Source: Xanthomonas cassavae CFBP 4642 (GTDB lineage: Bacteria; Pseudomonadota; Gammaproteobacteria; Xanthomonadales; Xanthomonadaceae). From it: 64,000 nt of DNA. The stretch is taken from the NCBI RefSeq assembly GCF_000454545.1, contig NZ_CM002139.1:3052869-3116868 (forward strand), read 5' to 3'. The notes beneath the pieces were generated by a model, which saw nothing but the letters and a program-made list of their open reading frames with translations, made no database searches and was not told where the DNA came from. Position numbers and translations under genes: made by a program. Below are positions 1-64,000 of the stretch, one piece after another; the first letter of the stretch is position 1; each line of letters begins with the position of its first letter.

Positions 1-884
1 AGCCACGCCATGCCCAAGGCCAGGGCGATGTCGTGGTACGGCAGCGAGAAGGCCTTGTCGATGCCCGCCCAGCCTTGCGCGAGCTGTGCGGCCGGGATGC
101 TGCCCAGGAACGCCAGCTGCAGCAGCACATAAATCACCGTGGACAGCGCCACTGACAGGATCAGCGCAATCGGAATATTGCGCTGCGGGTCGCGCACCTC
201 GCTGGCCACCGACACGATCGGCGTCAGGCCCAGGTACGCAAAGATGATGCCGCCGGCGGAGATCGCCGCTTCCACCCCCGCCATCCCCGACGGCGCGAAC
301 CCATGCACGCTCAGATTGCCGGCATCGAAGTGCTGCATCAGCAGCACGATCACCAGGATCGGCACCAGAAACTTGAAGATGCTGACGATGTTGTTGGCCA
401 GCGCGAAGGTCTTGACGCTGAAATAGTTGAGTACGAAGAACAGCACCAGCAAGGCCAGCTGCACCAGCCAACCCGCGACGCTGGGATGGGTACTGTTCGG
501 CTGGCTCAACCATGGGAACCACGCCGCTGCGTATTGCCGCGCCGCCTCCACTTCGATCGCGATCAGGCTGGAGAACGCGATCAAGGTGATGAAGCCGGTC
601 AGCGAACCGAGCAAGGCGCCATGCGAATACTCCGGGTAGCGCACCACTCCGCCGGCGCGCGGCAATGCCGCGCCAAGTTCGCAATACACCAGCCCAAGCA
701 GCAGCACCGCGATACCGCCGAGTATCCACGACACGATGCCGGCCGGCCCCGCGATCGATGAGACATGGCTGGCCGAAAACAACCACCCGGAACCGAAGAT
801 CGAACCCAGCCCGATAAAGGTCAGGTCGGTGAGGCTGAGGCGCTTGTGGAACTTGCCTTGCGTGGTCGCAGCGTGTGTGGTCAT
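1..884 (-). CDS. APC-family amino acid permease (3' end cut by window edge)
   Basis: Inner-membrane amino acid transporter of the APC superfamily. The 294 visible residues begin MTTHAATTQGKFHKRL and run into repeated hydrophobic helices; the first carries the APC-type GLGSIFGSGWLF segment. The rest of the gene lies left of the window. The start is the ATG at 884; nothing upstream is in better context. It sits 62 bp downstream of two DUF885 peptidase genes on the same strand, so it is plausibly the uptake step of the peptide/hydroxyproline block. The substrate cannot be read from sequence. Confidence is high for the family and low for the substrate. Confidence 0.85.
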   Translation of the reverse strand, partial: MTTHAATTQGKFHKRLSLTDLTFIGLGSIFGSGWLFSASHVSSIAGPAGIVSWILGGIAVLLLGLVYCELGAALPRAGGVVRYPEYSHGALLGSLTGFITLIAFSSLIAIEVEAARQYAAAWFPWLSQPNSTHPSVAGWLVQLALLVLFFVLNYFSVKTFALANNIVSIFKFLVPILVIVLLMQHFDAGNLSVHGFAPSGMAGVEAAISAGGIIFAYLGLTPIVSVASEVRDPQRNIPIALILSVALSTVIYVLLQLAFLGSIPAAQLAQGWAGIDKAFSLPYHDIALALGMAW

Positions 885-946
885 ACGTCGCCCCGAAGTG
901 TGGAAAGCGCGGTTACTGCACGTAGAGCATCACGTGCGCGCACGTG

Positions 947-2812
947 TCAGTCACTGGCAGAGGCCTTCGCCTCTGCCGATGCCTCTGCCGGGTCATCCGG
1001 CGGGTATGGCGACACGCCGCCATCGGCGATGAAGCGGTCGATGCGCGCTTCCAGCACCGGCAATGGCACCGAACCGGTCTGCAGTACCGCATCGTGGAAG
1101 TTGCGCAGGTCGAACTTTTCGCCCAGCGCGGCTTCTGCCTTGCGGCGTAGCTCCAATATTTTCAGCTCGCCCAGGTAATACGACAGCGCCTGCCCCGGCC
1201 AGGCGATGTAGCGGTCCACCTCGGTGGTGACTTCGTGCTCGCTGAGCGCAGTGTTGTCGCGCAGGTAGGCCTGCGCCTGCTCGCGCGTCCAGCCCTTGTT
1301 GTGGATGCCGGTATCGATCACCAGGCGGCAGGCGCGCCACATCTGGTAGGTCAGGTAACCGAAGCGGTCATAGGGCGTGTCGTACATGCCCATTTCCTGG
1401 CCCAGATACTCCGAATACAGCGCCCAACCTTCACCGTAGGCGGAGATGAAGCCGTAGCGACGGAACTCCGGCAAGCCTTGCGCCTCTGCCGCGAGCGGCA
1501 TCTGCAATGCGTGACCGGGCGAGGATTCGTGCAAGGTCAGCGCGGTCAGGTTGTACAGCGGCCGCGACGGCAGGTTGTAGGTATTGACCAGATAGATGCC
1601 CGGCCCACCGCGACCGCCGGTGTAGAACGGCGCCAGCTCCGGCGGCACCGGCTCGATGGCGAAGCGACGGCGCGGCAGCCGGCCGATGTAATCGCCCACC
1701 TTGGCGTCCACGCGCTTGGCGATCCAGGCCGCCTGCTTGAGCAACTCTTCCGGCGTCTTGGCGTAGAACTGCGGGTCGGTCCGCAGGAAGTGCAGAAACG
1801 CCGGGAATACCGCCTGCCCGGCCGGCGGCTTGAAGCCGCTGGCCGCGATGGTCTGGTCCATCTGCGTGCGCAGCTTGGCCACCTCCTGCAAGCCGATCTG
1901 ATGGATCTGGTCGGGGCTCAAATCCAGCGTAGTGAACTCGCGAATCTGCGCACGGTAATACGCCTGCCCGTCCGGCAACGCTTCGCCGGCCAGCGTGGTG
2001 CGTGCGCGCGGCTGGTAGTCATTGCGGATGAAATCCAGCAGCTTGGCGTATGCCGGAACCACCTGTGTATCGATGGCCTTGACTGCCTGCTGGCGCAGCT
2101 GCGCCTGCACATCGGCCGGCAGCGTCGCCGGCATCTGCTTGAACGGCGCGTAGAACGGGTTGGCCTCGCCTTTGGCCTGCGCCACATCGGCGATGGACTG
2201 GTCGCGCCCGGTCATCGTGACCCGCGGCTGGGTGAAACCGCGCGCCAGCCCGGCGCGCATATTGTCGGTGTGCTCGGCGAAATAGCGCGGGATGTCGGCC
2301 AGCATCTTCAGATAACGCTGGTAATCCTCGCGCGTGCGCAGCGTGGCCTCGGCGCTGAAGCCCAGATCGCTCCAGAACGCCGAGTCGCTGTTGAACGGCA
2401 TTTCCCAGGCGCGAAAATGCTGCTGGTCCAGCAGTACCTGCAATTGCTGCCGATACACCTGGTAGCTCACCTGATCTTCGGCCGACAACTGTGCCTGCGG
2501 GATGGCATCCAGTTCCTTCAACACCTGTTGCCAATACGCCGTGCGCTGGTTCTGCGTGGCGACATCGACCTTGGGCAGATGGTCGGCCTGTTGCTCCTGT
2601 GTGGCCTGGTTGTCTTCATCCACCGCGCCCGAGGCCTGCGCCTGGCGCCAGCGCCACTCGCGTGTGTACAAGGCCTTGAAGCGTGCCGCTGCGGTGTTCT
2701 GCGTGGCCGCAGACGCAGCCTCGGCCGCGTGCACAGGCAGGGCCAGCCCGCCCAGGCAGGCTGCAATCAACAGGGTCAATGTGCTCGCGCGTAACGCGCT
2801 GGTGGTCCTCAT
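947..2812 (-). CDS. DUF885 family (HExxPGH-type) peptidase, exported
   Basis: A 621-residue DUF885 protein, a family of putative zinc carboxypeptidases. The N-terminus MRTTSALRASTLTLLIAA followed by PVHAAEA is a cleavable signal peptide, so it should act in the periplasm. The metal-binding motif appears as TLHESSPGHAL, with further conserved text around YGEGWALYSEYLG. The chosen ATG at 2812 overlaps the stop of the upstream DUF885 gene as ATGA, implying translational coupling; a start 39 nt further up would destroy the signal peptide. The two genes are diverged paralogues. No family member has a firmly established substrate that I can name. The context suggests peptides feeding the neighbouring hydroxyproline pathway (inference). 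Confidence 0.88.
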   Translation of the reverse strand: MRTTSALRASTLTLLIAACLGGLALPVHAAEAASAATQNTAAARFKALYTREWRWRQAQASGAVDEDNQATQEQQADHLPKVDVATQNQRTAYWQQVLKELDAIPQAQLSAEDQVSYQVYRQQLQVLLDQQHFRAWEMPFNSDSAFWSDLGFSAEATLRTREDYQRYLKMLADIPRYFAEHTDNMRAGLARGFTQPRVTMTGRDQSIADVAQAKGEANPFYAPFKQMPATLPADVQAQLRQQAVKAIDTQVVPAYAKLLDFIRNDYQPRARTTLAGEALPDGQAYYRAQIREFTTLDLSPDQIHQIGLQEVAKLRTQMDQTIAASGFKPPAGQAVFPAFLHFLRTDPQFYAKTPEELLKQAAWIAKRVDAKVGDYIGRLPRRRFAIEPVPPELAPFYTGGRGGPGIYLVNTYNLPSRPLYNLTALTLHESSPGHALQMPLAAEAQGLPEFRRYGFISAYGEGWALYSEYLGQEMGMYDTPYDRFGYLTYQMWRACRLVIDTGIHNKGWTREQAQAYLRDNTALSEHEVTTEVDRYIAWPGQALSYYLGELKILELRRKAEAALGEKFDLRNFHDAVLQTGSVPLPVLEARIDRFIADGGVSPYPPDDPAEASAEAKASASD

Positions 2813-4626
2813 GGGTGTGCCTCCGGCGCCGCCTTGGCCTGCGCAATCCACTGCCGCACACGTTGCTGCAACAGTGCCAGCGGCATCGCGCCGCCGCCCA
2901 GCACCGCATCGTGGAAGGCACGCACATCGAAGCGCTCACCGAGTTCCTTCTCGGCTTCCGCACGCAGCGCCAGGATCTGCAGCTGGCCGAGCTTGTACCC
3001 CAGCGCCTGGCCCGGCCACACGATGTAGCGATCGGTTTCGGACTGGATGCTGGGCTCGTCGTCGGACGGATGTGCGTGGAAGAAATCCACCATTTGCTGG
3101 CGGTTCCAGTGCTTGTAGTGCACGCCGGTGTCGAGCACCAACCGGTTGGCGCGCAGCAATTCGCCGGAAAGGCGCCCATAGTCGTTATACGGGTCCTTGA
3201 AGAAACCGATCTCCTTGCCCAGGCGCTCGGCATACAGCGCCCAACCTTCGATATAGGCGTTGTAGACGGCCTGCTGGCGGAACGGCGGCAACGGCAAGGT
3301 CTGCGCAAGCGAGATCTGCAGGTGATGCCCGGGCACGCCTTCGTGGTAGGCGGTGGTTTCGATATTGATCAACGTGCGGCTGGCGAAGTCGCTGGTGTTG
3401 ACCTTCACGATCGCCGGCTTGGTGCCTTCCGGATTGCTCTGCCAGTATTCGGCGCCCGGTGCGGTACGCCGGAACGCCGGCATCGCCTGCACTTCCAGCG
3501 GGGTCTTGGGCAGATGGCCGAACAACTTCGGCAGCTGCGGTTCCATCGCTGCGATGTACTGGCGGTAGTGCTGCAGGATCTGCTCGCCCGAGGTGGCGAA
3601 GTGTCGCTTGTCGGTCTCCACCGCCGTGCGGAAGCTGGTCAGGTCTGCAAACCCCTGCGCCTTGGCGATCACCGTCATCTCGCCTTCGATACGCGCCACT
3701 TCCTGCAGGCCGATCTGGTGGATTTGCTCCGGCGCCATGTCGGTGGTGGTCTGGGTGTGGATGGCGTAGCGGTAGCGGCGCTCGCCATCGGGCAGCGACC
3801 AGATGCCTTCGGAGCTGCGGCCTTGCGCGGCGTATTCGTCGCGCACGAAGGCGGACAGCTTGCCGTAGGCCGGGCGGACCTGCTGGTCGATCGCGGCCAG
3901 CAACTGCTTGCGTAGTGCGGCGCGCTGCTCGGCCGGCACCGCCGCATCGAGTTTTTTCAACGGCGACGCGAACGGGCTCTGCTCGCCGGTGAGCGCGGCG
4001 ATCTTGTCGATCTGCTCGGGCAGGCGCTCCAGCAGATAACGCGGCTGCACCAGCCCCTCCTTGGCTCCCTGCCGCGACACCGCGATGACCTGCTCGATCA
4101 CGCTCGGAATGGCCTGCAGCCGCGCGATGTAGTCCTGGTAATCCTTGACGTTTTCGAACGGAAACGCATCGCCATATCCGGCCAAGGCCAGCTGGATTCC
4201 ACCGATCGGCTCCAGCGGCATCGCATAGGTCTTCAGGTCGATGCCCTCCAGCTTGTCGCGCAACTGGCCCACCATCATCTGCAGGCTGAGCTGGCGTTGC
4301 TCGTCCAGTGACTTGGCGTCCACCGCTTCGAACTGCTCAAGCAGGTCGACGGTCGCGGCGCGCTCTGCGTGCACGGCCGCAAGCGAATACTCGCTCCAGC
4401 GATCGTTGTAACGCCTGTCGCCGATGATGCTGGCGAACTCCGGGTTGTGCTGTAGCTGGTATTGCCACTGCTTGTCCAGCAGCGCATCGAAGGCCTTGGC
4501 GGCTTGCTCGCCGGTTGGCGCAGCGGTGGCTGCAGCCGCCGTTTCCGCTGCGGGCGGCGCCGGCTTGCAGGCTGTGAACAAGGCAGCGGCCAGCAGGCCG
4601 ATGGCGACGGGACGCAGGTGGTTCAT
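2809..4626 (-). CDS. DUF885 family peptidase, predicted lipoprotein
   Basis: A 605-residue DUF885 protein starting MNHLRPVAIGLLAAALFTAC. A lipobox-like FTAC places an acylated Cys at residue 20, followed by an Ala/Pro-rich linker, so it is probably anchored to a membrane facing the periplasm. The metal motif reads AYHEGVPGHHLQ, and a YIEGWALYAERLG block follows, matching the paralogue downstream. The reading frame runs 61 codons further upstream, but the ATG at 4626 gives the lipoprotein signal. Its last codons overlap the next gene by 4 nt. A hairpin repeat at 4655-4719 separates it from the M24 peptidase gene, so it may be a separate transcript or depend on read-through. Confidence 0.88.
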   Translation of the reverse strand: MNHLRPVAIGLLAAALFTACKPAPPAAETAAAATAAPTGEQAAKAFDALLDKQWQYQLQHNPEFASIIGDRRYNDRWSEYSLAAVHAERAATVDLLEQFEAVDAKSLDEQRQLSLQMMVGQLRDKLEGIDLKTYAMPLEPIGGIQLALAGYGDAFPFENVKDYQDYIARLQAIPSVIEQVIAVSRQGAKEGLVQPRYLLERLPEQIDKIAALTGEQSPFASPLKKLDAAVPAEQRAALRKQLLAAIDQQVRPAYGKLSAFVRDEYAAQGRSSEGIWSLPDGERRYRYAIHTQTTTDMAPEQIHQIGLQEVARIEGEMTVIAKAQGFADLTSFRTAVETDKRHFATSGEQILQHYRQYIAAMEPQLPKLFGHLPKTPLEVQAMPAFRRTAPGAEYWQSNPEGTKPAIVKVNTSDFASRTLINIETTAYHEGVPGHHLQISLAQTLPLPPFRQQAVYNAYIEGWALYAERLGKEIGFFKDPYNDYGRLSGELLRANRLVLDTGVHYKHWNRQQMVDFFHAHPSDDEPSIQSETDRYIVWPGQALGYKLGQLQILALRAEAEKELGERFDVRAFHDAVLGGGAMPLALLQQRVRQWIAQAKAAPEAHP

Positions 4627-4654
4627 GCAGTTACTCCAAGATGCAATGGCGACT

Positions 4655-4719
4655 GTAGGAGCGCGCCTGAGCGCGACGGCTTTATCGGGACTGCCCGTCG
4701 CGCCCGGGTGCGCTCCTAC
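4655..4719. repeat. Xanthomonas REP-like palindrome (GTAGGAGCG type)
   Basis: An imperfect inverted repeat bounded by gtaggagcgcgcctgagcgc and its complement gcgcccgggtgcgctcctac, about 65 bp, in the intergenic space between the lipoprotein DUF885 gene and the M24 peptidase gene. Relatives occur at 22994, 23094 and 58266. Such dispersed palindromes are typical between Xanthomonas genes. Confidence 0.75.
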
Positions 4720-4741
4720 GCGTGCGTGAGCCTGTACCGGC

Positions 4742-5941
4742 TCATGCAAACGGTTGGTCGATCGCCGGCGACGGCGGGGTGAACCACTGCGCGCCGGCAT
4801 CGGTGACATGGAAATGGTCTTCCAGACGTACGCCGAACTGCTCGGGCACCACGATCATCGGCTCGTTGCTGGCGCACATGCCCGGCTGCAGCGGCAGTGC
4901 GTTGCCGCGCACCAGATACGGCGCCTCATGAATCGCCAGGCCGCAGCCATGACCGGTGCGATGCGGCAAGCCGGGCAGACGATACTCCGGGCCAAGCCCT
5001 GCCGCCTCCAGCACCGTGCGCGCGGCCTGGTCCACCGCCTCGCAGGCGACGCCTGGGCGGATCGCCGCGAATGCCGCGGCCTGCGCGGCCTGCTCCAGGT
5101 CCCAGATGCGCCGTTGCGCATCGCTGGGCGTGCCGTAACTCCAGGTGCGAGTGATGTCGGAGTGGTAGCCCTGCACGGTGCAGCCGGTGTCGATCAGTAC
5201 CAGCTCGCCTTCGCGCAGCTGCTGCACACCGGGAATGCCGTGCGGAAACGCAGTGGCATGCCCGAACTGCACGATGCAGAAGGTCGAGCCGTTGTCCGCG
5301 CCCAGCGCGCGATGCGCCTGGTCGATGAAGCGCACCAGCTGGTCGGTGCCGATGCCTTCGTGCGCGATGCCGGCGGCCAGGCGATGTACCAGCAAGGTCA
5401 TGTCGCAGGCCTGCTGCATCAGTGCCAGCTCGGCGGCCGACTTGCACATGCGACAGCCATCGATGATGCCGCCCGCGTCGCGGATGGCGGTGCCCAGGTG
5501 CGCGCGCAGGCCGGTGTGCACGGCAAACGCGATCCCCGGATCCAGCGCCAGCGCGTGTGCATGGCGATCGTCCATGACCTGCACCACCAGTGCATACGGA
5601 TCCTCGTGTTCTTCCCACAGCAACTTGGCCACCGGGATCTGCAGCACCGCGTCCAGCGAGCCTTCCTCGAAGGCCGGGCAGATCAGCGCCGGGTCGCCAT
5701 CGATGGTGAGCAGCATCGCCACCAGCCGTTCGCTTGCCCCCCACGCCACCCCGGTGAAGTAGCGCAGCGAGGTGCCGGCGCCGACCAACAGTGCATCCAC
5801 GCCGTGCGCGCGCATCAACTCACGCGCACGCTCGATGCGCTGCGCATACTCATCGGCCGCGATCGGCGCGGCGCGCTGCGTCCAGGGCGCCAGTTGCGCC
5901 TGCGCCTGCTGCAGCGACAGACCGCCAATCTGGGTGCTCAT
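4742..5941 (-). CDS. M24 family metallopeptidase (Xaa-Pro peptidase type)
   Basis: A 399-residue cytoplasmic aminopeptidase-P/prolidase/creatinase-fold enzyme with no signal peptide. An N-terminal creatinase-like domain (about residues 20-150) precedes the pita-bread catalytic domain. The metal ligands are visible in order: Asp in LVLIDTGC, Asp in YHSDITRTW, His in GHGCGLAIHE, Glu in SNEPMIVV and Glu in VRLEDHFHV. The ATG at 5941 overlaps the stop of the aldehyde dehydrogenase gene by 4 nt, giving a start of MSTQIGG. Members cleave Xaa-Pro bonds or act on small imino-acid substrates. Beside hydroxyproline genes it likely releases proline/hydroxyproline from peptides, but the exact substrate is inferred from context. 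Confidence 0.9.
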   Translation of the reverse strand: MSTQIGGLSLQQAQAQLAPWTQRAAPIAADEYAQRIERARELMRAHGVDALLVGAGTSLRYFTGVAWGASERLVAMLLTIDGDPALICPAFEEGSLDAVLQIPVAKLLWEEHEDPYALVVQVMDDRHAHALALDPGIAFAVHTGLRAHLGTAIRDAGGIIDGCRMCKSAAELALMQQACDMTLLVHRLAAGIAHEGIGTDQLVRFIDQAHRALGADNGSTFCIVQFGHATAFPHGIPGVQQLREGELVLIDTGCTVQGYHSDITRTWSYGTPSDAQRRIWDLEQAAQAAAFAAIRPGVACEAVDQAARTVLEAAGLGPEYRLPGLPHRTGHGCGLAIHEAPYLVRGNALPLQPGMCASNEPMIVVPEQFGVRLEDHFHVTDAGAQWFTPPSPAIDQPFA

Positions 5942-7533
5942 GCGCCCGCTCCCACGTCGGCGCTGCTCCACCGCCCGTCCACCAGGCGCGCCACGCCGCC
6001 GGGATTGCGCTGGCGCAGTTCCACCGGCAGCAGCGCATCCGGTACTGCGTCGTAACTGTGCAACGCCGCAAAGCGACGGATCGCGCCGGGCATGCCGACC
6101 GCAGTGAAGCCCGGATGCCCGGTGCTCGGGAATGGGCCGCCATGATTCTGCGCCGCGCTCACTGCCACCCCGGTCGGCATCTTGCTGTTGATCAGGCGCC
6201 CCACCCGCGCGCGCAGCACCGGCGCGATCGCCTGCCAGGCGGCATCGTCGCTGCCATCGCCTGCGCGGTACAACGTGCCGGTGAGGTTGCCTTCGAACGC
6301 GGCCGCCAGCTGGGCCATCTGCGCGGTATCGCGTGCGCGCACCAACAGGCTCACCGGCCCGAAGGCCTCGGTCTGCAGCGCCTGCGGGTTGGCCAGTAAT
6401 CCCTGCGCATCCACGCTCAGCAAGGTAGGCGCATAGCGGAAACCGTCTTCGCCACGGTGCCCGCCGGCCAGCAGCGCCGCGCCGGCGTCACGCAGCGTCG
6501 CCACGCCGCGCTGCACGCCGTCCACCCCGGAGGCCGAGAACAGCACCATCGGCAACGCGGCATCGAAGTGCGCCTTGGTGGCGGCGACAAAGGCATCGCC
6601 CGACGCGCCGTGCGGCACCACCACCACGCCGGGGTTGGTGCAGAACTGCCCGCTGCCCATGGTGCACGAGGCGAAGAATTCCTGCGCCAGCGCATCGCCA
6701 CGCTCGACCAGCGCGCCGGGCAGCAGGAACACCGGGTTGACGCTGGATAGCTCGGCGTAGAACGGCACGCCGGCCGCATCGGCAGCCGCCTTCAAGGCCA
6801 GGCCGCCGGCACGGCTGCCGGTGAACCCGATCGCCCCCAACCGCGCGTCGCCGGCCAGGCGCGCGCCGAGTGCGTTATCCAGGTGATACAGCAACTGCAT
6901 CGCGGCCGCCGGCAGCCCTGCGGCCAGCAGCGCCTGATGCGCGAGCTGCGCCATGCGCTGGCTGGTGGCCGGATGCAACGGATGCGCCTTGGCAATGACC
7001 GGATTGCGCGCGGCAATGGCCGAGGCGAAATCGCTGCCGGCAATCGCATTGAACGCGAACGGGAAATTATTGGGGCCGAACACCAGCACCGGCTTGCCCA
7101 GCGGCGCCAGATGCGCGCGCAGATCGGCGGCGGTGTCGATGATGGGGTTGGTCCAGCTGTAGCTGCGCACCGCCTTGGCCGCCTGGCGCAGCTGGCCGCT
7201 GGTGCGCGGCAGCTCGTTGCCACGCAGGCGGGTGGGCGCCGGCAATGCGGTTTCTGCGTGTGCGAGCGCCACCAGGGTGTCGGCGTCGGCATCCAGCGCG
7301 TCGGCGTAGCCCTCCAGAAAGGCGGCGATGCGCTCGGCCGGTGCGGCAGCCAGTTCGGCGGCCACCGCCTGCGCGGCGCGCAGCGCGGTCTCGATGTCCT
7401 GGGCATCGCTGACCGGAAACAGCGGGCCGATCGGCTCGCCGGTGCCGGGATCGGCAGCGCGGAAGCCGCCGCTCGTCGCATGGCTGGGCTGCCATTGGCC
7501 GGCGAGCAGGACGGGTTGGAGCATGTCGTTCAT
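5938..7533 (-). CDS. NAD(P)-dependent aldehyde dehydrogenase, probable 2,5-dioxovalerate (alpha-ketoglutarate semialdehyde) dehydrogenase
   Basis: A 531-residue aldehyde dehydrogenase, MNDMLQPVLLAGQW onward. The catalytic Cys is in GSGQFCTNPG and the general-base Glu in FYAELSSVNP; the cofactor-binding GFTGSRAGG loop is also present. Proteins of this length and type oxidise alpha-ketoglutarate semialdehyde to 2-oxoglutarate, the last step of hydroxyproline breakdown, and this one sits directly after the deaminase gene. A 195-bp space separates it from the deaminase gene, so it could also have its own promoter. The frame extends 65 codons further upstream without homology-like text; the ATG at 7533 starts the conserved part. 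Confidence 0.92.
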   Translation of the reverse strand: MNDMLQPVLLAGQWQPSHATSGGFRAADPGTGEPIGPLFPVSDAQDIETALRAAQAVAAELAAAPAERIAAFLEGYADALDADADTLVALAHAETALPAPTRLRGNELPRTSGQLRQAAKAVRSYSWTNPIIDTAADLRAHLAPLGKPVLVFGPNNFPFAFNAIAGSDFASAIAARNPVIAKAHPLHPATSQRMAQLAHQALLAAGLPAAAMQLLYHLDNALGARLAGDARLGAIGFTGSRAGGLALKAAADAAGVPFYAELSSVNPVFLLPGALVERGDALAQEFFASCTMGSGQFCTNPGVVVVPHGASGDAFVAATKAHFDAALPMVLFSASGVDGVQRGVATLRDAGAALLAGGHRGEDGFRYAPTLLSVDAQGLLANPQALQTEAFGPVSLLVRARDTAQMAQLAAAFEGNLTGTLYRAGDGSDDAAWQAIAPVLRARVGRLINSKMPTGVAVSAAQNHGGPFPSTGHPGFTAVGMPGAIRRFAALHSYDAVPDALLPVELRQRNPGGVARLVDGRWSSADVGAGA

Positions 7534-7728
7534 TGCGGCACCTTCGATTGCATGGAATGGGCCGCTGCGCGATGTGCCGCAGCGGCTACCCAGGGAGGCG
7601 ATGCGCAGGTCGCACTGCGTGCGGCCCGCACATCGATCGGCACACGCCCGCCGTAGCGGCGGCGGTGGCGTGCCGACGCGACACGCTGACAGAGTGTCGT
7701 GGCGCGCAGCGTCATGGTGCCTGCGCAA

Positions 7729-8637
7729 TCACGACAGTTTGGGCGCGTGTGCGATGGCGTGGTCGATCACCTTCAGCGCCGCCTCGCGCTCGGCACCGGC
7801 CACCACCAGCCGCGGCGCACGCAGCTGCTCGCTGCCCATGCCCACCTTTGCCTGGACCAGTTTGATCAGCTGCACGAAGGTAGGCACGGTATCCAGCCGC
7901 AGCAGCGGCAGGAACCAGTTGTACAATTCCTTGGCCGCCGGGTAACCGCCATCGCGCGCCAGCTCGAACAGGCGTACCGATTCTTTTGGATACGCATTGA
8001 CCAGGCCGGCGATCCAGCCCTTGGCGCCCATGCTCAGGCCTTCGACGATGGCATCGTCCATGCCCACCAGCAGTGCCAGGCGGTCGCCCAACAATTCCTG
8101 CAATGCGGCAAAGCGGCGCACGTCGCCGGAGGATTCCTTCACTGCCTGCAGGTTCGGGAATTCGGCGGCCAGCTCGGCGATCTGCGCCGGTCCGAAATCG
8201 GTCTTGTAGGCCACCGGATTGTTGTACAGGATCACCGGCAGATCGGTCGCGCCGATCACCGCGCGCACATGCGCGCCCATCTCGCGCCAATCGGTGGAAT
8301 ACACGTATGGCGGCAACACCATCAATCCGCCGCAGCCGATCTCCTTGGCCGCCTTTGCCAGCGCCACCGCTTCGCCGGTCGCCAGGCTGGCGATGCCCGG
8401 CACCACCGGCACGCGGCCGTTCAAGGCGCTGACCAGGGTGCGCAGGATCGCCAGCTTGTCGTCCACGCTCAAGGTGGCCGCTTCGCCCAACGAGCCCAGC
8501 GGCACGATCGCGGTGCAGCCGGCGTCCACCAGCTGGTTGGCGTGCTTGCCGAGGAAGTCGTGGTCGATCTCGCCGTTGGCGGTGAACGGGGTGGTGATGG
8601 CCGGCAACACGCCGTGCCAGAACGTGGCAATGCTCAT
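7729..8637 (-). CDS. DHDPS/NAL-family lyase, probable 1-pyrroline-4-hydroxy-2-carboxylate deaminase
   Basis: A 302-residue dihydrodipicolinate-synthase-fold enzyme. The Schiff-base lysine is Lys167 in AVKESSGD and the conserved Tyr138 lies in ILYNNPVAYK. In hydroxyproline catabolism such proteins convert 1-pyrroline-4-hydroxy-2-carboxylate to alpha-ketoglutarate semialdehyde and ammonia. The assignment rests on position between D-hydroxyproline dehydrogenase and semialdehyde dehydrogenase genes, since dapA proper would not be expected here. The ATG at 8637 overlaps the stop of the preceding oxidoreductase gene by 4 nt. Confidence 0.9.
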   Translation of the reverse strand: MSIATFWHGVLPAITTPFTANGEIDHDFLGKHANQLVDAGCTAIVPLGSLGEAATLSVDDKLAILRTLVSALNGRVPVVPGIASLATGEAVALAKAAKEIGCGGLMVLPPYVYSTDWREMGAHVRAVIGATDLPVILYNNPVAYKTDFGPAQIAELAAEFPNLQAVKESSGDVRRFAALQELLGDRLALLVGMDDAIVEGLSMGAKGWIAGLVNAYPKESVRLFELARDGGYPAAKELYNWFLPLLRLDTVPTFVQLIKLVQAKVGMGSEQLRAPRLVVAGAEREAALKVIDHAIAHAPKLS

Positions 8638-9947
8638 GGATGATTCCCTTGCGAGTCGGAAGTGAACGGATCGGCCAGCGCCGCGAGGCGGACCGGGAAC
8701 AACGGCGGCCGGCGGCCGGCGTCGGAGGAAAGATCGGGCAGGCAGCGGCCCAGTTCGGCCAGCGCGGTGCCGCAGATGCGGCCCTGGCAGGCGCCCATGC
8801 CGCAGCGCGACGCCAGCTTGGCGTCGCGTGCATCGTGGAAGCTGTCCAGCGCACCCAGCGGCACGTCTTCGCAGCGGCAGACCAGGGTGTCCGGCCGCGC
8901 CAGGGCGTGGATGCGCCGGTCCAGCGCGAACTGCTGCTGCAACAGCGTGGCGAAGGCGCGCGCCGTCCCTCGGCGCGGCTGTAGCCGCAACGCGTCGGCC
9001 GGCGCGCCGGCCGCCATATGTCCGGCCATCGCGCCTTCGACCAGCGCGCAATCGCGTCCGCCGATGCCGCAGGCTTCGCCGGCCGCGAACACCTGGGTGA
9101 CGCTGGTGCGCAGCAAGGCATCCACCTGCACCTGCCGATGCGCGCCGCTGGGCTCCAGCTGGCAGCCCAGCAACTGCGCCAGCTCGGTGTTGGGTACCAG
9201 GCCGTAGCCCACCGCGAGCTGATCGCAGGCAATACGGGTGCGCCCGGCCGGCCCCTCCAGTTCCACTTCGCGCAGCTGCGTATCGCCGTGCGCGGCCACC
9301 ACCACGCTGCCGGTGCGATACCCGACTCGATGCAGTTGCAGCCGCAGCGCCACTGCCTGCGCGGCTTTGCCCGGCCAGCGCCACAGCTGCGCGGCAAACG
9401 TGCGCAGTGCCGCCGCCGACGCCTGTTCGTGAATGCCCAGCAGCGTGGCGCCATGCCGCTGCAAGGTCGCAGCGCTGGCCAACAGCAACGGCCCGCTGCC
9501 GCCCACCAGCACCCGCTTGCCGGCCAGCGGCCAGCCCTGCTTGGCCAGCGCCTGCGCCGCGCCGGCGCCGGTGACGCCGGGCAGCGTCCAGCCCGGAAAC
9601 GGCAGCAACAGCTCGCGCGCACCGGTGGCCAGCACCAGGGCGGCGTAATGCAGCTGCAGCGTGCCGTCCGGGCCATCGGCCAGCAGCCATCCAGGTTGCG
9701 CCAGCACGATCTGCGTGCGCGTCAGCAGCGTGATCGCGGCGGTATCGCTCACCTGCCGCAGCAACGCGCGTGCATCGGCCGGTGCGCCGTGCCGCACATC
9801 GCTGCGCCACACCTGCCCACCCGCGCGCGGCTGCATGTCCACCATGCCCACGCGCACACCATGGCCGGCAGCCGCCTGCGCCGCGGCCAGCCCGGCCGGG
9901 CCGGCACCGATCACCAGCACATCGAAATGCAGGACGCGCTCAGCCAT
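8634..9947 (-). CDS. D-hydroxyproline dehydrogenase, pyridine-nucleotide-oxidoreductase-like subunit with 2Fe-2S region
   Basis: A 437-residue FAD/NAD(P)-binding protein. The N-terminus has FDVLVIGAGPAGLAAAQAA (dinucleotide fold), followed by a second fold near residue 150. The C-terminal 90 residues hold CRCEDVPLG and CGMGACQGRICG, four cysteines that look like a BFD-type 2Fe-2S site. It corresponds to the LhpE-type subunit of the heteromeric D-hydroxyproline dehydrogenase described in Pseudomonas. The enzyme oxidises cis-4-hydroxy-D-proline to pyrroline-hydroxycarboxylate. It overlaps the small ferredoxin-like gene by 8 nt at its start and the deaminase gene by 4 nt at its end. Confidence 0.9.
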   Translation of the reverse strand: MAERVLHFDVLVIGAGPAGLAAAQAAAGHGVRVGMVDMQPRAGGQVWRSDVRHGAPADARALLRQVSDTAAITLLTRTQIVLAQPGWLLADGPDGTLQLHYAALVLATGARELLLPFPGWTLPGVTGAGAAQALAKQGWPLAGKRVLVGGSGPLLLASAATLQRHGATLLGIHEQASAAALRTFAAQLWRWPGKAAQAVALRLQLHRVGYRTGSVVVAAHGDTQLREVELEGPAGRTRIACDQLAVGYGLVPNTELAQLLGCQLEPSGAHRQVQVDALLRTSVTQVFAAGEACGIGGRDCALVEGAMAGHMAAGAPADALRLQPRRGTARAFATLLQQQFALDRRIHALARPDTLVCRCEDVPLGALDSFHDARDAKLASRCGMGACQGRICGTALAELGRCLPDLSSDAGRRPPLFPVRLAALADPFTSDSQGNHP

Positions 9948-10185
9948 CGGTGCGTACCTGCATGCCGTCGCGTGCCTGCACCAGGCAGGCGCGTTGCTGG
10001 CCGATCCCGTCGATGCGCACCCGGCATTCAAAGCACACGCCCATGCCGCACAGCGGCGCACGCGGCTGCCCGCTGCTCGATTGCCGGAACTGCAGCGTGG
10101 CCTGCGCCACCGCGGCCGCCACGCTGGCACCGGCAGGCACCTCCACCGGCTGCGCATCCACCTGCAGGCGCACCCTCGCGCTCAT
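9940..10185 (-). CDS. Small (2Fe-2S)-binding subunit of D-hydroxyproline dehydrogenase
   Basis: An 81-residue protein with cysteines at 46, 51, 54 and 67 in the plant-ferredoxin-like pattern C-x4-C-x2-C-x12-C (PLCGMGVCFEC ... RACLVQ). It is the expected gamma/LhpF-type subunit, relaying electrons between the two flavoproteins encoded on either side. Its ATG overlaps the upstream stop as ATGA, and its 3' end runs 8 nt into the next gene, so the three subunits should be made together. Confidence 0.92.
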   Translation of the reverse strand: MSARVRLQVDAQPVEVPAGASVAAAVAQATLQFRQSSSGQPRAPLCGMGVCFECRVRIDGIGQQRACLVQARDGMQVRTDG

Positions 10186-11420
10186 GCGGCGTGCCCCTGC
10201 GCGGCGCGTGCCGGCGCATACGGCGCAGGGTCGATGGCAGGCGTGCGCCCGAGCAGGCTGTCCACGATCACCCGTGCGCTCCCCAGCGCCGTGGTGACAC
10301 CCAGCCCCTCATGCCCTGCCGCCACCCAGACATCGCGCCGGCCGGGCACCGCCCCAAGATACGGCCGCCCGTCCGGCGTGGTCGGACGCAGGCCTGTCCA
10401 TACGCGGATCGCCTGCAGCTCACGCAGCACCGGCAGGTAGGCGAATGCACGCTGCAGCATTCGCTGCAGCACCGGCATCGACAGCGCGCGATCGTGCTCG
10501 CCGACCTGCCGCGACGAACCGATGAGCAATTGCCCGGTGGGCCGCGGCTGCACATTGAAGGCCACGCTGATGTCGTCGGCACCATGCGCCGAATCGGCAT
10601 AGCCCAGTTCCAGCAACTGATGCCGGATCAGCCCCGGATGGCGGTCGGTGATGACCAGGTGGCCCTTGCGCGGGCGCAGGGCCAGCTCCGGCAGCAGCTG
10701 CGGCAGCGCCACGCCGCTGGCCACCAGCACCGGTCCTGACAGCTGCTGCCCATCGTCCAGGCGCACGCCCTGCTCCAGCAACTGCGCCACGCGGCGGCCA
10801 GCGAACAACCGCGCCCCCGCCGTGCAGGCCAGTCCCACCAGATGCCGGGCCACGCGCGGCGGGTAGACCACCGCTTCGTCGGGCACCCGCATGCCGCCGG
10901 CCAGGCCCGGCACCAGCTGCGGCTCCAGGGCATACAGCTGCTGCGCATCGATGGCGTCAGCGTGCAGGCCGGCCGCTGCCAGCCGCGCGATCTTGTCCGG
11001 CACCGCCGCCAGTTCGCGTGCATCGCGGGCCACCCACAAGGTGCCGCAACGGCTGAATTCGGCCTCGCTGAGCGTGGCGAAACGCTCCCACAGACGCAGC
11101 GAATAGGCCGACAGCGCCAGCTCGGCCGGGTCGTCGTCCATCGCCACCAGGTGGCCCATTGCCGCTGCCGTGGAGCCGCCACCGATCGGCCCCGGCTCCA
11201 CGATCGCCACACGCAGGCCCTCGCCCGCCGCGGCCTCGGCGCAGGCGGCCCCCACGATGCCGGCGCCGATCACGATCAGGTCGTAACTGCGCCGGGTGGA
11301 GGCGGCGGAGCTGCCGGACTCGGCGCGGGCTGCGCCCACCGCAGGCGTGCTCGGCGCCGCTGCAGGACCACGCGACGACGCGGCCACTGCAGGCGCAGGC
11401 GCGGGCCGCGAGGCGTGCAT
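10182..11420 (-). CDS. D-hydroxyproline dehydrogenase, FAD-dependent DAO-family subunit
   Basis: A 412-residue D-amino-acid-oxidase-type flavoprotein, the LhpB-like catalytic subunit. The FAD motif YDLIVIGAGIVGAACAEAA starts only at about residue 46. It is preceded by a low-complexity Ala/Pro/Ser-rich stretch beginning [10 protein letters not shown], unusual for this family. A C-terminal VWTGLRPTTPDGRPYLG block is typical of DAO enzymes. The ATG shares its A with the epimerase stop (TGATG). The odd N-terminal extension could be real or an overcalled start, but no better start lies between it and the FAD motif. Confidence 0.9.
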   Translation of the reverse strand: MHASRPAPAPAVAASSRGPAAAPSTPAVGAARAESGSSAASTRRSYDLIVIGAGIVGAACAEAAAGEGLRVAIVEPGPIGGGSTAAAMGHLVAMDDDPAELALSAYSLRLWERFATLSEAEFSRCGTLWVARDARELAAVPDKIARLAAAGLHADAIDAQQLYALEPQLVPGLAGGMRVPDEAVVYPPRVARHLVGLACTAGARLFAGRRVAQLLEQGVRLDDGQQLSGPVLVASGVALPQLLPELALRPRKGHLVITDRHPGLIRHQLLELGYADSAHGADDISVAFNVQPRPTGQLLIGSSRQVGEHDRALSMPVLQRMLQRAFAYLPVLRELQAIRVWTGLRPTTPDGRPYLGAVPGRRDVWVAAGHEGLGVTTALGSARVIVDSLLGRTPAIDPAPYAPARAAQGHAA

Positions 11421-12358
11421 CAGGCCACGATGCCCCAGGCGAACGGATCGGCCGGGTCGATGACCAGCTGCGAGCGGGCAGTGAGATGCGCCTGCCCGCT
11501 GATGCGCGGCGCAATGCCACGCACGCTCAGCCGATAACTGCCCTCGAAGGCGCTGCCCAGGATGCCTTGCTGCAGCCAGCGTTCGCCTTCGCCCAGCTTG
11601 CCGTCTGCGGCCAGGCAGGCCAGCTTGGCGCTGGTGCCGGTGCCGCAGGGCGAACGGTCGTAGGCCAGCCCCGGGCACAGCACGAAATTGCGCGCCATGC
11701 CGCTGCCGTCGGGCGCGGCGTCGTTGACTTCGATGTGATCGATTTCGCCACTAGCCTCCCCCGTGATCCCGGCCGCTTCCAGCGCCAGCCGGATCGCCTC
11801 GGTATACGCGGTGAGCTCGCGCTGATGCGCCAGGTCCAGCACGCACGGCGCCTGTTCGGTGATGAAGAACCAGTTACCGCCCCAGGCCACATCGCCGCGC
11901 ACGCGCCCGTAGCCCGGCACGTCCACCTCCACTCCGGCGGCGGCGCGATAGCTCTCGACATTGTCCACCCACACCGTGCCGTCGGCGGCCAGCTCCACTC
12001 CCACGGTGCCAACCGGGGTTTCGATGCGGTGCTGCCCTGGCCCGATCCGCCCCAGTTCCGCCAGCGTGCGCACCACCCCGATGGTGCCGTGGCCGCACAT
12101 GCCCAGATAGCCCACGTTGTTGAAGAAGATCACCCCGGTGCAGGCGCTCGGGTCCCGCGGCGGCAGCAACAGCGCGCCCACCATGGTGTCCGAGCCGCGC
12201 GGTTCGCAGGCAATGGCGCTGCGCCAGCGGTCAAAGTCGCGGCCAAAGCGCTCGCGACACTGCGCCAGGTCGCCCTCGCCCAAGTCGGGGAAGCCGGAGA
12301 GCACCACCCGGGTAGGTTCGCCGGCGGTGTGGGAGTCGATGACGTCGATGGTGTGCAT
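11420..12358 (-). CDS. 4-hydroxyproline 2-epimerase (proline racemase family)
   Basis: A 312-residue cofactor-independent racemase/epimerase. Both catalytic cysteines are present: Cys88 in MCGHGTIG and Cys238 in [10 protein letters not shown] Cys in the first position, rather than Ser or Thr, marks the proline racemase/hydroxyproline epimerase branch, not the dehydratase branch. It converts trans-4-hydroxy-L-proline to cis-4-hydroxy-D-proline, the substrate of the dehydrogenase encoded next. It is the first gene of the operon and is divergent from the PAS-AraC regulator, with about 150 bp between them. The start at 12358 gives [15 protein letters not shown], the family N-terminus. Confidence 0.94.
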
Positions 12359-12399
12359 GGCCCATGCTCCCACCGCCGGCCCGCGAACGACTAGCGTGC

Positions 12400-12428
12400 A
12401 ATGCGAAGTGAAAATGCGGAAATCCGCA
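12400..12428. promoter_or_regulatory. Candidate operator between hydroxyproline operon and its regulator
   Basis: A 14-bp palindrome TGCGGA-AA-TCCGCA (12415-12428) overlaps a direct repeat aatgcgaa/aatgcgga (12400-12407 and 12413-12420). It lies in the 149-bp divergent region, about 42-70 bp upstream of the epimerase start. Tandem half-sites suit an AraC-type dimer. Binding is inferred, not shown. Confidence 0.4.
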
Positions 12429-12507
12429 CAATCGCCGAGCTGCTTCAGGGCCGCGCGTTTGCGCTAGGATCAGTCACGGGCTGCACCTCTCGTACAGCCG
12501 TCCAACC

Positions 12508-13236
12508 GTGACTGCCACCATGACCCCGATGGACCTCAACCTTCCCGCGCTGGAAATGCAGACGCTGTTCGATGCGCTGCCGGACGTGGTGTTCTTCATC
12601 AAGGATGGCGAAGGCCGCTACACCCATTGCAATCTCACCCTGGTGCGCCGGCTCGGGCGCAAGCTGCGCAGCGAGATCATCGGTCGCTCGCCGCTGGAAG
12701 TGTTCCCGCTGCCGCTGGGCGGCAGTTACATGATGCAGGACCGTCGCGTGCTGCTCGGCGAACTCATCGACAACCAGCTGGAAGTGCACCTGTATCCCAA
12801 CCGGTTGCCTGGCTGGTGCTTGACCTTCAAACGCCCGCTGTGCGAGGCCAACGAGGTGATCGGCGTGGTCGGCATCTCGCGCGACCTGGGCCAGCCCGAT
12901 AGCCGTCATTCGGCCTACGAACGGCTCAGCCAGGTGATGGACCACATGCAGGCCAACTTCGGCGACAACCTGCGCGTGCAGGCGCTGGCCGACCTGGCCG
13001 GGCTATCGGTAGCCCAGCTGGAGCGGCACTTCCGCCGCGTGTTCCAGGTCACTCCGCAGCAGCTGCTGACCAAGCTGCGCATCGAATCGGCGATGCGGCT
13101 GCTGTACGGCGACGACAGTATCGCCAGCATCGGCCAGCGCTGCGGCTTCGCCGACCAGAGCGCGTTCGCGCGCCAGTTCAAGGCCACCGTCGGCATGACG
13201 CCGCGCGATTATCGTGCCCTCAAGGGACAGTTGTAA
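12508..13236 (+). CDS. AraC-family transcriptional regulator with N-terminal PAS domain
   Basis: A 242-residue regulator. A PAS fold (about residues 15-120, with FDALPDVVFFIKDGEGRY) could sense a small ligand. A double helix-turn-helix AraC domain follows (about 150-240, including LADLAGLSVAQLERHFRRVF and IGQRCGFADQSAFARQFK). It is transcribed away from the hydroxyproline epimerase gene and is the obvious candidate activator. GTG at 12508, ATG at 12520 and ATG at 12529 are all possible starts; no Shine-Dalgarno clearly decides. The PAS-AraC combination replaces the usual cupin-type sensor of sugar AraC proteins. Confidence 0.88.
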   Translation: MTATMTPMDLNLPALEMQTLFDALPDVVFFIKDGEGRYTHCNLTLVRRLGRKLRSEIIGRSPLEVFPLPLGGSYMMQDRRVLLGELIDNQLEVHLYPNRLPGWCLTFKRPLCEANEVIGVVGISRDLGQPDSRHSAYERLSQVMDHMQANFGDNLRVQALADLAGLSVAQLERHFRRVFQVTPQQLLTKLRIESAMRLLYGDDSIASIGQRCGFADQSAFARQFKATVGMTPRDYRALKGQL

Positions 13237-13406
13237 GTTCGCATCGACGCTCTGAAACAGAGCTGCACAAATGCCGAATTCGGCAGCATGGCGGGGCTCG
13301 CTGAGATCAGGGTTGGTGCCGATCTGACCGCGCAGCACTGAAGGGCGCGTCAAGGTGCGCCGGGACCCGGATGGTAGAATTCCCGGTTTCCCCTACTGCG
13401 TTGCCA

Positions 13407-15101
13407 ATGGCCAGCTTTTTCCGCCGCAACACGCCCACCACACCCAACAGTTCGCGTACGTCGCGCTACAGCCTGGAAGAGCTGGCAGCCGCTTTTCCCA
13501 CCGCACCGGCTGCCGCCACGCCTGCCTCGCCGCTCGAGGCCGTGCCGCCTGCGCAGACCGGCACAGCGCCGGCCACCGCAACGCCGGCCACCGCAACGCC
13601 GGTCACGCCCGCGCCAGCCGCAACGCCTGCGCCGGCGGCAGACACCCCGAAGCCGGCTGCCACTACCCCAGCCGACGAGCTTGCGCGCGACATCGCTGCA
13701 CGCACCGGCCAGGCACAGAGCATCGCTGCGGTGCCGACCGCGCCGACACCGCCTGCCGCAGCCGCACCCGCCGCCCTGCAGGCCCTGCCGGATCCGGCAC
13801 CGAGCGCTGCGCCAACCCTGCCGACTCCGGTGGTGGTGGTTCCGCCAATGGTCGTGCAGCCGCAGCACGTACCGAACGCGCCTGCTGCCGCGCCCTCTCC
13901 TGCGGCAGCTCCGCCAACGCAGCCGGCAGCACCAGCACCAGCCACCACACCATCGGGCGCAGCAACTGCTGCGGCCATCCCTGCGGCCATCCCGCCGCTC
14001 GCCGCTGCGCCGGCCATCGTGCCGCCGGCAGCACCCCCAACGGCCTTCGCAACCCCTGCCGCCGCTCCCGCAAGCGCCGTTCCGGTGGTCAGCGCACCCG
14101 CCATCGTCAGCAGCCCGGTACCGGCCACGCAGGACAGCGACAGCATCGTCGGCCAGCACGATGCCCTGCCCGCTGCCCCGGCCGGCAAACCCGGCTGGCG
14201 TGAGCGGCTGCGCAACAGCAGCTTCGCGCGCAGCTTCGGTGGCCTGTTCTCGCGCAACCCCAAGCTCGACGACGACCTGCTCGACGAGATCGAAACCGCG
14301 CTGATCACCGCCGACGTCGGCATCGGCGCCGCCACCGCGCTGGTGGAAGGCTTGCGCAAGCGCATGAAGTCGCGCGAATTCGCCGACGCACAGGCCATGT
14401 TCAAGGCCTTGCGCGCCGATCTCATCGCGCTGCTGCAGCCGGTCTCCAGGCCGCTGGTGATCGACCGCTCGCTCAAGCCGTTCGTGGTGCTGACCGTCGG
14501 CGTCAACGGCGTCGGCAAGACCACCACCATCGGCAAGCTCGCCAAGCGCTTCAAGGACGAAGGCCATAGCCTGATGCTGGCCGCCGGCGACACCTTCCGC
14601 GCCGCCGCGGTGGCGCAGCTGCAGGCCTGGGGCGACCGCAATGGCGTGGCAGTGATTGCGCAGGGGCAGAATGCCGACGCCGCCTCGGTGGCCTTCGATG
14701 CGCTGCAGGCCGCCAAGGCACGCGGTACGGATGTGCTGATCGCCGACACCGCCGGCCGCCTGCACACCCAGACCGGGCTGATGAACGAGCTCGGCAAGAT
14801 CCGCCGCGTGCTCGGCAAGATCGACACCGCTGCTCCGCACGAAGTGCTGATGGTCATCGACGGCACCACCGGCCAGAACGCCATTTCGCAGCTGCGCCAG
14901 TTCCATGCGGCGGTCGGCGTCACCGGCCTGGTGGTGACCAAGCTCGATGGCACTGCCAAGGGCGGCGTGGTGTTCGCGCTGGCGCGCGAGTTCAACATCC
15001 CGATCCGCTTCGCCGGCATCGGCGAACGCCCGGAAGACCTGCGCGTGTTCGACCCGGTGGCGTTCGTGGATGCCTTGTTGCCGGAAGCGCTGGGCGGTTG
15101 A
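13407..15101 (+). CDS. ftsY: Signal recognition particle receptor FtsY
   Basis: A 564-residue SRP receptor GTPase that docks SRP-ribosome complexes at the inner membrane. The NG domain fills the C-terminal 300 residues, with G1 GVNGVGKTTT near residue 365, DTAGRLHTQ (G3) and TKLDGTAKGG (G4). The N-terminal half (about 30-245) is an extreme Ala/Pro/Thr low-complexity region instead of the acidic A domain of E. coli. A 15-bp DNA unit encoding PATAT-like residues is tandemly repeated near 13567-13600. The start at 13407 (MASFFRRN) was chosen over an ATG 12 codons upstream because it matches the family's basic N-terminus. Confidence 0.95.
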   Translation: MASFFRRNTPTTPNSSRTSRYSLEELAAAFPTAPAAATPASPLEAVPPAQTGTAPATATPATATPVTPAPAATPAPAADTPKPAATTPADELARDIAARTGQAQSIAAVPTAPTPPAAAAPAALQALPDPAPSAAPTLPTPVVVVPPMVVQPQHVPNAPAAAPSPAAAPPTQPAAPAPATTPSGAATAAAIPAAIPPLAAAPAIVPPAAPPTAFATPAAAPASAVPVVSAPAIVSSPVPATQDSDSIVGQHDALPAAPAGKPGWRERLRNSSFARSFGGLFSRNPKLDDDLLDEIETALITADVGIGAATALVEGLRKRMKSREFADAQAMFKALRADLIALLQPVSRPLVIDRSLKPFVVLTVGVNGVGKTTTIGKLAKRFKDEGHSLMLAAGDTFRAAAVAQLQAWGDRNGVAVIAQGQNADAASVAFDALQAAKARGTDVLIADTAGRLHTQTGLMNELGKIRRVLGKIDTAAPHEVLMVIDGTTGQNAISQLRQFHAAVGVTGLVVTKLDGTAKGGVVFALAREFNIPIRFAGIGERPEDLRVFDPVAFVDALLPEALGG

Positions 15102-15558
15102 TTGAAAGCCGGCACCGGGGACCGGGGACAGCGGCCGCAATCCGCGCAACCGAACCACTGCCGTCACGTCAGGCGGGCTGGGCGCGTGATGGGCATCGGG
15201 GGATACGGCGAGGCGGCGCCACGACATCGCAGTGCCTTGGCATATCGGCAACGCGGCGCGATCACGCTGCCGCTGCGCTGGGATTGTTGTGCAAGAGGGG
15301 CGCCCTCCGCGACATGGTCGGGCAGACCATGATGGCCGCCGACGCGCGCGATCGTTCGCTCTTGCGCTCTCAACGTCGCTCCTGAGTACGCCTCAGAGGC
15401 CAGCAAAACGACTGCGCTCACCAGGCGGGCGCGGCCGATGCTCGGAATCGGCATGGACCGCTCGTACACTGCGGTTCCTCCGCGCCGTCAACTCCCGCCT
15501 GACGACTGCTCGCTACGTTCTGTTCGCCGCTCTTACTCCCTCCCAGCCAGCAGACCCC
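15102..15558. other. Intergenic region ftsY-mutY
   Basis: About 457 bp with no gene I can support. Short open frames exist on both strands but lack ribosome sites or recognisable sequence. A mutY promoter presumably lies near its right end. Confidence 0.5.
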
Positions 15559-16632
15559 ATGCCAGCCGATCACGCCGCTCCCATTGCCGACGCCTTTGTC
15601 GACCGCCTGCTGCACTGGTTCGACGGCCACGGCCGCCACGATCTGCCCTGGCAGCATCCGCGTGCGCCGTACCGGGTCTGGTTGTCGGAAATCATGCTGC
15701 AGCAGACCCAGGTTGCGGTGGTCATTCCCTACTTCCAGAAGTTCGTCGCGCGCTTTCCAACCCTGCCCGATCTGGCCGCCGCCGATAACGACAGCGTCAT
15801 GGCGCACTGGGCCGGACTGGGCTACTACGCGCGGGCGCGCAACCTGCATGCCGCCGCCCGGCAATGCGTTGCCTTGCACGGCGGCGAGTTGCCACGCGAT
15901 GTCGATGCCTTGCTTGCGCTGCCCGGCATCGGCCGCAGCACCGCCGGCGCGATCCTCAGCCAGGCCTGGAACGCGCGTTTCCCGATCATGGACGGCAACG
16001 TCAAGCGCGTATTGACGCGCTTCCACGGCATTGCCGGCTATCCCGGGCTGCCGGTGGTGGAAAAGCAGCTATGGCAGCTGGCGACCATGCACGTTGCACA
16101 GGTCCCCGACGGCCGCCTGGCCGACTACACCCAGGCGCAGATGGATTTCGGCGCCACCTTGTGCACACGCGCCCGGCCGGCCTGCATCGTGTGCCCACTG
16201 CAGCAGGCGTGCGTCGCGCGCCGCGAAGGGCTGGTGCATGCATTGCCCACGCCCAAACCGGGGAAGGTGTTGCCCGAACGCGAAGCCACTGCGCTGCTGC
16301 TGGAAAACACGCAGGGCGAGATCCTGCTGCAGCGGCGTCCGCCCACCGGCATCTGGGCCTCGCTATGGACGCTGCCACAGGCCGAGACCGACAGTGGCAT
16401 GCGCGCCTGGTTTGCCGGCCATGTCGACGGCGACTACGAGCGCGCCGACGCGCTGCCGCTGCTGGTGCATACCTTCAGCCATTACCGCCTGCATCTGCAG
16501 CCGTTGCGCCTGCGCAAGGTCGCGCTGCGCGCAGCGGTGCGCGACAATGACGATCTGCGTTGGGTGGCCCGCGCCGATCTCGCATCGCTGGGCCTGCCCG
16601 CACCGATCCGCAAGCTGCTCGCTACGCTCTAA
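15559..16632 (+). CDS. mutY: A/G-specific adenine DNA glycosylase MutY
   Basis: A 357-residue base-excision repair enzyme that removes adenine mispaired with 8-oxoguanine. The helix-hairpin-helix [13 protein letters not shown] is followed by the catalytic Asp region, and the 4Fe-4S ligands follow the exact C-x6-C-x2-C-x5-C spacing in [17 protein letters not shown]. The C-terminal third is the NUDIX-like 8-oxoG recognition domain. The reading frame is open for 109 codons upstream, but [13 protein letters not shown] at 15559 is the natural start. It is followed 19 bp later by yggX, as in many gammaproteobacteria. Confidence 0.95.
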
Positions 16633-16651
16633 CCGCTTCGAAGGAAATCGC

Positions 16652-16930
16652 ATGTCCCGCACCGTGTTCTGCCAGTACCAGCAATGCGATACCGAAGGCC
16701 TGGATTTCGTGCCCTACCCCGGGGAACTTGGCCAGCGCGTGTTCGCGCAGATCGGCAAGAGCGCCTGGCAGGCGTGGCTGGCGCACCAGACCATGCTGAT
16801 CAACGAAAACCGGCTGTCGCCGCGCGACCCCAAGCACCGCGCCTTTCTCGAAACCGAGCTGCAGAAGTTTCTGTTCGAGCGCAATGCCGACAAGCCGGAA
16901 GGGTATGTGGCGCCGCTGAGCGACAAATAG
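16652..16930 (+). CDS. yggX: Oxidative damage protection / Fe(II)-trafficking protein YggX
   Basis: A 92-residue YggX-family protein, [19 protein letters not shown] onward. The conserved N-terminal Cys7 and the [30 protein letters not shown] and [11 protein letters not shown] blocks are intact. The family protects Fe-S enzymes from oxidative damage, which fits the Fe-S glycosylase MutY just upstream. The two genes are almost certainly co-transcribed. Confidence 0.95.
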
Positions 16931-16937
16931 GCGGACC

Positions 16938-16957
16938 GGGATTCGTGATTCGGGATT
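16938..16957. repeat. GGGATT-type repeat (single arm)
   Basis: A short GGGATTCGTGATTCGGGATT run just after yggX. It is related to the arms of the perfect inverted repeat between pheS and pheT (52103-52204), but no matching second arm was seen here. Confidence 0.5.
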
Positions 16958-17048
16958 GAAGATGTCGGACGCGATGGGTCGGAACCGAATGAAGCGAACC
17001 TCCTGCTGAGACGATCTACCCCAGTCGGTCGGTTGGGCTGCTACCCCC

Positions 17049-18674
17049 TCAGCCCACCCCGGTCGGCCCATCCAGCAGCATGCGGATGCGCTTGAGCAAT
17101 TCTTTTTGCGTGTACGGCTTGTTGACCACATCGAACTCTGCCCCGCCCACATCGGTGCGCTGGATGCTGGCATCGGCATAGCCGGTGGTCAGCAGCACCT
17201 TGATTCTGGGCAGCATGCGGCGCGCTTCACGCGCGAGCACCACCCCGTTCATGCCACCGGGCATGATCAGGTCGGTGAACAAGGCATCCACCTCCGGGTG
17301 CTGCTCCAGCAACTCCACTGCCTCGCGTCCGCTCGATGCGGAGAGGATGCGGTAACCGGCGTTTTCCAGGAACATCCTGGCCACCACTGCCACATCCTGC
17401 TTGTCTTCCACCACCAGGATGGTCTCGTTGCCACCCTTGTCGATCGCACGGCTCTTGGCGGCCTGCAGATCGTTCTCGAACTCGCTGGACGCCGGGAAAT
17501 ACAGACGCACCGTGGTGCCCTCGCCCACTTCGCTGTAGATGCGCACGGTGCCGCCGGACTGCTTGACGAAGCCGTATACCATCGACAACCCCAGACCGGT
17601 GCCCTGGCCTTCGTCCTTGGTGGTGAAGAACGGCTCCATCACCCGGCTGGCCACCTCCGGCGGCATGCCCGAACCGGTGTCGCTGACCGCAATGCTGACG
17701 TAGCGGCCGGGTGCCAGCTGGTGGTGCATCGCCAGATCTTGGTTGGTGATCTCCACGTTCTGCGTCTGCACGATGACCTCCTTGCGCTCGGACTGCGCCA
17801 TCGCATCGCGCGCATTGATCAGCACGTTCAACAGCGCCACTTCGGCCTGCGTGGTGTCGATCTGGCAGTTCCACAGCCCCTCTTCCAGCGATTGGCGCAG
17901 GCTGATGCCGCCGCCCAGCGCGCGTTCGGCCATGCTGTTCATGCCCGACACCAGACCATTGAGGTTGACCACCCGCCCGCGCAATTTCTGCTTGCGCGAA
18001 AACGCCAGCAATTGCTGGGTCAACGTGGCGGCCTTGGCTGCGGCGGTTGCGGCATGCTCGGCACTGAAGGCGATGCGTTCGGCATTCTTGGCGGCATCGC
18101 CGGACGCCATCATCTGGATCACTTCCAGATGCCCGGACATCACCTGCAGCAGATTGTTGAAATCGTGCGCGATTCCGCCGGTCAGCTGCCCCAGCGCCTC
18201 CATCTTCTGCGCCTGACGCAGCGCATCTTCGGCGTCGCGGCGACGACTCACGTCAAGCTGCGAGCCGAAGAAATACACCAGGTTGCCCTGATCGTCGAAC
18301 ACCGGCGAGACGAACAGCGCATTCCAGAACGAGGAGCCGTCCTTGCGGTAATTCAGCACTTCGGTGGCGAATTCGCGGCGGTTCTCGATCGACTCGCGCA
18401 CGTCCTGCACGCTGGCCGGATCGGTCTCCGGACCCTGCAGGAAACGGCAGTTGTTACCGATGATTTCCTCGGCCGAATACCCGGTCATTTCCAGGAAGGC
18501 GCGGTTGGCGAACACGATCGGGTTGTCCGGCAGATGCGGGTCGGTCACCGTCATCGGCATGCGGGTGGTTTCCACCGCGGCAAAGAAGATATCCGAGCGG
18601 TGCTTCTCGACAGGCAGGCTACGAGATTCGCTGATCATGGGCGCCCGCAGCTCTTCGTGACGGGAATCGTTCAA
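17049..18674 (-). CDS. LOV-domain hybrid histidine kinase (blue-light photoreceptor)
   Basis: A 541-residue soluble hybrid sensor kinase. The PAS domain carries the LOV signature GNNCRFLQ with Cys76, the residue that forms the flavin adduct in blue light. A histidine-kinase domain follows (His170 in [15 protein letters not shown]-lid boxes NARD, DTGSGM and [11 protein letters not shown]). The C-terminal receiver has phospho-acceptor Asp468 in FTDLIMPG. The start appears to be TTG at 18674, preceded by a GGAG ribosome site 8 nt away; the first ATG is 12 codons inside. A LOV kinase of this architecture is known from X. citri, where it influences motility, exopolysaccharide and virulence. No output partner gene is adjacent. 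Confidence 0.92.
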
Positions 18675-19074
18675 GTGGTGTTCTCCGCGGGGCCATTCCC
18701 GTGCCCACAGTCTAGTTGGCTTCGGTGAGTTGGTTCCTCACATCGATGAGCCTTCCCCTTACGACCACGCCCAACCATGCAACCGAATCGGCCGTTACCT
18801 TACACCGCCAGATCGGCGGCATCGACTGCACGCCACGCTCACACCCATGCACGTGCCGTGTGCGCGCGCTACGAGCGATCCTGGTCATCGTGCCTTGGCG
18901 CACTGCGATCGAGAAAACCGATCACCGATCACGTCGCCCGGGCGACCAAACCGCAACGCCCCCCCTGGTGCGGAGCAGGCCAGCCGCCCCACCCCGGCCT
19001 GCGCAACGGAATCTGCACTATTCCCAGGCAGATTGTCTGGCGCGGTCAGCAAACCACACTGCTACACAGCGTGA
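18675..19074. other. Intergenic region right of the LOV kinase
   Basis: About 400 bp holding the kinase promoter at its left end. I see no RNA gene, repeat or supportable coding region; short frames on both strands look random. Confidence 0.5.
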
Positions 19075-19350
19075 CTACTCACCGGCGGTTTCGCTGGTGC
19101 GGTATTCCTTGGGATCCAGAAACTCCGCCAGGCACGATCCCACCCGCAACGCCTGCTCGCGCGCGTCGCCGCGATAGTCGCCCTCTCCGGCGCCTTCGAT
19201 CGTGGCGATCGGCGCGCCACGGTCGCGGTGATAGACGAACGCAGTCGAAAACCACCGCCTCTGTCCGGGAGCCTGACTTTCCATCGTCTCCACGCGGAAT
19301 TCGCCGCAGTAGCCGTGGATCAATGTGCGTCGGAGGGTGTTGTGCGTCAT
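19075..19350 (-). CDS. Hypothetical protein, 91 residues
   Basis: A small protein of unknown function, not recognised. It begins MTHNTLRRTLIHGYCGEF, has no signal peptide or membrane helix, and ends in an acidic tail SETAGE. A Tyr-Cys-Gly segment and a VYHRDRGAPIATIEG stretch give it a globular look. No antisense gene explains the frame and codon use resembles real Xanthomonas genes, so it is probably expressed. It stands alone between the LOV kinase and tRNA-Phe. Confidence 0.6.
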   Translation of the reverse strand: MTHNTLRRTLIHGYCGEFRVETMESQAPGQRRWFSTAFVYHRDRGAPIATIEGAGEGDYRGDAREQALRVGSCLAEFLDPKEYRTSETAGE

Positions 19351-19612
19351 GCGCGAATTATCGCCACGCCGGGTTGAAGATCGCGTGGAAAATCACGCCG
19401 CTACGTCACCACTACGGTGCCCTGACGCGAGCACTGCCTGACACCGGCAGTCAGCCACGTCACGCCACCAAGCCGTTGCCGGGTACGCCCGTTTGCGCGA
19501 CAGGCGTACATTTGCAGCGCCGCAACGAGCGATCAGGTCGAGTGCAGCGCGAGGGGGAGAACGACGATCCGGTACTGACCGGACGGCCTTGCGAACGAAG
19601 GCTTGCAGAAAA

Positions 19613-19688
19613 TGGTGGCCGAGGACGGAATCGAACCGCCGACACGGGGATTTTCAATCCCCTGCTCTACCAACTGAGCTACTCGGCC
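19613..19688 (-). tRNA. tRNA-Phe (GAA)
   Basis: A 76-nt cloverleaf on the minus strand. Acceptor GGCCGAG/CTCGGCC with discriminator A and an encoded CCA. D-arm GCTC...GAGC. Anticodon stem GGGGA/TCCCC around TTGAAAA, giving anticodon GAA. T-arm GGCGG-TTCGATT-CCGTC. All stems pair, with one G-U pair in the T stem. Confidence 0.97.
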
Positions 19689-19866
19689 ACTACCGCAACA
19701 ATGCTGCCTGCGTTGCGAGGACGCGCATCATAGCGAGCAGGCGCAGTTTGGGCAAGCGTTGTGACGAACTTTGTTGCAGGCTGCATTGGCAGCCGGTTTC
19801 TTGCGCCGGTTCACGCCGCGCGGCGGGGTGCATGGCCTAGCCTGCGCGCGTCCACCGGAGATCGCC

Positions 19867-20403
19867 ATGCGCCTGCCCTGCCTGTTGTTGTCGTGCATTG
19901 CCCTGCTGCCGCTGACCGCGCTTGCGCAGCAACCGGTGCGTGCGGTGCCGCAGCTGGATCTCTCACGCTACGCCGGGCAGTGGCATGAGATCGCGCATCT
20001 GCCGGTGTCGTTTCAGAAGAAGTGCCGCGGCGACATCACCGCCCGCTACACGCTGCGCGACGATGGCCTGATCGGGGTGCGCAATGGCTGCCGCACGGCC
20101 AATGGCGAGCTGGCCCAGGCCGATGGCGTGGCGCGCCCGGTCGAGGGCCGGCCCGGCCAGTTGCAGGTGCGCTTTGCCCCGGAATGGCTGGGCTGGTTGC
20201 CGCTGGTGTGGGCGGACTATTGGGTGATCGCGCTGGACCCGGACTATCAATGGGCGGTGGTCGGCGAGCCGGACCGCGAATACCTGTGGATCCTGTCGCG
20301 CTCGCCACAGATGCCGCGCGCGCAGTTCGAGCAGCTCAAGGCGCAGGCCACCCGGATGGGCTACGACCTGTCGCCGCTGATCGTGACCGCGCCGTTGCTG
20401 TAA
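19867..20403 (+). CDS. Bacterial lipocalin (Blc type)
   Basis: A 178-residue lipocalin exported by an N-terminal signal peptide (MRLPCLLLSCIALLPLTALA, cleaved near AQQP). The lipocalin signature is in LSRYAGQWHEIAHLP; later blocks WVIALDPDYQWAVVGEPDREYLWILSR match the family C-terminus. It lacks a clear lipobox after the signal, so it may be soluble in the periplasm, unlike E. coli Blc. Lipocalins bind lipids or other hydrophobic ligands and are often stress-linked. The start at 19867 is chosen because it opens the signal peptide. It is monocistronic. Confidence 0.9.
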   Translation: MRLPCLLLSCIALLPLTALAQQPVRAVPQLDLSRYAGQWHEIAHLPVSFQKKCRGDITARYTLRDDGLIGVRNGCRTANGELAQADGVARPVEGRPGQLQVRFAPEWLGWLPLVWADYWVIALDPDYQWAVVGEPDREYLWILSRSPQMPRAQFEQLKAQATRMGYDLSPLIVTAPLL

Positions 20404-20652
20404 ATCGGGCTGCCTGACGATCGGCCACGGCGACGTCGCCTTGGGTCTGCCAACACAACCACTGCGTAACCGCCGGGCGGGCGCGCCCGGTACCCGGTGC
20501 GGCATGGTCCACTCGCACATTCCGGTTCTTGCACGCCATCCACACCCACCGGGCGACTGCCCGCGATGTTCGGTTAGCCGCTCCAGGCCGCAAGGCGCTG
20601 TCCGTACTGCGTAGTATTCTTGGCGCCGCCTCATCGCCAAGGACCCACCTAC

Positions 20653-21129
20653 ATGCGTCGTGCCTATCGCCTTCTGATCGTGTCGCTGGCCTGCGGCCTG
20701 CTGTTGAGCGGCTGTGGCGGCGCGGTGCGCCGTGTGTCCGAGCCGGCAGCCAGCATCCAGCAACTCACCGTGCGTGCCGACGGCTCGTGGTCGGTGGACC
20801 TGCGCCTGCAGAACTACAGCAGCATTCCGATGCAGTTCGAGCGCGTGGCGCTGGAGATCTCCGCCGGCGATCAGGTGGCCGGCAAGCTCGACCAGGCCGT
20901 GGGCATCTTGATCGGCCCGGAAACCGCCGATGTGGTCACCGTCAGCCTGCAACCCACCTCGCTGGGCCGGATCACCGTGGCCGACGTGCTCGCCGGCGGC
21001 CGCTCGCTGCCCTACACCCTCAAGGGCAGCGTCTGGGCGACCCCGCAGGACAAGAAACAACGCGAGTTCGCGGTGCAATCGCGCAACACGCTCAGCCCGG
21101 CCCCCGGCCTCAACGGCGTGCTGCGCTGA
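20653..21129 (+). CDS. Putative lipoprotein, LEA-type-2-like
   Basis: A 158-residue predicted lipoprotein: MRRAYRLLIVSLACGLLLSGC places the lipid-modified Cys at residue 21. The mature part is a beta-rich domain (SWSVDLRLQNYSSIPMQFERV) resembling LEA14/WHy-type proteins. The function is unknown. It lies 37 bp upstream of the acyl-CoA dehydrogenase gene on the same strand and may share its transcript. Confidence 0.8.
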   Translation: MRRAYRLLIVSLACGLLLSGCGGAVRRVSEPAASIQQLTVRADGSWSVDLRLQNYSSIPMQFERVALEISAGDQVAGKLDQAVGILIGPETADVVTVSLQPTSLGRITVADVLAGGRSLPYTLKGSVWATPQDKKQREFAVQSRNTLSPAPGLNGVLR

Positions 21130-21166
21130 CGCGCACGCCTCCCGCACCGTCTTCGAAGGATCCCGC

Positions 21167-22960
<1,794 letters not shown>

Positions 22961-22993
22961 GCACGCGCCATCATCGCGGCGGGCTGCGCTGTC

Positions 22994-23160
22994 GTAGGAG
23001 CGGACCTGGCCGCGACAAGGCGGCATCGATCGCCAAGGTCTAGCGCCCGGGTGCGCTCCTGCCGACCAGCGATCGCAAGATTCTGCCGCCGTCGTAGGAG
23101 CGGACCTGGCCGCGACAAGACGGGATCGATCGGTAAGGCCTCGCGCCCAGCTGCGCTCGT
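22994..23160. repeat. Two REP-like palindromic elements in tandem
   Basis: Two copies (22994-23060 and 23094-23160), each running from gtaggagcggacctggccgc through a short spacer to a degenerate inverted arm (cgcccgggtgcgctcct; cgcccagctgcgctcgt). They are the GTAGGAGCG family also seen at 4655 and 58266. They fill the acyl-CoA dehydrogenase to HNH nuclease gap, which otherwise shows no gene. Confidence 0.75.
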
Positions 23161-23321
23161 CCGATTCACCAACACCATTAACGCGCCCAAAGATCGATCC
23201 CGCAGTACGGCGGCTTCGCGGCCAGGTCAGTCCGTGCCAAGCCACTAGTTGCAAGACACGCGCCAACACCGCTCGCTGCGATACACAAACTGCCAACGAT
23301 CGGGTATAAGCTGTTTTCCCG

Positions 23322-23978
23322 ATGGAGACAGACACGCACGTAGGTGATGTGATCTTCCCCGGAGGCACCACTGCCCCGGTCGCGGGCAGCGCTGTCGCTG
23401 CAATCCAGCAGCTGCCCACCCTGCGCCTGCTCTCGCTCGATGCGCATGGCCGGGTCCTTGACTGGATCAACTGGCAGGATGCTGCCTGCCTGTATGCACG
23501 CGATGCGGTGTCCTGGACCCTGGGCGAACCCTGCATGCAGATCCACGGCGGCATCTCGCGGCTCACCGGCGAGCGCAGCACGCTGGAACTGCACCCCATC
23601 ATCGCCGCCCGTGGCCATGCCCGCTCGCGCGCGCTGGACCCCACACCCACACTCAGCAATACCGCCCTGTTCGCGCGCGACTCGCAGCTGTGCCTGTATT
23701 GCGGCCAGCATTTCAGCCGCCCGCACCTGACCCGCGACCACGTGATGCCGGTCTCCAAGGGCGGGCGCGACACCTGGGAGAACGTGGTCACCGCCTGCTT
23801 CCAGTGCAATTCGCGCAAGGCCAACCGCACGCCGCAGCAGGCGCATATGCCGCTGCTGGCGGTGCCGTACCGGCCGAGCTGGATCGAGCACCTGATCCTG
23901 TCCAACCGCAACATCCTCTCCGACCAGATGGCGTTCCTGCGCGCCCAGTTGCCGAAGCGTTCGAAGTTGTCGCTGTAG
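23322..23978 (+). CDS. HNH endonuclease
   Basis: A 218-residue protein with an HNH nuclease core: CLYCG, then the catalytic LTRDHVMPVSKGG and the NVVTACFQCNSRK zinc knuckle (about residues 125-170). The N-terminal 110 residues form the conserved domain found in chromosomal HNH proteins of this type (LLSLDAHGRVLDWINWQDA). Such genes are widespread housekeeping-like loci in gammaproteobacteria, not obviously mobile or defence-linked. The function in the cell is unknown. The start at 23322 is the first ATG, but a start nearer LPTLRLL is possible. Confidence 0.88.
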   Translation: METDTHVGDVIFPGGTTAPVAGSAVAAIQQLPTLRLLSLDAHGRVLDWINWQDAACLYARDAVSWTLGEPCMQIHGGISRLTGERSTLELHPIIAARGHARSRALDPTPTLSNTALFARDSQLCLYCGQHFSRPHLTRDHVMPVSKGGRDTWENVVTACFQCNSRKANRTPQQAHMPLLAVPYRPSWIEHLILSNRNILSDQMAFLRAQLPKRSKLSL

Positions 23979-24621
23979 GGCGCAGTGGTCTGCCGCGGGC
24001 GGTCCACTGCGGCCCGGACTGGATCGCGGCGCGTCCCAGGTCACTGCAGGGCATCCACCGATCCGGCACGGGTTGCGCACGCGCAGTGTTGGACACGCCC
24101 GGCGTTGCCGGCAGCTGCAGACGCCGTGTCGTGTTCTTGCCAACGCCCTCAACGCTTCCAAACCGCACATCCTGGCGCTCTGCAACCCAGCCACTGGACC
24201 GGCACTCCGGCGCGCGGCCCGGCAGTAATCCTGGAAGCCATGGGCATGCGCAGGCCCGCCACTGGCTGTTGGCGGCCCGGATCGCCGCAGCTGCGCAACG
24301 GTGCTCCACCGCAGTGCCGACGACGGCAGCAGAAGCAAACCGCTCAACATTCGACATTGCTCGGCTTGATTGCGAACACACGCCTGCACCTGTCAGCGCA
24401 CGGCAATGCGCCGCTGGAGATCGCCTATCGCCTATCGCCTATCGCCACTTGCCCGTAAGCACTACGCAGGGTGCGGCAGATTGCCGCAGGCGGCTGCACG
24501 CAGGGTATAGCCCAGCAACACCGGGCCGCGGCACCCTCATCGCCCGCTGACAGATGAACCGGTTTGCTTGCCGGGCCTTCGCATGGGGAGGACAATATGG
24601 TTTCAGCACATTGACACGATG
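23979..24621. other. Intergenic region before dxs
   Basis: About 643 bp without a supportable gene on either strand. It contains the short tandem repeat at 24421-24446 and presumably the dxs promoter. Its base composition is slightly less biased than the flanking genes. Confidence 0.5.
24421..24446. repeat. Heptanucleotide tandem repeat
   Basis: TCGCCTA repeated three times plus a partial fourth copy (tcgcc), perfect, in the noncoding gap 175 bp upstream of dxs. It is a possible variable-number locus. Confidence 0.85.
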
Positions 24622-26538
24622 ATGATCGACTCCACCCGCTATCCGCGCCTGTCGCGTATCCAGACCCCCGACGACCTGCGCCGCTTCGACGAGGCCGAGC
24701 TTGGGGCCATCGCCGACGAGCTGCGCGCCTGCCTCATCGAATCGGTGGGCAAGAGCGGCGGGCACTTCGCGGCCGGGCTGGGCGTGATCGAACTCACCGT
24801 GGCCCTGCACTATCTCTACCAGACTCCGGTCGATCAGCTGGTGTGGGACGTCGGGCATCAGACCTACCCGCACAAGATCCTCACCGGCCGGCGCGACCAG
24901 ATCCATACGGTCAAGCAGAAGGACGGCGTGGCGCCGTTCCCCAAGCGCGAAGAGAGCGTCTACGACACCTTTGGCGTTGGCCATTCGTCGACCTCGATCT
25001 CGGCCGCGCTCGGCATGGCGATCGCCGCGCAGCGCAACGGCGACGACCGCAAGGTGGTGGCGGTGATCGGCGACGGTGCGATGACCGCCGGCATGGTCTA
25101 CGAGGCGCTCAACCACGCCGGCGGCATGAATCCGGAGCCGAACCTGTTGGTGATCCTCAACGACAACCGCATGTCGATCTCCGAAGCGGTGGGCGGGCTG
25201 ACCAAGATGTTGGGCCGGGCAAGCGGCAGCCGCACCCTCAACGCCATCCGCGAGGGCGGCAAGAAGATCCTCGGCGACAAGAAGAACAACCCCACCGCGC
25301 GCTTCGTGCGGCGCTGGGAAGAACACTGGAAGGGCATGTTCGTGCCGTCCACGCTGTTCGAGGAAATGGGGTTCCACTACACCGGCCCGATCGATGGCCA
25401 TGACCTACCCGGCCTGGTCGGTGCGCTGAAGACGCTCAAGACCCTCAAGGGCCCGCAGCTGCTGCACGTCATCACCACCAAGGGCAAGGGCTACGAGCTG
25501 GCCGAAGGCGACCAGATCGGCTATCACGCGGTTGGCCCGTTCGACCCGAGCAAGGGCCTGGTTGCCAAGACCGGCGCCAAGAAGCCCACTTATACCGATG
25601 TCTTCAGCGACTGGGTCTGCGACATGGCGGCCGCCGAACCCAGGCTGCTGGTGATCACCCCGGCAATGCGCGAGGGCTCGGGGCTGGTGCGCTTCAGCAA
25701 GCAATACCCGCAGCGCTACTTCGATGTGGCCATTGCCGAACAGCATGCGGTGACGCTGGCTGCCGGCATGGCGACCCAGGGCGCCAAGCCGGTGGTGGCG
25801 ATCTATTCCACCTTCCTGCAGCGCGGCTACGACCAGCTGGTGCACGACGTGGCGGTGCAAAAGCTCGACGTGCTGTTTGCGATCGACCGCGGTGGCGTGG
25901 TCGGCCCGGATGGCGCCACCCATGCCGGCAACCTGGACCTGAGCTTCCTGCGCTGCGTGCCGCACATGGTGGTGATGGCGCCGGCCGACGAAGCCGAATG
26001 CCGCCAGATGCTGAGCACCGGCGTGCACTACGCAGGCCCGGCCGCGGTGCGCTACCCGCGCGGCACCGGCCCGGGCGTGGCACTGGATGCCTCGCTGACC
26101 ACCCTGCCGATCGGCAAGGCGCAGCTGCGCCACAGCGGCACGCGTATCGCCCTGCTGGGCTTCGGCGCGTGCGTGGACGCCGCCGAGGCAGTGGGCCGCG
26201 AACTCGGCCTCACCGTGGTCAACATGCGCTTCGTCAAACCGCTGGACAAGGCGATGCTGCTGGAGCTTGCCCGGACCCACGACGGCTTCGTCACCATCGA
26301 GGACAACGTGGTGGCCGGCGGCGCGGGCTCGGGCGTGTCCGAGTTGCTCAACGCCGAGGGCGTGCTGATGGCGATGCTGCACCTGGGCCTGCCGGACAGT
26401 TTCCAGCACCATGCCAGCCGCGAAGACCTGCTGGCCGAGGCCGGCATCGACCAGGCTGGCATCCGCGCCGCCGTGCTCAAGCGCTGGCCGCACTTGATGG
26501 CCACCAGCGCGCCGACGCTGAACGCCGCGGCGGGCTGA
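24622..26538 (+). CDS. dxs: 1-deoxy-D-xylulose-5-phosphate synthase
   Basis: A 638-residue thiamine-diphosphate enzyme that makes DXP from pyruvate and glyceraldehyde-3-phosphate, the first step of the non-mevalonate isoprenoid pathway (undecaprenol carriers and quinones among its products). The ThDP motif GDGAMTAG...LNDN is intact, as are [27 protein letters not shown] and the transketolase pyrimidine domain [13 protein letters not shown]. The start is one of two adjacent ATGs (24619 or 24622); [10 protein letters not shown] is preferred. It is followed by a clear terminator. Confidence 0.96.
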
Positions 26539-26582
26539 TCCCGCCACGCTGCCACATCGCCGCCAGCGGGAATCGCAATCAA

Positions 26583-26616
26583 ACCGGCATGTACCGCGTG
26601 TACATGCCGGTTTTTT
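26583..26616 (+). terminator. Rho-independent terminator of dxs
   Basis: A perfect 12-bp stem ACCGGCATGTAC/GTACATGCCGGT with a 5-nt CGCGT loop, followed directly by six T. It lies 45 bp after the dxs stop. Confidence 0.93.
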
Positions 26617-26775
26617 CTTTACCGGATCCGCTCAGTACTTGCCGGACGGGGCCATGCACGCGACGACCTGTCGCATCCCCGCCCATCTCTGTTGCGGTCA
26701 TCGCAGCCCCGCGCCGCCCCCCCATACCGGCACCGCGCCAATACCGGGCTGACGCCGCACAGCTGCGCGCAAGAT

Positions 26776-28029
26776 CTACGCCGGCACCGCGCCGGTACGC
26801 TCAAACCCGTCCACCAGCTCCACGATGCGGCCACGCGCCTGCAGGTCGTGCAGCTCCTTCTGCAGCCGACGCACACCCGGGTCCGGCTCGGAAGACGCCA
26901 GTGCCTTGCGCAATAGCGCCGGCAGCCCATCCAGTTCCCGCAGCCACCATGCCGCACCAGCGGCCTGCAACCGCGCGGCGTGGTCGAACTGGTCGTAGTC
27001 CAGTGGATACACGATGGACGGCAGCCCGGCCGCCAGGCAGGCGTACAGGATGCCGGCACCGCCGTGGTGAACCACCAACGCATAGCGATGCAGGTACTGC
27101 GCATAGTCCACGTAGGGCAGACGCCGATAGTTGTCGCATGCCGGCTGCTGCGGCGCGGCGATATCGCCATCGCTGAAGTGGAACACCACCTCGGGAAACT
27201 GCGGCGCCAGCGCGCGCAGCACCGCATCCATGCGCTGTTTGACCCATTGCAGATGCGTGCCCAGGGTCACCAGCACATGCCGCCGTCCGGCGAGAAACTG
27301 CGGTGCCTGCACGGCTGCCGGCGGCGTGCACAATTGCGGCCCGACGAGGCGCAGCGCGGCGGGCCAGTGCTGCGCGAATTCGAACGACGGTACGCCCAAG
27401 GCCAGGATGCACTGCGGCGAATACACCGCCTCGCTGCCATCGTTTCGGTACAGCGCCGGCAGTCCACAGGCCCGCATCTGCCGCCGGTAGCAGGCATGCA
27501 AGGTGCGCTTGAACCCGCGGGTGAGCCGCCGGGCGATCGCATGCCAGGCATGCTGGCGCAGCGTGGTCGCAGGCAGCAGACCACCGAAGTAAGCCGGCGG
27601 CCCGTCGCCGGTTTCGATCACGCAGGGCGACGGCATGCTGGTCCACCAGGCGATACCCATCGCCTGCGCCGCCAGCCCGGCACTAGGCAGGGTGAAATCG
27701 GCGATCACCAGGTCCGGCCGCCGCGTGCGCCAACGCCCCTGCAGCGCATCGCCCACCTGCGCCATCAATCCCAGCGCGTCATGCAGCTGCCGGCGCAGAC
27801 GCACGGGGTGATGGCCGACCGCATGCGGCGGGTTGGCGATCTCCAGCAATACGCGGTCGGCTTGCGCATCCAGGACACCTGCACCGCGCAAGCCACATGC
27901 CTGGATACGCGCCTGCGCAGCCGGCGTGCTGATCACGTGCACGTCGTGATGCGGCGCCAGCTGCCGGGCGATGGCCAGAATCGGATGCAGATGCCCGCTG
28001 TACGGCGGGGCGACCAGATCAATGCGCAT
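26776..28029 (-). CDS. UGT-type (GT1) glycosyltransferase, last gene of the gumO operon
   Basis: A 417-residue GT-B glycosyltransferase with the N-terminal acceptor-side motif LVAPPYSGHLHPIL. The C-terminal nucleotide-sugar block VVHHGGAGILYACLAAGLPS has the HxGGxG core, followed by YPLDYDQFDHAARL. It resembles the macrolide/RhlB/MGT branch of family 1, which transfers sugars from NDP donors onto lipids or small hydrophobic acceptors. It has no signal peptide and no strong membrane helix. Its start overlaps the preceding small hydrolase-like gene by 11 nt, so it belongs to the operon led by gumO. Donor and acceptor are unknown. Confidence 0.87.
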   Translation of the reverse strand: MRIDLVAPPYSGHLHPILAIARQLAPHHDVHVISTPAAQARIQACGLRGAGVLDAQADRVLLEIANPPHAVGHHPVRLRRQLHDALGLMAQVGDALQGRWRTRRPDLVIADFTLPSAGLAAQAMGIAWWTSMPSPCVIETGDGPPAYFGGLLPATTLRQHAWHAIARRLTRGFKRTLHACYRRQMRACGLPALYRNDGSEAVYSPQCILALGVPSFEFAQHWPAALRLVGPQLCTPPAAVQAPQFLAGRRHVLVTLGTHLQWVKQRMDAVLRALAPQFPEVVFHFSDGDIAAPQQPACDNYRRLPYVDYAQYLHRYALVVHHGGAGILYACLAAGLPSIVYPLDYDQFDHAARLQAAGAAWWLRELDGLPALLRKALASSEPDPGVRRLQKELHDLQARGRIVELVDGFERTGAVPA

Positions 28030-28597
28030 GCACCCTGCCCCGCAGCGTCTGCTGGACCGTGGCGACGAAGGTCTGGCACTCGGACAGCACGTCCGCAGTG
28101 GTCAGGTAATCCATATGCCCGCAGGCCGGCGCCAGCTGCACCGGCCCGCGAAACAGCGCACGCGAAATCCAGTCGCCGCGCCCCTGCACGCTATGCAGAT
28201 GCGCGAACGTAGCCGGGTTGCGGCACACCGGGCCGTAGGCGAACACGGCCAGACGCGCGCGCAGCTCCTGCGGCAGCTGCAGCGCGGTGAGCACCTGCAA
28301 CCCGCAACTGCCGGCCAGCAGCACCGTCATCGGCGCCTGCGCGAGCAAGGCCTGCACGCTCATGCGATCGCTGTGCGGCACGCGCGCAGCGCGTGCGGCC
28401 AGGTATTGGCGCGCGTTGGAGAGGCTGGCGCGCCACAGCGCAACGCGACGGTGCGGCGCCATGTCGCTGCGGTATGGGTAATTGCATGCGATCAACTGCC
28501 GGCCATCGCCGTGCAGCTGCTGCAGAAAATCGCGTTGCTGCGCGCTCAATGCACAGCTTGCCGGATCGCTCTGCCCGGTGAGGAAGGCGATCTGCAT
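28019..28597 (-). CDS. Small alpha/beta-hydrolase-like protein of unknown function
   Basis: A 192-residue protein beginning MQIAFLTGQSDPASC. I do not recognise a named family. VLLAGSCGLQVL (Ser97/Cys98) has the shape of a nucleophile elbow, and ACGHMDYLTTADV (His161) looks like a C-terminal catalytic histidine, together suggesting a short alpha/beta-hydrolase fold. No signal peptide. It lies 10 bp after the GT2 gene and overlaps the GT1 gene by 11 nt. The frame is open for 104 codons upstream but those overlap the GT2 gene, so ATG 28597 is preferred. Confidence 0.75.
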   Translation of the reverse strand: MQIAFLTGQSDPASCALSAQQRDFLQQLHGDGRQLIACNYPYRSDMAPHRRVALWRASLSNARQYLAARAARVPHSDRMSVQALLAQAPMTVLLAGSCGLQVLTALQLPQELRARLAVFAYGPVCRNPATFAHLHSVQGRGDWISRALFRGPVQLAPACGHMDYLTTADVLSECQTFVATVQQTLRGRVHAH

Positions 28598-28607
28598 TGG
28601 CGACGCG

Positions 28608-29759
28608 TCACTGCGCACGGAAGCGACCATCTGCCAGCACGCGGTAACGCCACGTGCGCCAGGCGATGCTGCGTACGCAGGCCGCGTGCAGCAGGTGCAG
28701 CGGCTGCAGGCATTCGGCCAGGACCGACAGCAGCGGCCGATGGCGTACCGCCCCGGTGCTGCGCCACTGCACCACACACAGCAGCAGCGCGCGCAGCAGC
28801 AAGAGCGTCGCCCCGCATGCGATGGACCAGCCGCCGGGCTGCACGCAGATGCCAAGCAACAGGGCCACCAACAGCAGCGGCGGCACCCCCTGCAGCACCG
28901 AGATGGCACCGGCGATACCGATGCGCTGACGGCACAGCAGGATCAGGGCGAACAGCATCCAGCGATGCATCTGACGGGTATAGCTGGGCAGATCCGGCAT
29001 GGCGGTACGCATCGCCACCGGGGCGATGGATTGCCGGATTCGGCCACCACGTTCGCGCACCAGGGCGGCCACGGCCAGATCGTCGGTGAGCTGGTCCAGC
29101 ACGCCGCCAAGACCGCCCCAGGCACGCAGGCGTTCGGTACGCGCGGCGTAGCACATGCCGTTGATGGTCAGCGGCGCGGCGAACGGCAGCCAGCCCAGAT
29201 AGGTGAGCGCGGCATTGTTGTTGACGAACTGCGCCAGCAGCCGTCCGGCCAGGGTGTCGCTGTCGCGGTAATGCGGCAACGCGGTGACCAGGTCGGCGTG
29301 CTGCAGATCGCGCAGCAACTGCGCCAGCGCCGTTGCGCTCAACTGCGCATCGTCATCCAGCACCAGACTGATCGGCGCCTGCACCTGCGCAAGCGCCGCC
29401 TGCAGCTTCCACGCCTTCGGATTGAGATCCGGCGGCGCGGCGGGTACCTGCATGCGGGTAATGCGTACCTGCCGATACTGCGCCACAAGCGCATCGGCCA
29501 CCGTGTTGCCGGCGCGGTCGTCTGCGTCCAGCAGCCACAGGAAATGCGCCTGCGGCAGCGCCTGCAGGTTGGCGGCCAGCACCTGCTGCAACTGCGCGTC
29601 GCCTCCCAGGATGGGCTGCAGGATCGCCACATCCGCCTGGCTGGCTGTAGCGTCGCGCAATGGCGCCATGCGTGCGCGGCGCATCACCCACAGCGCCGCA
29701 ACGGTCTTGACGATGAGCAAGACCAGATAGAGCGCTGCCAGGGCCGACACTAGGCCCAT
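28608..29759 (-). CDS. Membrane GT2/GT21-like glycosyltransferase (ceramide-glucosyltransferase type)
   Basis: A 383-residue inner-membrane glycosyltransferase. One N-terminal helix (residues 2-25) precedes the GT-A catalytic domain, and hydrophobic segments follow after residue 270. The D,D,D,(Q/R)xxRW pattern of ceramide glucosyltransferase and HpnI-type enzymes is complete: LDADD at 77-81, LDDDA at 134-138, TDDLA at 225-229 and RQMHRW at 262-267. Relatives put a sugar on a membrane lipid hydroxyl. It overlaps the epimerase gene by 10 nt. Together with a second glycosyltransferase downstream it suggests a two-sugar or branched glycolipid (inference). Confidence 0.88.
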   Translation of the reverse strand: MGLVSALAALYLVLLIVKTVAALWVMRRARMAPLRDATASQADVAILQPILGGDAQLQQVLAANLQALPQAHFLWLLDADDRAGNTVADALVAQYRQVRITRMQVPAAPPDLNPKAWKLQAALAQVQAPISLVLDDDAQLSATALAQLLRDLQHADLVTALPHYRDSDTLAGRLLAQFVNNNAALTYLGWLPFAAPLTINGMCYAARTERLRAWGGLGGVLDQLTDDLAVAALVRERGGRIRQSIAPVAMRTAMPDLPSYTRQMHRWMLFALILLCRQRIGIAGAISVLQGVPPLLLVALLLGICVQPGGWSIACGATLLLLRALLLCVVQWRSTGAVRHRPLLSVLAECLQPLHLLHAACVRSIAWRTWRYRVLADGRFRAQ

Positions 29760-30709
29760 TGCGCCGCCTGCCAGCGGACGAACGCCTCCACGCCCTCGTC
29801 CAGACCGACACTGGGCGGCCCCAGATCGGCCAACATGCGCTGCGGATTGAAGGTCTTGGAATACGCGAACACGCCCACGCCGAAGCGCGTGATCGGCGGC
29901 TCGCTGCGCAACCGCAGCAAGCGATACGCGCCCTCCACCGCGCTGGCCATGCGCAGCGCCGTGCCGATGCGCACCTCACGCTGCGGCAGCGGCAAGTGCA
30001 GGCGTGCCAGCACATCCAGCAACAGCTGCTGCACGTCCACCGGCTGCGCATTGGTGAGGTTGTAGGCGCGCTGCAGCTGCGGTGCGGTGGCAGCGCGGTA
30101 GAGGTAATCGCACAGCGCATCGATGTAGATCAGATCGCCGATCACCGGCTGGGTCTGGCCGACAAACCGCGGCAGCGCGCCCTTGCGGGCCGCCGCGATC
30201 ACGCGCGGAAACAGCACCGTATCGCCCGGCCCGAACACCGCACGCGGGCGCACTACCGACCATTGGCCCGGATACGTCTCGAGCAGCGTTTCACCCAGGT
30301 ATTTGGTCTGCGCATAGGTGTTGACGAAGGCCGGGACGATCGGGCTGTCCTCGTCCAGGTCGTACTGATGTTCCTCGCGGTAGAACACCGAACTGGACGA
30401 GACATACAGTAGGCGCGGGCAACCGTGCCGCTTGCAGAAGTCGATGACGTTGGCGGTGGCATGCACGTTGTGCTGGTGGAACTGCGCGCGCGTTCCCCAC
30501 GGCGAGGCCAGCGCGGCGGCGTGGATCACCACATCCGGTTGCCAGTCCAGCGAGAACGGCTGGCTCAGATCGATGCGGTGATAGTTCGGCAGCGCGCTGG
30601 CGCGGCGGCCGATGCCGTGGATCTCCACACCGGGCTGCCCCTGGAACCGCCGCAGGAACGCGCCGCCGACAAAACCGGATGCACCGGTCACGAGAATGCG
30701 CAGGCTCAT
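29750..30709 (-). CDS. NAD-dependent epimerase/dehydratase family (extended SDR) protein
   Basis: A 319-residue extended short-chain dehydrogenase. The Rossmann motif GASGFVG is at residues 9-15, the catalytic Ser cluster VSSSSVFY near 103-110, and Y132xxxK136 in TYAQTKYLGE. Family members are sugar-nucleotide epimerases/dehydratases, or 3-beta-hydroxysteroid- or OleD-type ketone reductases; the choice is not settled by sequence. Next to a ketosynthase III, a beta-keto reductase is attractive. Its ATG overlaps the gumP stop by 4 nt. Confidence 0.87.
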   Translation of the reverse strand: MSLRILVTGASGFVGGAFLRRFQGQPGVEIHGIGRRASALPNYHRIDLSQPFSLDWQPDVVIHAAALASPWGTRAQFHQHNVHATANVIDFCKRHGCPRLLYVSSSSVFYREEHQYDLDEDSPIVPAFVNTYAQTKYLGETLLETYPGQWSVVRPRAVFGPGDTVLFPRVIAAARKGALPRFVGQTQPVIGDLIYIDALCDYLYRAATAPQLQRAYNLTNAQPVDVQQLLLDVLARLHLPLPQREVRIGTALRMASAVEGAYRLLRLRSEPPITRFGVGVFAYSKTFNPQRMLADLGPPSVGLDEGVEAFVRWQAAQWA

Positions 30710-31554
30710 CGCCACTCCGGTTGATAACGGTCGAGACTGGGCTGGCAGTGCGAAGGCAGGATGACCAGCTCCGGATGCGCCTGCGACAGGCCATGCAACT
30801 GCTGCACGGTGCGCTGGAAGGCGGACCAATCGTGCATCACCAAACGGGTGGGCCAGGCCGGCCATTGCAGCCCTGCCCAGGTTGCCGACGACCACACCGC
30901 GTCTGCGCACAGCAATACGTCGCGGTCCTGTTGATCGCGTAGCCACAGCCCCATCTGCCCCGGCACATGTCCCGGCAGCGGCACAGCGAGCACGCTGCCG
31001 TCTTCGAACAGATCGTAGGCAATGCCCAGGCCCTGCCAGGCACCGGCCAATGCACGCTGCGGCGCCTGTTCGGCGAACTGCAGGCGCCGATCGAAATCGG
31101 CCGGCAGCAGCTGTGGCAACAGCGCGCGCCGCAACCCGCCCAGGCGCGAACAGCTGCGCAGCTGCGCGTAGTCCGCGCGCAGACAGATGAAACGCGCGTT
31201 CGGCAGATCGCGCAGGCCGCCAATATGGTCGGCGTGGAAATGCGATATCAGGCACCAGGCGATCTCGTCCAGCTGCACGTCACGACGCGCCAGTTGCGCG
31301 CCCAGGGTTTCGTGCGCCGGCAGCGTCACCGGCGTGGTCCAGCGGTACAGGCGTTCCGGCCAAGGATCGGTGGCGCGAAAAAAATGCTCCGCATAGCCGG
31401 TGTCGTAGAGCAGCGCGCCGCGCTGCGGGTGCCGGATCAACACGCTCAAGGCCGGAAACTCGACCGCATGCCAATGCCCATCGGCGCGCACCATGCGCTC
31501 GCAATGCCGGCAATGGCCGATGCGCAGCAGGTCGAGGGAAACGCGCGGCGCCAT
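30706..31554 (-). CDS. gumP: GumP, metallo-beta-lactamase-fold hydrolase
   Basis: A 282-residue MBL-fold protein with the metal motif HFHADH at residues 105-110 (ISHFHADHIGG), a later His in GHVPGQMG and Asp in CADAVW. It resembles lactonase/thioesterase-like members and lacks a signal peptide. It is conventionally named GumP because it follows gumO at the end of the xanthan cluster, but it is not required for any known xanthan step. Its ATG shares a base with the gumO stop (TGATG). Confidence 0.88.
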   Translation of the reverse strand: MAPRVSLDLLRIGHCRHCERMVRADGHWHAVEFPALSVLIRHPQRGALLYDTGYAEHFFRATDPWPERLYRWTTPVTLPAHETLGAQLARRDVQLDEIAWCLISHFHADHIGGLRDLPNARFICLRADYAQLRSCSRLGGLRRALLPQLLPADFDRRLQFAEQAPQRALAGAWQGLGIAYDLFEDGSVLAVPLPGHVPGQMGLWLRDQQDRDVLLCADAVWSSATWAGLQWPAWPTRLVMHDWSAFQRTVQQLHGLSQAHPELVILPSHCQPSLDRYQPEWR

Positions 31555-32552
31555 CAGTAGCGCAACACCATGCCACCGATCGCCAGGCCGGCGCCGGTAC
31601 CGAGCAAGGCGACCAGCTCGCCGCGCTGCAGTTGCCGATCCACCACGGCGTGATGCAAGGCATGCGGCAACGAGGCGGCCACCTGGTTGCCGGTGGTCGG
31701 CAGGATGCGCACCACCTGCCCGGCAGGCAGCCCCAGCGCCCGCACCACATGATCCAGGCCGCCACCGGAGGCCTGGTGCGGCACCAGCCAGCGCAACGCA
31801 GTGGCCGCAACCCCCGCCTCGTCCAGCAGCTGCGTCCAGAACGTCGGCAGGTGACGCGCGGCAAAGCGATACGCGCCGCGGCCATCCATCCAGAACAGGC
31901 GCGAGGCCGCGGGTGCGCTTGCTTCTCCGTGCGGCGCGCGGGTGCCGCCGCCGCCGATGCGGCACAGGTCCGCGCCGTTGCCATAACTGGCAAGGCGGCT
32001 GGACAGCAACGCCGAGTCCTGCTCTGCACTGCTGCGCCCGACCACAACCGCGGCAGCGCCATCGCCGAACAATCCCGCAGTGCCGGGGTTGGCATCGTCC
32101 AGCCCGGCCGAGGCCACTTCGCTGGAGACGATCAATACGCGCCGATAGCGGCCCAGGGCCAGTGCACTGGCGGCCATGTCCAGCGCCACCAGGAAGCTCA
32201 GGCAGGTGGCATTGACATCGAATGCGGGAATGCCGGAATCGCCCAAGCCCAATGCGCGCTGGATCAGCACCGCCTGACAGGGAATCGGTTGCTCCATGAC
32301 CGCACAGGCCGAGATCAGGCAGTCGATCTGGCTGCCGTCGATGCCGGCATTGTCCAACGCCTGCCGCGCCGCGGCCGCTCCCATCGACGATGCCGTTTCG
32401 CCCTCGCCCACGTAGTGGCGGGTGACAACCCCCAGGCGTGCGGCCGTGGTTCCAGCCGGCAACTGCCAGCGCGCGTCCAGCTCGCCCGAAGTGACTTCGC
32501 GCGCCGGGACATGGCGCCCGGTGCCCAGGATGCGCAGCGGCAATGCGTTCAA
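31554..32552 (-). CDS. gumO: GumO, 3-oxoacyl-ACP synthase III (FabH/OleA-like) family
   Basis: A 332-residue thiolase-fold ketosynthase with an intact Cys-His-Asn triad: Cys117 in DVNATCLSF, His259 in VPHQASGG and Asn289 in TTGNQVAAS. Such enzymes condense acyl-CoA or acyl-ACP with a second acyl unit. Glu87 stands 30 residues before the Cys, roughly where OleA enzymes carry their glutamate (alignment not computed). No ATG is available in this frame before the conserved part, so the start is probably TTG at 32552 (MNALPLRIL) with an upstream GAGAG ribosome site. It heads a six-gene operon and is separated from gumN by about 256 bp. Confidence 0.87.
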   Translation of the reverse strand: MNALPLRILGTGRHVPAREVTSGELDARWQLPAGTTAARLGVVTRHYVGEGETASSMGAAAARQALDNAGIDGSQIDCLISACAVMEQPIPCQAVLIQRALGLGDSGIPAFDVNATCLSFLVALDMAASALALGRYRRVLIVSSEVASAGLDDANPGTAGLFGDGAAAVVVGRSSAEQDSALLSSRLASYGNGADLCRIGGGGTRAPHGEASAPAASRLFWMDGRGAYRFAARHLPTFWTQLLDEAGVAATALRWLVPHQASGGGLDHVVRALGLPAGQVVRILPTTGNQVAASLPHALHHAVVDRQLQRGELVALLGTGAGLAIGGMVLRY

Positions 32553-32808
32553 CGCGACAGCTCTCGGCAAAGAAGGCGCGCAGCATACCTTGGCAGGAAC
32601 GGCCGGCCTAACCCCCGCACGGCCAGTCGCCCTGCCCGATCGCAATGCCATCCGGGCGGCGCGCGACACGGCTGCGTCGATCGGGCACGGCAAGCACCAC
32701 TCCAAACGGCTGCAAGCACTGCACAACCCACATCGCGGGCGCACCGCAGCAGGCACTCGCGCGTGCAGACGCGCCTGGGGCGCGCGCGCCGCCCTGCGCG
32801 TCAGGCGA

Positions 32809-33825
32809 TCAAGGCGCCTCCACTTCGTAGCCGAGTGCCTGCAAGCGGGCCAGATAGCCGTCGCGCGCGGTCAAGCGACTGATCGGCAACACCGCGAAGG
32901 TGCTGCGATTGCGCTGCAATGCGGCGCTGGCGATGCCGAGCCAATGTTCGCGCATGCGCCGCTCCAGATCGTCGATGCCGCGCTTCCTGGCCGCTTCGGA
33001 ACTGGCCATCGCGCTCATGCACGCCGCCTGCGGATCTTCGCGCGGCAACTGGCGCAACGCTTCGATGTCGCCCACCGACCAGGCATTGGCGCGTTCGACC
33101 ATGGTGGGGAGATCGCGCTCCACCGTCACCAGGATGCTGCGAAAACAGGCAGTGTCGTCCATGCCGCCGGCGCGAAATTCCTTGAGCGCCTGCCGCGGGT
33201 CGGTGATCTTGTAGTCCAGCGCAGTCGGTGTCGGCTTGATACCAGCGCGCTTGGCGGCACGCTCCACCACCGACCAGATCACCGGCGAGCGGGCCAGACC
33301 CGACCGTTTCAGCGCCGCCTGGTACAACTCGCCAGCGGCCAGCATCGGGCGCTTGCGCTCCACGCCGCGATCGTTGCCGATGTAGCGGGCCTTGGCCACG
33401 CTCCAGCGCGCGTAGAGATCGGGCGGCAACACCTGCCGCAGTTCGCGGCCATCGGCGTTCTTCATCGCCTTCATCGCCGACGGCAGCAAGGTGAGTTTGC
33501 CGAAGAACCCCATGTCCGCATCGAGCTGCACGGTCGGCGCCATCAGCACCTGTTGGGACTGGCCGATGATGGTTTCCACGTCACTCGACTGCCATTGCAG
33601 GCGCTTGGGCAACGGCGACTGCGTGCCCAGGATCCACAAGACGTGGTCGCCCTTGCTGACCTTCCACAAGCCGGGCCCGGGCTGCACACCGCGCACAACC
33701 ATCGCTTCCAGATCCACCACCGGCGGTGGTACCGGTGCCGTCTTCGGCGGCAACGTGTCGCTGGCTGCCGCCAGCAGCGACACCAGCATCAGCCCCACTC
33801 CCCACCCCACTGCCCTGTGTCGCAT
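32809..33825 (-). CDS. gumN: GumN, TraB/GumN family protein
   Basis: A 338-residue exported protein (signal peptide MRHRAVGWGVGLMLVSLLAAA). It belongs to the TraB/PrgY/GumN superfamily, whose active members have a GxxH metal motif. Here the corresponding text is LGTQSPLPKR, with Ser where the His is expected, so catalysis may be altered or lost. Later text NAWSVGDIEALRQL is characteristic of the family. An alternative ATG 10 codons upstream (33855) exists; the chosen one opens the signal peptide. It lies between the cupin gene and gumO. Its role in xanthan production is unclear. Confidence 0.87.
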   Translation of the reverse strand: MRHRAVGWGVGLMLVSLLAAASDTLPPKTAPVPPPVVDLEAMVVRGVQPGPGLWKVSKGDHVLWILGTQSPLPKRLQWQSSDVETIIGQSQQVLMAPTVQLDADMGFFGKLTLLPSAMKAMKNADGRELRQVLPPDLYARWSVAKARYIGNDRGVERKRPMLAAGELYQAALKRSGLARSPVIWSVVERAAKRAGIKPTPTALDYKITDPRQALKEFRAGGMDDTACFRSILVTVERDLPTMVERANAWSVGDIEALRQLPREDPQAACMSAMASSEAARKRGIDDLERRMREHWLGIASAALQRNRSTFAVLPISRLTARDGYLARLQALGYEVEAP

Positions 33826-33920
33826 CGCGCATCGCCCCCTGTGTGAGGCGGACATTACGTGAAGCCGGCACCCGCCGCGTTAGGGAAGCGTTGCACCGGG
33901 CCAGGAGCGCATGACTGACA

Positions 33921-34382
33921 TCAGCCCGGGGCCAGCGTTGCCAGATGCGCTGCCAACGGCGACGCGGGATCGAGGAGCGCAAACCCTTCCCAGACGAAGC
34001 CCGGCGAGACCGTGCATCCCACCAGGGTGAAGTCGCCCAGCGAACGTGCCGCCTGCCACTGCCCTGCGGGAACCACCTGCATCGGCTCGCCGCGTTCGGC
34101 CGCGTCCAGGATCAGCCGCTGCAGTTGTCCGCTGGCTTCGTCATAGAGCAGCAACTCCAGGGCGTCGCCCTGCTGCCACTGCCAGGTTTCCTCGGCATCG
34201 ACGCGGTGCCAGGCACTGCATTCGCCTGCAGCCAGCAGAAACCGGATAGCCGTCAGCGCCGGACGGACCCGTCCGTCGTCGATCACCTGACGGGCAGAGG
34301 CGTAAACGCGACGGAAATGCCCGCCTTCCGGATGCGGGGCCAGGTCGAGCGAGCGGATCAGGGCAGCGGCAGTGGGATGCAT
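33921..34382 (-). CDS. Cupin (DUF985-type) protein
   Basis: A 153-residue single-domain cupin. The DUF985 hallmarks HPEGGHFRRVYAS, SAWHRVDAEETWQWQQGD and GCTVSPGFVWEGFALL are all present. It is cytoplasmic and of unknown function; family members resemble sugar-phosphate isomerase-type cupins. It sits inside the gum region between gumM and gumN on the same strand, 34 bp after gumM, so it is likely co-transcribed although it is not a named gum gene. Confidence 0.88.
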   Translation of the reverse strand: MHPTAAALIRSLDLAPHPEGGHFRRVYASARQVIDDGRVRPALTAIRFLLAAGECSAWHRVDAEETWQWQQGDALELLLYDEASGQLQRLILDAAERGEPMQVVPAGQWQAARSLGDFTLVGCTVSPGFVWEGFALLDPASPLAAHLATLAPG

Positions 34383-34416
34383 GCCCGCATGCTAGGGCAG
34401 CAGACGGCGCCGTGCA

Positions 34417-35208
34417 TCAAGGTAGATGCTTGCCCGCGCGCAGGCAGGTGCGGAAAAACACCAGCAAGTCCCAGCTATAACGCTTGAGCAGGCGACGCGG
34501 CTCGTTGAGCAACCGGTACATCCACTCCATGTGCAGTCGGCGCACCCAGTCCGGCGCGCGCCGGGCAGTGCCGGACAGGAAGTCTAGCAGCGCACCGACG
34601 CCGAACACCAACGGGACACGCAGCGCGTGGCCGTGGTCCAGAATCCAGCGCTCCTGCAGGGGATTGCCGAACGCCACCAGCAGCACATCGGCGCCTGACC
34701 GATTGATGCGTTCGGCCAGGCCTTCGCCGGCGGCGGCAAACTCGCCATAGCCATCGCACATACCGACCACCTGCTGCCCCAACGTTCCGGTCAAGGTTGC
34801 CGCCGCCGTCGCGCCGACACCCGGACGCCCGCCCAACAGGAAGAACTTCAACGGCTGCGCGCTTTGCCGGCACAGGTATGGGATCAGGTCGGTACCGTTG
34901 AGGTTTCCGGCGAAGCGGCGGCCATGAATCAACCGTGCCGCCAGATCCATTCCAATTCCATCGTTGACGATGCGCACGCTGGGTTCACGCATGCGCATCC
35001 GCAACGCCTGGCACTGCACGACGAAATTGGTATTGGCAAAGAACACCCGGCGCCGTTGCTGCGCCGCCAACGCATGGAACAGGTCCAACGCGAAGGCTTC
35101 CTGGGTCGTGGACAGCACCGGAAAGCCGCCCAGCGGAATCACCACGCCCGGCGGCGCCTCGACGGCGGCGGCAGTTGTGTCCACATGCATGCGCTGGCCC
35201 TGCATCAT
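34417..35208 (-). CDS. gumM: GumM, xanthan beta-1,4-glucosyltransferase (GT26)
   Basis: A 263-residue WecG/TagA/CpsF-family transferase. It adds the second glucose to undecaprenyl-diphospho-glucose, forming the cellobiose backbone unit at the cytoplasmic face. Family blocks NDGIGMDLAARL, LNGTDLIPYLC, GGRPGVG and VAFGNPLQERWI are clear. Two adjacent ATGs mark the start (35208 preferred), 4 bp after the gumL stop. The C-terminal basic/aromatic tail (WMYRLLNEPRRLLKRYSWD) is typical and probably contacts the membrane. Confidence 0.95.
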   Translation of the reverse strand: MMQGQRMHVDTTAAAVEAPPGVVIPLGGFPVLSTTQEAFALDLFHALAAQQRRRVFFANTNFVVQCQALRMRMREPSVRIVNDGIGMDLAARLIHGRRFAGNLNGTDLIPYLCRQSAQPLKFFLLGGRPGVGATAAATLTGTLGQQVVGMCDGYGEFAAAGEGLAERINRSGADVLLVAFGNPLQERWILDHGHALRVPLVFGVGALLDFLSGTARRAPDWVRRLHMEWMYRLLNEPRRLLKRYSWDLLVFFRTCLRAGKHLP

Positions 35209-35212
35209 CGAA

Positions 35213-36007
35213 TCACCAAAGGTCGTAAGGGAAGGCAGCCAGCAAGCCGGCTTGCAGCTTTTCCACATCGAAGCTGCCATTGCCGCCCAGCGCCAGGCAC
35301 TCTTCCACGGTGTTGCCCGAGTGCCACTGGGTGCGCCCGGTGCCGTAGTAGTAGTCGTCGTACTTGAAGCGATCTTCGCCATTGCCCCAGTCCAGATACA
35401 CCGCCGGGATACCGTAGGCCTCGGCCAGGATCAGGCCATGCAACGAACTGCTGACCACCAACTCGGCGCCCAGCAGACGGCTCATGAAGGTCGCCGGCTT
35501 GACGTTCGGGAATACCAGGTGATCGGCGTAGGCGCTGTATTTCTCTACCGGCTCGTTGAAATGCGGAACGATCGCGAACGGCCGCTTCTCCACCGGGCCC
35601 AATGCCTCGGCCGGGAAGAACATCGGGGTCAACAGGCCCGGGTCGCCATAGACTTCCGGCACCACGATGCCGCGATCCAGCAGGAATTGACGGGTCTTGG
35701 GCCCGCGCACCGCACGCACGTCCAGCGTGCTGAAGGCATTGCGCTCGGCGGGAATCTTGCCGTTGATGCCGCTGCCCCAGACGGTGTCGCCGTCTTTGGC
35801 GAAATGCAGCACCGAACCGATCGCGATGAGCTTCTTGCTGAGATCGCGCTTTTCGATCAGCGTCTTGTCCTGCAACGACAGCACACAGGATACGATCACC
35901 TTGGAGAGGTGATCGCCCATGTTGACGCCAGCGTTTTTCGGCTGCCACCAGAACAATGCGCGACGTTCTGCGTGTTCTATCCACTTCTGCAGCAAAGCGT
36001 TGGCCAT
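35213..36007 (-). CDS. gumL: GumL, ketal pyruvate transferase
   Basis: A 264-residue polysaccharide pyruvyl-transferase that adds a 4,6-linked pyruvate ketal to the terminal mannose of the xanthan repeat, using phosphoenolpyruvate. Family features include GVNMGDHLSKVIV, AVRGPKTRQFLLDRG and the C-terminal SSLHGLILAEAYGIPAVYLD. The length equals the known GumL. It lies between gumK (48 bp gap) and gumM (4 bp gap). Confidence 0.95.
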   Translation of the reverse strand: MANALLQKWIEHAERRALFWWQPKNAGVNMGDHLSKVIVSCVLSLQDKTLIEKRDLSKKLIAIGSVLHFAKDGDTVWGSGINGKIPAERNAFSTLDVRAVRGPKTRQFLLDRGIVVPEVYGDPGLLTPMFFPAEALGPVEKRPFAIVPHFNEPVEKYSAYADHLVFPNVKPATFMSRLLGAELVVSSSLHGLILAEAYGIPAVYLDWGNGEDRFKYDDYYYGTGRTQWHSGNTVEECLALGGNGSFDVEKLQAGLLAAFPYDLW

Positions 36008-36055
36008 TACAAAGGATCTCCTGTGTCCAAAAATGTGCGAGGTGCGCCGCGTCGG

Positions 36056-37258
36056 TCAATGCGAGAGCGCAGCCTCCGAGGAAGCACGCGCGGCGGAGCC
36101 GGTGTGCTGCGGGTACAAACGGGTTTCCGGATACGCGGCCGGATCCAGCACGCGGTCGGTGGTGTCCGACCAATTCAGACATTGGCGGTAGCGCACATGC
36201 GGCGCATCCAGCGCCAGGCTGATCGCGGCAACGATCGACTCTGCATTGCCGGGGGTATAGCCAAAGCGGGACTGGTACGGCCCGACCACGGCGTTGGGGC
36301 ACACGGCCGGCAAACCAAAGAAGTCGTACTGGAGCAGCTTCATCGAGCTGTCGGCCAGGTAGATCGGGACCTGTTCCGAGGCGTATGGCGCAATACCCAA
36401 ACGCGCGTGCTTGATGTAGCCGATGGTCTCGGCGTGTTTCATTTCACCATAGACCACGACGTTATCGCCATAACCCGGGTGCCGGCCCATGCCTGAGCCG
36501 ATCACGTGGAAAGTGACTTGCGGAAACGCCTTGCTGGCCACCACGAAAAATTCCGGATCGAACAACATCGACCCCACCGCCACTGCATGAATTCCCTCGC
36601 CATACGGCGACGGGTCTCCCAGTTGATCCAGGTTGTGATCCACGCCATGGCCTACGTGGTAGACATTGTCGCGGCTGGCGATTTCGTCTGCCATGGCCGG
36701 CGATACCAGCGCAATCACGTCCAGCGTGGGCGCCACCCGATCGAACTCACGTTCGATATAGGACGCCACGTTGATCGTGCTCAGGCCGTCGGACGCACGG
36801 TACACCAGCTTTGCCGCAGGATTGGTGCGCTTGGCGAGTTCGATGAACGCCACCGCGATACCGCTTTCGAACACGATCACATCGGCTTCGCGCATCCAGT
36901 CGCGCAACTGGCGCGGCGGATGCGCCGCATACCAGCGGAACATCGCATCCTCCACCGACTGCAGCCAACTCCGGCGCGTGTTGAAGGGGTGCACCGTGGT
37001 GCGCCACAGGTAGCAATCGACACCCTTGTGCGAGACCACGGTGTTGGCGGTTTCATCCAGCGGCAGGCGCATGTCGCCCTTCATCCGCGACAGGCGGCTG
37101 TAGCGCAGCGAGAAGAACCGCGTGGTACCGCGCTGCGCGAGCTGATCGGTGATGAAGTGGATATTGGCGCGGCGCGGCGTGCGGTAATCGTGGGCGGACA
37201 AGACCAGGTAGCAGGGCCGGCGAATGCCGGAAGCGGCGGCGGCGGGTGTGTCGCTCAT
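36056..37258 (-). CDS. gumK: GumK, xanthan glucuronosyltransferase (GT70)
   Basis: A 400-residue membrane-associated GT-B enzyme that transfers glucuronic acid in beta-1,2 linkage to the lipid-linked trisaccharide. The sequence starts [28 protein letters not shown] and has the GumK length. The Asp in SAHDYRTP lies where the catalytic Asp of GT70 is expected. It follows gumJ after about 64 bp, room for an internal promoter, though I cannot define one. Confidence 0.95.
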
Positions 37259-37322
37259 GGGCCGTGTCCTATGAATGAGTGAGAGAAAGCATGCCCGACG
37301 ACAGGCGAAGACGATGTCGATC

Positions 37323-38825
37323 TCATCGGCGCGCCTTGGCCTGTGTCAGCAACTTGCGGATATTGATGATGGAGACCACGTCACGACGGAATGCCGGCCA
37401 GATGCCCAGCATCAACAGGCAGACCGCGGCCATCACCGCAGCGCCAACGCCCAACTGCTGCCACAACGGGCCGCCCACGGTAACCGACGCGTAGTACGCG
37501 CAGCCGCCGGCAAGTCCATAGGCCGTCATCGCACGCACTGCGTTGACGAATAGCGCGCCGACCGGCATGTCGGAAACCTTGCCGACCCAGATCAACGACA
37601 GCGGCCAGGTCACCAGCAGTCCGAAGGAATACCCGATCGCCACACCCATGGCGCCCCAGCGCGAACCGACGAAGATGCAGACGATCAGCACGATACGGCT
37701 CACCAGCGAATACACCAGCTGCTGCCGCATCAGACCCCTGGCCAGGAACACCCAATAAGTAGCATAAGCGGCGGTCTGGAAGATACCGCCGAGGGTAAGC
37801 ACCTGGAACAGTGGCACCGCCTCACGCCACTGTTCTCCAAGTACCAGCACGATCAACGGCATCGCCAGCGCACAGGCGAACGAGAACAATGCCACGATCA
37901 GGTGCACCATCACCGTCTGCCCACGCAGCAGGAACGCGCTGAAACGCTCGCGGTCGTCCTGCAGCTGCGACAGCACCGGCAGCGCCACGCTGGTGGCCGG
38001 TGCGTTGATCTGGTTCAACGGCATCATCAGCAGCTGGAATGCGCGGTTGTACAGGCCCAGCGCATCCGGGCCGGTGCGCCAGCCGATGATCACCTGCCCC
38101 ACGTTGCGGCTGGCATACCCCAGCAATTGCGCCGCCATCAGGTTCCAGCCGAAGCTCATGAAGTCGCGCATCGGCGCCGCGCGTTGGTAGCCGCCCGGCA
38201 ACCAGCGTGCGCAACTTGCAGCGATCACCAGGTTGATCGCTGCCTGCACCACCTGCTGCACCACCAGCGCCCAGTAACCCCATCCCAGCAACGCGGCAGC
38301 CACCGCCGCGCCCAGGCCCAGCACCTGCGAACCCACGTCGCTCAGCGCCACCTGGCCGAAGCGCAGCCCGCGGCTCAGATGGGCGCGATACTGCGTGGTC
38401 ATGCCATTGATCAGGAAGGTCACCGCCAACGCCTGGGAAATCGTGACCAGCGCAGGCTCTTTGTAGAAATTGGCAATCAGATGCGCCGATGCGAACACCA
38501 GCACCGACAGCCCCAGACCGATGCCGCTATTGATCCAGAACAGGTTGTCGCGCTGTTCGCGGCTGACGTGCTTGGCCTGGACCGCAGCGGCCGACAGGCC
38601 GAAATCGCGCAGGATTTCCGCTGCGCCGACAATGGCGGTGACCATCGCCATCAGGCCGTAATCGTAGGGCGTCAGCAATCGCGCCAGCAGGATGATGCCG
38701 CCGAACTGCACCACCATCTTGGCCGACTGGCCCAGCATGGTCACTGCGGCACCGCCAGCGGCACGCGAACCGAGACTGCGCTGCGGCGGCGCGGGAGTCG
38801 GCGGTGTAGGCGTTTGAGCGGTCAC
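37323..38825 (-). CDS. gumJ: GumJ, lipid-linked xanthan repeat flippase (Wzx-like)
   Basis: A 500-residue polysaccharide-transport protein of the MVF/MATE-like (MOP) superfamily. About a dozen membrane helices follow a Pro/Thr-rich N-terminus ([17 protein letters not shown]). [15 protein letters not shown] and [12 protein letters not shown] are typical of Wzx/RfbX flippases. It moves the undecaprenyl-linked pentasaccharide to the periplasm. The start is GTG at 38825, overlapping the gumI stop as GTGA. Confidence 0.94.
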
Positions 38826-39859
38826 AGCGCAGCGTCTCCATCCTTGCCCAGCGCTTCCAGATAGGTGCGGTAGTGCAGCTGCCCGATCCGCGGCCAATCG
38901 CGCTGCGACAGATCCGGTGCCGGTCCACGCGGCGCCGCGCGTACCTTGTCCAGCATGCCGGTCAGCAGCGCTGCATCGAAGTCGCCCTCATACAGAAACA
39001 CCCAGCCCGGCCCCACTTCTTCGGCGATCGCCGCATTGGATTCGCTCCACGGCGCCAGCACCGGCCGCGCCAGCGACAACGCCAGCAGCAAGGTGCCGGA
39101 GTTGTGCATCTGCCGGTACGGCAGTACCACCAGTTCGGCTTCACTGACTTCGCGCGCCAGCACCGGCTCTTCCACGTAGGCCAGCAGTGCGCTGATGCGC
39201 GGATCCTGCACGCACGCATCTTCCACCAGGGTCCGCATCTGCGGTGTCGCCGGGTTGCCGACGATCCGCAGATTCAGGCGCGCGTCGTCGACCTCGCGCA
39301 TGACCTCCAGCAGCGTTTCGACGCCCTTGTACGGGCGAATCAGGCCAAAATGCAGCAGCCGCCCGGGAACAACGCTGCCCTGGGGCATGGTCGCGAACCA
39401 GTCGCGATAGTGGCCGTGCAGAATCGTGTCGGTGAACGGCGGACGCGGCGGCGTGGTCGCATTGATACGGATCCAGCGGCGGGTGAGCCGATCGATCCAG
39501 CGCAACAGGCTGCGTTCGCGCCAACCGCGATCTTCATGCGGCGCCAGATTGTGCAGGGTCCGCACGACCGGCGTGCCGGTCACCTGCAACTTGAGCAGCA
39601 ACAAGGCCGCGCACATTTGCTTGGCCAGCGTTCCTACGGCGCTGGGATGGCGCAGCAGATACTCCGGCCAATGCAGGTGCAGCACGTCGTAGTGCGATAG
39701 CAACGCGGCGCGCATCGAGAAGAAGCGCGGTTGCACCGCGTCCGGGAGCGCGTCATACAGCTGGGTCAGATACGGGTTGGTGTTGGCGTTGGGCTGCTCG
39801 GTCGAGAACAGCACCGTGAGCTGCGGCTTTGCCGCCGCTGTGGCTGCGGGCGCGCTCAT
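38822..39859 (-). CDS. gumI: GumI, xanthan beta-1,4-mannosyltransferase (GT94)
   Basis: A 345-residue glycosyltransferase that adds the terminal mannose of the pentasaccharide. The GT-B-like C-terminal half contains GLIRPYKGVETLLEVM and VVLPYRQMHNSGTLLLALSLARPVL, donor-binding-type segments. The start ATG at 39859 overlaps the gumH stop by 4 nt, and its stop overlaps the gumJ GTG. An Ala-rich N-terminal leader (MSAPAATAAAKPQ) precedes the fold. Confidence 0.94.
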   Translation of the reverse strand: MSAPAATAAAKPQLTVLFSTEQPNANTNPYLTQLYDALPDAVQPRFFSMRAALLSHYDVLHLHWPEYLLRHPSAVGTLAKQMCAALLLLKLQVTGTPVVRTLHNLAPHEDRGWRERSLLRWIDRLTRRWIRINATTPPRPPFTDTILHGHYRDWFATMPQGSVVPGRLLHFGLIRPYKGVETLLEVMREVDDARLNLRIVGNPATPQMRTLVEDACVQDPRISALLAYVEEPVLAREVSEAELVVLPYRQMHNSGTLLLALSLARPVLAPWSESNAAIAEEVGPGWVFLYEGDFDAALLTGMLDKVRAAPRGPAPDLSQRDWPRIGQLHYRTYLEALGKDGDAAL

Positions 39860-40998
39860 CGCCGCGTCTCCTGCGGCCTCGGCGTGCCCAATGCGATGTG
39901 GTACTCGTCGACGTAGCACCCGACCACGTGCTTCCAGTCGTATCGGCTCACATAGGCCATGGTGGCCGCGCGACGGCTCGCAAAGTCCGCGTCTGCCGTC
40001 AGCGCCAGCGCCTGCACCTGATCGGCCGCCGCCTCGATGCGGTCGCGGTTGACGATCACGCCCTGCCCCGATTCGGTGGCAAGCCGCACGAACGGCGGGA
40101 TGTCGCTGAGGATCGGGATCAGCCCCGCGCTCATGGCCTCCACCGCGGCGATACCGAAGCCCTCGTGACGCGACAGGCAAACGAAGAACTGCGCCTGCTG
40201 CATCAGCGCGCGCAACCGTTCCTGCGACGGCGACATGCTCAGCTGCACCATGTCCTGCAACCCGCGCTCGGCGATGGCCTTGCGCAGGTCGGCCTCGTTC
40301 AGGTCGTACTCGCGGCCGGCGATGATCAGACGCCACTGCGGGTCGCGGGTGAGCGCAGCCTGCAGCAACTCCAGGGTTTCGATCAGGCCCTTGTTGACCG
40401 ACCAGCGACCGAAATACAGCATCGTCCGGCCCGGTGTTGCAGCGCCCTGCCCCGCATATTTCTCCACATCCACGCCGTTTTCGATCACGCGCAACCGGGC
40501 GGGCGCGACCACCTTCGCAAACAGGTCGCCGTCGTTTTCGCTGGTTGCAATGACCCGCGAATATGCCAGTGCCGAAGTACGCGTCAGGGTCTGGAACCAC
40601 AGCTGCTTCATGCGCGAGGCGTAAGCGGTGTGGAAGAAACCACCATGCGTGGACACCACCATCGGCTTGCGATGCAAGAGCTTGGTCAGCGCCAGATAGT
40701 CGTAGAAAAAATCGATGCCATGCAGATGCACCAGGTCCGCAGAGCGGATCGCACTCAGCACCGAGGGCGCCAGCGGATAACGCGACGAACCACGATAGCC
40801 GATCCGCCGGATCGGCAGACCCTGGTAGATTTCCTGCGGCGCCAGCTGTGCACCCGGATCGGTGAACACGCGATCGAGCGTGACCACCTCCACCGTATCG
40901 GCACTGGTAGCCTGATGCTGGCGGGCCACATTGAGAACGACTTCCTCCATCCCCCCAATCGACGGGTGGAATTGGCGGACGACATGCACCACTTTCAT
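39856..40998 (-). CDS. gumH: GumH, xanthan alpha-1,3-mannosyltransferase (GT4)
   Basis: A 380-residue GT4 enzyme that transfers mannose from GDP-mannose to the cellobiose carrier lipid. The donor motif E-x7-E is EGFGIAAVE, preceded by FVCLSRH, and the N-terminal glycine loop lies in FHPSIGGMEEVVLNVARQH. The length equals known GumH. The start at 40998 follows gumG by 67 bp. Confidence 0.95.
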   Translation of the reverse strand: MKVVHVVRQFHPSIGGMEEVVLNVARQHQATSADTVEVVTLDRVFTDPGAQLAPQEIYQGLPIRRIGYRGSSRYPLAPSVLSAIRSADLVHLHGIDFFYDYLALTKLLHRKPMVVSTHGGFFHTAYASRMKQLWFQTLTRTSALAYSRVIATSENDGDLFAKVVAPARLRVIENGVDVEKYAGQGAATPGRTMLYFGRWSVNKGLIETLELLQAALTRDPQWRLIIAGREYDLNEADLRKAIAERGLQDMVQLSMSPSQERLRALMQQAQFFVCLSRHEGFGIAAVEAMSAGLIPILSDIPPFVRLATESGQGVIVNRDRIEAAADQVQALALTADADFASRRAATMAYVSRYDWKHVVGCYVDEYHIALGTPRPQETRR

Positions 40999-41065
40999 TT
41001 ACGCCAATCTCCTGTGCCAGCGACGCGCACGCATGTGCTACGACGGCTGATGATTCTGTAATTCG

Positions 41066-42148
41066 TCATTGACCCTTCAACCCCAACATCCATGGCGCCA
41101 GACGCACCAGCACGGCGCGCATCGGTACGGCGCATGCAATCGCGAACGCGCTCAGGCCCATCGCCCAGATCGGCGTACCGATGAGCCCACGATCCACCAA
41201 CCCGGTCCGCGCAACCACGCTGGTCGCTACCAGAAACACCAGCGTGTGCGTGCAGAGAATCAGCAAGGTGTTGGTGCCGATCCACTGCACCCATTGCCGG
41301 TTGCGAAGGAAATAGGCCACGCACAAGGTCATTGCCGTGCCAAGCAGGCTGACCAGCAGGAACAGCGCCGGCCAATGCCCGAACTGCAGGTCGTTGACAT
41401 CCACCTGCCCGTTCCAGGCAGCCAGCACGCCCCATGCAGCAACAAAGACCGGTAAAGCCAGTGCCCATGCCAGTGCCGAGACCGAACGCAGCGCATCGGC
41501 AAACCGCGACAGCGCACCGCCGAAGGCGATGAAGAACAACGCAACCGGCAACACATCCAGCGCAAGCGGCAGGCGCATCTGCAGCGACGGAAACCTGCTT
41601 GCCCAGGCCAATGCGAGCGGCAAGCTGAGCGCGGCCACCACGGTGGCGCTCAGACGTGCGCGCAGTGCAATGTAGCTCAGCGTTGTGACAAATAAGGCAG
41701 GCAGAAACCACAACGCCGGGAGCACATACAAACGTGTGCCGTTGGCCCATACCACACCGACGAATGGGTGCCACCACGGACGCGCGCCCGGTTGCTGAAA
41801 TGCATGATTGAGCACGGCCATCAACAGCCACACTCCGTAAGCGACCAGAAAAAAGCCCAGGTATGGGATCAGCAGCGTCCGCGCCAGCTTCTTGACCGTG
41901 GCCACGTTCAACGCACGGTGCCCGAAGCGCTCGCCTACACAGCCGGAGAGCACGAAGAACAGCGGCACATGGAAGCTGTAAGCAAACAGCTTGTAAGCCG
42001 GCGGCATCCCGCTCGCATGCCCAAGCACAACCAGCACGATCGCCAGCGCCTTTGCGGCATCGATCTGCCAATCGCGCGCGGCTGCGGCCGCTGGCCGGGC
42101 CATCGTCCTGGCTGGCTCCGCAGCCGGAGAATACGTCCCCGTTCTCAT
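41066..42148 (-). CDS. gumG: GumG, xanthan O-acetyltransferase (external mannose)
   Basis: A 360-residue multi-helix acyltransferase-3 family protein. The family N-terminal block RDWQIDAAKALAIVLVVLGHAS carries the conserved His, and FAYSFHVPLFFVLSGC follows. It is paralogous to the adjacent gumF. By gene order and length this is GumG, which acetylates the terminal mannose. It starts 13 bp after gumF; about ten transmembrane segments fill the rest. Confidence 0.93.
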   Translation of the reverse strand: MRTGTYSPAAEPARTMARPAAAAARDWQIDAAKALAIVLVVLGHASGMPPAYKLFAYSFHVPLFFVLSGCVGERFGHRALNVATVKKLARTLLIPYLGFFLVAYGVWLLMAVLNHAFQQPGARPWWHPFVGVVWANGTRLYVLPALWFLPALFVTTLSYIALRARLSATVVAALSLPLALAWASRFPSLQMRLPLALDVLPVALFFIAFGGALSRFADALRSVSALAWALALPVFVAAWGVLAAWNGQVDVNDLQFGHWPALFLLVSLLGTAMTLCVAYFLRNRQWVQWIGTNTLLILCTHTLVFLVATSVVARTGLVDRGLIGTPIWAMGLSAFAIACAVPMRAVLVRLAPWMLGLKGQ

Positions 42149-42161
42149 GCCGCAGCGCCGG

Positions 42162-43250
42162 TCATGCCGTCACCGTGCGCGCACCCAAGGTCCACGGAGC
42201 AAAGCGCATCAGGAACCAGCGCATGGGTACACACGCGGCCAGCGCGAACAGCGTGACGAAGATCGCCCAGCCCAGGCCCGGGCGCGTAGAGCCGAAGCCA
42301 CCGGCAACTGCTGCAATGCCGGACAGCACAAAGAACACCAGCATATGCGTGCACAGGATCAGCAGGGTGTTGCGACCGATCCACTGGATCCATGCCCAGC
42401 CCTGCACCAGCCGCGCCGCGCAGATCACCATCAATGAGCCCAACACCGCGCTGAGCAGGAACACCGCGTGGCTGCGTCCGAACTGCAGCATGTTCACGTC
42501 GATACGCCCGTTGATCTGCGCAAGCCAGGCCACCGCAAGCGCCAATACCACGGTCACCACTGCGCTGACCGGCAGCGATGTCGGCAGGCGCGGCGATACA
42601 TGGATCAGCAGTGCGCCGAGCGCGTAGAAACACAACGACACCGGTAGTACGTCCAGTCCGAAAAAAAGCCGGACTCCCTGCGCAGGGAACCAGGTCATCC
42701 AGAACCACGCCGCCGCCAGCGCCACTGCAGCGATTGCCAGCGGCGGTAGCACCCGACGCAGCAGCAGATAGCCGACCACGCTCACCAGCATCACCGGCAG
42801 GAACCATAACGGCGGCTGCACGTACAAATCGGGACCGATGCCGGTTAACAGCGACACAATAGGCTCCCACCAGGGATGACTACCCCAGCGCGCTGCCTTC
42901 TCACCGATATTGCGGGTCAGCAACCAGTACGCATAGCCCAGCAGATAGAAAGTGACATAAGGCAGCAGCAGACTGCGCGCCTGCTTGGTCATCGTCTGCG
43001 ACAGGCTGGTAGTGCGTGAGGCATAGCCTGCCGCCAGCCATCCCGACACCAGAAAGAACAACGGCACGTGGAAGCTGTAGGCGAACAGGGTCATGCCATG
43101 CGGCACGCCCTTGGCATGGCAGAACACCACCAGCAGGATGGCAATCGCTTTGGCTGCGTCGATTCGCAGATCGCGGGCGCGCCCGCCGGCCGCAACGCGT
43201 GCGCCAGCGTCATGCACCCCGGACGATGCCGGGCGTCCCGCCGCGCTCAC
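42162..43250 (-). CDS. gumF: GumF, xanthan O-acetyltransferase (internal mannose)
   Basis: A 362-residue acyltransferase-3 membrane protein. It shares with GumG the RIDAAKAIAILLVVFCHAKG and FAYSFHVPLFFLVSGW blocks, the signature of acetyl-transferring membrane enzymes. It acetylates the inner alpha-mannose. The start is GTG at 43250, overlapping the gumE stop as GTGA. Confidence 0.93.
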   Translation of the reverse strand: MSAAGRPASSGVHDAGARVAAGGRARDLRIDAAKAIAILLVVFCHAKGVPHGMTLFAYSFHVPLFFLVSGWLAAGYASRTTSLSQTMTKQARSLLLPYVTFYLLGYAYWLLTRNIGEKAARWGSHPWWEPIVSLLTGIGPDLYVQPPLWFLPVMLVSVVGYLLLRRVLPPLAIAAVALAAAWFWMTWFPAQGVRLFFGLDVLPVSLCFYALGALLIHVSPRLPTSLPVSAVVTVVLALAVAWLAQINGRIDVNMLQFGRSHAVFLLSAVLGSLMVICAARLVQGWAWIQWIGRNTLLILCTHMLVFFVLSGIAAVAGGFGSTRPGLGWAIFVTLFALAACVPMRWFLMRFAPWTLGARTVTA

Positions 43251-44548
43251 CTCGATGCTCCCGCAGGCAACGCCAGCTGCGTGTTCTCATTGACTGGATC
43301 GTGCTTGACCGCGACCTCCCGGCTCGCTGCTGCAGACCAGGTCGGACGCAGGTGCCAGAGGCAGCCGCAGACGAACCACCACAGCGCCGAGGTCTTGATC
43401 GAAAAGTAGCCGTTGGACACCAGCAGGCTCAGCGCGAAGGCGAAGATGGCCAGGTTCTTGAACAGCTGGCCTTCCTTGCTCGGCATCAACAGCAGGAACG
43501 AATACGACAACAGGAACGCCAGCACGCCGACAATCGACTGCGACGCAATGAAGTACGAGATGCCGCTATCGAAGTAGCGGTACGCCTTGGCGAAATCCAG
43601 CCCCATCCAGGACTCGAACGAGAGATTGTTCATCGAATACACGGTGAAGAACACCCGGCCCATCGTCGTGTCCTGGTAGGCGGTGATCCCGGTGACCCAC
43701 ACCAGCAACCATGCGCTCATGATCACCAGCAAAAACACCAGAAACGCCAGGCGCTGATCCAGACGTTTCAACAGCGGCGTCAGCAACACCATCAACACGC
43801 AGGTGCCCGCCGCAAGTCGTCCGTCCGAGGCCACGATCATGAAACCGATCAGCCCCACCGACAGGATCAGCGCAGCCGGACGCATCCAGCGCCAGAACAC
43901 CAGCACGATGGCAGTGAAGAAACAGATGTAGTTGCCCATCGTCACCGGCTCGATGAACATCGAGGAGGCGCGCGGCAGATTGGAGCCGGGCAGGAAGTTG
44001 CGTTCGCCCGGACGCGTGGCGCTGACGAACAGATTGCTATCTTCGTTCCAGAACCCTTCGGCACTCATGCCGCGCGCGTTGACGAAGAAACTCTTCGGGT
44101 TGACCAGGTCGCCGTACGCGGTCGGCATCGCCAATTCGAACGCCGCTACCAACGAGACGATGATGGTCATGCGGATGAACAACTTGGGCACCGAGCCGGT
44201 ATACGCCGAGCCCAGCACCACGAACGCGAACACCACCAAGGCGTCGCGGAAGAATTTCGGGTCAATCTGCCAGTTCACCAGAAACCGCACGAACATCAGC
44301 AGGACGATCAACCCAAGTCCGCTGATGATCAGCGCAAGCCGCTTGCGGCTCAGCGACCCGAGGCCCAGCAGGAAGCAGGCCGCGTAGACCATGAACTCGA
44401 CCGCGTAGGTGATCACCGGCCGGACGGTGAACACGTTCGCATTGATCAGGGCCAACACCAGGTTGTAACCCACCCCGACCAGCAACGTCAGCTCGATGAG
44501 CAGGTTGTGCCAGCGAACGCGGGTATCTTCGCTCATTCGGATCAGCAC
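43247..44548 (-). CDS. gumE: GumE, xanthan polymerase (Wzy-like)
   Basis: A 433-residue polytopic inner-membrane protein with about twelve helices and a long periplasmic loop (including WNEDSNLFVSATRPGERNFL), as expected for the enzyme that joins pentasaccharide repeats. The MLIRMSEDTRVRWHNLLIEL start matches known GumE; ATG at 44536 is an alternative. It follows gumD by 82 bp. Confidence 0.94.
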   Translation of the reverse strand: MLIRMSEDTRVRWHNLLIELTLLVGVGYNLVLALINANVFTVRPVITYAVEFMVYAACFLLGLGSLSRKRLALIISGLGLIVLLMFVRFLVNWQIDPKFFRDALVVFAFVVLGSAYTGSVPKLFIRMTIIVSLVAAFELAMPTAYGDLVNPKSFFVNARGMSAEGFWNEDSNLFVSATRPGERNFLPGSNLPRASSMFIEPVTMGNYICFFTAIVLVFWRWMRPAALILSVGLIGFMIVASDGRLAAGTCVLMVLLTPLLKRLDQRLAFLVFLLVIMSAWLLVWVTGITAYQDTTMGRVFFTVYSMNNLSFESWMGLDFAKAYRYFDSGISYFIASQSIVGVLAFLLSYSFLLLMPSKEGQLFKNLAIFAFALSLLVSNGYFSIKTSALWWFVCGCLWHLRPTWSAAASREVAVKHDPVNENTQLALPAGASR

Positions 44549-44630
44549 GCAGACGCCTGCCTGAAAGGGGCGGCTGCAATGCAGCCGCCCGCGGCGCCGG
44601 ACGCGCCAGGTCGCACGCTTCCCGCCATCA

Positions 44631-46085
44631 TCAGTACGCGGTCTTCTGTCCGAGCACGCGCACCGCAGTCAGCACGATGATGCGGATATCCAGCCACAGC
44701 GACCAGCGACGGATGTAGTCGAGGTCGTACTGGATGCGCTTCTTCATCGTCCGCAGCTCCGGGGTCTCACCACGGAAGCCGTTCACCTGCGCCCAACCGG
44801 TGATACCCGGCTTGACGTAGTGGCGCTGCATGTAATGGTTGATCAGCTTTTCGTAGTGCGTGTTGTGCTGTGCCGCGTGCGGACGCGGGCCCACGATCGA
44901 CATGCTGCCACCCAGCACATTGAAGATCTGCGGCAGCTCATCCAGGCTGCTACGACGCAGGAACGCCCCAAAGCGGGTGATACGTGTATCGTTCTTGGTC
45001 GCTTGCTGGATGGTGGTGCCATGATCGTCATGCACGCGCATAGAGCGGAACTTGAACATGTAGAACTCGCGGCCGCCCAGGCCATGACGGCGCTGGCGGA
45101 AGAACACCGGGCCCGGCGAGCTCAGTTTGACACCAACCGCAATCGCAGCCATCAGTGGCCACAGGCCCATCAGTGCAATCACGGCCAGGATCTTGTCCTG
45201 CAACGCTTTGGCCACCACGAAGTAATTGTCGCGGTCCACGCCACCCTGGCGCAGGTTGATCACCGGAGTGTTGCCGATCTGCTCACCGGACTGGTTCAAC
45301 AGACCGAAGTCGAACAGGTCGGGCACCAGCTTCACATTGATCGGATAGCGGTCCAGGCGCTGCAACAGCTGCTTGATATGGTCGCGCTCGCCCAGCGGCA
45401 GCGAGATCCACACCTGCTCGACCTGGTTTTCCTTCAGGTAGTCGATCAGCGCATCCGGCTCGCCCAGGCACGGCAGCGACTGGCGCTGCTCGGTCACGGC
45501 AATGTCGTACGGAGTGCGGAAGTAACCGACCAGGTTCATCCCCACCCACGGGTTGCGGCTCAGGTAGTGATTGATCTTCATCACCGGGTGACGCAGACCG
45601 ACCACCACCACGCGCTGCACGTCTACGCCCTGGGCCCGCAGGTGGTTCAGGAAGCCGCGCAGCAAGGTGCGGGCCGCCACCAGCGATGCCAGGCCGCCGA
45701 CAAACCAGAGACCAATCCAGCCGCGCGAGACCTGCTCGCCCACCTGCACGATCAGCGCATGCACCGCGAACAAGGCGAACACACCGCCGAAGGCACCACC
45801 GAGTACCATCAATTCGCTCAGCAGTCCGCGACCACGCCAGCTGCGATACAGCGGAAACAGCGCGAAGCAGATCACCGAATACAACAGCGTGGTGGCGATG
45901 GCGGCCCGGTATGGCGCCGCCGGCACCCAGGAGCCGAACACGATGCGATAGGCGACCAGGCCGGAAACGACCACCATGGTCAGGTCGAAAACACGCAGTA
46001 CCAGGTCGGCTGCAGCCGAATACTTGGACAACAATCGCGGCGAGGATGTGGTGTAGGTCGCGCTACTCAAGTCTGCCAAAAGCAT
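44631..46085 (-). CDS. gumD: GumD, undecaprenyl-phosphate glucose phosphotransferase
   Basis: A 484-residue polyprenol-phosphate hexose-1-phosphate transferase, the priming step of xanthan. Membrane helices fill the N-terminal third, a CoA-binding-like domain follows, and the C-terminal catalytic domain carries [25 protein letters not shown] and [15 protein letters not shown]...[11 protein letters not shown] at 46085 gives the known 484-residue length; the frame extends 22 codons further up without support. About 243 bp separate it from gumC. Confidence 0.96.
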
Positions 46086-46328
46086 GGGGATGTCCTCCAA
46101 ACTCGATACGGCGCATGCGGGGGAACATACGAATCGCACGCGAGCTTTCAATCATCTCCGTCGCATGATCACCGCGGTAATACCTACCGACCCCAGATCA
46201 GGCGACAGCCCTTTGTTTCAACAGAGACAAACTTTCAAACGAAGGAGCCCGAAACATACGGGATCCAACCTTTTCCACGCTGAATCAGTTGTCACTTTAA
46301 TTAACCACCGCTTTGCAACACCACGATG

Positions 46329-47753
46329 TCAGTTCAATCGTGTTTCCGACCCGTTGCCCCGCAGGAAGTAGCGCACAAGCGCCACAGCCAGCCCAAGGAA
46401 TACGCCAAAGATGAATCCCAACGCGAGGTTCAGTTTGAGTTTCGGCGAAGTCTTCGACGTAGGTACATCTGCAGTGTCGACGATGGTCACGTTGTTGGCG
46501 CCAACGTTGCTCGCAACACCGATCTCCTTGTAACGCTGCAGGAGCGCATCGTAGAGCTGGCGGTTGGTATCGACGTCGCGCTTGAGCATGTTGTAGCGGA
46601 TGCTGCGGCTTTGCAGATCGAGTTCGTTGTTGCGCAGGCCGGCAATGCGTTCGTTGAGCAATTGCTCCTGATGCACGGACGCATCGTAGGTCGCCTTGAG
46701 CGACTGGCGCACGTTGACGATCTCGCCATTGATCTGCCGGCGCGACTCTTCTATCTGCGCCTTCAGACGCTGCATTTCCGGGTAGTCCGGCTTGAAGGTC
46801 GACAGCTTCTGCTGGTACTCGCTGGTCAGGCGCACCTGCTCGCCGCGCAGCGTCTGGATCAACGGGCTGCTCAGCACCTGCGGCAGCGACATCGCGTCGC
46901 CGGCCGCGGCCTGTCGCCAGGCGGCCTCGGCCTTGATGCGCGCATCTTGCGCCGAGGCCAGCATTGCGTTGAGGTCGGTCAGGTTCTGCGCCGGCAATGA
47001 AGGCTTGTCGTCGCCCACCGACACGATCTGCTCATCGGTCGAGTACGCCACCAGCGTCTTCTCCGAGTCCTCGACCTTGGAACGCAGTTGCTCCAGACGC
47101 TCGGCGAGGAACTTGGTCGCGAACGAGGACGCCTTCATGCGGCGCTCCTGCGTACTGACGATGAACACCTTCGGATACGTATTGGCGATCTTTGCCGCCA
47201 GCACCGGGTCCGGCGAATCGTAATTAACGTAGACCAGGCGCGAATTGAGGATCGGCTCGACCACCAGGCCTGCAAGCAAGGTATCGGTCAGGCTGCGCTC
47301 GATGATCGCCTGACGCGAATCCACCGACTTGCCGGCTTCCGGATTCTTGGCCGCTGCCTTGGCCAACGCTTCGTCGACCTGATCCTTGAACGCGGGATCT
47401 TGGTCAAGCTTGGCTTCGCGAATTACCGCACGTGCCAGCGAACGGCTCTGCAGCAGCTGGTACTGGGTCTGGTAGAAGTCGCGATCCTGCGGCGACTCCA
47501 CCGGCATCAGGTTGTCGACATTCACCACGTTGAGCGAGTCGCGCTCGATCTGCAGCGTACTGGTGGCGCGATACTTTTCCGGCATCAGGAAGGTGATCAC
47601 CAGCGCCAGCAGGGTCGCGCCGATGGTGATCAGGATGATCAGCCAGCGCTGCGACACCAGCGCGCGCCAATAGTCGAGCAAGCTTACGTCGGCCAATTCA
47701 AGATGCCCGTGGCGCTGCGACGGCGAGGAACGATTGTCTGAATTCATACTCAT
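46329..47753 (-). CDS. gumC: GumC, polysaccharide co-polymerase (Wzc-like, no kinase domain)
   Basis: A 474-residue inner-membrane chain-length/export protein. An N-terminal Wzz domain with a helix near 35-55 (LIILITIGATLLALVITFL), a long coiled-coil periplasmic region (about 190-390), and a second helix near the C-terminus (LALGFIFGVFLGLAVALV) are visible. It lacks the cytoplasmic tyrosine-kinase domain of Wzc. ATG at 47753 overlaps the gumB stop by 4 nt; a second ATG is two codons later. Confidence 0.95.
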   Translation of the reverse strand: MSMNSDNRSSPSQRHGHLELADVSLLDYWRALVSQRWLIILITIGATLLALVITFLMPEKYRATSTLQIERDSLNVVNVDNLMPVESPQDRDFYQTQYQLLQSRSLARAVIREAKLDQDPAFKDQVDEALAKAAAKNPEAGKSVDSRQAIIERSLTDTLLAGLVVEPILNSRLVYVNYDSPDPVLAAKIANTYPKVFIVSTQERRMKASSFATKFLAERLEQLRSKVEDSEKTLVAYSTDEQIVSVGDDKPSLPAQNLTDLNAMLASAQDARIKAEAAWRQAAAGDAMSLPQVLSSPLIQTLRGEQVRLTSEYQQKLSTFKPDYPEMQRLKAQIEESRRQINGEIVNVRQSLKATYDASVHQEQLLNERIAGLRNNELDLQSRSIRYNMLKRDVDTNRQLYDALLQRYKEIGVASNVGANNVTIVDTADVPTSKTSPKLKLNLALGFIFGVFLGLAVALVRYFLRGNGSETRLN

Positions 47754-48448
47754 CGGTAAGCGCGCCACACCATCACAAGAGGAGTCAGTTCCAGCATGGT
47801 ACGCAGCCAGACGCGCGCATCCGAGCGATACACCACAACGATGTCGCCACCGTAGATCTCCGGGTCCGGATTGGCGCCCTTCTCGATCTCGGTCAGGTCG
47901 AAGCGCGCGATCATCTTCTGCCCATTGACCATGCGGAACACGATCACATTGCCGCGGCTTGCCACGGTGCTGACGCCCTTGGCCTGCGCGACGGCCTGCT
48001 GCAGGGTCAGGTTGGCACCGATGACCGGATAGATGCCGGGCTCGGTGACGGCGCCGGTCACGGTGACGCGGCGGCCATTGGATTCCTGCACGAACACCGA
48101 TACCTGCGGATTTTGCAGATACCCATTGCGGTAGCGGTCGGCGACCATCTTCTCCAGCTCGCCGACGCCCATGCCGGCGGCATTGACGTCGCCGATCAGC
48201 GGCAGCGAGATGTGACCGTTCTGATCGATACGCACCTGCCGCTCCAGATCATCGATCTGGAAGACCTTGACCAACAACAGGTCGCCTGGGGAGAGCCGAT
48301 ACTCCGGCTGCACTGCGGACATTGCGAGCGGATCGGGAAGCGGCAATGACGTCGCCATGTCCTTCCCGGTGCTGCAGGCACCCAGTGTCATCGAGCAGAT
48401 CAACGCCAGGCTGAGGCCTTGGCAAAATCGTCCGATCAGTTTCTTCAT
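47750..48448 (-). CDS. gumB: GumB, outer-membrane polysaccharide export lipoprotein (Wza-like)
   Basis: A 232-residue OPX protein, first gene of the gum operon. The lipoprotein signal MKKLIGRFCQ...MTLGAC puts the acylated Cys at residue 25. The poly-export domain (YRLSPGDLLLVKVFQIDDLERQVRID) and SLBB-like segment (VTGAVTEPGIYPVIGANLTL) follow. It works with GumC to secrete xanthan. Known GumB has this length. An upstream in-frame ATG would bury the signal and was rejected. Confidence 0.96.
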   Translation of the reverse strand: MKKLIGRFCQGLSLALICSMTLGACSTGKDMATSLPLPDPLAMSAVQPEYRLSPGDLLLVKVFQIDDLERQVRIDQNGHISLPLIGDVNAAGMGVGELEKMVADRYRNGYLQNPQVSVFVQESNGRRVTVTGAVTEPGIYPVIGANLTLQQAVAQAKGVSTVASRGNVIVFRMVNGQKMIARFDLTEIEKGANPDPEIYGGDIVVVYRSDARVWLRTMLELTPLVMVWRAYR

Positions 48449-48542
48449 GCGTGTGGCTGGCTGCCTCGGTTGGGTGGGACAGGAGCCCGCGCAGCATTCA
48501 GCCGGCCAAACGCGCCAGCACGAACGTACGACAGAGGGCTCC

Positions 48543-48560
48543 ATCCCGGAACTTCGGGAT
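48543..48560 (-). promoter_or_regulatory. Hairpin in the gum operon leader
   Basis: An inverted repeat ATCCCG-GAACTT-CGGGAT between the predicted promoter and gumB, about 95 bp before the gumB start. It would form a short stem-loop in the mRNA leader or a dyad operator. No T-run follows, so it is not a terminator. Confidence 0.4.
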
Positions 48561-48587
48561 TACGACAGATATGACTTGTTGCACTGC

Positions 48588-48615
48588 ACTATGGCACAGA
48601 AAGATCGTACCGCAA
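48588..48615 (-). promoter_or_regulatory. Predicted promoter of the gum operon
   Basis: On the minus strand TTGCGG (48615-48610) and CATAGT (48593-48588) are separated by 16 bp, a fair sigma-70-type pair about 140 bp upstream of gumB. Xanthomonas gum operons are known to start from a promoter upstream of gumB; the exact site here is my prediction. Confidence 0.4.
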
Positions 48616-48858
48616 GACGCTGCACGCCATTTTTTTGACGGCGTTGGCCTATTGATTCAAGTTCGTCGATACCGTGTTAACGAACCGTGATCCACGTTCT
48701 GGTCCGGCGCTGATGATTTGGAGCATTTCCACATACTTAGCACCATTTCGTGATCCAGGTCCATAGCGAACCGAACCGTAACAACCGAACGCTAGCGTCC
48801 TGTTCATGCTGCACTGCGATATGCCGATCTGCATATTCATCAGACCGAATGAAAACAC

Positions 48859-48879
48859 AAAAAAGCGATGTTGCATCGC
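48859..48879 (-). terminator. Second terminator behind tRNA-Pro
   Basis: Stem GCGATG/CATCGC with a 3-nt loop, followed on the minus strand by six T. It lies immediately downstream of the stronger hairpin at 48883-48913, so the two form a tandem terminator before the gum promoter. Confidence 0.7.
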
Positions 48880-48882
48880 AAC

Positions 48883-48913
48883 AAAAAAGCCCATGTCATG
48901 ACGACATGGGCTT
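48883..48913 (-). terminator. Rho-independent terminator of tRNA-Pro
   Basis: An 11-bp stem AAGCCCATGTC/GACATGGGCTT followed on the minus strand by a run of six T, starting about 7 bp after the tRNA-Pro 3' end. Confidence 0.9.
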
Positions 48914-48919
48914 GCTGTG

Positions 48920-48996
48920 TGGTCGGGGTAGCCGGATTCGAACCGACGACCACTAGTCCCCCAGACTAGTGCGCTACCAGGCTGCGCTATACCCCG
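48920..48996 (-). tRNA. tRNA-Pro (GGG)
   Basis: A 77-nt tRNA on the minus strand. Acceptor CGGGGTA/TACCCCG, discriminator A and encoded CCA. Anticodon stem CTAGT/ACTAG around CTGGGGG, giving anticodon GGG. T-arm with TTCGAAT. It is flanked downstream by tandem terminators and lies upstream of the gum operon, a conserved Xanthomonas arrangement. Confidence 0.97.
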
Positions 48997-49057
48997 AAGA
49001 TGTTGCGTCCCGCCGCGAGGGCGGCCTGCGATTATAGCGGCTTTGTGAAACGTTTTC

Positions 49058-49414
49058 CTAGCGGCGTAGCAGCTGCAGCACTTCTTCCAGCTCCATCCGC
49101 ACCTGCTTGATGATCTGGTTGCTCAATGCCGACTCGCTCTTGGCGCCATCGCCCTCCAGGCGCAGGCGCGCACCGCCGATGGTATAGCCCTGCTCGTAGA
49201 GCAGACCGCGGATCTGCCGCACCATCAATACGTCGTGGCGCTGGTAGTAGCGCCGATTGCCGCGCCGCTTGACCGGCTCCAGGCTCGGAAACTCCGTTTC
49301 CCAATAGCGCAGCACATGCGGCTTGACGTCGCATAGCTCGCTCACCTCACCGATGGTGAAGTAGCGCTTGGCCGGAATCGGCGGTAGCTCGCGATTACTG
49401 CCCGGATCCAGCAT
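49058..49414 (-). CDS. MerR-family transcriptional regulator
   Basis: A 118-residue regulator. The winged-helix MerR DNA-binding domain occupies residues 18-85 ([26 protein letters not shown] ... [15 protein letters not shown], abbreviated), followed by a short dimerisation helix without a ligand-binding domain. This gene commonly follows ihfA in gammaproteobacteria. It overlaps the ihfA 3' end by 20 nt. Targets are unknown. Confidence 0.93.
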
Positions 49415-49694
49415 AAGCCTCCACCCGTTCCTTGAGTTTCTGGCCCGGGCGGAAGGTCACCACCGTGCGGGCCGAAATCGGAATTTCCTCACCGGTCTTG
49501 GGATTGCGACCGGGCCGTTGGTTCTTGCGCCGCAGATCGAAGTTGCCGAAACCGGACAGCTTCACCTGACGGCCCTGCTCCAGCGCATCGCGCAGCACGT
49601 CGAAGAACGCATCGACAAATTCCTTTGCCTCACGCTTGTTCAGACCGACCTCGTCGAACAGACGCTCGGCCATCTCCGCTTTCGTCAATGCCAT
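49395..49694 (-). CDS. ihfA: Integration host factor subunit alpha
   Basis: A 99-residue HU/IHF-family DNA-bending protein, the alpha subunit of IHF. The [17 protein letters not shown] start, the [11 protein letters not shown] block and the Pro-bearing DNA-insertion arm [12 protein letters not shown] are intact. It lies 21 bp after pheT, the conserved position for ihfA/himA. Confidence 0.97.
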
Positions 49695-49715
49695 GCCAAT
49701 CCCCTGGTTACCGCC

Positions 49716-52094
49716 TCAACTCCGGATCCGGGCGCGGTGCTCGCGCTCGACCACCGCCCCCACATCGGTCACGACCGCATCCACGTCCCGGTCGGTGAGA
49801 GTGCGCGAGTTATCCTGCAAAATCAAGCCCATAGCCAGACTCTTGAAACCTGGCTCGACCCCCTGCCCGACATAGCGGTCGAACAGCTGCACCTCGCGCA
49901 GCAACGGACCGACCGCAGTCTGCACGCTGGCCGACAGCGACGCCCAACTCACCTGCTCCGGCACCAGGAAGGCCAGGTCGCGGCGCACCGAGGGGAAGCG
50001 CGACAGCTCGCCGGCACGCGGCAAGGGGCGCTGCACCAGCGGTGCAAGCTCCAGCTCGAACGCGACCACGTCCACATCGATGTCCATCGCCTTGGCCAGG
50101 CGCGGATGCACCTGCCCGATCCAGCCGATGCACACCCCGTCGCGATAGATGTCAGCCGAACGGCCCGGGTGCCCGAACGGCTGCGCCGACGGCCGGAACT
50201 CCAGCACCGCACCACTGGCCGCGGCCAGCGCCAGCAGGTCGCCCTTCACATCATGGAAGTCCACCTTGCGTGCCGGCTCGCCCCATTGCAGCGCCAGCGC
50301 ATCGCCGCACACCGCAGCGGCAACGTGCTGAGCTTCGTGCGGCGCCACGCCCGCATCGGCGGCAGCGGCAAACACCTTGCCCAGCTCGAACAGGCGCACC
50401 CGCCCGGCCTGACGCGCCGCGTTGCGGCCCAGGGTCGCCACCAGGCCCGGCAGCAGGCGCGGACGCATGATCGCCAGCTCGGCGCTGAGCGGATTGGCCA
50501 GCGGCACCACCCCCTCGCTGAGCTGCCACCGCTGCAGCAGGTCGGCATCGACGAAGGCGTAATTGATGGTCTCCTGCAGTTCGCGCGCCGCCAGCTGGCG
50601 GCACACGGTGCGCTCGTCCAGCTGGGTCTCGCTCGGCATCGCGATCCGGCTGGCACCGCCGGGCAGCGTGGTCGGCACCCGGTCGTACCCATGGATGCGC
50701 GCCAGCTCTTCGATCAGATCTTCCTCAATGGCGATATCGAAGCGACGGCTCGGCGCCATCACCTGCCAACCCTCGGCCACGGCCTCAAGCTGCATGCCGA
50801 GCGCGCTCAGAATGCGCACGACCTCGGCATCGTCAATCCGGATACCGAGCACGCGCACGATCCGCGCACGCCGCAGCAGGATGCGCGCCGGCTGTGGCAG
50901 ATGCTCCGGCAACTGCGCATGCACCACCGGGCCCGGCGTACCGCCGGCCAGTTCCAGCACCAGGCGCGTGGCCACCTCGATCGCCTGCGGCGCCAGCGCC
51001 GGGTCCACGCCACGCTCGAAGCGATGGCCGGCATCGGTGTGCAGGCCAAGCTTGCGGCCGCGGCCCATGATCGCGGCCGGATCGAAATACGCCGATTCCA
51101 GGAACACGTTGCGCGTGGTCTCGGTGACCCGCGTGTCCAGCCCGCCCATCAACCCGGCCAGCGCCACCGGGCGGCCGGCATCGGTGATGGTCAGGAAGCT
51201 GTCGTCCAACGTCACCTTGCGTCCGTCCAGCAGCGCCAACTGCTCGCCTGCGCGCGAACGGCGCACGCCGATCGGCCCCTGCAAGGTGTCCAGGTCGAAG
51301 GCATGCATCGGCTGGCCCAGTTCCAGCATCACGTACTGGGTGATGTCCACCAGCAACGACACCGGGCGCACACCACTGCGACGCAGGCGCTCGGCCAGCC
51401 AGACCGGCGTGGTCGCAGCCGGATCGATGCTTTCGATCACGCGGCCGCAATAGCGCGGGGCCTCCTTGCCGGCGTCCAGTTCCACCGCCAGCGTCCGTGT
51501 GGACACCGACGCAACGGCAGCCGCGTCGAAGGCAACCACTTCGCTGCCGCAAGCCGCCGCCACATCGAAGGCGATGCCGCGCACGCTGAAGCAGTCGGCG
51601 CGATTGGGCGTCAGCTTGATCTCGATGCTGGCATCCGGCAGCCCCAGATACTCGGCCAGCGCCTGACCCACCGGCGCATCGTCGGGCAGCTCGAACAGGC
51701 CGGATGCATCGCTGTCCAGACCCAGTTCCTTGGCCGAACACAGCATGCCGTTGGACGCCATCCCGCGCAGCTTGGCCGCAGTGATGGTGAGCGCGCCGAT
51801 CTGCGCACCGACCAGCGCCAACGGCGCCACCAGGCCTGCACGCGCATTGGGAGCGCCGCACACGATCTGTAGCAACTCGCCCTGCCCGGCATCCACGCTG
51901 CAGACCTGCAGACGATCGGCTTCGGGATGACGCAACGCCTGGACGATCCGCGCCACCACCACCTGGCCCAGCGCCTCGCCCAGTGGCATGACCTCTTCGA
52001 CCTCCAGACCGATCGCCGTCAGCGTCGCAGCCAGTTCGTCGCGCGCGGCCTGGATCGGAACGTGGCTGCGCAGCCAATTTTCAGAGAATTTCAT
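49716..52094 (-). CDS. pheT: Phenylalanyl-tRNA synthetase beta subunit
   Basis: A 792-residue beta subunit of the alpha2-beta2 enzyme that charges tRNA-Phe. N-terminal EMAP-type tRNA-binding fold (VARIVQALRHPEADRLQVC), B3/B4 editing region, B5, the class-II-like core and the C-terminal anticodon-binding FDX-ACB domain (LSRFPSVRRDLAFLV ... SLAMGLILQDNSRTLTD, abbreviated) are all seen. Full length. It is separated from pheS by 115 bp containing a long perfect inverted repeat. Confidence 0.97.
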   Translation of the reverse strand: MKFSENWLRSHVPIQAARDELAATLTAIGLEVEEVMPLGEALGQVVVARIVQALRHPEADRLQVCSVDAGQGELLQIVCGAPNARAGLVAPLALVGAQIGALTITAAKLRGMASNGMLCSAKELGLDSDASGLFELPDDAPVGQALAEYLGLPDASIEIKLTPNRADCFSVRGIAFDVAAACGSEVVAFDAAAVASVSTRTLAVELDAGKEAPRYCGRVIESIDPAATTPVWLAERLRRSGVRPVSLLVDITQYVMLELGQPMHAFDLDTLQGPIGVRRSRAGEQLALLDGRKVTLDDSFLTITDAGRPVALAGLMGGLDTRVTETTRNVFLESAYFDPAAIMGRGRKLGLHTDAGHRFERGVDPALAPQAIEVATRLVLELAGGTPGPVVHAQLPEHLPQPARILLRRARIVRVLGIRIDDAEVVRILSALGMQLEAVAEGWQVMAPSRRFDIAIEEDLIEELARIHGYDRVPTTLPGGASRIAMPSETQLDERTVCRQLAARELQETINYAFVDADLLQRWQLSEGVVPLANPLSAELAIMRPRLLPGLVATLGRNAARQAGRVRLFELGKVFAAAADAGVAPHEAQHVAAAVCGDALALQWGEPARKVDFHDVKGDLLALAAASGAVLEFRPSAQPFGHPGRSADIYRDGVCIGWIGQVHPRLAKAMDIDVDVVAFELELAPLVQRPLPRAGELSRFPSVRRDLAFLVPEQVSWASLSASVQTAVGPLLREVQLFDRYVGQGVEPGFKSLAMGLILQDNSRTLTDRDVDAVVTDVGAVVEREHRARIRS

Positions 52095-52102
52095 AAGGGG
52101 CC

Positions 52103-52204
52103 GGGATTGGGGATTCGGGATTGGGGATTAGCTAAAACGCGTCGACGGAGTCTGGGACGGACCGGGGCGACGTTGCGAATCCCCAATCCCGAATCCCCAA
52201 TCCC
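52103..52204. repeat. Perfect 27-bp inverted repeat between pheS and pheT
   Basis: Two 27-nt arms (52103-52129, GGGATTGGGGATTCGGGATT then GGGGATT; and 52178-52204, its exact complement) flank a 48-nt spacer. They fill the pheS-pheT intergenic region. A single related arm occurs at 16938. In RNA it would form a very stable stem without a T-run. Confidence 0.93.
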
Positions 52205-52209
52205 CGCCG

Positions 52210-53217
<1,008 letters not shown>

Positions 53218-53309
53218 TCAACTGCGTCAACCGAACGGTGTTTCCGGATGCACCGGAACGCATTGTCACTGGACCAACCTGCCATCACCCACTTGATGGC
53301 TTCGCAAAA

Positions 53310-53341
53310 ACGCAAAAGGGGAAGGACTCGCGCCCTTCCCC
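53310..53341 (-). terminator. Terminator/attenuator-like hairpin between rplT and pheS
   Basis: On the minus strand an 8-bp G/C-rich stem GGGGAAGG/CCTTCCCC with an 8-nt loop is followed by TTTTGCGTTTTT, about 110 bp before pheS. A second hairpin CCGCACAT/ATGTGCGG lies upstream near 53423-53440. It may terminate the infC-rplT transcript or attenuate pheST. I saw no Phe-rich leader peptide. Confidence 0.65.
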
Positions 53342-53460
53342 CTGCATCTCTGCGGCTCACCTCATCGAAGGCATGCACACCAAGTGCGACTACACCCGAT
53401 GACCCGCCTCTTTAAGCAGTCCGCACATGGATGTGCGGGCTCCTGCAGAGGGACCTGCAT

Positions 53461-53820
53461 TTACGCCGCCAGCGCGCCCTTGGCCTTCTCGGCCAGCGCG
53501 GCAAAGCCGGCGGCGTCGTGCACGGCGATATCGGCCAGCACCTTGCGGTCCAGGGTGATGCCAGCCTTGAGCAGGCCGTTCATGAAACGGCTGTAGCTCA
53601 AGCCGTTGATGCGGGCAGCCGCATTGATGCGGGTGATCCACAGCGAACGGAAATTACGCTTCTTCTGCTTGCGGCCGATATAGGCGTACTGCTGTGCCTT
53701 GATGACCGCCTGCTTGGCAACGCGGAAGACCTTGCGGCGAGCGTTGTAATAGCCCTTTGCCAGGGTCAGAATTTTCTTGTGGCGGCGACGCGCCTGTACG
53801 CCACGCTTTACTCGTGCCAT
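53461..53820 (-). CDS. rplT: 50S ribosomal protein L20
   Basis: A 119-residue ribosomal protein, [18 protein letters not shown] onward, highly basic. L20 binds 23S rRNA during early assembly. It commonly represses its own rpmI-rplT message; no operator was identified here. It follows rpmI by 10 bp. Confidence 0.98.
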
Positions 53821-53830
53821 GGGTCAGTCC

Positions 53831-54028
53831 TCAGAGGTAGGGAAGCATACGATCGAGACGGCCAGCGTCCTCGGCACGGACGTGGTTCGTCTGCCGCAGG
53901 TTGCGCTTCCGCTTGGTCGCTTTCTTCGTGAGGATGTGGCTACGGTTTGCGTGGCCGCACTTGTACTTGCCGGAGGCGGTCTTGCGGAAACGCTTGGCCG
54001 CCGCCCGGTTGGTCTTGATCTTGGGCAT
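53831..54028 (-). CDS. rpmI: 50S ribosomal protein L35
   Basis: A 65-residue basic protein with [20 protein letters not shown] and the C-terminal [16 protein letters not shown], characteristic of L35. It lies between infC (239 bp gap) and rplT. Confidence 0.98.
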
Positions 54029-54267
54029 TGCTATGTCCTTGATGGTGTTTTGTCACTGACACGGGCGGCAGTCTTGCGACCACGCTTTCCATCCTTGCCC
54101 TTGCCTGCTTGTAAGTCCTTGATCGAACACGATCCGGACAGGTCCTGGTGCCGCTTGCGCGACGTCCCGGCAAAACCGGGCCGCGCAGTCTACCCGTTGC
54201 CGGGAATTCTTGCAAATCGAGCAATACTCGCCGCGGCCGACCCGGTCAGGGCCGCCGCGGCAGCGGG

Positions 54268-54795
54268 TCAGACCTTCTTCTTCGGCGCGATCATCATGAC
54301 CATCTGACGCCCTTCCAGGCGCGGACGGGATTCGATGACGATGTCGTCGCCCAGATCGGCCTCGATCCGAGCCGCCATCTCGCGGCCGAGCTCCTGATGG
54401 CTCATTTCGCGGCCACGGAAGCGAATGTTGACCTTGACCTTGTCGCCCTCTTCCAGGAAACGGCGCATGTTGCGCAGCTTGATCTGGTAGTCGCCCTCGT
54501 CGGTGACCGGACGGAACTTGAGTTCCTTGATCTCGACCTGCTTGGTCTTCTTCTTGGCCTCGTTGGCCTTCTTCTGCTGCTCGAACTTGAACTTGCCGAA
54601 ATCCATGATCTTGCAGACCGGCGGATCGGCCTGCGGCTGGATTTCGACCAGATCCAGGCCTTCTTCCTCGGCCTTGGCGAGCGCTTCGTCGCGCGACAAC
54701 ACGCCGACCATCTCTCCGTCGCTGCCGATCACGCGGACGCGCGGCACGCGGATTTCTTGGTTCTTGCGGTTCTGTTTGTTGTCAGGGGTACTGAT
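54268..54795 (-). CDS. infC: Translation initiation factor IF-3, non-AUG start
   Basis: A 175-residue IF-3 that prevents subunit joining and proofreads initiation. No ATG opens the frame. Reading upstream of the in-frame GTG at 54747 gives [15 protein letters not shown] joined to the family sequence [11 protein letters not shown]. The first codon of that extension is ATC at 54795-54793, with GGGAG 8 nt upstream as ribosome site. infC genes typically use rare starts (AUU in E. coli) for autoregulation by IF-3, so AUC is the likely start. The C-terminal domain ends [11 protein letters not shown]. Confidence 0.93.
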
Positions 54796-54858
54796 ATTGC
54801 AATCTCCCAGGGGAATCGAACCGGCGCATCCGGATCATCCAGACCGGCCGGGGTTGGC

Positions 54859-56763
54859 TCACGCTGCCTGCTCTGCCTGCAGACGCTCGATGAAGGCCGA
54901 AACCGCCATGGTCCCGAGGTCCTCTCCCGACCGCGTCCGCACGGCAACTGCGCCATTTTCCTTCTCACGGTCGCCGACCACGAGCAGATAGGGCACGCGT
55001 TGCAGCGTATGCTCGCGAATCTTATAACCGATCTTCTCGTTACGCAAATCGGCGCTGACACGGAAGCCTTGATTTGCAAGGGTTTTCCGAACCGAGTCGA
55101 CATATTCAGCCTGAGCGTCGGTGATGTTGGCGACAACGACCTGGACCGGCGCCAGCCAGGACGGGAAGGCGCCGGCATGGTGCTCGATCAGGATGCCGAT
55201 GAAACGCTCCATCGAGCCGACGATGGCCCGGTGCAGCATCACCGGATGCTTCTTCTGGCTGTTCTCGTCCACATACTCGGCGCCCAGACGACCGGGCATC
55301 ATGAAGTCGACCTGCATGGTGCCCAGCTGCCAGGTGCGGCCGATGGCGTCCTTGAGGTGGTATTCGATCTTGGGGCCATAGAAGGCGCCCTCGCCCGGCA
55401 GCTCCTGCCACTCCACCCCGCACACGCCCAGCGCGCTGCGCAGCGCGGCTTCGGCCTTGTCCCAGGTGGCATCGTCGCCCAGGCGCTTTTCCGGGCGCAG
55501 CGCAATCTTGATGTGGATGTCGTCGAACCCGAACGCGGTGTAGACCGCCAGCGCCTGCTGGTGGAAGGCGGTGACTTCGGACTCGATCTGCGATTCCAGG
55601 CAGAACACGTGCCCGTCGTCCTGGGTGAAGCCGCGCACGCGCAGGATGCCGTGCAGCGCGCCGGAGGGCTCGTTGCGGTGGCAGGCGCCGAATTCGCCGT
55701 AGCGGATCGGCAGGTCGCGGTAGCTGTGCAGGCCCTGGTTGAACACCTGCACGTGGCCGGGGCAGTTCATCGGCTTGACCGCGTAGGTGCGCTTCTCCGA
55801 CTCGGTGAAGAACATCGCGTCCTGGTAGTTGTCCCAGTGGCCGGATTTCTGCCACAGCGACACGTCCAGGATCTGCGGGCAGCGCACTTCGCCGTAGCCG
55901 CTATCGCGGTAGACCTTGCGCATGTACTGCTCGACCACCTGCCACAGCGACCAGCCCTTGGGGTGCCAGAACACCAGGCCGGGCGCTTCTTCCTGCAAGT
56001 GGAACAGGTCCTGCGCCTTGCCGATGCGGCGGTGGTCGCGCTTGTCGGCTTCCTCCATGCGCAGGATGTAGGCATCCAGCTGCTTCTTGTCGGCCCAGGC
56101 GGTGCCGTAGATGCGCTGCAACTGCTCGTTCTTGGCATCGCCGCGCCAGTAGGCGCCGGAGATGCGGGTCAGCTTGAACGCCTTGAGGAAGCGCGTGTTG
56201 GGCACGTGCGGGCCGCGGCACATGTCCACGTACTCCTGGTGGTAGTACAGGCCCATCGCGGTGATGTCCTCGGACATGTCCTCGATCAGGCGCAGCTTGT
56301 ACTCCTCGCCGCGCTGGGCGAAGACCTCGATCACCTCCGAACGCGGGGTGACCTTCTTGATCACGTCGTAGTCCTGCGCGATCAGTTCCTGCATGCGCTG
56401 CTCGATCGCGGCCATGTCCTCGGGCGTGAACGGGCATTCGCTGTAGATGTCGTAATAGAAGCCTTCGGCGATGACCGGGCCGATCACCATCTTAACCTCG
56501 GGATACAGCTGCTTGACCGCGTGCCCGACCAGGTGGGCGCAGGAGTGGCGGATGATCTCCACCCCCTCGGCGTCCTTGGCGGTGATGATGCGCAGGCTGG
56601 CGTCATGGTCGATGACGTCGCTGGCGTCGACCAGCTGGCCATCGACCTGGCCGGCGATGGTGGCCTTGGCCAGGCCGGCGCCGATCGACTGGGCGACCTG
56701 CATCACCGAGACGGGGGATTCGAATTCGCGGCGGCTGCCGTCGGGGAGCGTGATATTGATCAT
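54859..56763 (-). CDS. thrS: Threonyl-tRNA synthetase
   Basis: A 634-residue class II synthetase. TGS domain (about 1-62), editing domain with the zinc-type [11 protein letters not shown] motif, catalytic core with [10 protein letters not shown] and the C-terminal anticodon-binding domain ([14 protein letters not shown]) are all present. ATG at 56763 ([14 protein letters not shown]) is preferred over a TTG two codons upstream. It heads the thrS-infC-rpmI-rplT-pheST-ihfA block, 63 bp before infC. Confidence 0.97.
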
Positions 56764-57085
56764 GGGCAAGAATGAGGTCTGGTCTGGCTGCAGCCGGAAG
56801 CTGCCATGGGAGACCTGACCACTGCTGGACAGGCTCGGGGAGAAGCGGGAAAGGTCATGCAGAAGACCGCGTCGCGGGCGCCACGGACACGGACGCCGGT
56901 CGGGATCAGCGGTGGGCGGTGGTAGTGCTCATGTCGCACGCTCGGCCGGCGCGGGGCGCGGGCCACCTTCTCGCAAGGGGTCTTGGGCGTGAATGGTAAA
57001 CCAATCAGGCGGCCACCGGGCGGGCCGGCACGGGGCCGCCGGGCGCATGGCATGATGCCGGCCATTCGTCCTGCCGCTGCCGACC
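56764..57085. other. Divergent intergenic region thrS / LacI regulator
   Basis: About 322 bp with promoters for both divergent genes expected. A G/C-rich stretch near 56800-56850 could form leader hairpins before thrS, but I could not fit a tRNA-Thr-like operator. No coding region supported. Confidence 0.5.
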
Positions 57086-58207
57086 ATGACCATCAAGGGT
57101 AAAGCCACCTCGCTGGATATCGCCTACCTGGCTGGCGTGTCGCAGCCGACCGTGTCGCGCGCCTTGCGCGGCAGCCCGATGGTCAACGAGGAAACCCGCA
57201 AGCGCATCCTGCGCATCGCCCGCGAGCTGAATTACAAGGTCGACAAGAACGCCTCCTCGTTGCGGCTGCGCAATGCCGGCACGCTGGCGCTGCTGTTCTT
57301 CGAAGACCCCACCGCCGACGATTCGCTGATCAATCCGTTCTTCCACTCGATGCTGGGCTCGATCACACGCGCCTGCGCGCTGCAGGGCTACGACCTGCTG
57401 GTGTCGTTCCAGCAGCTGTCCAAGGATTGGCAGGCCGACTACGAAGACAGCAACAAGGCCGACGGCATCATCCTGTTGGGCTACGGCGATTACCAGGAGT
57501 CGCGCCAGCGGCTGCAGCGGCTGGTGGAACAAGGCACGCATTTCGTCCGCTGGGGCGCGGCGCTGCCGGGCCAGCCGGGCATCTCGATCGGCAGCGACAA
57601 CTACCAGGGCGGGCTGGACATCACCGAGCACCTGTTGGCGCAGGGCTGCCGACGCATCGCCTTCCTGGGCCATGCCTCCAATCACTATCCCGAATTCGAG
57701 GAACGTTACCGCGGCCACGTCGCCGCGCTGGCGCAACAGGACCTGGTTGCCGACGCGGCGCTGCAGTTCGATGCGATCACCACCGAGTCGTCCGGTCACG
57801 CCGCATGCCTGGCGCTGCTGGACAGCGGCAAGGCGTTCGATGCGGTGTGCGCAGCCAGCGACCTGATCGCCATCGGCGCGATGCGCGCCCTGCGCGAGCG
57901 CGGCCTGCGCGTGCCGCAGGACGTGGCGGTCAGCGGCTTCGACGATATCGCGCTGGCCGCCTCGGTGGCGCCGGCCTTGTCCACGGTGCAGCAGGACACC
58001 AAGCAGGCCGGCACGCTGCTGGTGGAAAGCCTGGTGGCGCTGATCCGCGGCGAAGCGGCGCAGAGCCGCACGATTCCGGTGCGGCTGGCGCTACGCGATT
58101 CTTCGCGCAGCAACGGGTTGCAGCCGCCGCTGGGCTGGGCGCCGTCCGGCGCAGAGACAGGCGATGCGATGACTGAGCGGGCGGCGGACGGGGCAGTCAG
58201 GCGCTGA
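57086..58207 (+). CDS. LacI-family transcriptional regulator
   Basis: A 373-residue repressor. The N-terminal helix-turn-helix (SLDIAYLAGVSQPTVSRAL) and hinge are followed by a periplasmic-binding-protein-like sugar domain (about 65-340, ending SVAPALSTVQQDTKQAG). It faces the alpha-glucan operon 3' end and is its likely regulator; LacI-type control of starch/maltose genes is common in xanthomonads. The last 25 residues are a variable tail. Confidence 0.92.
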   Translation: MTIKGKATSLDIAYLAGVSQPTVSRALRGSPMVNEETRKRILRIARELNYKVDKNASSLRLRNAGTLALLFFEDPTADDSLINPFFHSMLGSITRACALQGYDLLVSFQQLSKDWQADYEDSNKADGIILLGYGDYQESRQRLQRLVEQGTHFVRWGAALPGQPGISIGSDNYQGGLDITEHLLAQGCRRIAFLGHASNHYPEFEERYRGHVAALAQQDLVADAALQFDAITTESSGHAACLALLDSGKAFDAVCAASDLIAIGAMRALRERGLRVPQDVAVSGFDDIALAASVAPALSTVQQDTKQAGTLLVESLVALIRGEAAQSRTIPVRLALRDSSRSNGLQPPLGWAPSGAETGDAMTERAADGAVRR

Positions 58208-58265
58208 TTCGAAATTCGGACGGTATGCAAGGTGGTTTGCGAGATCTCACGACCCGCTGAGTGCG

Positions 58266-58335
58266 TCGCAGGAGCGCACCCGGGCGCGATGGGGCCTTAC
58301 CGATAATGCCTTATCGCGCCCAGGTGCGCTCCTAC
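58266..58335. repeat. REP-like palindrome (GTAGGAGCG type)
   Basis: Left arm tcgcaggagcgcacccgggc and right arm gcgcccaggtgcgctcctac flank a short spacer between the convergent LacI and GH13 genes. Same family as 4655, 22994 and 23094. It could also act as a weak bidirectional terminator. Confidence 0.75.
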
Positions 58336-60005
58336 CTATTGCGCGCGTCGCGTGCGGCTTGCTCGACCATCTGTAGGTCCAGCTGCTTGCGCAGCGTCGG
58401 GTCGGCGATCGGCGCATCCGACAGCAGCACGCGCACGCCATGCGCCGGGACCTGCGTAACCAGCCGTCCGCGCACCTGCTGCTGCTCGCCGCTGACCGCA
58501 TCGCGCCACGCGCCGGGCTGCAGGAAGCGCTTCACTTCGAGGGTGGAGGCGGTATCTGCCTTGTTAAGCAGCACCAATGCGGTCTGGGTCGTACCGGCAT
58601 GCTGATAGACGCGCAGGAACGCGGCTTGATTGCCGCGCAACTGCACATCGACCTGCACGCCGCGCTGCAATGCCGGCGTGTTGCGACGCACCTGGGCGAT
58701 TTCTTTTAGCGGGCCGAAGATCGGGCTCTGCGGTGCGTTGCGGATACGCTCGACGCCGAAGTAATTGCGGTTGCCTGCATGTTCGGCACGGCCACGCATG
58801 AAGCCGGTTTCCGAGCCGTAATAGATCACCGGGATACCGCGCGCGGTGAATAGCCAGTTGTGCGCATCGATGAAGCCGGTGTCGCTGGCGTCCAGGCGTG
58901 CCATGTCGTGGTTGTCGTAGAAGCTCATCAGCTCGTAAGGGTTCGCGTACGGCCCCTGGCGCAGGAACAATGGCTTGGCGAGTTTTTCGAAGCCCGCCTG
59001 TTCACGACCGAAGACTGCAGACAGCTGCTGCTTCAACGGAAAATCCAGCACGCTGACGCCGGCGTTGCGCGCCCAGGTATGCCCGGCGATCTTGTCGGCG
59101 TCGTAGTCGAAAGCTTCGCCGAACATGAAAAATCCCGGGCGTTTTTCGCGGATGCGCGCCACGAAGGCATGCCAGAAGCGATCCGGCATCCAGCCGATGG
59201 TGTCGATGCGGAATGCATCGGCGCCCTGCTCCATCCATTGCAGATACGCACCGGCCAGGTAGTCGAGCACGGCCGGATTGTTCTCGTTGAGATCGGACAG
59301 TTCCGCCAGCCCGCCGCCGGTGTTGTAGAAGGCATGCAACGGGTTGTGCTGCGGATCCAGCTGCGCGGGCGGCAGATTCCGGTGGTCGGCGGCCAGGCGC
59401 CCCTGCGCATCGTAGAGCTTGCCGAAGCCGGGTTGCGCCTGCGGCATGGTGTAGGCCGGCGACCCATGGTTGCCCACGATATCCAGCACCACTTTCAGGT
59501 GGTTGGCGTGCATGGCGCGGGTAAAACCGGCGAAATCCAGGCCCGGGCTGGGCAGGTGCTCGTCCAACTTGTAGAAGTTGACGCCCCAGTAGCCGTGGTA
59601 GCCGGTCTTGCCGTGATCACTGAGCGTGCTGCCGCAGGTGATCGGCTTGCCGCCGGTGAACGCCTGATCGGGGTTGTCGACGATGGGCGTGATCCACACC
59701 GCGCCAAATCCCAGGTCGCGAATGTAGTCGGCATGATCGACGATGCCCTTGAAGTCGCCACCCAGGTAGCCGATGTTGTCGTCGCTGCCATCGGCGCAGG
59801 GCGTGGGCACATCGAAGCTGCGATGCGCACCGCCCTGCTCGCGCTGGTCATTGCCGGTATCGCCATTGACGAAGCGGTCGGTGACCACGAAGTACACCGC
59901 ATCGGCGGCGAATGGCTCCAGGGTGCCGTAGTACTCCTTCGCCGCGGGCGCCGCGAACGCCACGCCTGCGTACATCGTCAACGCCACACACATCGCACTA
60001 CGCAT
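58332..60005 (-). CDS. GH13 alpha-amylase family enzyme (cyclomaltodextrin/maltodextrin-acting)
   Basis: A 557-residue secreted glycoside hydrolase family 13 protein (signal peptide MRSAMCVALTMYAGVAFA). The catalytic residues are visible: nucleophile Asp in GADAFRIDTIGW, acid/base Glu in MFGEAFDYD and the transition-state Asp in FYDNHDMAR. A Ca-site-type N-terminal segment VTDRFVNGDTGND resembles cyclomaltodextrin glucanotransferases, but it is shorter than five-domain CGTases. So alpha-amylase versus transferase activity is open. Its ATG overlaps the transporter stop by 1 nt (TGATG). It ends beside a REP element. Confidence 0.9.
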   Translation of the reverse strand: MRSAMCVALTMYAGVAFAAPAAKEYYGTLEPFAADAVYFVVTDRFVNGDTGNDQREQGGAHRSFDVPTPCADGSDDNIGYLGGDFKGIVDHADYIRDLGFGAVWITPIVDNPDQAFTGGKPITCGSTLSDHGKTGYHGYWGVNFYKLDEHLPSPGLDFAGFTRAMHANHLKVVLDIVGNHGSPAYTMPQAQPGFGKLYDAQGRLAADHRNLPPAQLDPQHNPLHAFYNTGGGLAELSDLNENNPAVLDYLAGAYLQWMEQGADAFRIDTIGWMPDRFWHAFVARIREKRPGFFMFGEAFDYDADKIAGHTWARNAGVSVLDFPLKQQLSAVFGREQAGFEKLAKPLFLRQGPYANPYELMSFYDNHDMARLDASDTGFIDAHNWLFTARGIPVIYYGSETGFMRGRAEHAGNRNYFGVERIRNAPQSPIFGPLKEIAQVRRNTPALQRGVQVDVQLRGNQAAFLRVYQHAGTTQTALVLLNKADTASTLEVKRFLQPGAWRDAVSGEQQQVRGRLVTQVPAHGVRVLLSDAPIADPTLRKQLDLQMVEQAARDARNR

Positions 60006-61483
60006 CACTGCCCTCCCGAGGCAACTGGAACCCGCACCACGCAGACGCCGGCGACCAACAGGCTGAGCCCGCCGATGGCCAATGCGTAGATGGGCTGGCC
60101 GCCCAGCCACGCACGGAGCACCAAGCCCAGCGCACTGGCAGCGACCAGCTGCGGAATCACGATGAAAAAATTGAAGATGCCCATGTACACGCCCATCTTG
60201 GCGGCAGGCACGCTATCGGACAGCAAGGCGTACGGCAGCGACAGGATCGAGGCCCAGGCAAAGCCGACGCCGAGCATCGACAGCAGCAACCCGTGCGGGT
60301 CGCGGATCACCACCATCGACAACAGGCCGGCTGCGCCCAGCCACAGGTTGCACAGATGGCTCCAGCGCAGCCCGATCGCGCGGACCAGCAGGGGGATGAC
60401 CAGCGCCGCCAGCGCCGCGAAACCGTTGTAGGCACCGAACAGCACGCCCACCCAGTTGGCCCCGTCGTTATAGGCTGCCGATGCAGTATCGGTGGTGCCG
60501 AAATGCACTTGGGTCACCGCGGCAGTGGTGTAGATCCACATCGCGAACAGGGCGAACCAGGAGAAGAACTGCACCCAGGCCAGCCGGCGCATGGTGATCG
60601 GCATGCTGCGCACATCCTGCACGATCGTCACCAGCATGCTGCCCGGCGGCAACGCCCGCGCCAGCGCCAACAGTGCGCCGTAGGCGATGCACAGGCCTGC
60701 CAACACATAGAGCATGCGGTCGCCCTGGTGCCAGGCGATGGCGATAGCCAGCAGCACACCCGTGCCGCACCACGCTGCACTGGCAGCGGGCGGCGGCAAC
60801 AGGCCGGCCATCGCTGCGCTCGCAGCAGGTGGATGCGCATCGTCGAAGGCAGCCAGCTGGAGCGGGCTGTATTCGCGCGTGCGCAGCACTGTCCAGCCGA
60901 TCGACAGGAACAGCACCGCCGCACCCAGATAGAACGCATAACGCACGCTGTCGGGCAGCTGCCCCGCGGGCGCGGTATTGGCCACGCCCCATTGAGCCAG
61001 CAACCACGGCAGGAAGCTGGCCACGATCGCGCCGATACCGATGAAGAAGCTCTGCATCGCATAGCCGGTAGGTCGCTGCGCCGGTGGCAGCTGGTCGCCG
61101 ACCAGGGCGCGGAACGGTTCCATCGAGATATTGATCGAGGCGTCCAGCACCCACAACGTGCCGGCAGCGATCCACAGCAGCGGTGCGTTGGGCATCACCA
61201 GCAACGCAAGCGTGGTGAACACCGCGCCCAGCATGAAATACGGGCGCCGACGACCCCAGGAGGTCCAGGTGCGGTCGGACAGACAGCCGATGATGGGCTG
61301 CACGATCAGCCCGGTCAGCGGTGCGGCGATCCACAGCCCCGGCACGTCGTCGACCTGCGCGCCCAGGGTCTGGAAGATGCGGCTGGCATTGGCGTTCTGC
61401 AGCGCAAACCCGAACTGGATGCCGAGAAAGCCGAAGCACATGTTCCAGATCTGCCAGAAACTCAGGCGTGGTTTCGCGGTCAT
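60005..61483 (-). CDS. MFS sugar transporter (MalA/SUT-like)
   Basis: A 492-residue inner-membrane transporter with about twelve helices. MCFGFLGIQFGFALQNANAS at the start and SDRTWTSWGRRRPYFMLGAV (the loop 2-3 motif of sucrose/maltose carriers) identify the glycoside-pentoside-hexuronide/SUT-like branch of MFS. It should import maltose or maltodextrins released by the two glucan hydrolases beside it. Its ATG overlaps the upstream gene's stop by 4 nt. Confidence 0.9.
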   Translation of the reverse strand: MTAKPRLSFWQIWNMCFGFLGIQFGFALQNANASRIFQTLGAQVDDVPGLWIAAPLTGLIVQPIIGCLSDRTWTSWGRRRPYFMLGAVFTTLALLVMPNAPLLWIAAGTLWVLDASINISMEPFRALVGDQLPPAQRPTGYAMQSFFIGIGAIVASFLPWLLAQWGVANTAPAGQLPDSVRYAFYLGAAVLFLSIGWTVLRTREYSPLQLAAFDDAHPPAASAAMAGLLPPPAASAAWCGTGVLLAIAIAWHQGDRMLYVLAGLCIAYGALLALARALPPGSMLVTIVQDVRSMPITMRRLAWVQFFSWFALFAMWIYTTAAVTQVHFGTTDTASAAYNDGANWVGVLFGAYNGFAALAALVIPLLVRAIGLRWSHLCNLWLGAAGLLSMVVIRDPHGLLLSMLGVGFAWASILSLPYALLSDSVPAAKMGVYMGIFNFFIVIPQLVAASALGLVLRAWLGGQPIYALAIGGLSLLVAGVCVVRVPVASGGQ

Positions 61484-63666
61484 GGCGCGGCCTCCGCGTC
61501 GGTCGCCGGCCCGACCACCAATGCACTGACCTGCGCCGTATTGACCATGCCATCGCGGCCGCCACGGCCACCGGTGTACTGGGCAAAATGCGCCAGGGCG
61601 CTCATGTTGAAGCCGTCTTCCAAACGAAACACGCAGGCCTGCCCTGCCACGGCATCGAAGCGCACCTGTGTGGACAACTGCTCGCCCACGCTATGCGGCA
61701 TCACGATCGCCTGCGATTGCGGCGGCCTGCCCGGGCAATCCAGCACCAGCCGCTTCACCGCAGCAGTGACGCCGGTATTGATCGGGCCATTGGCGTTGCG
61801 ATACCGCAGCGACACGCGATGCCGCCCCGTGGAAGCGGCTTGCCATGCCCAGGTCTGGCTGCCGGGCAAGGTCTGCGATGGGCCAAGCGTCAGCGACGCA
61901 CTGTGCAGCGACTCCAGGCCATCCACGCGTCGGGTGAGGCTGACCACATGCTGCAGCCCATCGTCGGGCAATGCGTAGTGCTCGGCGGCATCCAGGGCCC
62001 GGCCGTCCATGTACAGCGTCATGCCGGCCGGAATCGCAACCCGATACCGATTGGCGTGCTGCTGCGCCTCGGGCGGCGTCGGCGTTGCCGGCGCAAACAC
62101 CTGCGCCGGTTGCGGCGGCGCCGCCATGTCGGCCTTGCGCCCGACCAGCTGCACCTGCGTGGTCTGGCCCTGTTGCTCGACACGCCCGGCCACCAGCAAC
62201 TCGCCCTGGTCGTCGGCCGGACGCTGCAGCACATACCGGCGCGTGCCCTGCTCCAGCACGATCTGTTGGCGTGCACCGAACAACAGCGGCACCAGGCTGC
62301 GCGGCAACTTCGGGGTGACGCTGCCATCGGCGGACAGGCCAAACACGCCTTCCAGCACCGTCGATAGATACCCCGCCACCGACCACAGCTGGCGCGGGGA
62401 ATTCACCACCGGGCCGCTGCGCGCGCCCTCTTCAACGTGCACCGCCAGGCGCTGCATGTCGTAGTTTTCCATGTTGGAGCCGGCCAGCGCGCTGCCGCGC
62501 ATCAACGACTGCAACTCCAGCGCGATGCGCGGCGCATCGTCCAGTGCACGCGATGCGCGCAAGGCATAGGCGCTGACGAACGGCCAGACGGCGCGGTTGT
62601 GGTAGATCGGCTGTGCGGCTTCCTGTGGCCACACCACCGGGCTGCCGCCGGCCACTACCGGGTAATTGCGCAGCGCCAGGCGTGCGCGTTCCACCGGGAA
62701 CACCTCGGCCAGCACGCCCAGCGACACCCCAAGCAGATCGACCTTGGCATAGCGCGCCGGATGCGCGGCATTGCCCAGGTAGCTCACATATTGCTGGCGG
62801 GATGCCTCCCAGAAGCGCGCATCGATCGCCTGCTGCAACGCGTCGGCCCATTGCGCGTACTGCGCGGCACGCGCATCGCCGCGCTGGCGCGCCATCTGTT
62901 CGGCCAGGCGCAGCGCCTGGTAATGCAACACGTTGGTCGACAGCGCAAAGGACTCGGCGATGAAACGCACGTCCTCGCGGGTCCAGTCCGGATAGGTCTG
63001 CTCGCGCCAGTCCAGAAACGATGTCTCGCCGCGGTAGAGGCCGATCTGTGCATCGAACACCGCATCGCGATCCTGCGCGAGCGTGGCCTGCAGCGCCTGC
63101 CACACCTCGTCGGCAAACGGCTGGTCGTCCAGCAGACCGCGCGCGGCCAGGAACCACACCACCCGGTCGCTGCTGATCGGCCAGCTGCCACCAGAGCCGG
63201 TGTCCTGCGCCACGAACAGGCCGGGCGTGCGGCCATCGCGCGCAGTGGAGAGCTTGAAGCGCAGGGAGTTGCGTGTGCGCTGCGGTTCCAGCCGCGCCAG
63301 CGCCAGATCGGCGGCGAAACTGACATCGCGCGTCCACACGTATGGCCAGCGCTCGCCGGTTTCGAAGCAGGTGCACGGCACTGGCTTGCCGGCGTTGAAG
63401 GCCGGATCGCGGATCGCCTCGACGCGGTCGTCGGCCATCTCCTGCTGCGCCAGCGCGAACAAGGCATCGAACATCGGGCTGGCGGTGTGCGTACGCATCG
63501 GCTGCGCCGCAATGCGGCGCTCGCCCTGCGGCCATCGCAACACGAAACCGCCATCGTCCAGCGCCTGCGCCTGTGCGCGGCGCCCCTGAAATTCCAGCTC
63601 ATCGGCCAATGCCGGCGAGCTTGCCGCAACGCCCAGCGTTGCAGCCATGCAGATCATCTTCAGCAT
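61480..63666 (-). CDS. Six-hairpin glycosidase, glucoamylase-like (alpha-glucan)
   Basis: A 728-residue secreted protein (signal peptide MLKMICMAATLGVAASSPALA). The body is an (alpha/alpha)6 barrel of the glucoamylase/amylo-1,6-glucosidase superfamily: WPYVWTRDVSFAADLALARL, FLDWREQTYPDW and GSPVVWPQEAAQPIYHNRAVWPF. The C-terminal 150 residues form a beta-rich carbohydrate-associated domain. It is the first gene of the operon with the MFS transporter and GH13 enzyme. The specific family (GH15-like versus another) is not certain from inspection. Confidence 0.85.
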   Translation of the reverse strand: MLKMICMAATLGVAASSPALADELEFQGRRAQAQALDDGGFVLRWPQGERRIAAQPMRTHTASPMFDALFALAQQEMADDRVEAIRDPAFNAGKPVPCTCFETGERWPYVWTRDVSFAADLALARLEPQRTRNSLRFKLSTARDGRTPGLFVAQDTGSGGSWPISSDRVVWFLAARGLLDDQPFADEVWQALQATLAQDRDAVFDAQIGLYRGETSFLDWREQTYPDWTREDVRFIAESFALSTNVLHYQALRLAEQMARQRGDARAAQYAQWADALQQAIDARFWEASRQQYVSYLGNAAHPARYAKVDLLGVSLGVLAEVFPVERARLALRNYPVVAGGSPVVWPQEAAQPIYHNRAVWPFVSAYALRASRALDDAPRIALELQSLMRGSALAGSNMENYDMQRLAVHVEEGARSGPVVNSPRQLWSVAGYLSTVLEGVFGLSADGSVTPKLPRSLVPLLFGARQQIVLEQGTRRYVLQRPADDQGELLVAGRVEQQGQTTQVQLVGRKADMAAPPQPAQVFAPATPTPPEAQQHANRYRVAIPAGMTLYMDGRALDAAEHYALPDDGLQHVVSLTRRVDGLESLHSASLTLGPSQTLPGSQTWAWQAASTGRHRVSLRYRNANGPINTGVTAAVKRLVLDCPGRPPQSQAIVMPHSVGEQLSTQVRFDAVAGQACVFRLEDGFNMSALAHFAQYTGGRGGRDGMVNTAQVSALVVGPATDAEAAP

Positions 63667-63898
63667 CGAAGCGGCGAAACGGCTTGCGCCGTCGGCCTTC
63701 CTCCCTCGTTGCACGCGTTGTGGTGCGTGGCACAACTGCGCCACGGTCGCGGACCCTCCCAGGTGCCGTGGCGCCATGGTAGACGCGCGCCTTGCCGTTC
63801 CGCACCCCTGCATACGTATTCATGGCCGACACCGGTACGCAACATGGTCCGGTGCCGGCGTCGCGCTGCATAGTCGTCGCTTACGCAATGGCCACCTT
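63667..63898 (-). promoter_or_regulatory. Upstream region of the alpha-glucan operon
   Basis: A 232-bp noncoding stretch that should carry the operon promoter. An 8-bp palindrome ATACGTAT at 63813-63820 and dyad ACCGGTAC/GTCCGGT text near 63832-63855 are possible LacI-type operator halves. An insertion sequence begins immediately to the right. Confidence 0.35.
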
Positions 63899-64000
63899 GG
63901 GAAACTCTGAACAACTCCCCCTGATCCTGCGACAATCGCACAGAGGCACCAGGACGATGACGATGCAACTGACCTTCGGCGACGCGGAGTACAACAGCAA
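63899..64000 (+). mobile_element. Left end of an IS5-type insertion sequence (cut by window edge)
   Basis: The sequence GGGAAACTCTGAACAACTCC at 63899 looks like a terminal inverted repeat of Xanthomonas IS1478-like elements and is followed 58 nt later by the transposase start. The right end lies outside the window, so size and target duplication cannot be checked. Confidence 0.7.
63957..64000 (+). CDS. IS5-family transposase, N-terminal fragment (cut by window edge)
   Basis: Only the first 14 codons are visible: MTMQLTFGDAEYNS, which matches the beginning of IS5-group transposases common in Xanthomonas (MQLTFGDAE... type). An AGGA ribosome site precedes the ATG by a few nt. Whether the gene is intact is unknown. 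Confidence 0.7.
   Translation, partial: MTMQLTFGDAEYNS

What the first reader, a model, noticed from the sequence alone, without database searches (positions are those of the whole stretch)
26776..32552. Six-gene gumO operon looks like an uncharacterised glycolipid pathway attached to the xanthan cluster
Six genes run head to tail with junctions of +10 to -11 nt: ketosynthase III with intact triad (Cys117, His259, Asn289), MBL-fold hydrolase, extended SDR (Y132xxxK136), GT21-like membrane glycosyltransferase, a small alpha/beta-hydrolase-like protein and a UGT-type glycosyltransferase. None of these fits a known xanthan step. A ketosynthase plus ketoreductase plus hydrolase plus two glycosyltransferases would suit Claisen condensation of two acyl chains, reduction, and glycosylation of the resulting hydroxyl. 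gumO and gumP carry gum names only because of position.
Basis: partly seen in the sequence, partly recalled or inferred. Interest (0 to 1): 0.78.

Follow-up and report, generated by a model that had tools for sequence, protein, structure and literature searches.

The report
Widespread glycolipid-type operon beside xanthan genes
Six genes sitting next to the xanthan-gum genes of a Xanthomonas, two of them misnamed as gum genes, are a self-contained kit that probably builds a sugar-coated two-tailed lipid, and the same kit turns up in the same gene order in distantly related bacteria away from any xanthan genes.

Summary
Six intact genes (26776-32552, minus strand, junctions -1, -4, -10, +10, -11) encode a ketosynthase III, a metallo-beta-lactamase-fold hydrolase, an extended SDR, a GT21-type glycosyltransferase, a minimal alpha/beta-hydrolase and a GT1 glycosyltransferase. 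They are not a xanthan step. All six recur in 33 of 45 non-Xanthomonas loci found with the GT21 profile, 31 in the same order on one strand, in several phyla. gumM was not found in 7 of 7 cassette-bearing genomes tested, and four Xanthomonas without gumO keep gumM, a gumN gene or remnant, and dxs. Outside Xanthomonadales 24 of 29 loci add a TIGR02304 adenylate-forming enzyme; four Enterobacterales loci also add a PAP2 protein, a fatty-acid hydroxylase and desaturases, which points to a lipid product. GumO groups with the chain-joining ketosynthases MxnB/CorB rather than FabH and lacks OleA's Glu. The SDR is nearest OleD. The GT21 profile's only solved relative is ceramide glucosyltransferase. 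Best reading: two acyl chains are joined, released, reduced and glycosylated. Independent glycolipid-type cassette: likely. Two-chain chemistry: plausible, unproven. My nine paper searches showed no description.

The parts
31554..32552 (-). gumO: ketosynthase III of the MxnB/CorB-related lineage, Cys117-His259-Asn289, Ile90 at the position of FabH Phe / OleA Glu
30706..31554 (-). gumP: metallo-beta-lactamase-fold hydrolase, AHL-lactonase-like, with HxHxDH, a further His and an Asp invariant in 37 of 37 aligned relatives; proposed thioesterase/lactonase step
29750..30709 (-). extended SDR; best NCBIfam matches are OleD-type 2-alkyl-3-oxoalkanoate reductases (142 bits, below the 580-bit cut-off); Y132xxxK136
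28608..29759 (-). glycosyltransferase, Pfam GT21; DDD, DD and RW invariant in 44 of 44; only solved relatives found are ceramide glucosyltransferase
28019..28597 (-). minimal alpha/beta-hydrolase, no Pfam/NCBIfam match; invariant Ser97, Asp142, His161 in 44 of 44
26776..28029 (-). GT1 (UGT-type) glycosyltransferase; best solved relative annotated 'Rhamnosyltransferase'
32582..32587 (-). TATGCT inside a block conserved upstream of gumO (12 of 13 aligned Xanthomonas spacers) while the rest of the gumN-gumO spacer diverges; candidate promoter -10 element (inference)
   Evidence: a sigma-70 consensus scan found no promoter in the region
26581..26613 (+). 14-pair inverted repeat with a T-run, between GT1 and the convergent dxs gene; listed as terminator-like on the dxs strand only; that it also stops this operon is inference
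   Evidence: 3 such sites found in the region, 4.2 expected by chance

Best explanation
The six genes are a self-contained cassette for a glycosylated long-chain lipid, present or absent as a block between gumN and dxs and not part of xanthan synthesis. Proposed order of work: (1) GumO joins two activated acyl chains by a Claisen condensation, as its relatives MxnB/CorB do, giving a 2-alkyl-3-oxoacyl thioester; (2) the GumP MBL hydrolase frees it from its carrier or opens a lactone; (3) the OleD-like SDR reduces the 3-oxo group to a hydroxyl; (4) the ceramide-glucosyltransferase-like GT21 enzyme puts the first sugar on a hydroxyl of the lipid at the membrane; (5) the GT1 enzyme adds a second sugar; (6) the small alpha/beta-hydrolase edits an ester or thioester. 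Shown here: gene content, intact motifs, family and clade placement, conserved clustering, independence from gum. Inferred: every reaction, the substrates, the number of chains (two rather than one) and the order of steps.
For: Same six genes in 33 of 45 non-Xanthomonas loci, 31 in order on one strand (all 45 were found through their GT21 gene). In 24 of 25 named Xanthomonas loci all six match over more than 93% of length without stops. KS tree: the 8 FabH rows form one clade (98/95), and GumO-like rows share a clade with MxnB/CorB (41 rows, 96/92). Nearest solved KS are MxnB (237 bits) and CorB (230) against 179 for the best FabH. At residue 90 the 39 GumO-like and type C rows have Ile/Leu/Met, the 8 FabH rows Phe, the own OleA Glu, MxnB/CorB Val. 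MxnB condenses two long chains (passages of PMC5724707). The SDR is OleD-like in the window and in 3 of 3 distant cassettes scanned beside it. The GT21 profile finds only ceramide glucosyltransferase in the PDB, E 9e-21. The GT1 best hit is a 'Rhamnosyltransferase', E 3e-19. A PAP2 protein, a fatty-acid hydroxylase and two desaturases sit in the operon of L134 and L161, with the same labels in L145 and L153. gumM was not found in 7 of 7 tested genomes with the cassette. Four gumM-bearing Xanthomonas lack it.
Against: No product, substrate or transcript is known. The KS triad also suits ordinary malonyl condensation. GumO lacks the Glu that OleA and PpyS use, so an unactivated acyl chain may not be deprotonated; a beta-ketoacyl partner would be needed. 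The genome's fourth, unrelated KSIII also has Ile at residue 90, so that position is not diagnostic. MxnB/CorB make pyrones, not hydroxy acids. The SDR is far below the OleD cut-off and also resembles HpnA (67 bits, named a sugar epimerase). No ACP gene is among the six. The own genome has no TIGR02304 match, so the pathway may be shortened. The tree holds long branches (OleA, fourth KSIII), and PMC4578411 places MxnB/CorB inside the FabH clade.
Confidence: 0.45

Rival explanations
1. Single-chain version: GumO primes or elongates one fatty acyl chain with malonyl-ACP (FabH-like chemistry), MBL releases, SDR reduces, and the two transferases make a rhamnolipid-like 3-hydroxyacid glycoside.
For: The Cys-His-Asn triad is complete. 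The GT1 enzyme's nearest solved relative is annotated Rhamnosyltransferase. No OleA-type Glu.
Against: GumO falls outside the FabH clade with chain-joining MxnB/CorB and lacks the FabH Phe; it is below the TIGR00747 fabH cut-off (214 against 292.1 bits). The SDR's best families are 2-alkyl-3-oxo reductases.
Confidence: 0.25
2. Pyrone or butenolide-type two-chain natural product that is then reduced and glycosylated; a secreted signal rather than a membrane lipid.
For: Closest characterised ketosynthases make alpha-pyrones. The GumP profile is closest to AHL lactonases.
Against: A ceramide-glucosyltransferase-like enzyme and fatty-acid hydroxylase/desaturase partners in four Enterobacterales loci suit a membrane lipid better.
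Confidence: 0.15
3. Sphingolipid-like route: the cassette decorates a ceramide or other lipid made elsewhere, with KS/MBL/SDR making only an acyl or sugar precursor.
For: GT21 similarity to ceramide glucosyltransferase. Two Stenotrophomonas loci show only SDR-GT21-ABH-GT1 (L124, L132; L132 begins only 2.3 kb upstream).
Against: KS, MBL and SDR accompany the transferases in 33 of 45 loci. No amino-acid-condensing gene is among the six. I did not search the genome for serine palmitoyltransferase.
Confidence: 0.1
4. Accessory xanthan genes (acyl or sugar decoration of the polymer or of its lipid carrier).
For: Position beside gumN in 25 of 25 named Xanthomonas loci, and the gum names.
Against: gumM was not found in 7 of 7 genomes tested that carry the six-gene cassette. 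Xanthomonas with gumM exist without it (4 of 4). PMC2585010 says no role in xanthan was demonstrated and PMC4468381 calls it questionable (passages).
Confidence: 0.05

Closest known systems
OleABCD head-to-head olefin / beta-lactone pathway
   Same: A thiolase-superfamily condensing enzyme plus an OleD-like SDR; 24 of 45 non-Xanthomonas loci also have an adenylate-forming enzyme and 37 of 45 the small alpha/beta-hydrolase
   Different: The KS is not OleA (no Glu; the genome has a separate OleA); the SDR is far below the OleD cut-off; the adenylating enzyme is TIGR02304, not shown to be OleC; two glycosyltransferases and an MBL are added
MxnB / CorB chain-joining ketosynthases (myxopyronin, corallopyronin)
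   Same: Nearest solved relatives of GumO; same CHN triad and neither FabH's Phe nor OleA's Glu at residue 90
   Different: Those act on assembly-line carrier proteins and release pyrones; no PKS gene is among the six here, and a hydrolase plus a reductase follow
Ceramide glucosyltransferase / HpnI (GT21)
   Same: PF13506 above cut-off; DDD, DD and RW motifs kept; only PDB relatives found are ceramide glucosyltransferase
   Different: Below the HpnI cut-off (88 against 310 bits); acceptor unknown
Rhamnolipid pathway (RhlA/RhlB, recalled)
   Same: alpha/beta-hydrolase-fold enzyme next to a GT1 enzyme; nearest solved GT1 annotated Rhamnosyltransferase
   Different: Dedicated ketosynthase, reductase and GT21 enzyme; RhlA kinship not tested

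Membership tests
FabH (housekeeping KAS III) | TIGR00747 curated cut-off 292.1 bits | tested here: not met
   214 bits
FabH (housekeeping KAS III) | inside the FabH clade, with FabH's Phe at residue 90 | tested here: not met
   FabH rows split off 98/95; GumO has Ile90
OleA | catalytic Glu contributed across the dimer | tested here: not met
   Ile90 in GumO, Glu in the genome's own OleA
MxnB/CorB two-chain condensing ketosynthases | shared clade and active-site pattern | tested here: met
   41-row clade (96/92) that includes MxnB/CorB; CHN triad; aliphatic residue 90; a published tree differs
MxnB/CorB two-chain condensing ketosynthases | joins two carrier-bound acyl chains | not testable with these tools
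   needs an enzyme assay
OleD 2-alkyl-3-oxoalkanoate reductase | NF042422/NF042423 cut-off 580 bits | tested here: not met
   142 bits, although these are the top-ranked families
GT21 (Pfam PF13506) | curated cut-off 21.7 bits; D-rich motifs and (Q/R)xxRW (motif name recalled) | tested here: met
   117.8 bits; DDD 135-137, DD 226-227, RW 266-267 in 44 of 44
HpnI (hopanoid glycosyltransferase) | TIGR03472 cut-off 310 bits | tested here: not met
   88 bits
alpha/beta-hydrolase fold | nucleophile-elbow Ser, then Asp, then His on the fold | tested here: met
xanthan biosynthesis genes | co-inherited with the gum locus | tested here: not met
   cassette without a gumM match in 7 of 7 genomes; gumM without gumO in 4 of 4
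xanthan biosynthesis genes | needed for xanthan production | not testable with these tools
   needs a deletion; papers seen report no demonstrated role

The most novel reading that the evidence does not exclude
A so far undescribed, phylum-crossing class of bacterial ceramide-like glycolipids made without sphingosine chemistry: a chain-joining ketosynthase fuses two acyl chains, an OleD-like reductase makes the hydroxyl, and a ceramide-glucosyltransferase relative plus a GT1 enzyme glycosylate it. In some Enterobacterales a hydroxylase and desaturases tailor the chains as in sphingolipids. Xanthomonas keeps a reduced six-gene form mislabelled as gumO/gumP.
Probability: 0.3. Interest if true: 0.85.

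Novelty: new variant of a known kind. Interest (0 to 1): 0.62.

Why it matters
Two genes long carried as gumO and gumP would be removed from the xanthan story and placed in a new lipid pathway. Because the cassette recurs in several phyla, including genera such as Luteimonas and Nocardioides that are not known to me as pathogens, its product can be sought where mutants are safe to make. If the chains are joined as proposed, it adds a reduced and glycosylated outcome to the small set of chain-joining ketosynthases, and a bacterial home for ceramide-glucosyltransferase-like enzymes. It also bears on a published correlation of gumO/gumP with the host group of Xanthomonas, to which there seem to be exceptions.

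Tried and rejected
Rejected: GumO as the fatty-acid-initiating FabH (a separate FabH-clade enzyme and OleA exist). Rejected: part of xanthan synthesis. Looked for and not found: plasmid copies (GT21 protein, 72,556 plasmid records, E 1e-20, no match) and E. coli copies of the Buttiauxella SDR-GT1 half (L142:9027-12889, no match). Considered: the adenylate-forming gene lies elsewhere in this genome; no TIGR02304 match at E 0.001. A sigma-70 scan of 26300-34500 found no promoter (0 found, 0.7 expected) and no excess of terminators (3 found, 4.2 expected). The KS profile search of 369 class genomes hit 244 at 1e-70, so that threshold catches FabH: only five matches (own included) exceed 340 bits, the next is 280, and six of the lower ones tested fall in the FabH clade. 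Pfam gave nothing for the type B genes L043:9997-11250 and L043:8885-10033 nor for the TIGR02304 proteins (5 of 5). The protein search (2617 proteins at 1e-40, best 120 listed) was used only to see what the close relatives are named. Literature: nine searches; I saw listings, and passages or parts of seven papers. None described this cassette or a gumO/gumP mutant. Most listed papers were not opened and the library lacks most subscription journals, so absence is weak. The MBL row is void (frame off by one base) and was replaced. Not done: tree of the SDR or GT21 family, search for serine palmitoyltransferase or hopanoid genes, structure of the GT21 enzyme.
Full report
What is there. On the minus strand of the window, after gumM (34417-35205), a cupin gene (33921-34382) and gumN (32809-33855), six open genes follow: KSIII 31554-32552, MBL-fold hydrolase 30706-31554, SDR 29750-30709, GT21-like 28608-29759, a small protein 28019-28597 and GT1 26776-28029. 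The convergent dxs gene ends at 26538. Junctions are -1, -4, -10, +10 and -11 nt. The gumN-KS gap is 256 nt. Against 8 of the 25 named Xanthomonas loci the median dN/dS is KS 0.16, MBL 0.09, SDR 0.10, GT21 0.27, hydrolase 0.26, GT1 0.15, compared with gumM 0.06 and gumN 0.10, so all six look to be under purifying selection.

Enzyme by enzyme. GumO: the genome has four PF08541 ketosynthases. One is OleA (676-685 bits to OleA entries; that 3fk5/3row are OleA is recalled); one falls in the FabH clade; one is another KSIII. GumO is below the fabH cut-off (214 against 292.1) and below that of its best family PRK07204 (359.5 against 402). Its nearest solved relatives are MxnB and CorB. In a 51-row tree the 8 FabH rows form one clade (98/95), and GumO-like rows, type C rows and MxnB/CorB form another (41 rows, 96/92). 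At residue 90, 39 of 39 GumO-like and type C rows have Ile, Leu or Met, 8 of 8 FabH rows Phe, the own OleA Glu, and MxnB and CorB Val; the own fourth KSIII also has Ile, so the position alone is not diagnostic. PMC5724707 (passages) reports that MxnB must bind and condense two long chains and has a second tunnel. PMC4578411 (parts 1 and 2 of 3 read) notes that MxnB/CorB lack the Glu and places them in the FabH clade, which differs from my tree.

GumP has the HxHxDH, His and Asp metal residues invariant in 37 of 37 aligned relatives, and the profile is closest to AHL lactonases. The SDR's top families are OleD-type 2-alkyl-3-oxoalkanoate reductases (142 bits, cut-off 580), ahead of HpnA (67); its best solved relative is a sterol-4-alpha-carboxylate 3-dehydrogenase. 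The GT21 protein exceeds the Pfam GT21 cut-off, keeps its motifs in 44 of 44, and its profile finds only ceramide glucosyltransferase among solved structures (2 distinct sequences, E 9e-21). The small protein matches no Pfam or NCBIfam family but folds confidently as a minimal alpha/beta-hydrolase with Ser97, Asp142 and His161 invariant in 44 of 44. The GT1 protein's best solved relative is annotated Rhamnosyltransferase.

The cassette elsewhere. A scan of the collection of 84,980 species genomes with two peptide patterns from the GT21 profile gave 70 loci. It is not a census: cassettes whose GT21 lacks both patterns, and clusters without GT21, are missed. All 25 Xanthomonas loci hold the cassette between gumN and dxs; in 24 of 25 all six genes match over more than 93% without stops, and the exception (L107) shows split matches in KS, MBL, gumN and dxs alike, which suggests sequencing errors. 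Of the 45 other loci, 33 hold all six genes, 31 of them in the Xanthomonas order on one strand (extra genes allowed between), and 24 hold a TIGR02304 enzyme: 24 of the 29 outside Xanthomonadales and 0 of the 16 that the record titles place within it (Lysobacterales/Lysobacteraceae taken as the same order, recalled). Seven of 7 such proteins scanned exceed that family's cut-off. Carriers of all six include Luteimonas, Rhodoferax, Pandoraea, Undibacterium, Rheinheimera, Yersinia similis, Buttiauxella, Cedecea, Nocardioides, Pimelobacter, Histidinibacterium, and Acidobacteria and Gemmatimonadetes MAGs. Misses, 12 of 45: two Stenotrophomonas loci show only SDR-GT21-ABH-GT1 (L124, L132); the Leptospiraceae and Ewingella loci (L154, L137) lack hydrolase and GT1; the Klebsiella locus (L161) lacks the hydrolase; five Chloroflexota-type loci, some on short contigs (L159, L162-L165), show no match to SDR, hydrolase or GT1; two (L140, L160) are cut by short contigs. 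Some of these loci are the same genomes as earlier G-handle loci (for example L144 and L036).

In four of 45 loci (L134, L145, L153, L161, all Enterobacterales) a PAP2 protein, a fatty-acid hydroxylase and desaturase genes lie in the operon (Pfam for L134 and L161). L137 and L142, also Enterobacterales, lack them. A related core, KS-SDR-MBL, is in 10 of 10 family genomes of a second type (L038-L047); in L043 an ATP-grasp-like protein (PRK06849 relative, 316 bits, cut-off 406), an unknown and a Rieske protein follow ('ATP-grasp' is recalled). Sampling: 45 of 247 family genomes hold a GumO relative at 1e-60; in 369 class genomes the GT21 profile hits 2 at 1e-40, the own and one of another family of the order.

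Independence from gum. In the genus 31 of 35 genomes have GumO at 1e-50; of these one (G175) is decayed and two matches are partial (G092 at a contig end, G628). The four without it all have gumM; there the gumN gene or its remnant is followed by dxs with a gap of about 0.1-0.9 kb and no match to the six genes. gumM has no match at E 0.001 in 9 of 10 other genomes tested, namely all 7 that carry the six-gene cassette and 2 of 3 with the KS-SDR-MBL core; the tenth, G153, has it. Papers (passages read): no xanthan role of gumO/gumP has been demonstrated (PMC2585010); it is questionable (PMC4468381); they are missing from Xanthomonas of monocots (PMC5554336). Two exceptions to that pattern: the X. 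vasicola locus L117 has all six genes intact, and X. fragariae lacks gumN, gumO and gumP (PMC4408752). That the first infects monocots and the second a eudicot is recalled.

Transcription. Most of the gumN-gumO spacer diverges, but the last stretch before gumO is conserved in 13 aligned spacers (the window and 12 of the 25 named loci), with TATGCT in 12 of 13. No consensus sigma-70 site was found. A separate transcript is therefore likely but not shown.

How it most likely works. GumO joins two acyl chains, GumP releases the product, the SDR makes the hydroxyl, GT21 and GT1 add sugars, and the small hydrolase edits. The lipid nature of the product rests on the GT21 kinship and on the fatty-acid genes of the Enterobacterales operons; the two-chain step rests on clade membership and the residue-90 pattern. 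I put about 0.8 on 'independent lipid-glycoside cassette' and 0.45 on the full scheme.

Novelty. None of the papers listed or read in nine searches describes the cassette, as far as listings and passages show, with the limits told under Tried and rejected. All enzyme families are known, so I call it a new variant of a known kind.

Noticed in passing
L134:831-12917 (Yersinia similis); also L145, L153, L161: Enterobacterales operons join the cassette with a second SDR, a TIGR02304 enzyme, a PAP2 protein, a fatty-acid hydroxylase and desaturases.
   Followed up: partly
L038-L047 (KS-SDR-MBL); further genes examined in L043:7875-14083: A related cluster KS-SDR-MBL in other Xanthomonadaceae-family genomes, followed in L043 by a PRK06849 relative, an unknown protein and a Rieske protein.
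   Followed up: partly
L051-L054: A third arrangement, KS-SDR-MBL with other neighbours; its KS group with MxnB/CorB (100/98).
   Followed up: no
L155:6874-15363: A six-gene cassette sits next to the PRK06849-like and unknown genes of the other cluster type, on the opposite strand.
   Followed up: no
L117 (Xanthomonas vasicola): Intact cassette in a species recalled to infect monocots, against the published eudicot-only pattern of gumO/gumP.
   Followed up: partly
L094 (G175, a Xanthomonas): Decayed copy of the cassette: broken KS, no MBL found, fragments of SDR and GT21; gumM, gumN and dxs remain.
   Followed up: partly
own genome, L002: A further KSIII, neither FabH nor OleA; best solved match 4efi; function unknown.
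   Followed up: no
L167 and L168 (alphaproteobacteria): The cassette is split into two halves on opposite strands: SDR-GT21-ABH-GT1 and KS-MBL-TIGR02304.
   Followed up: no
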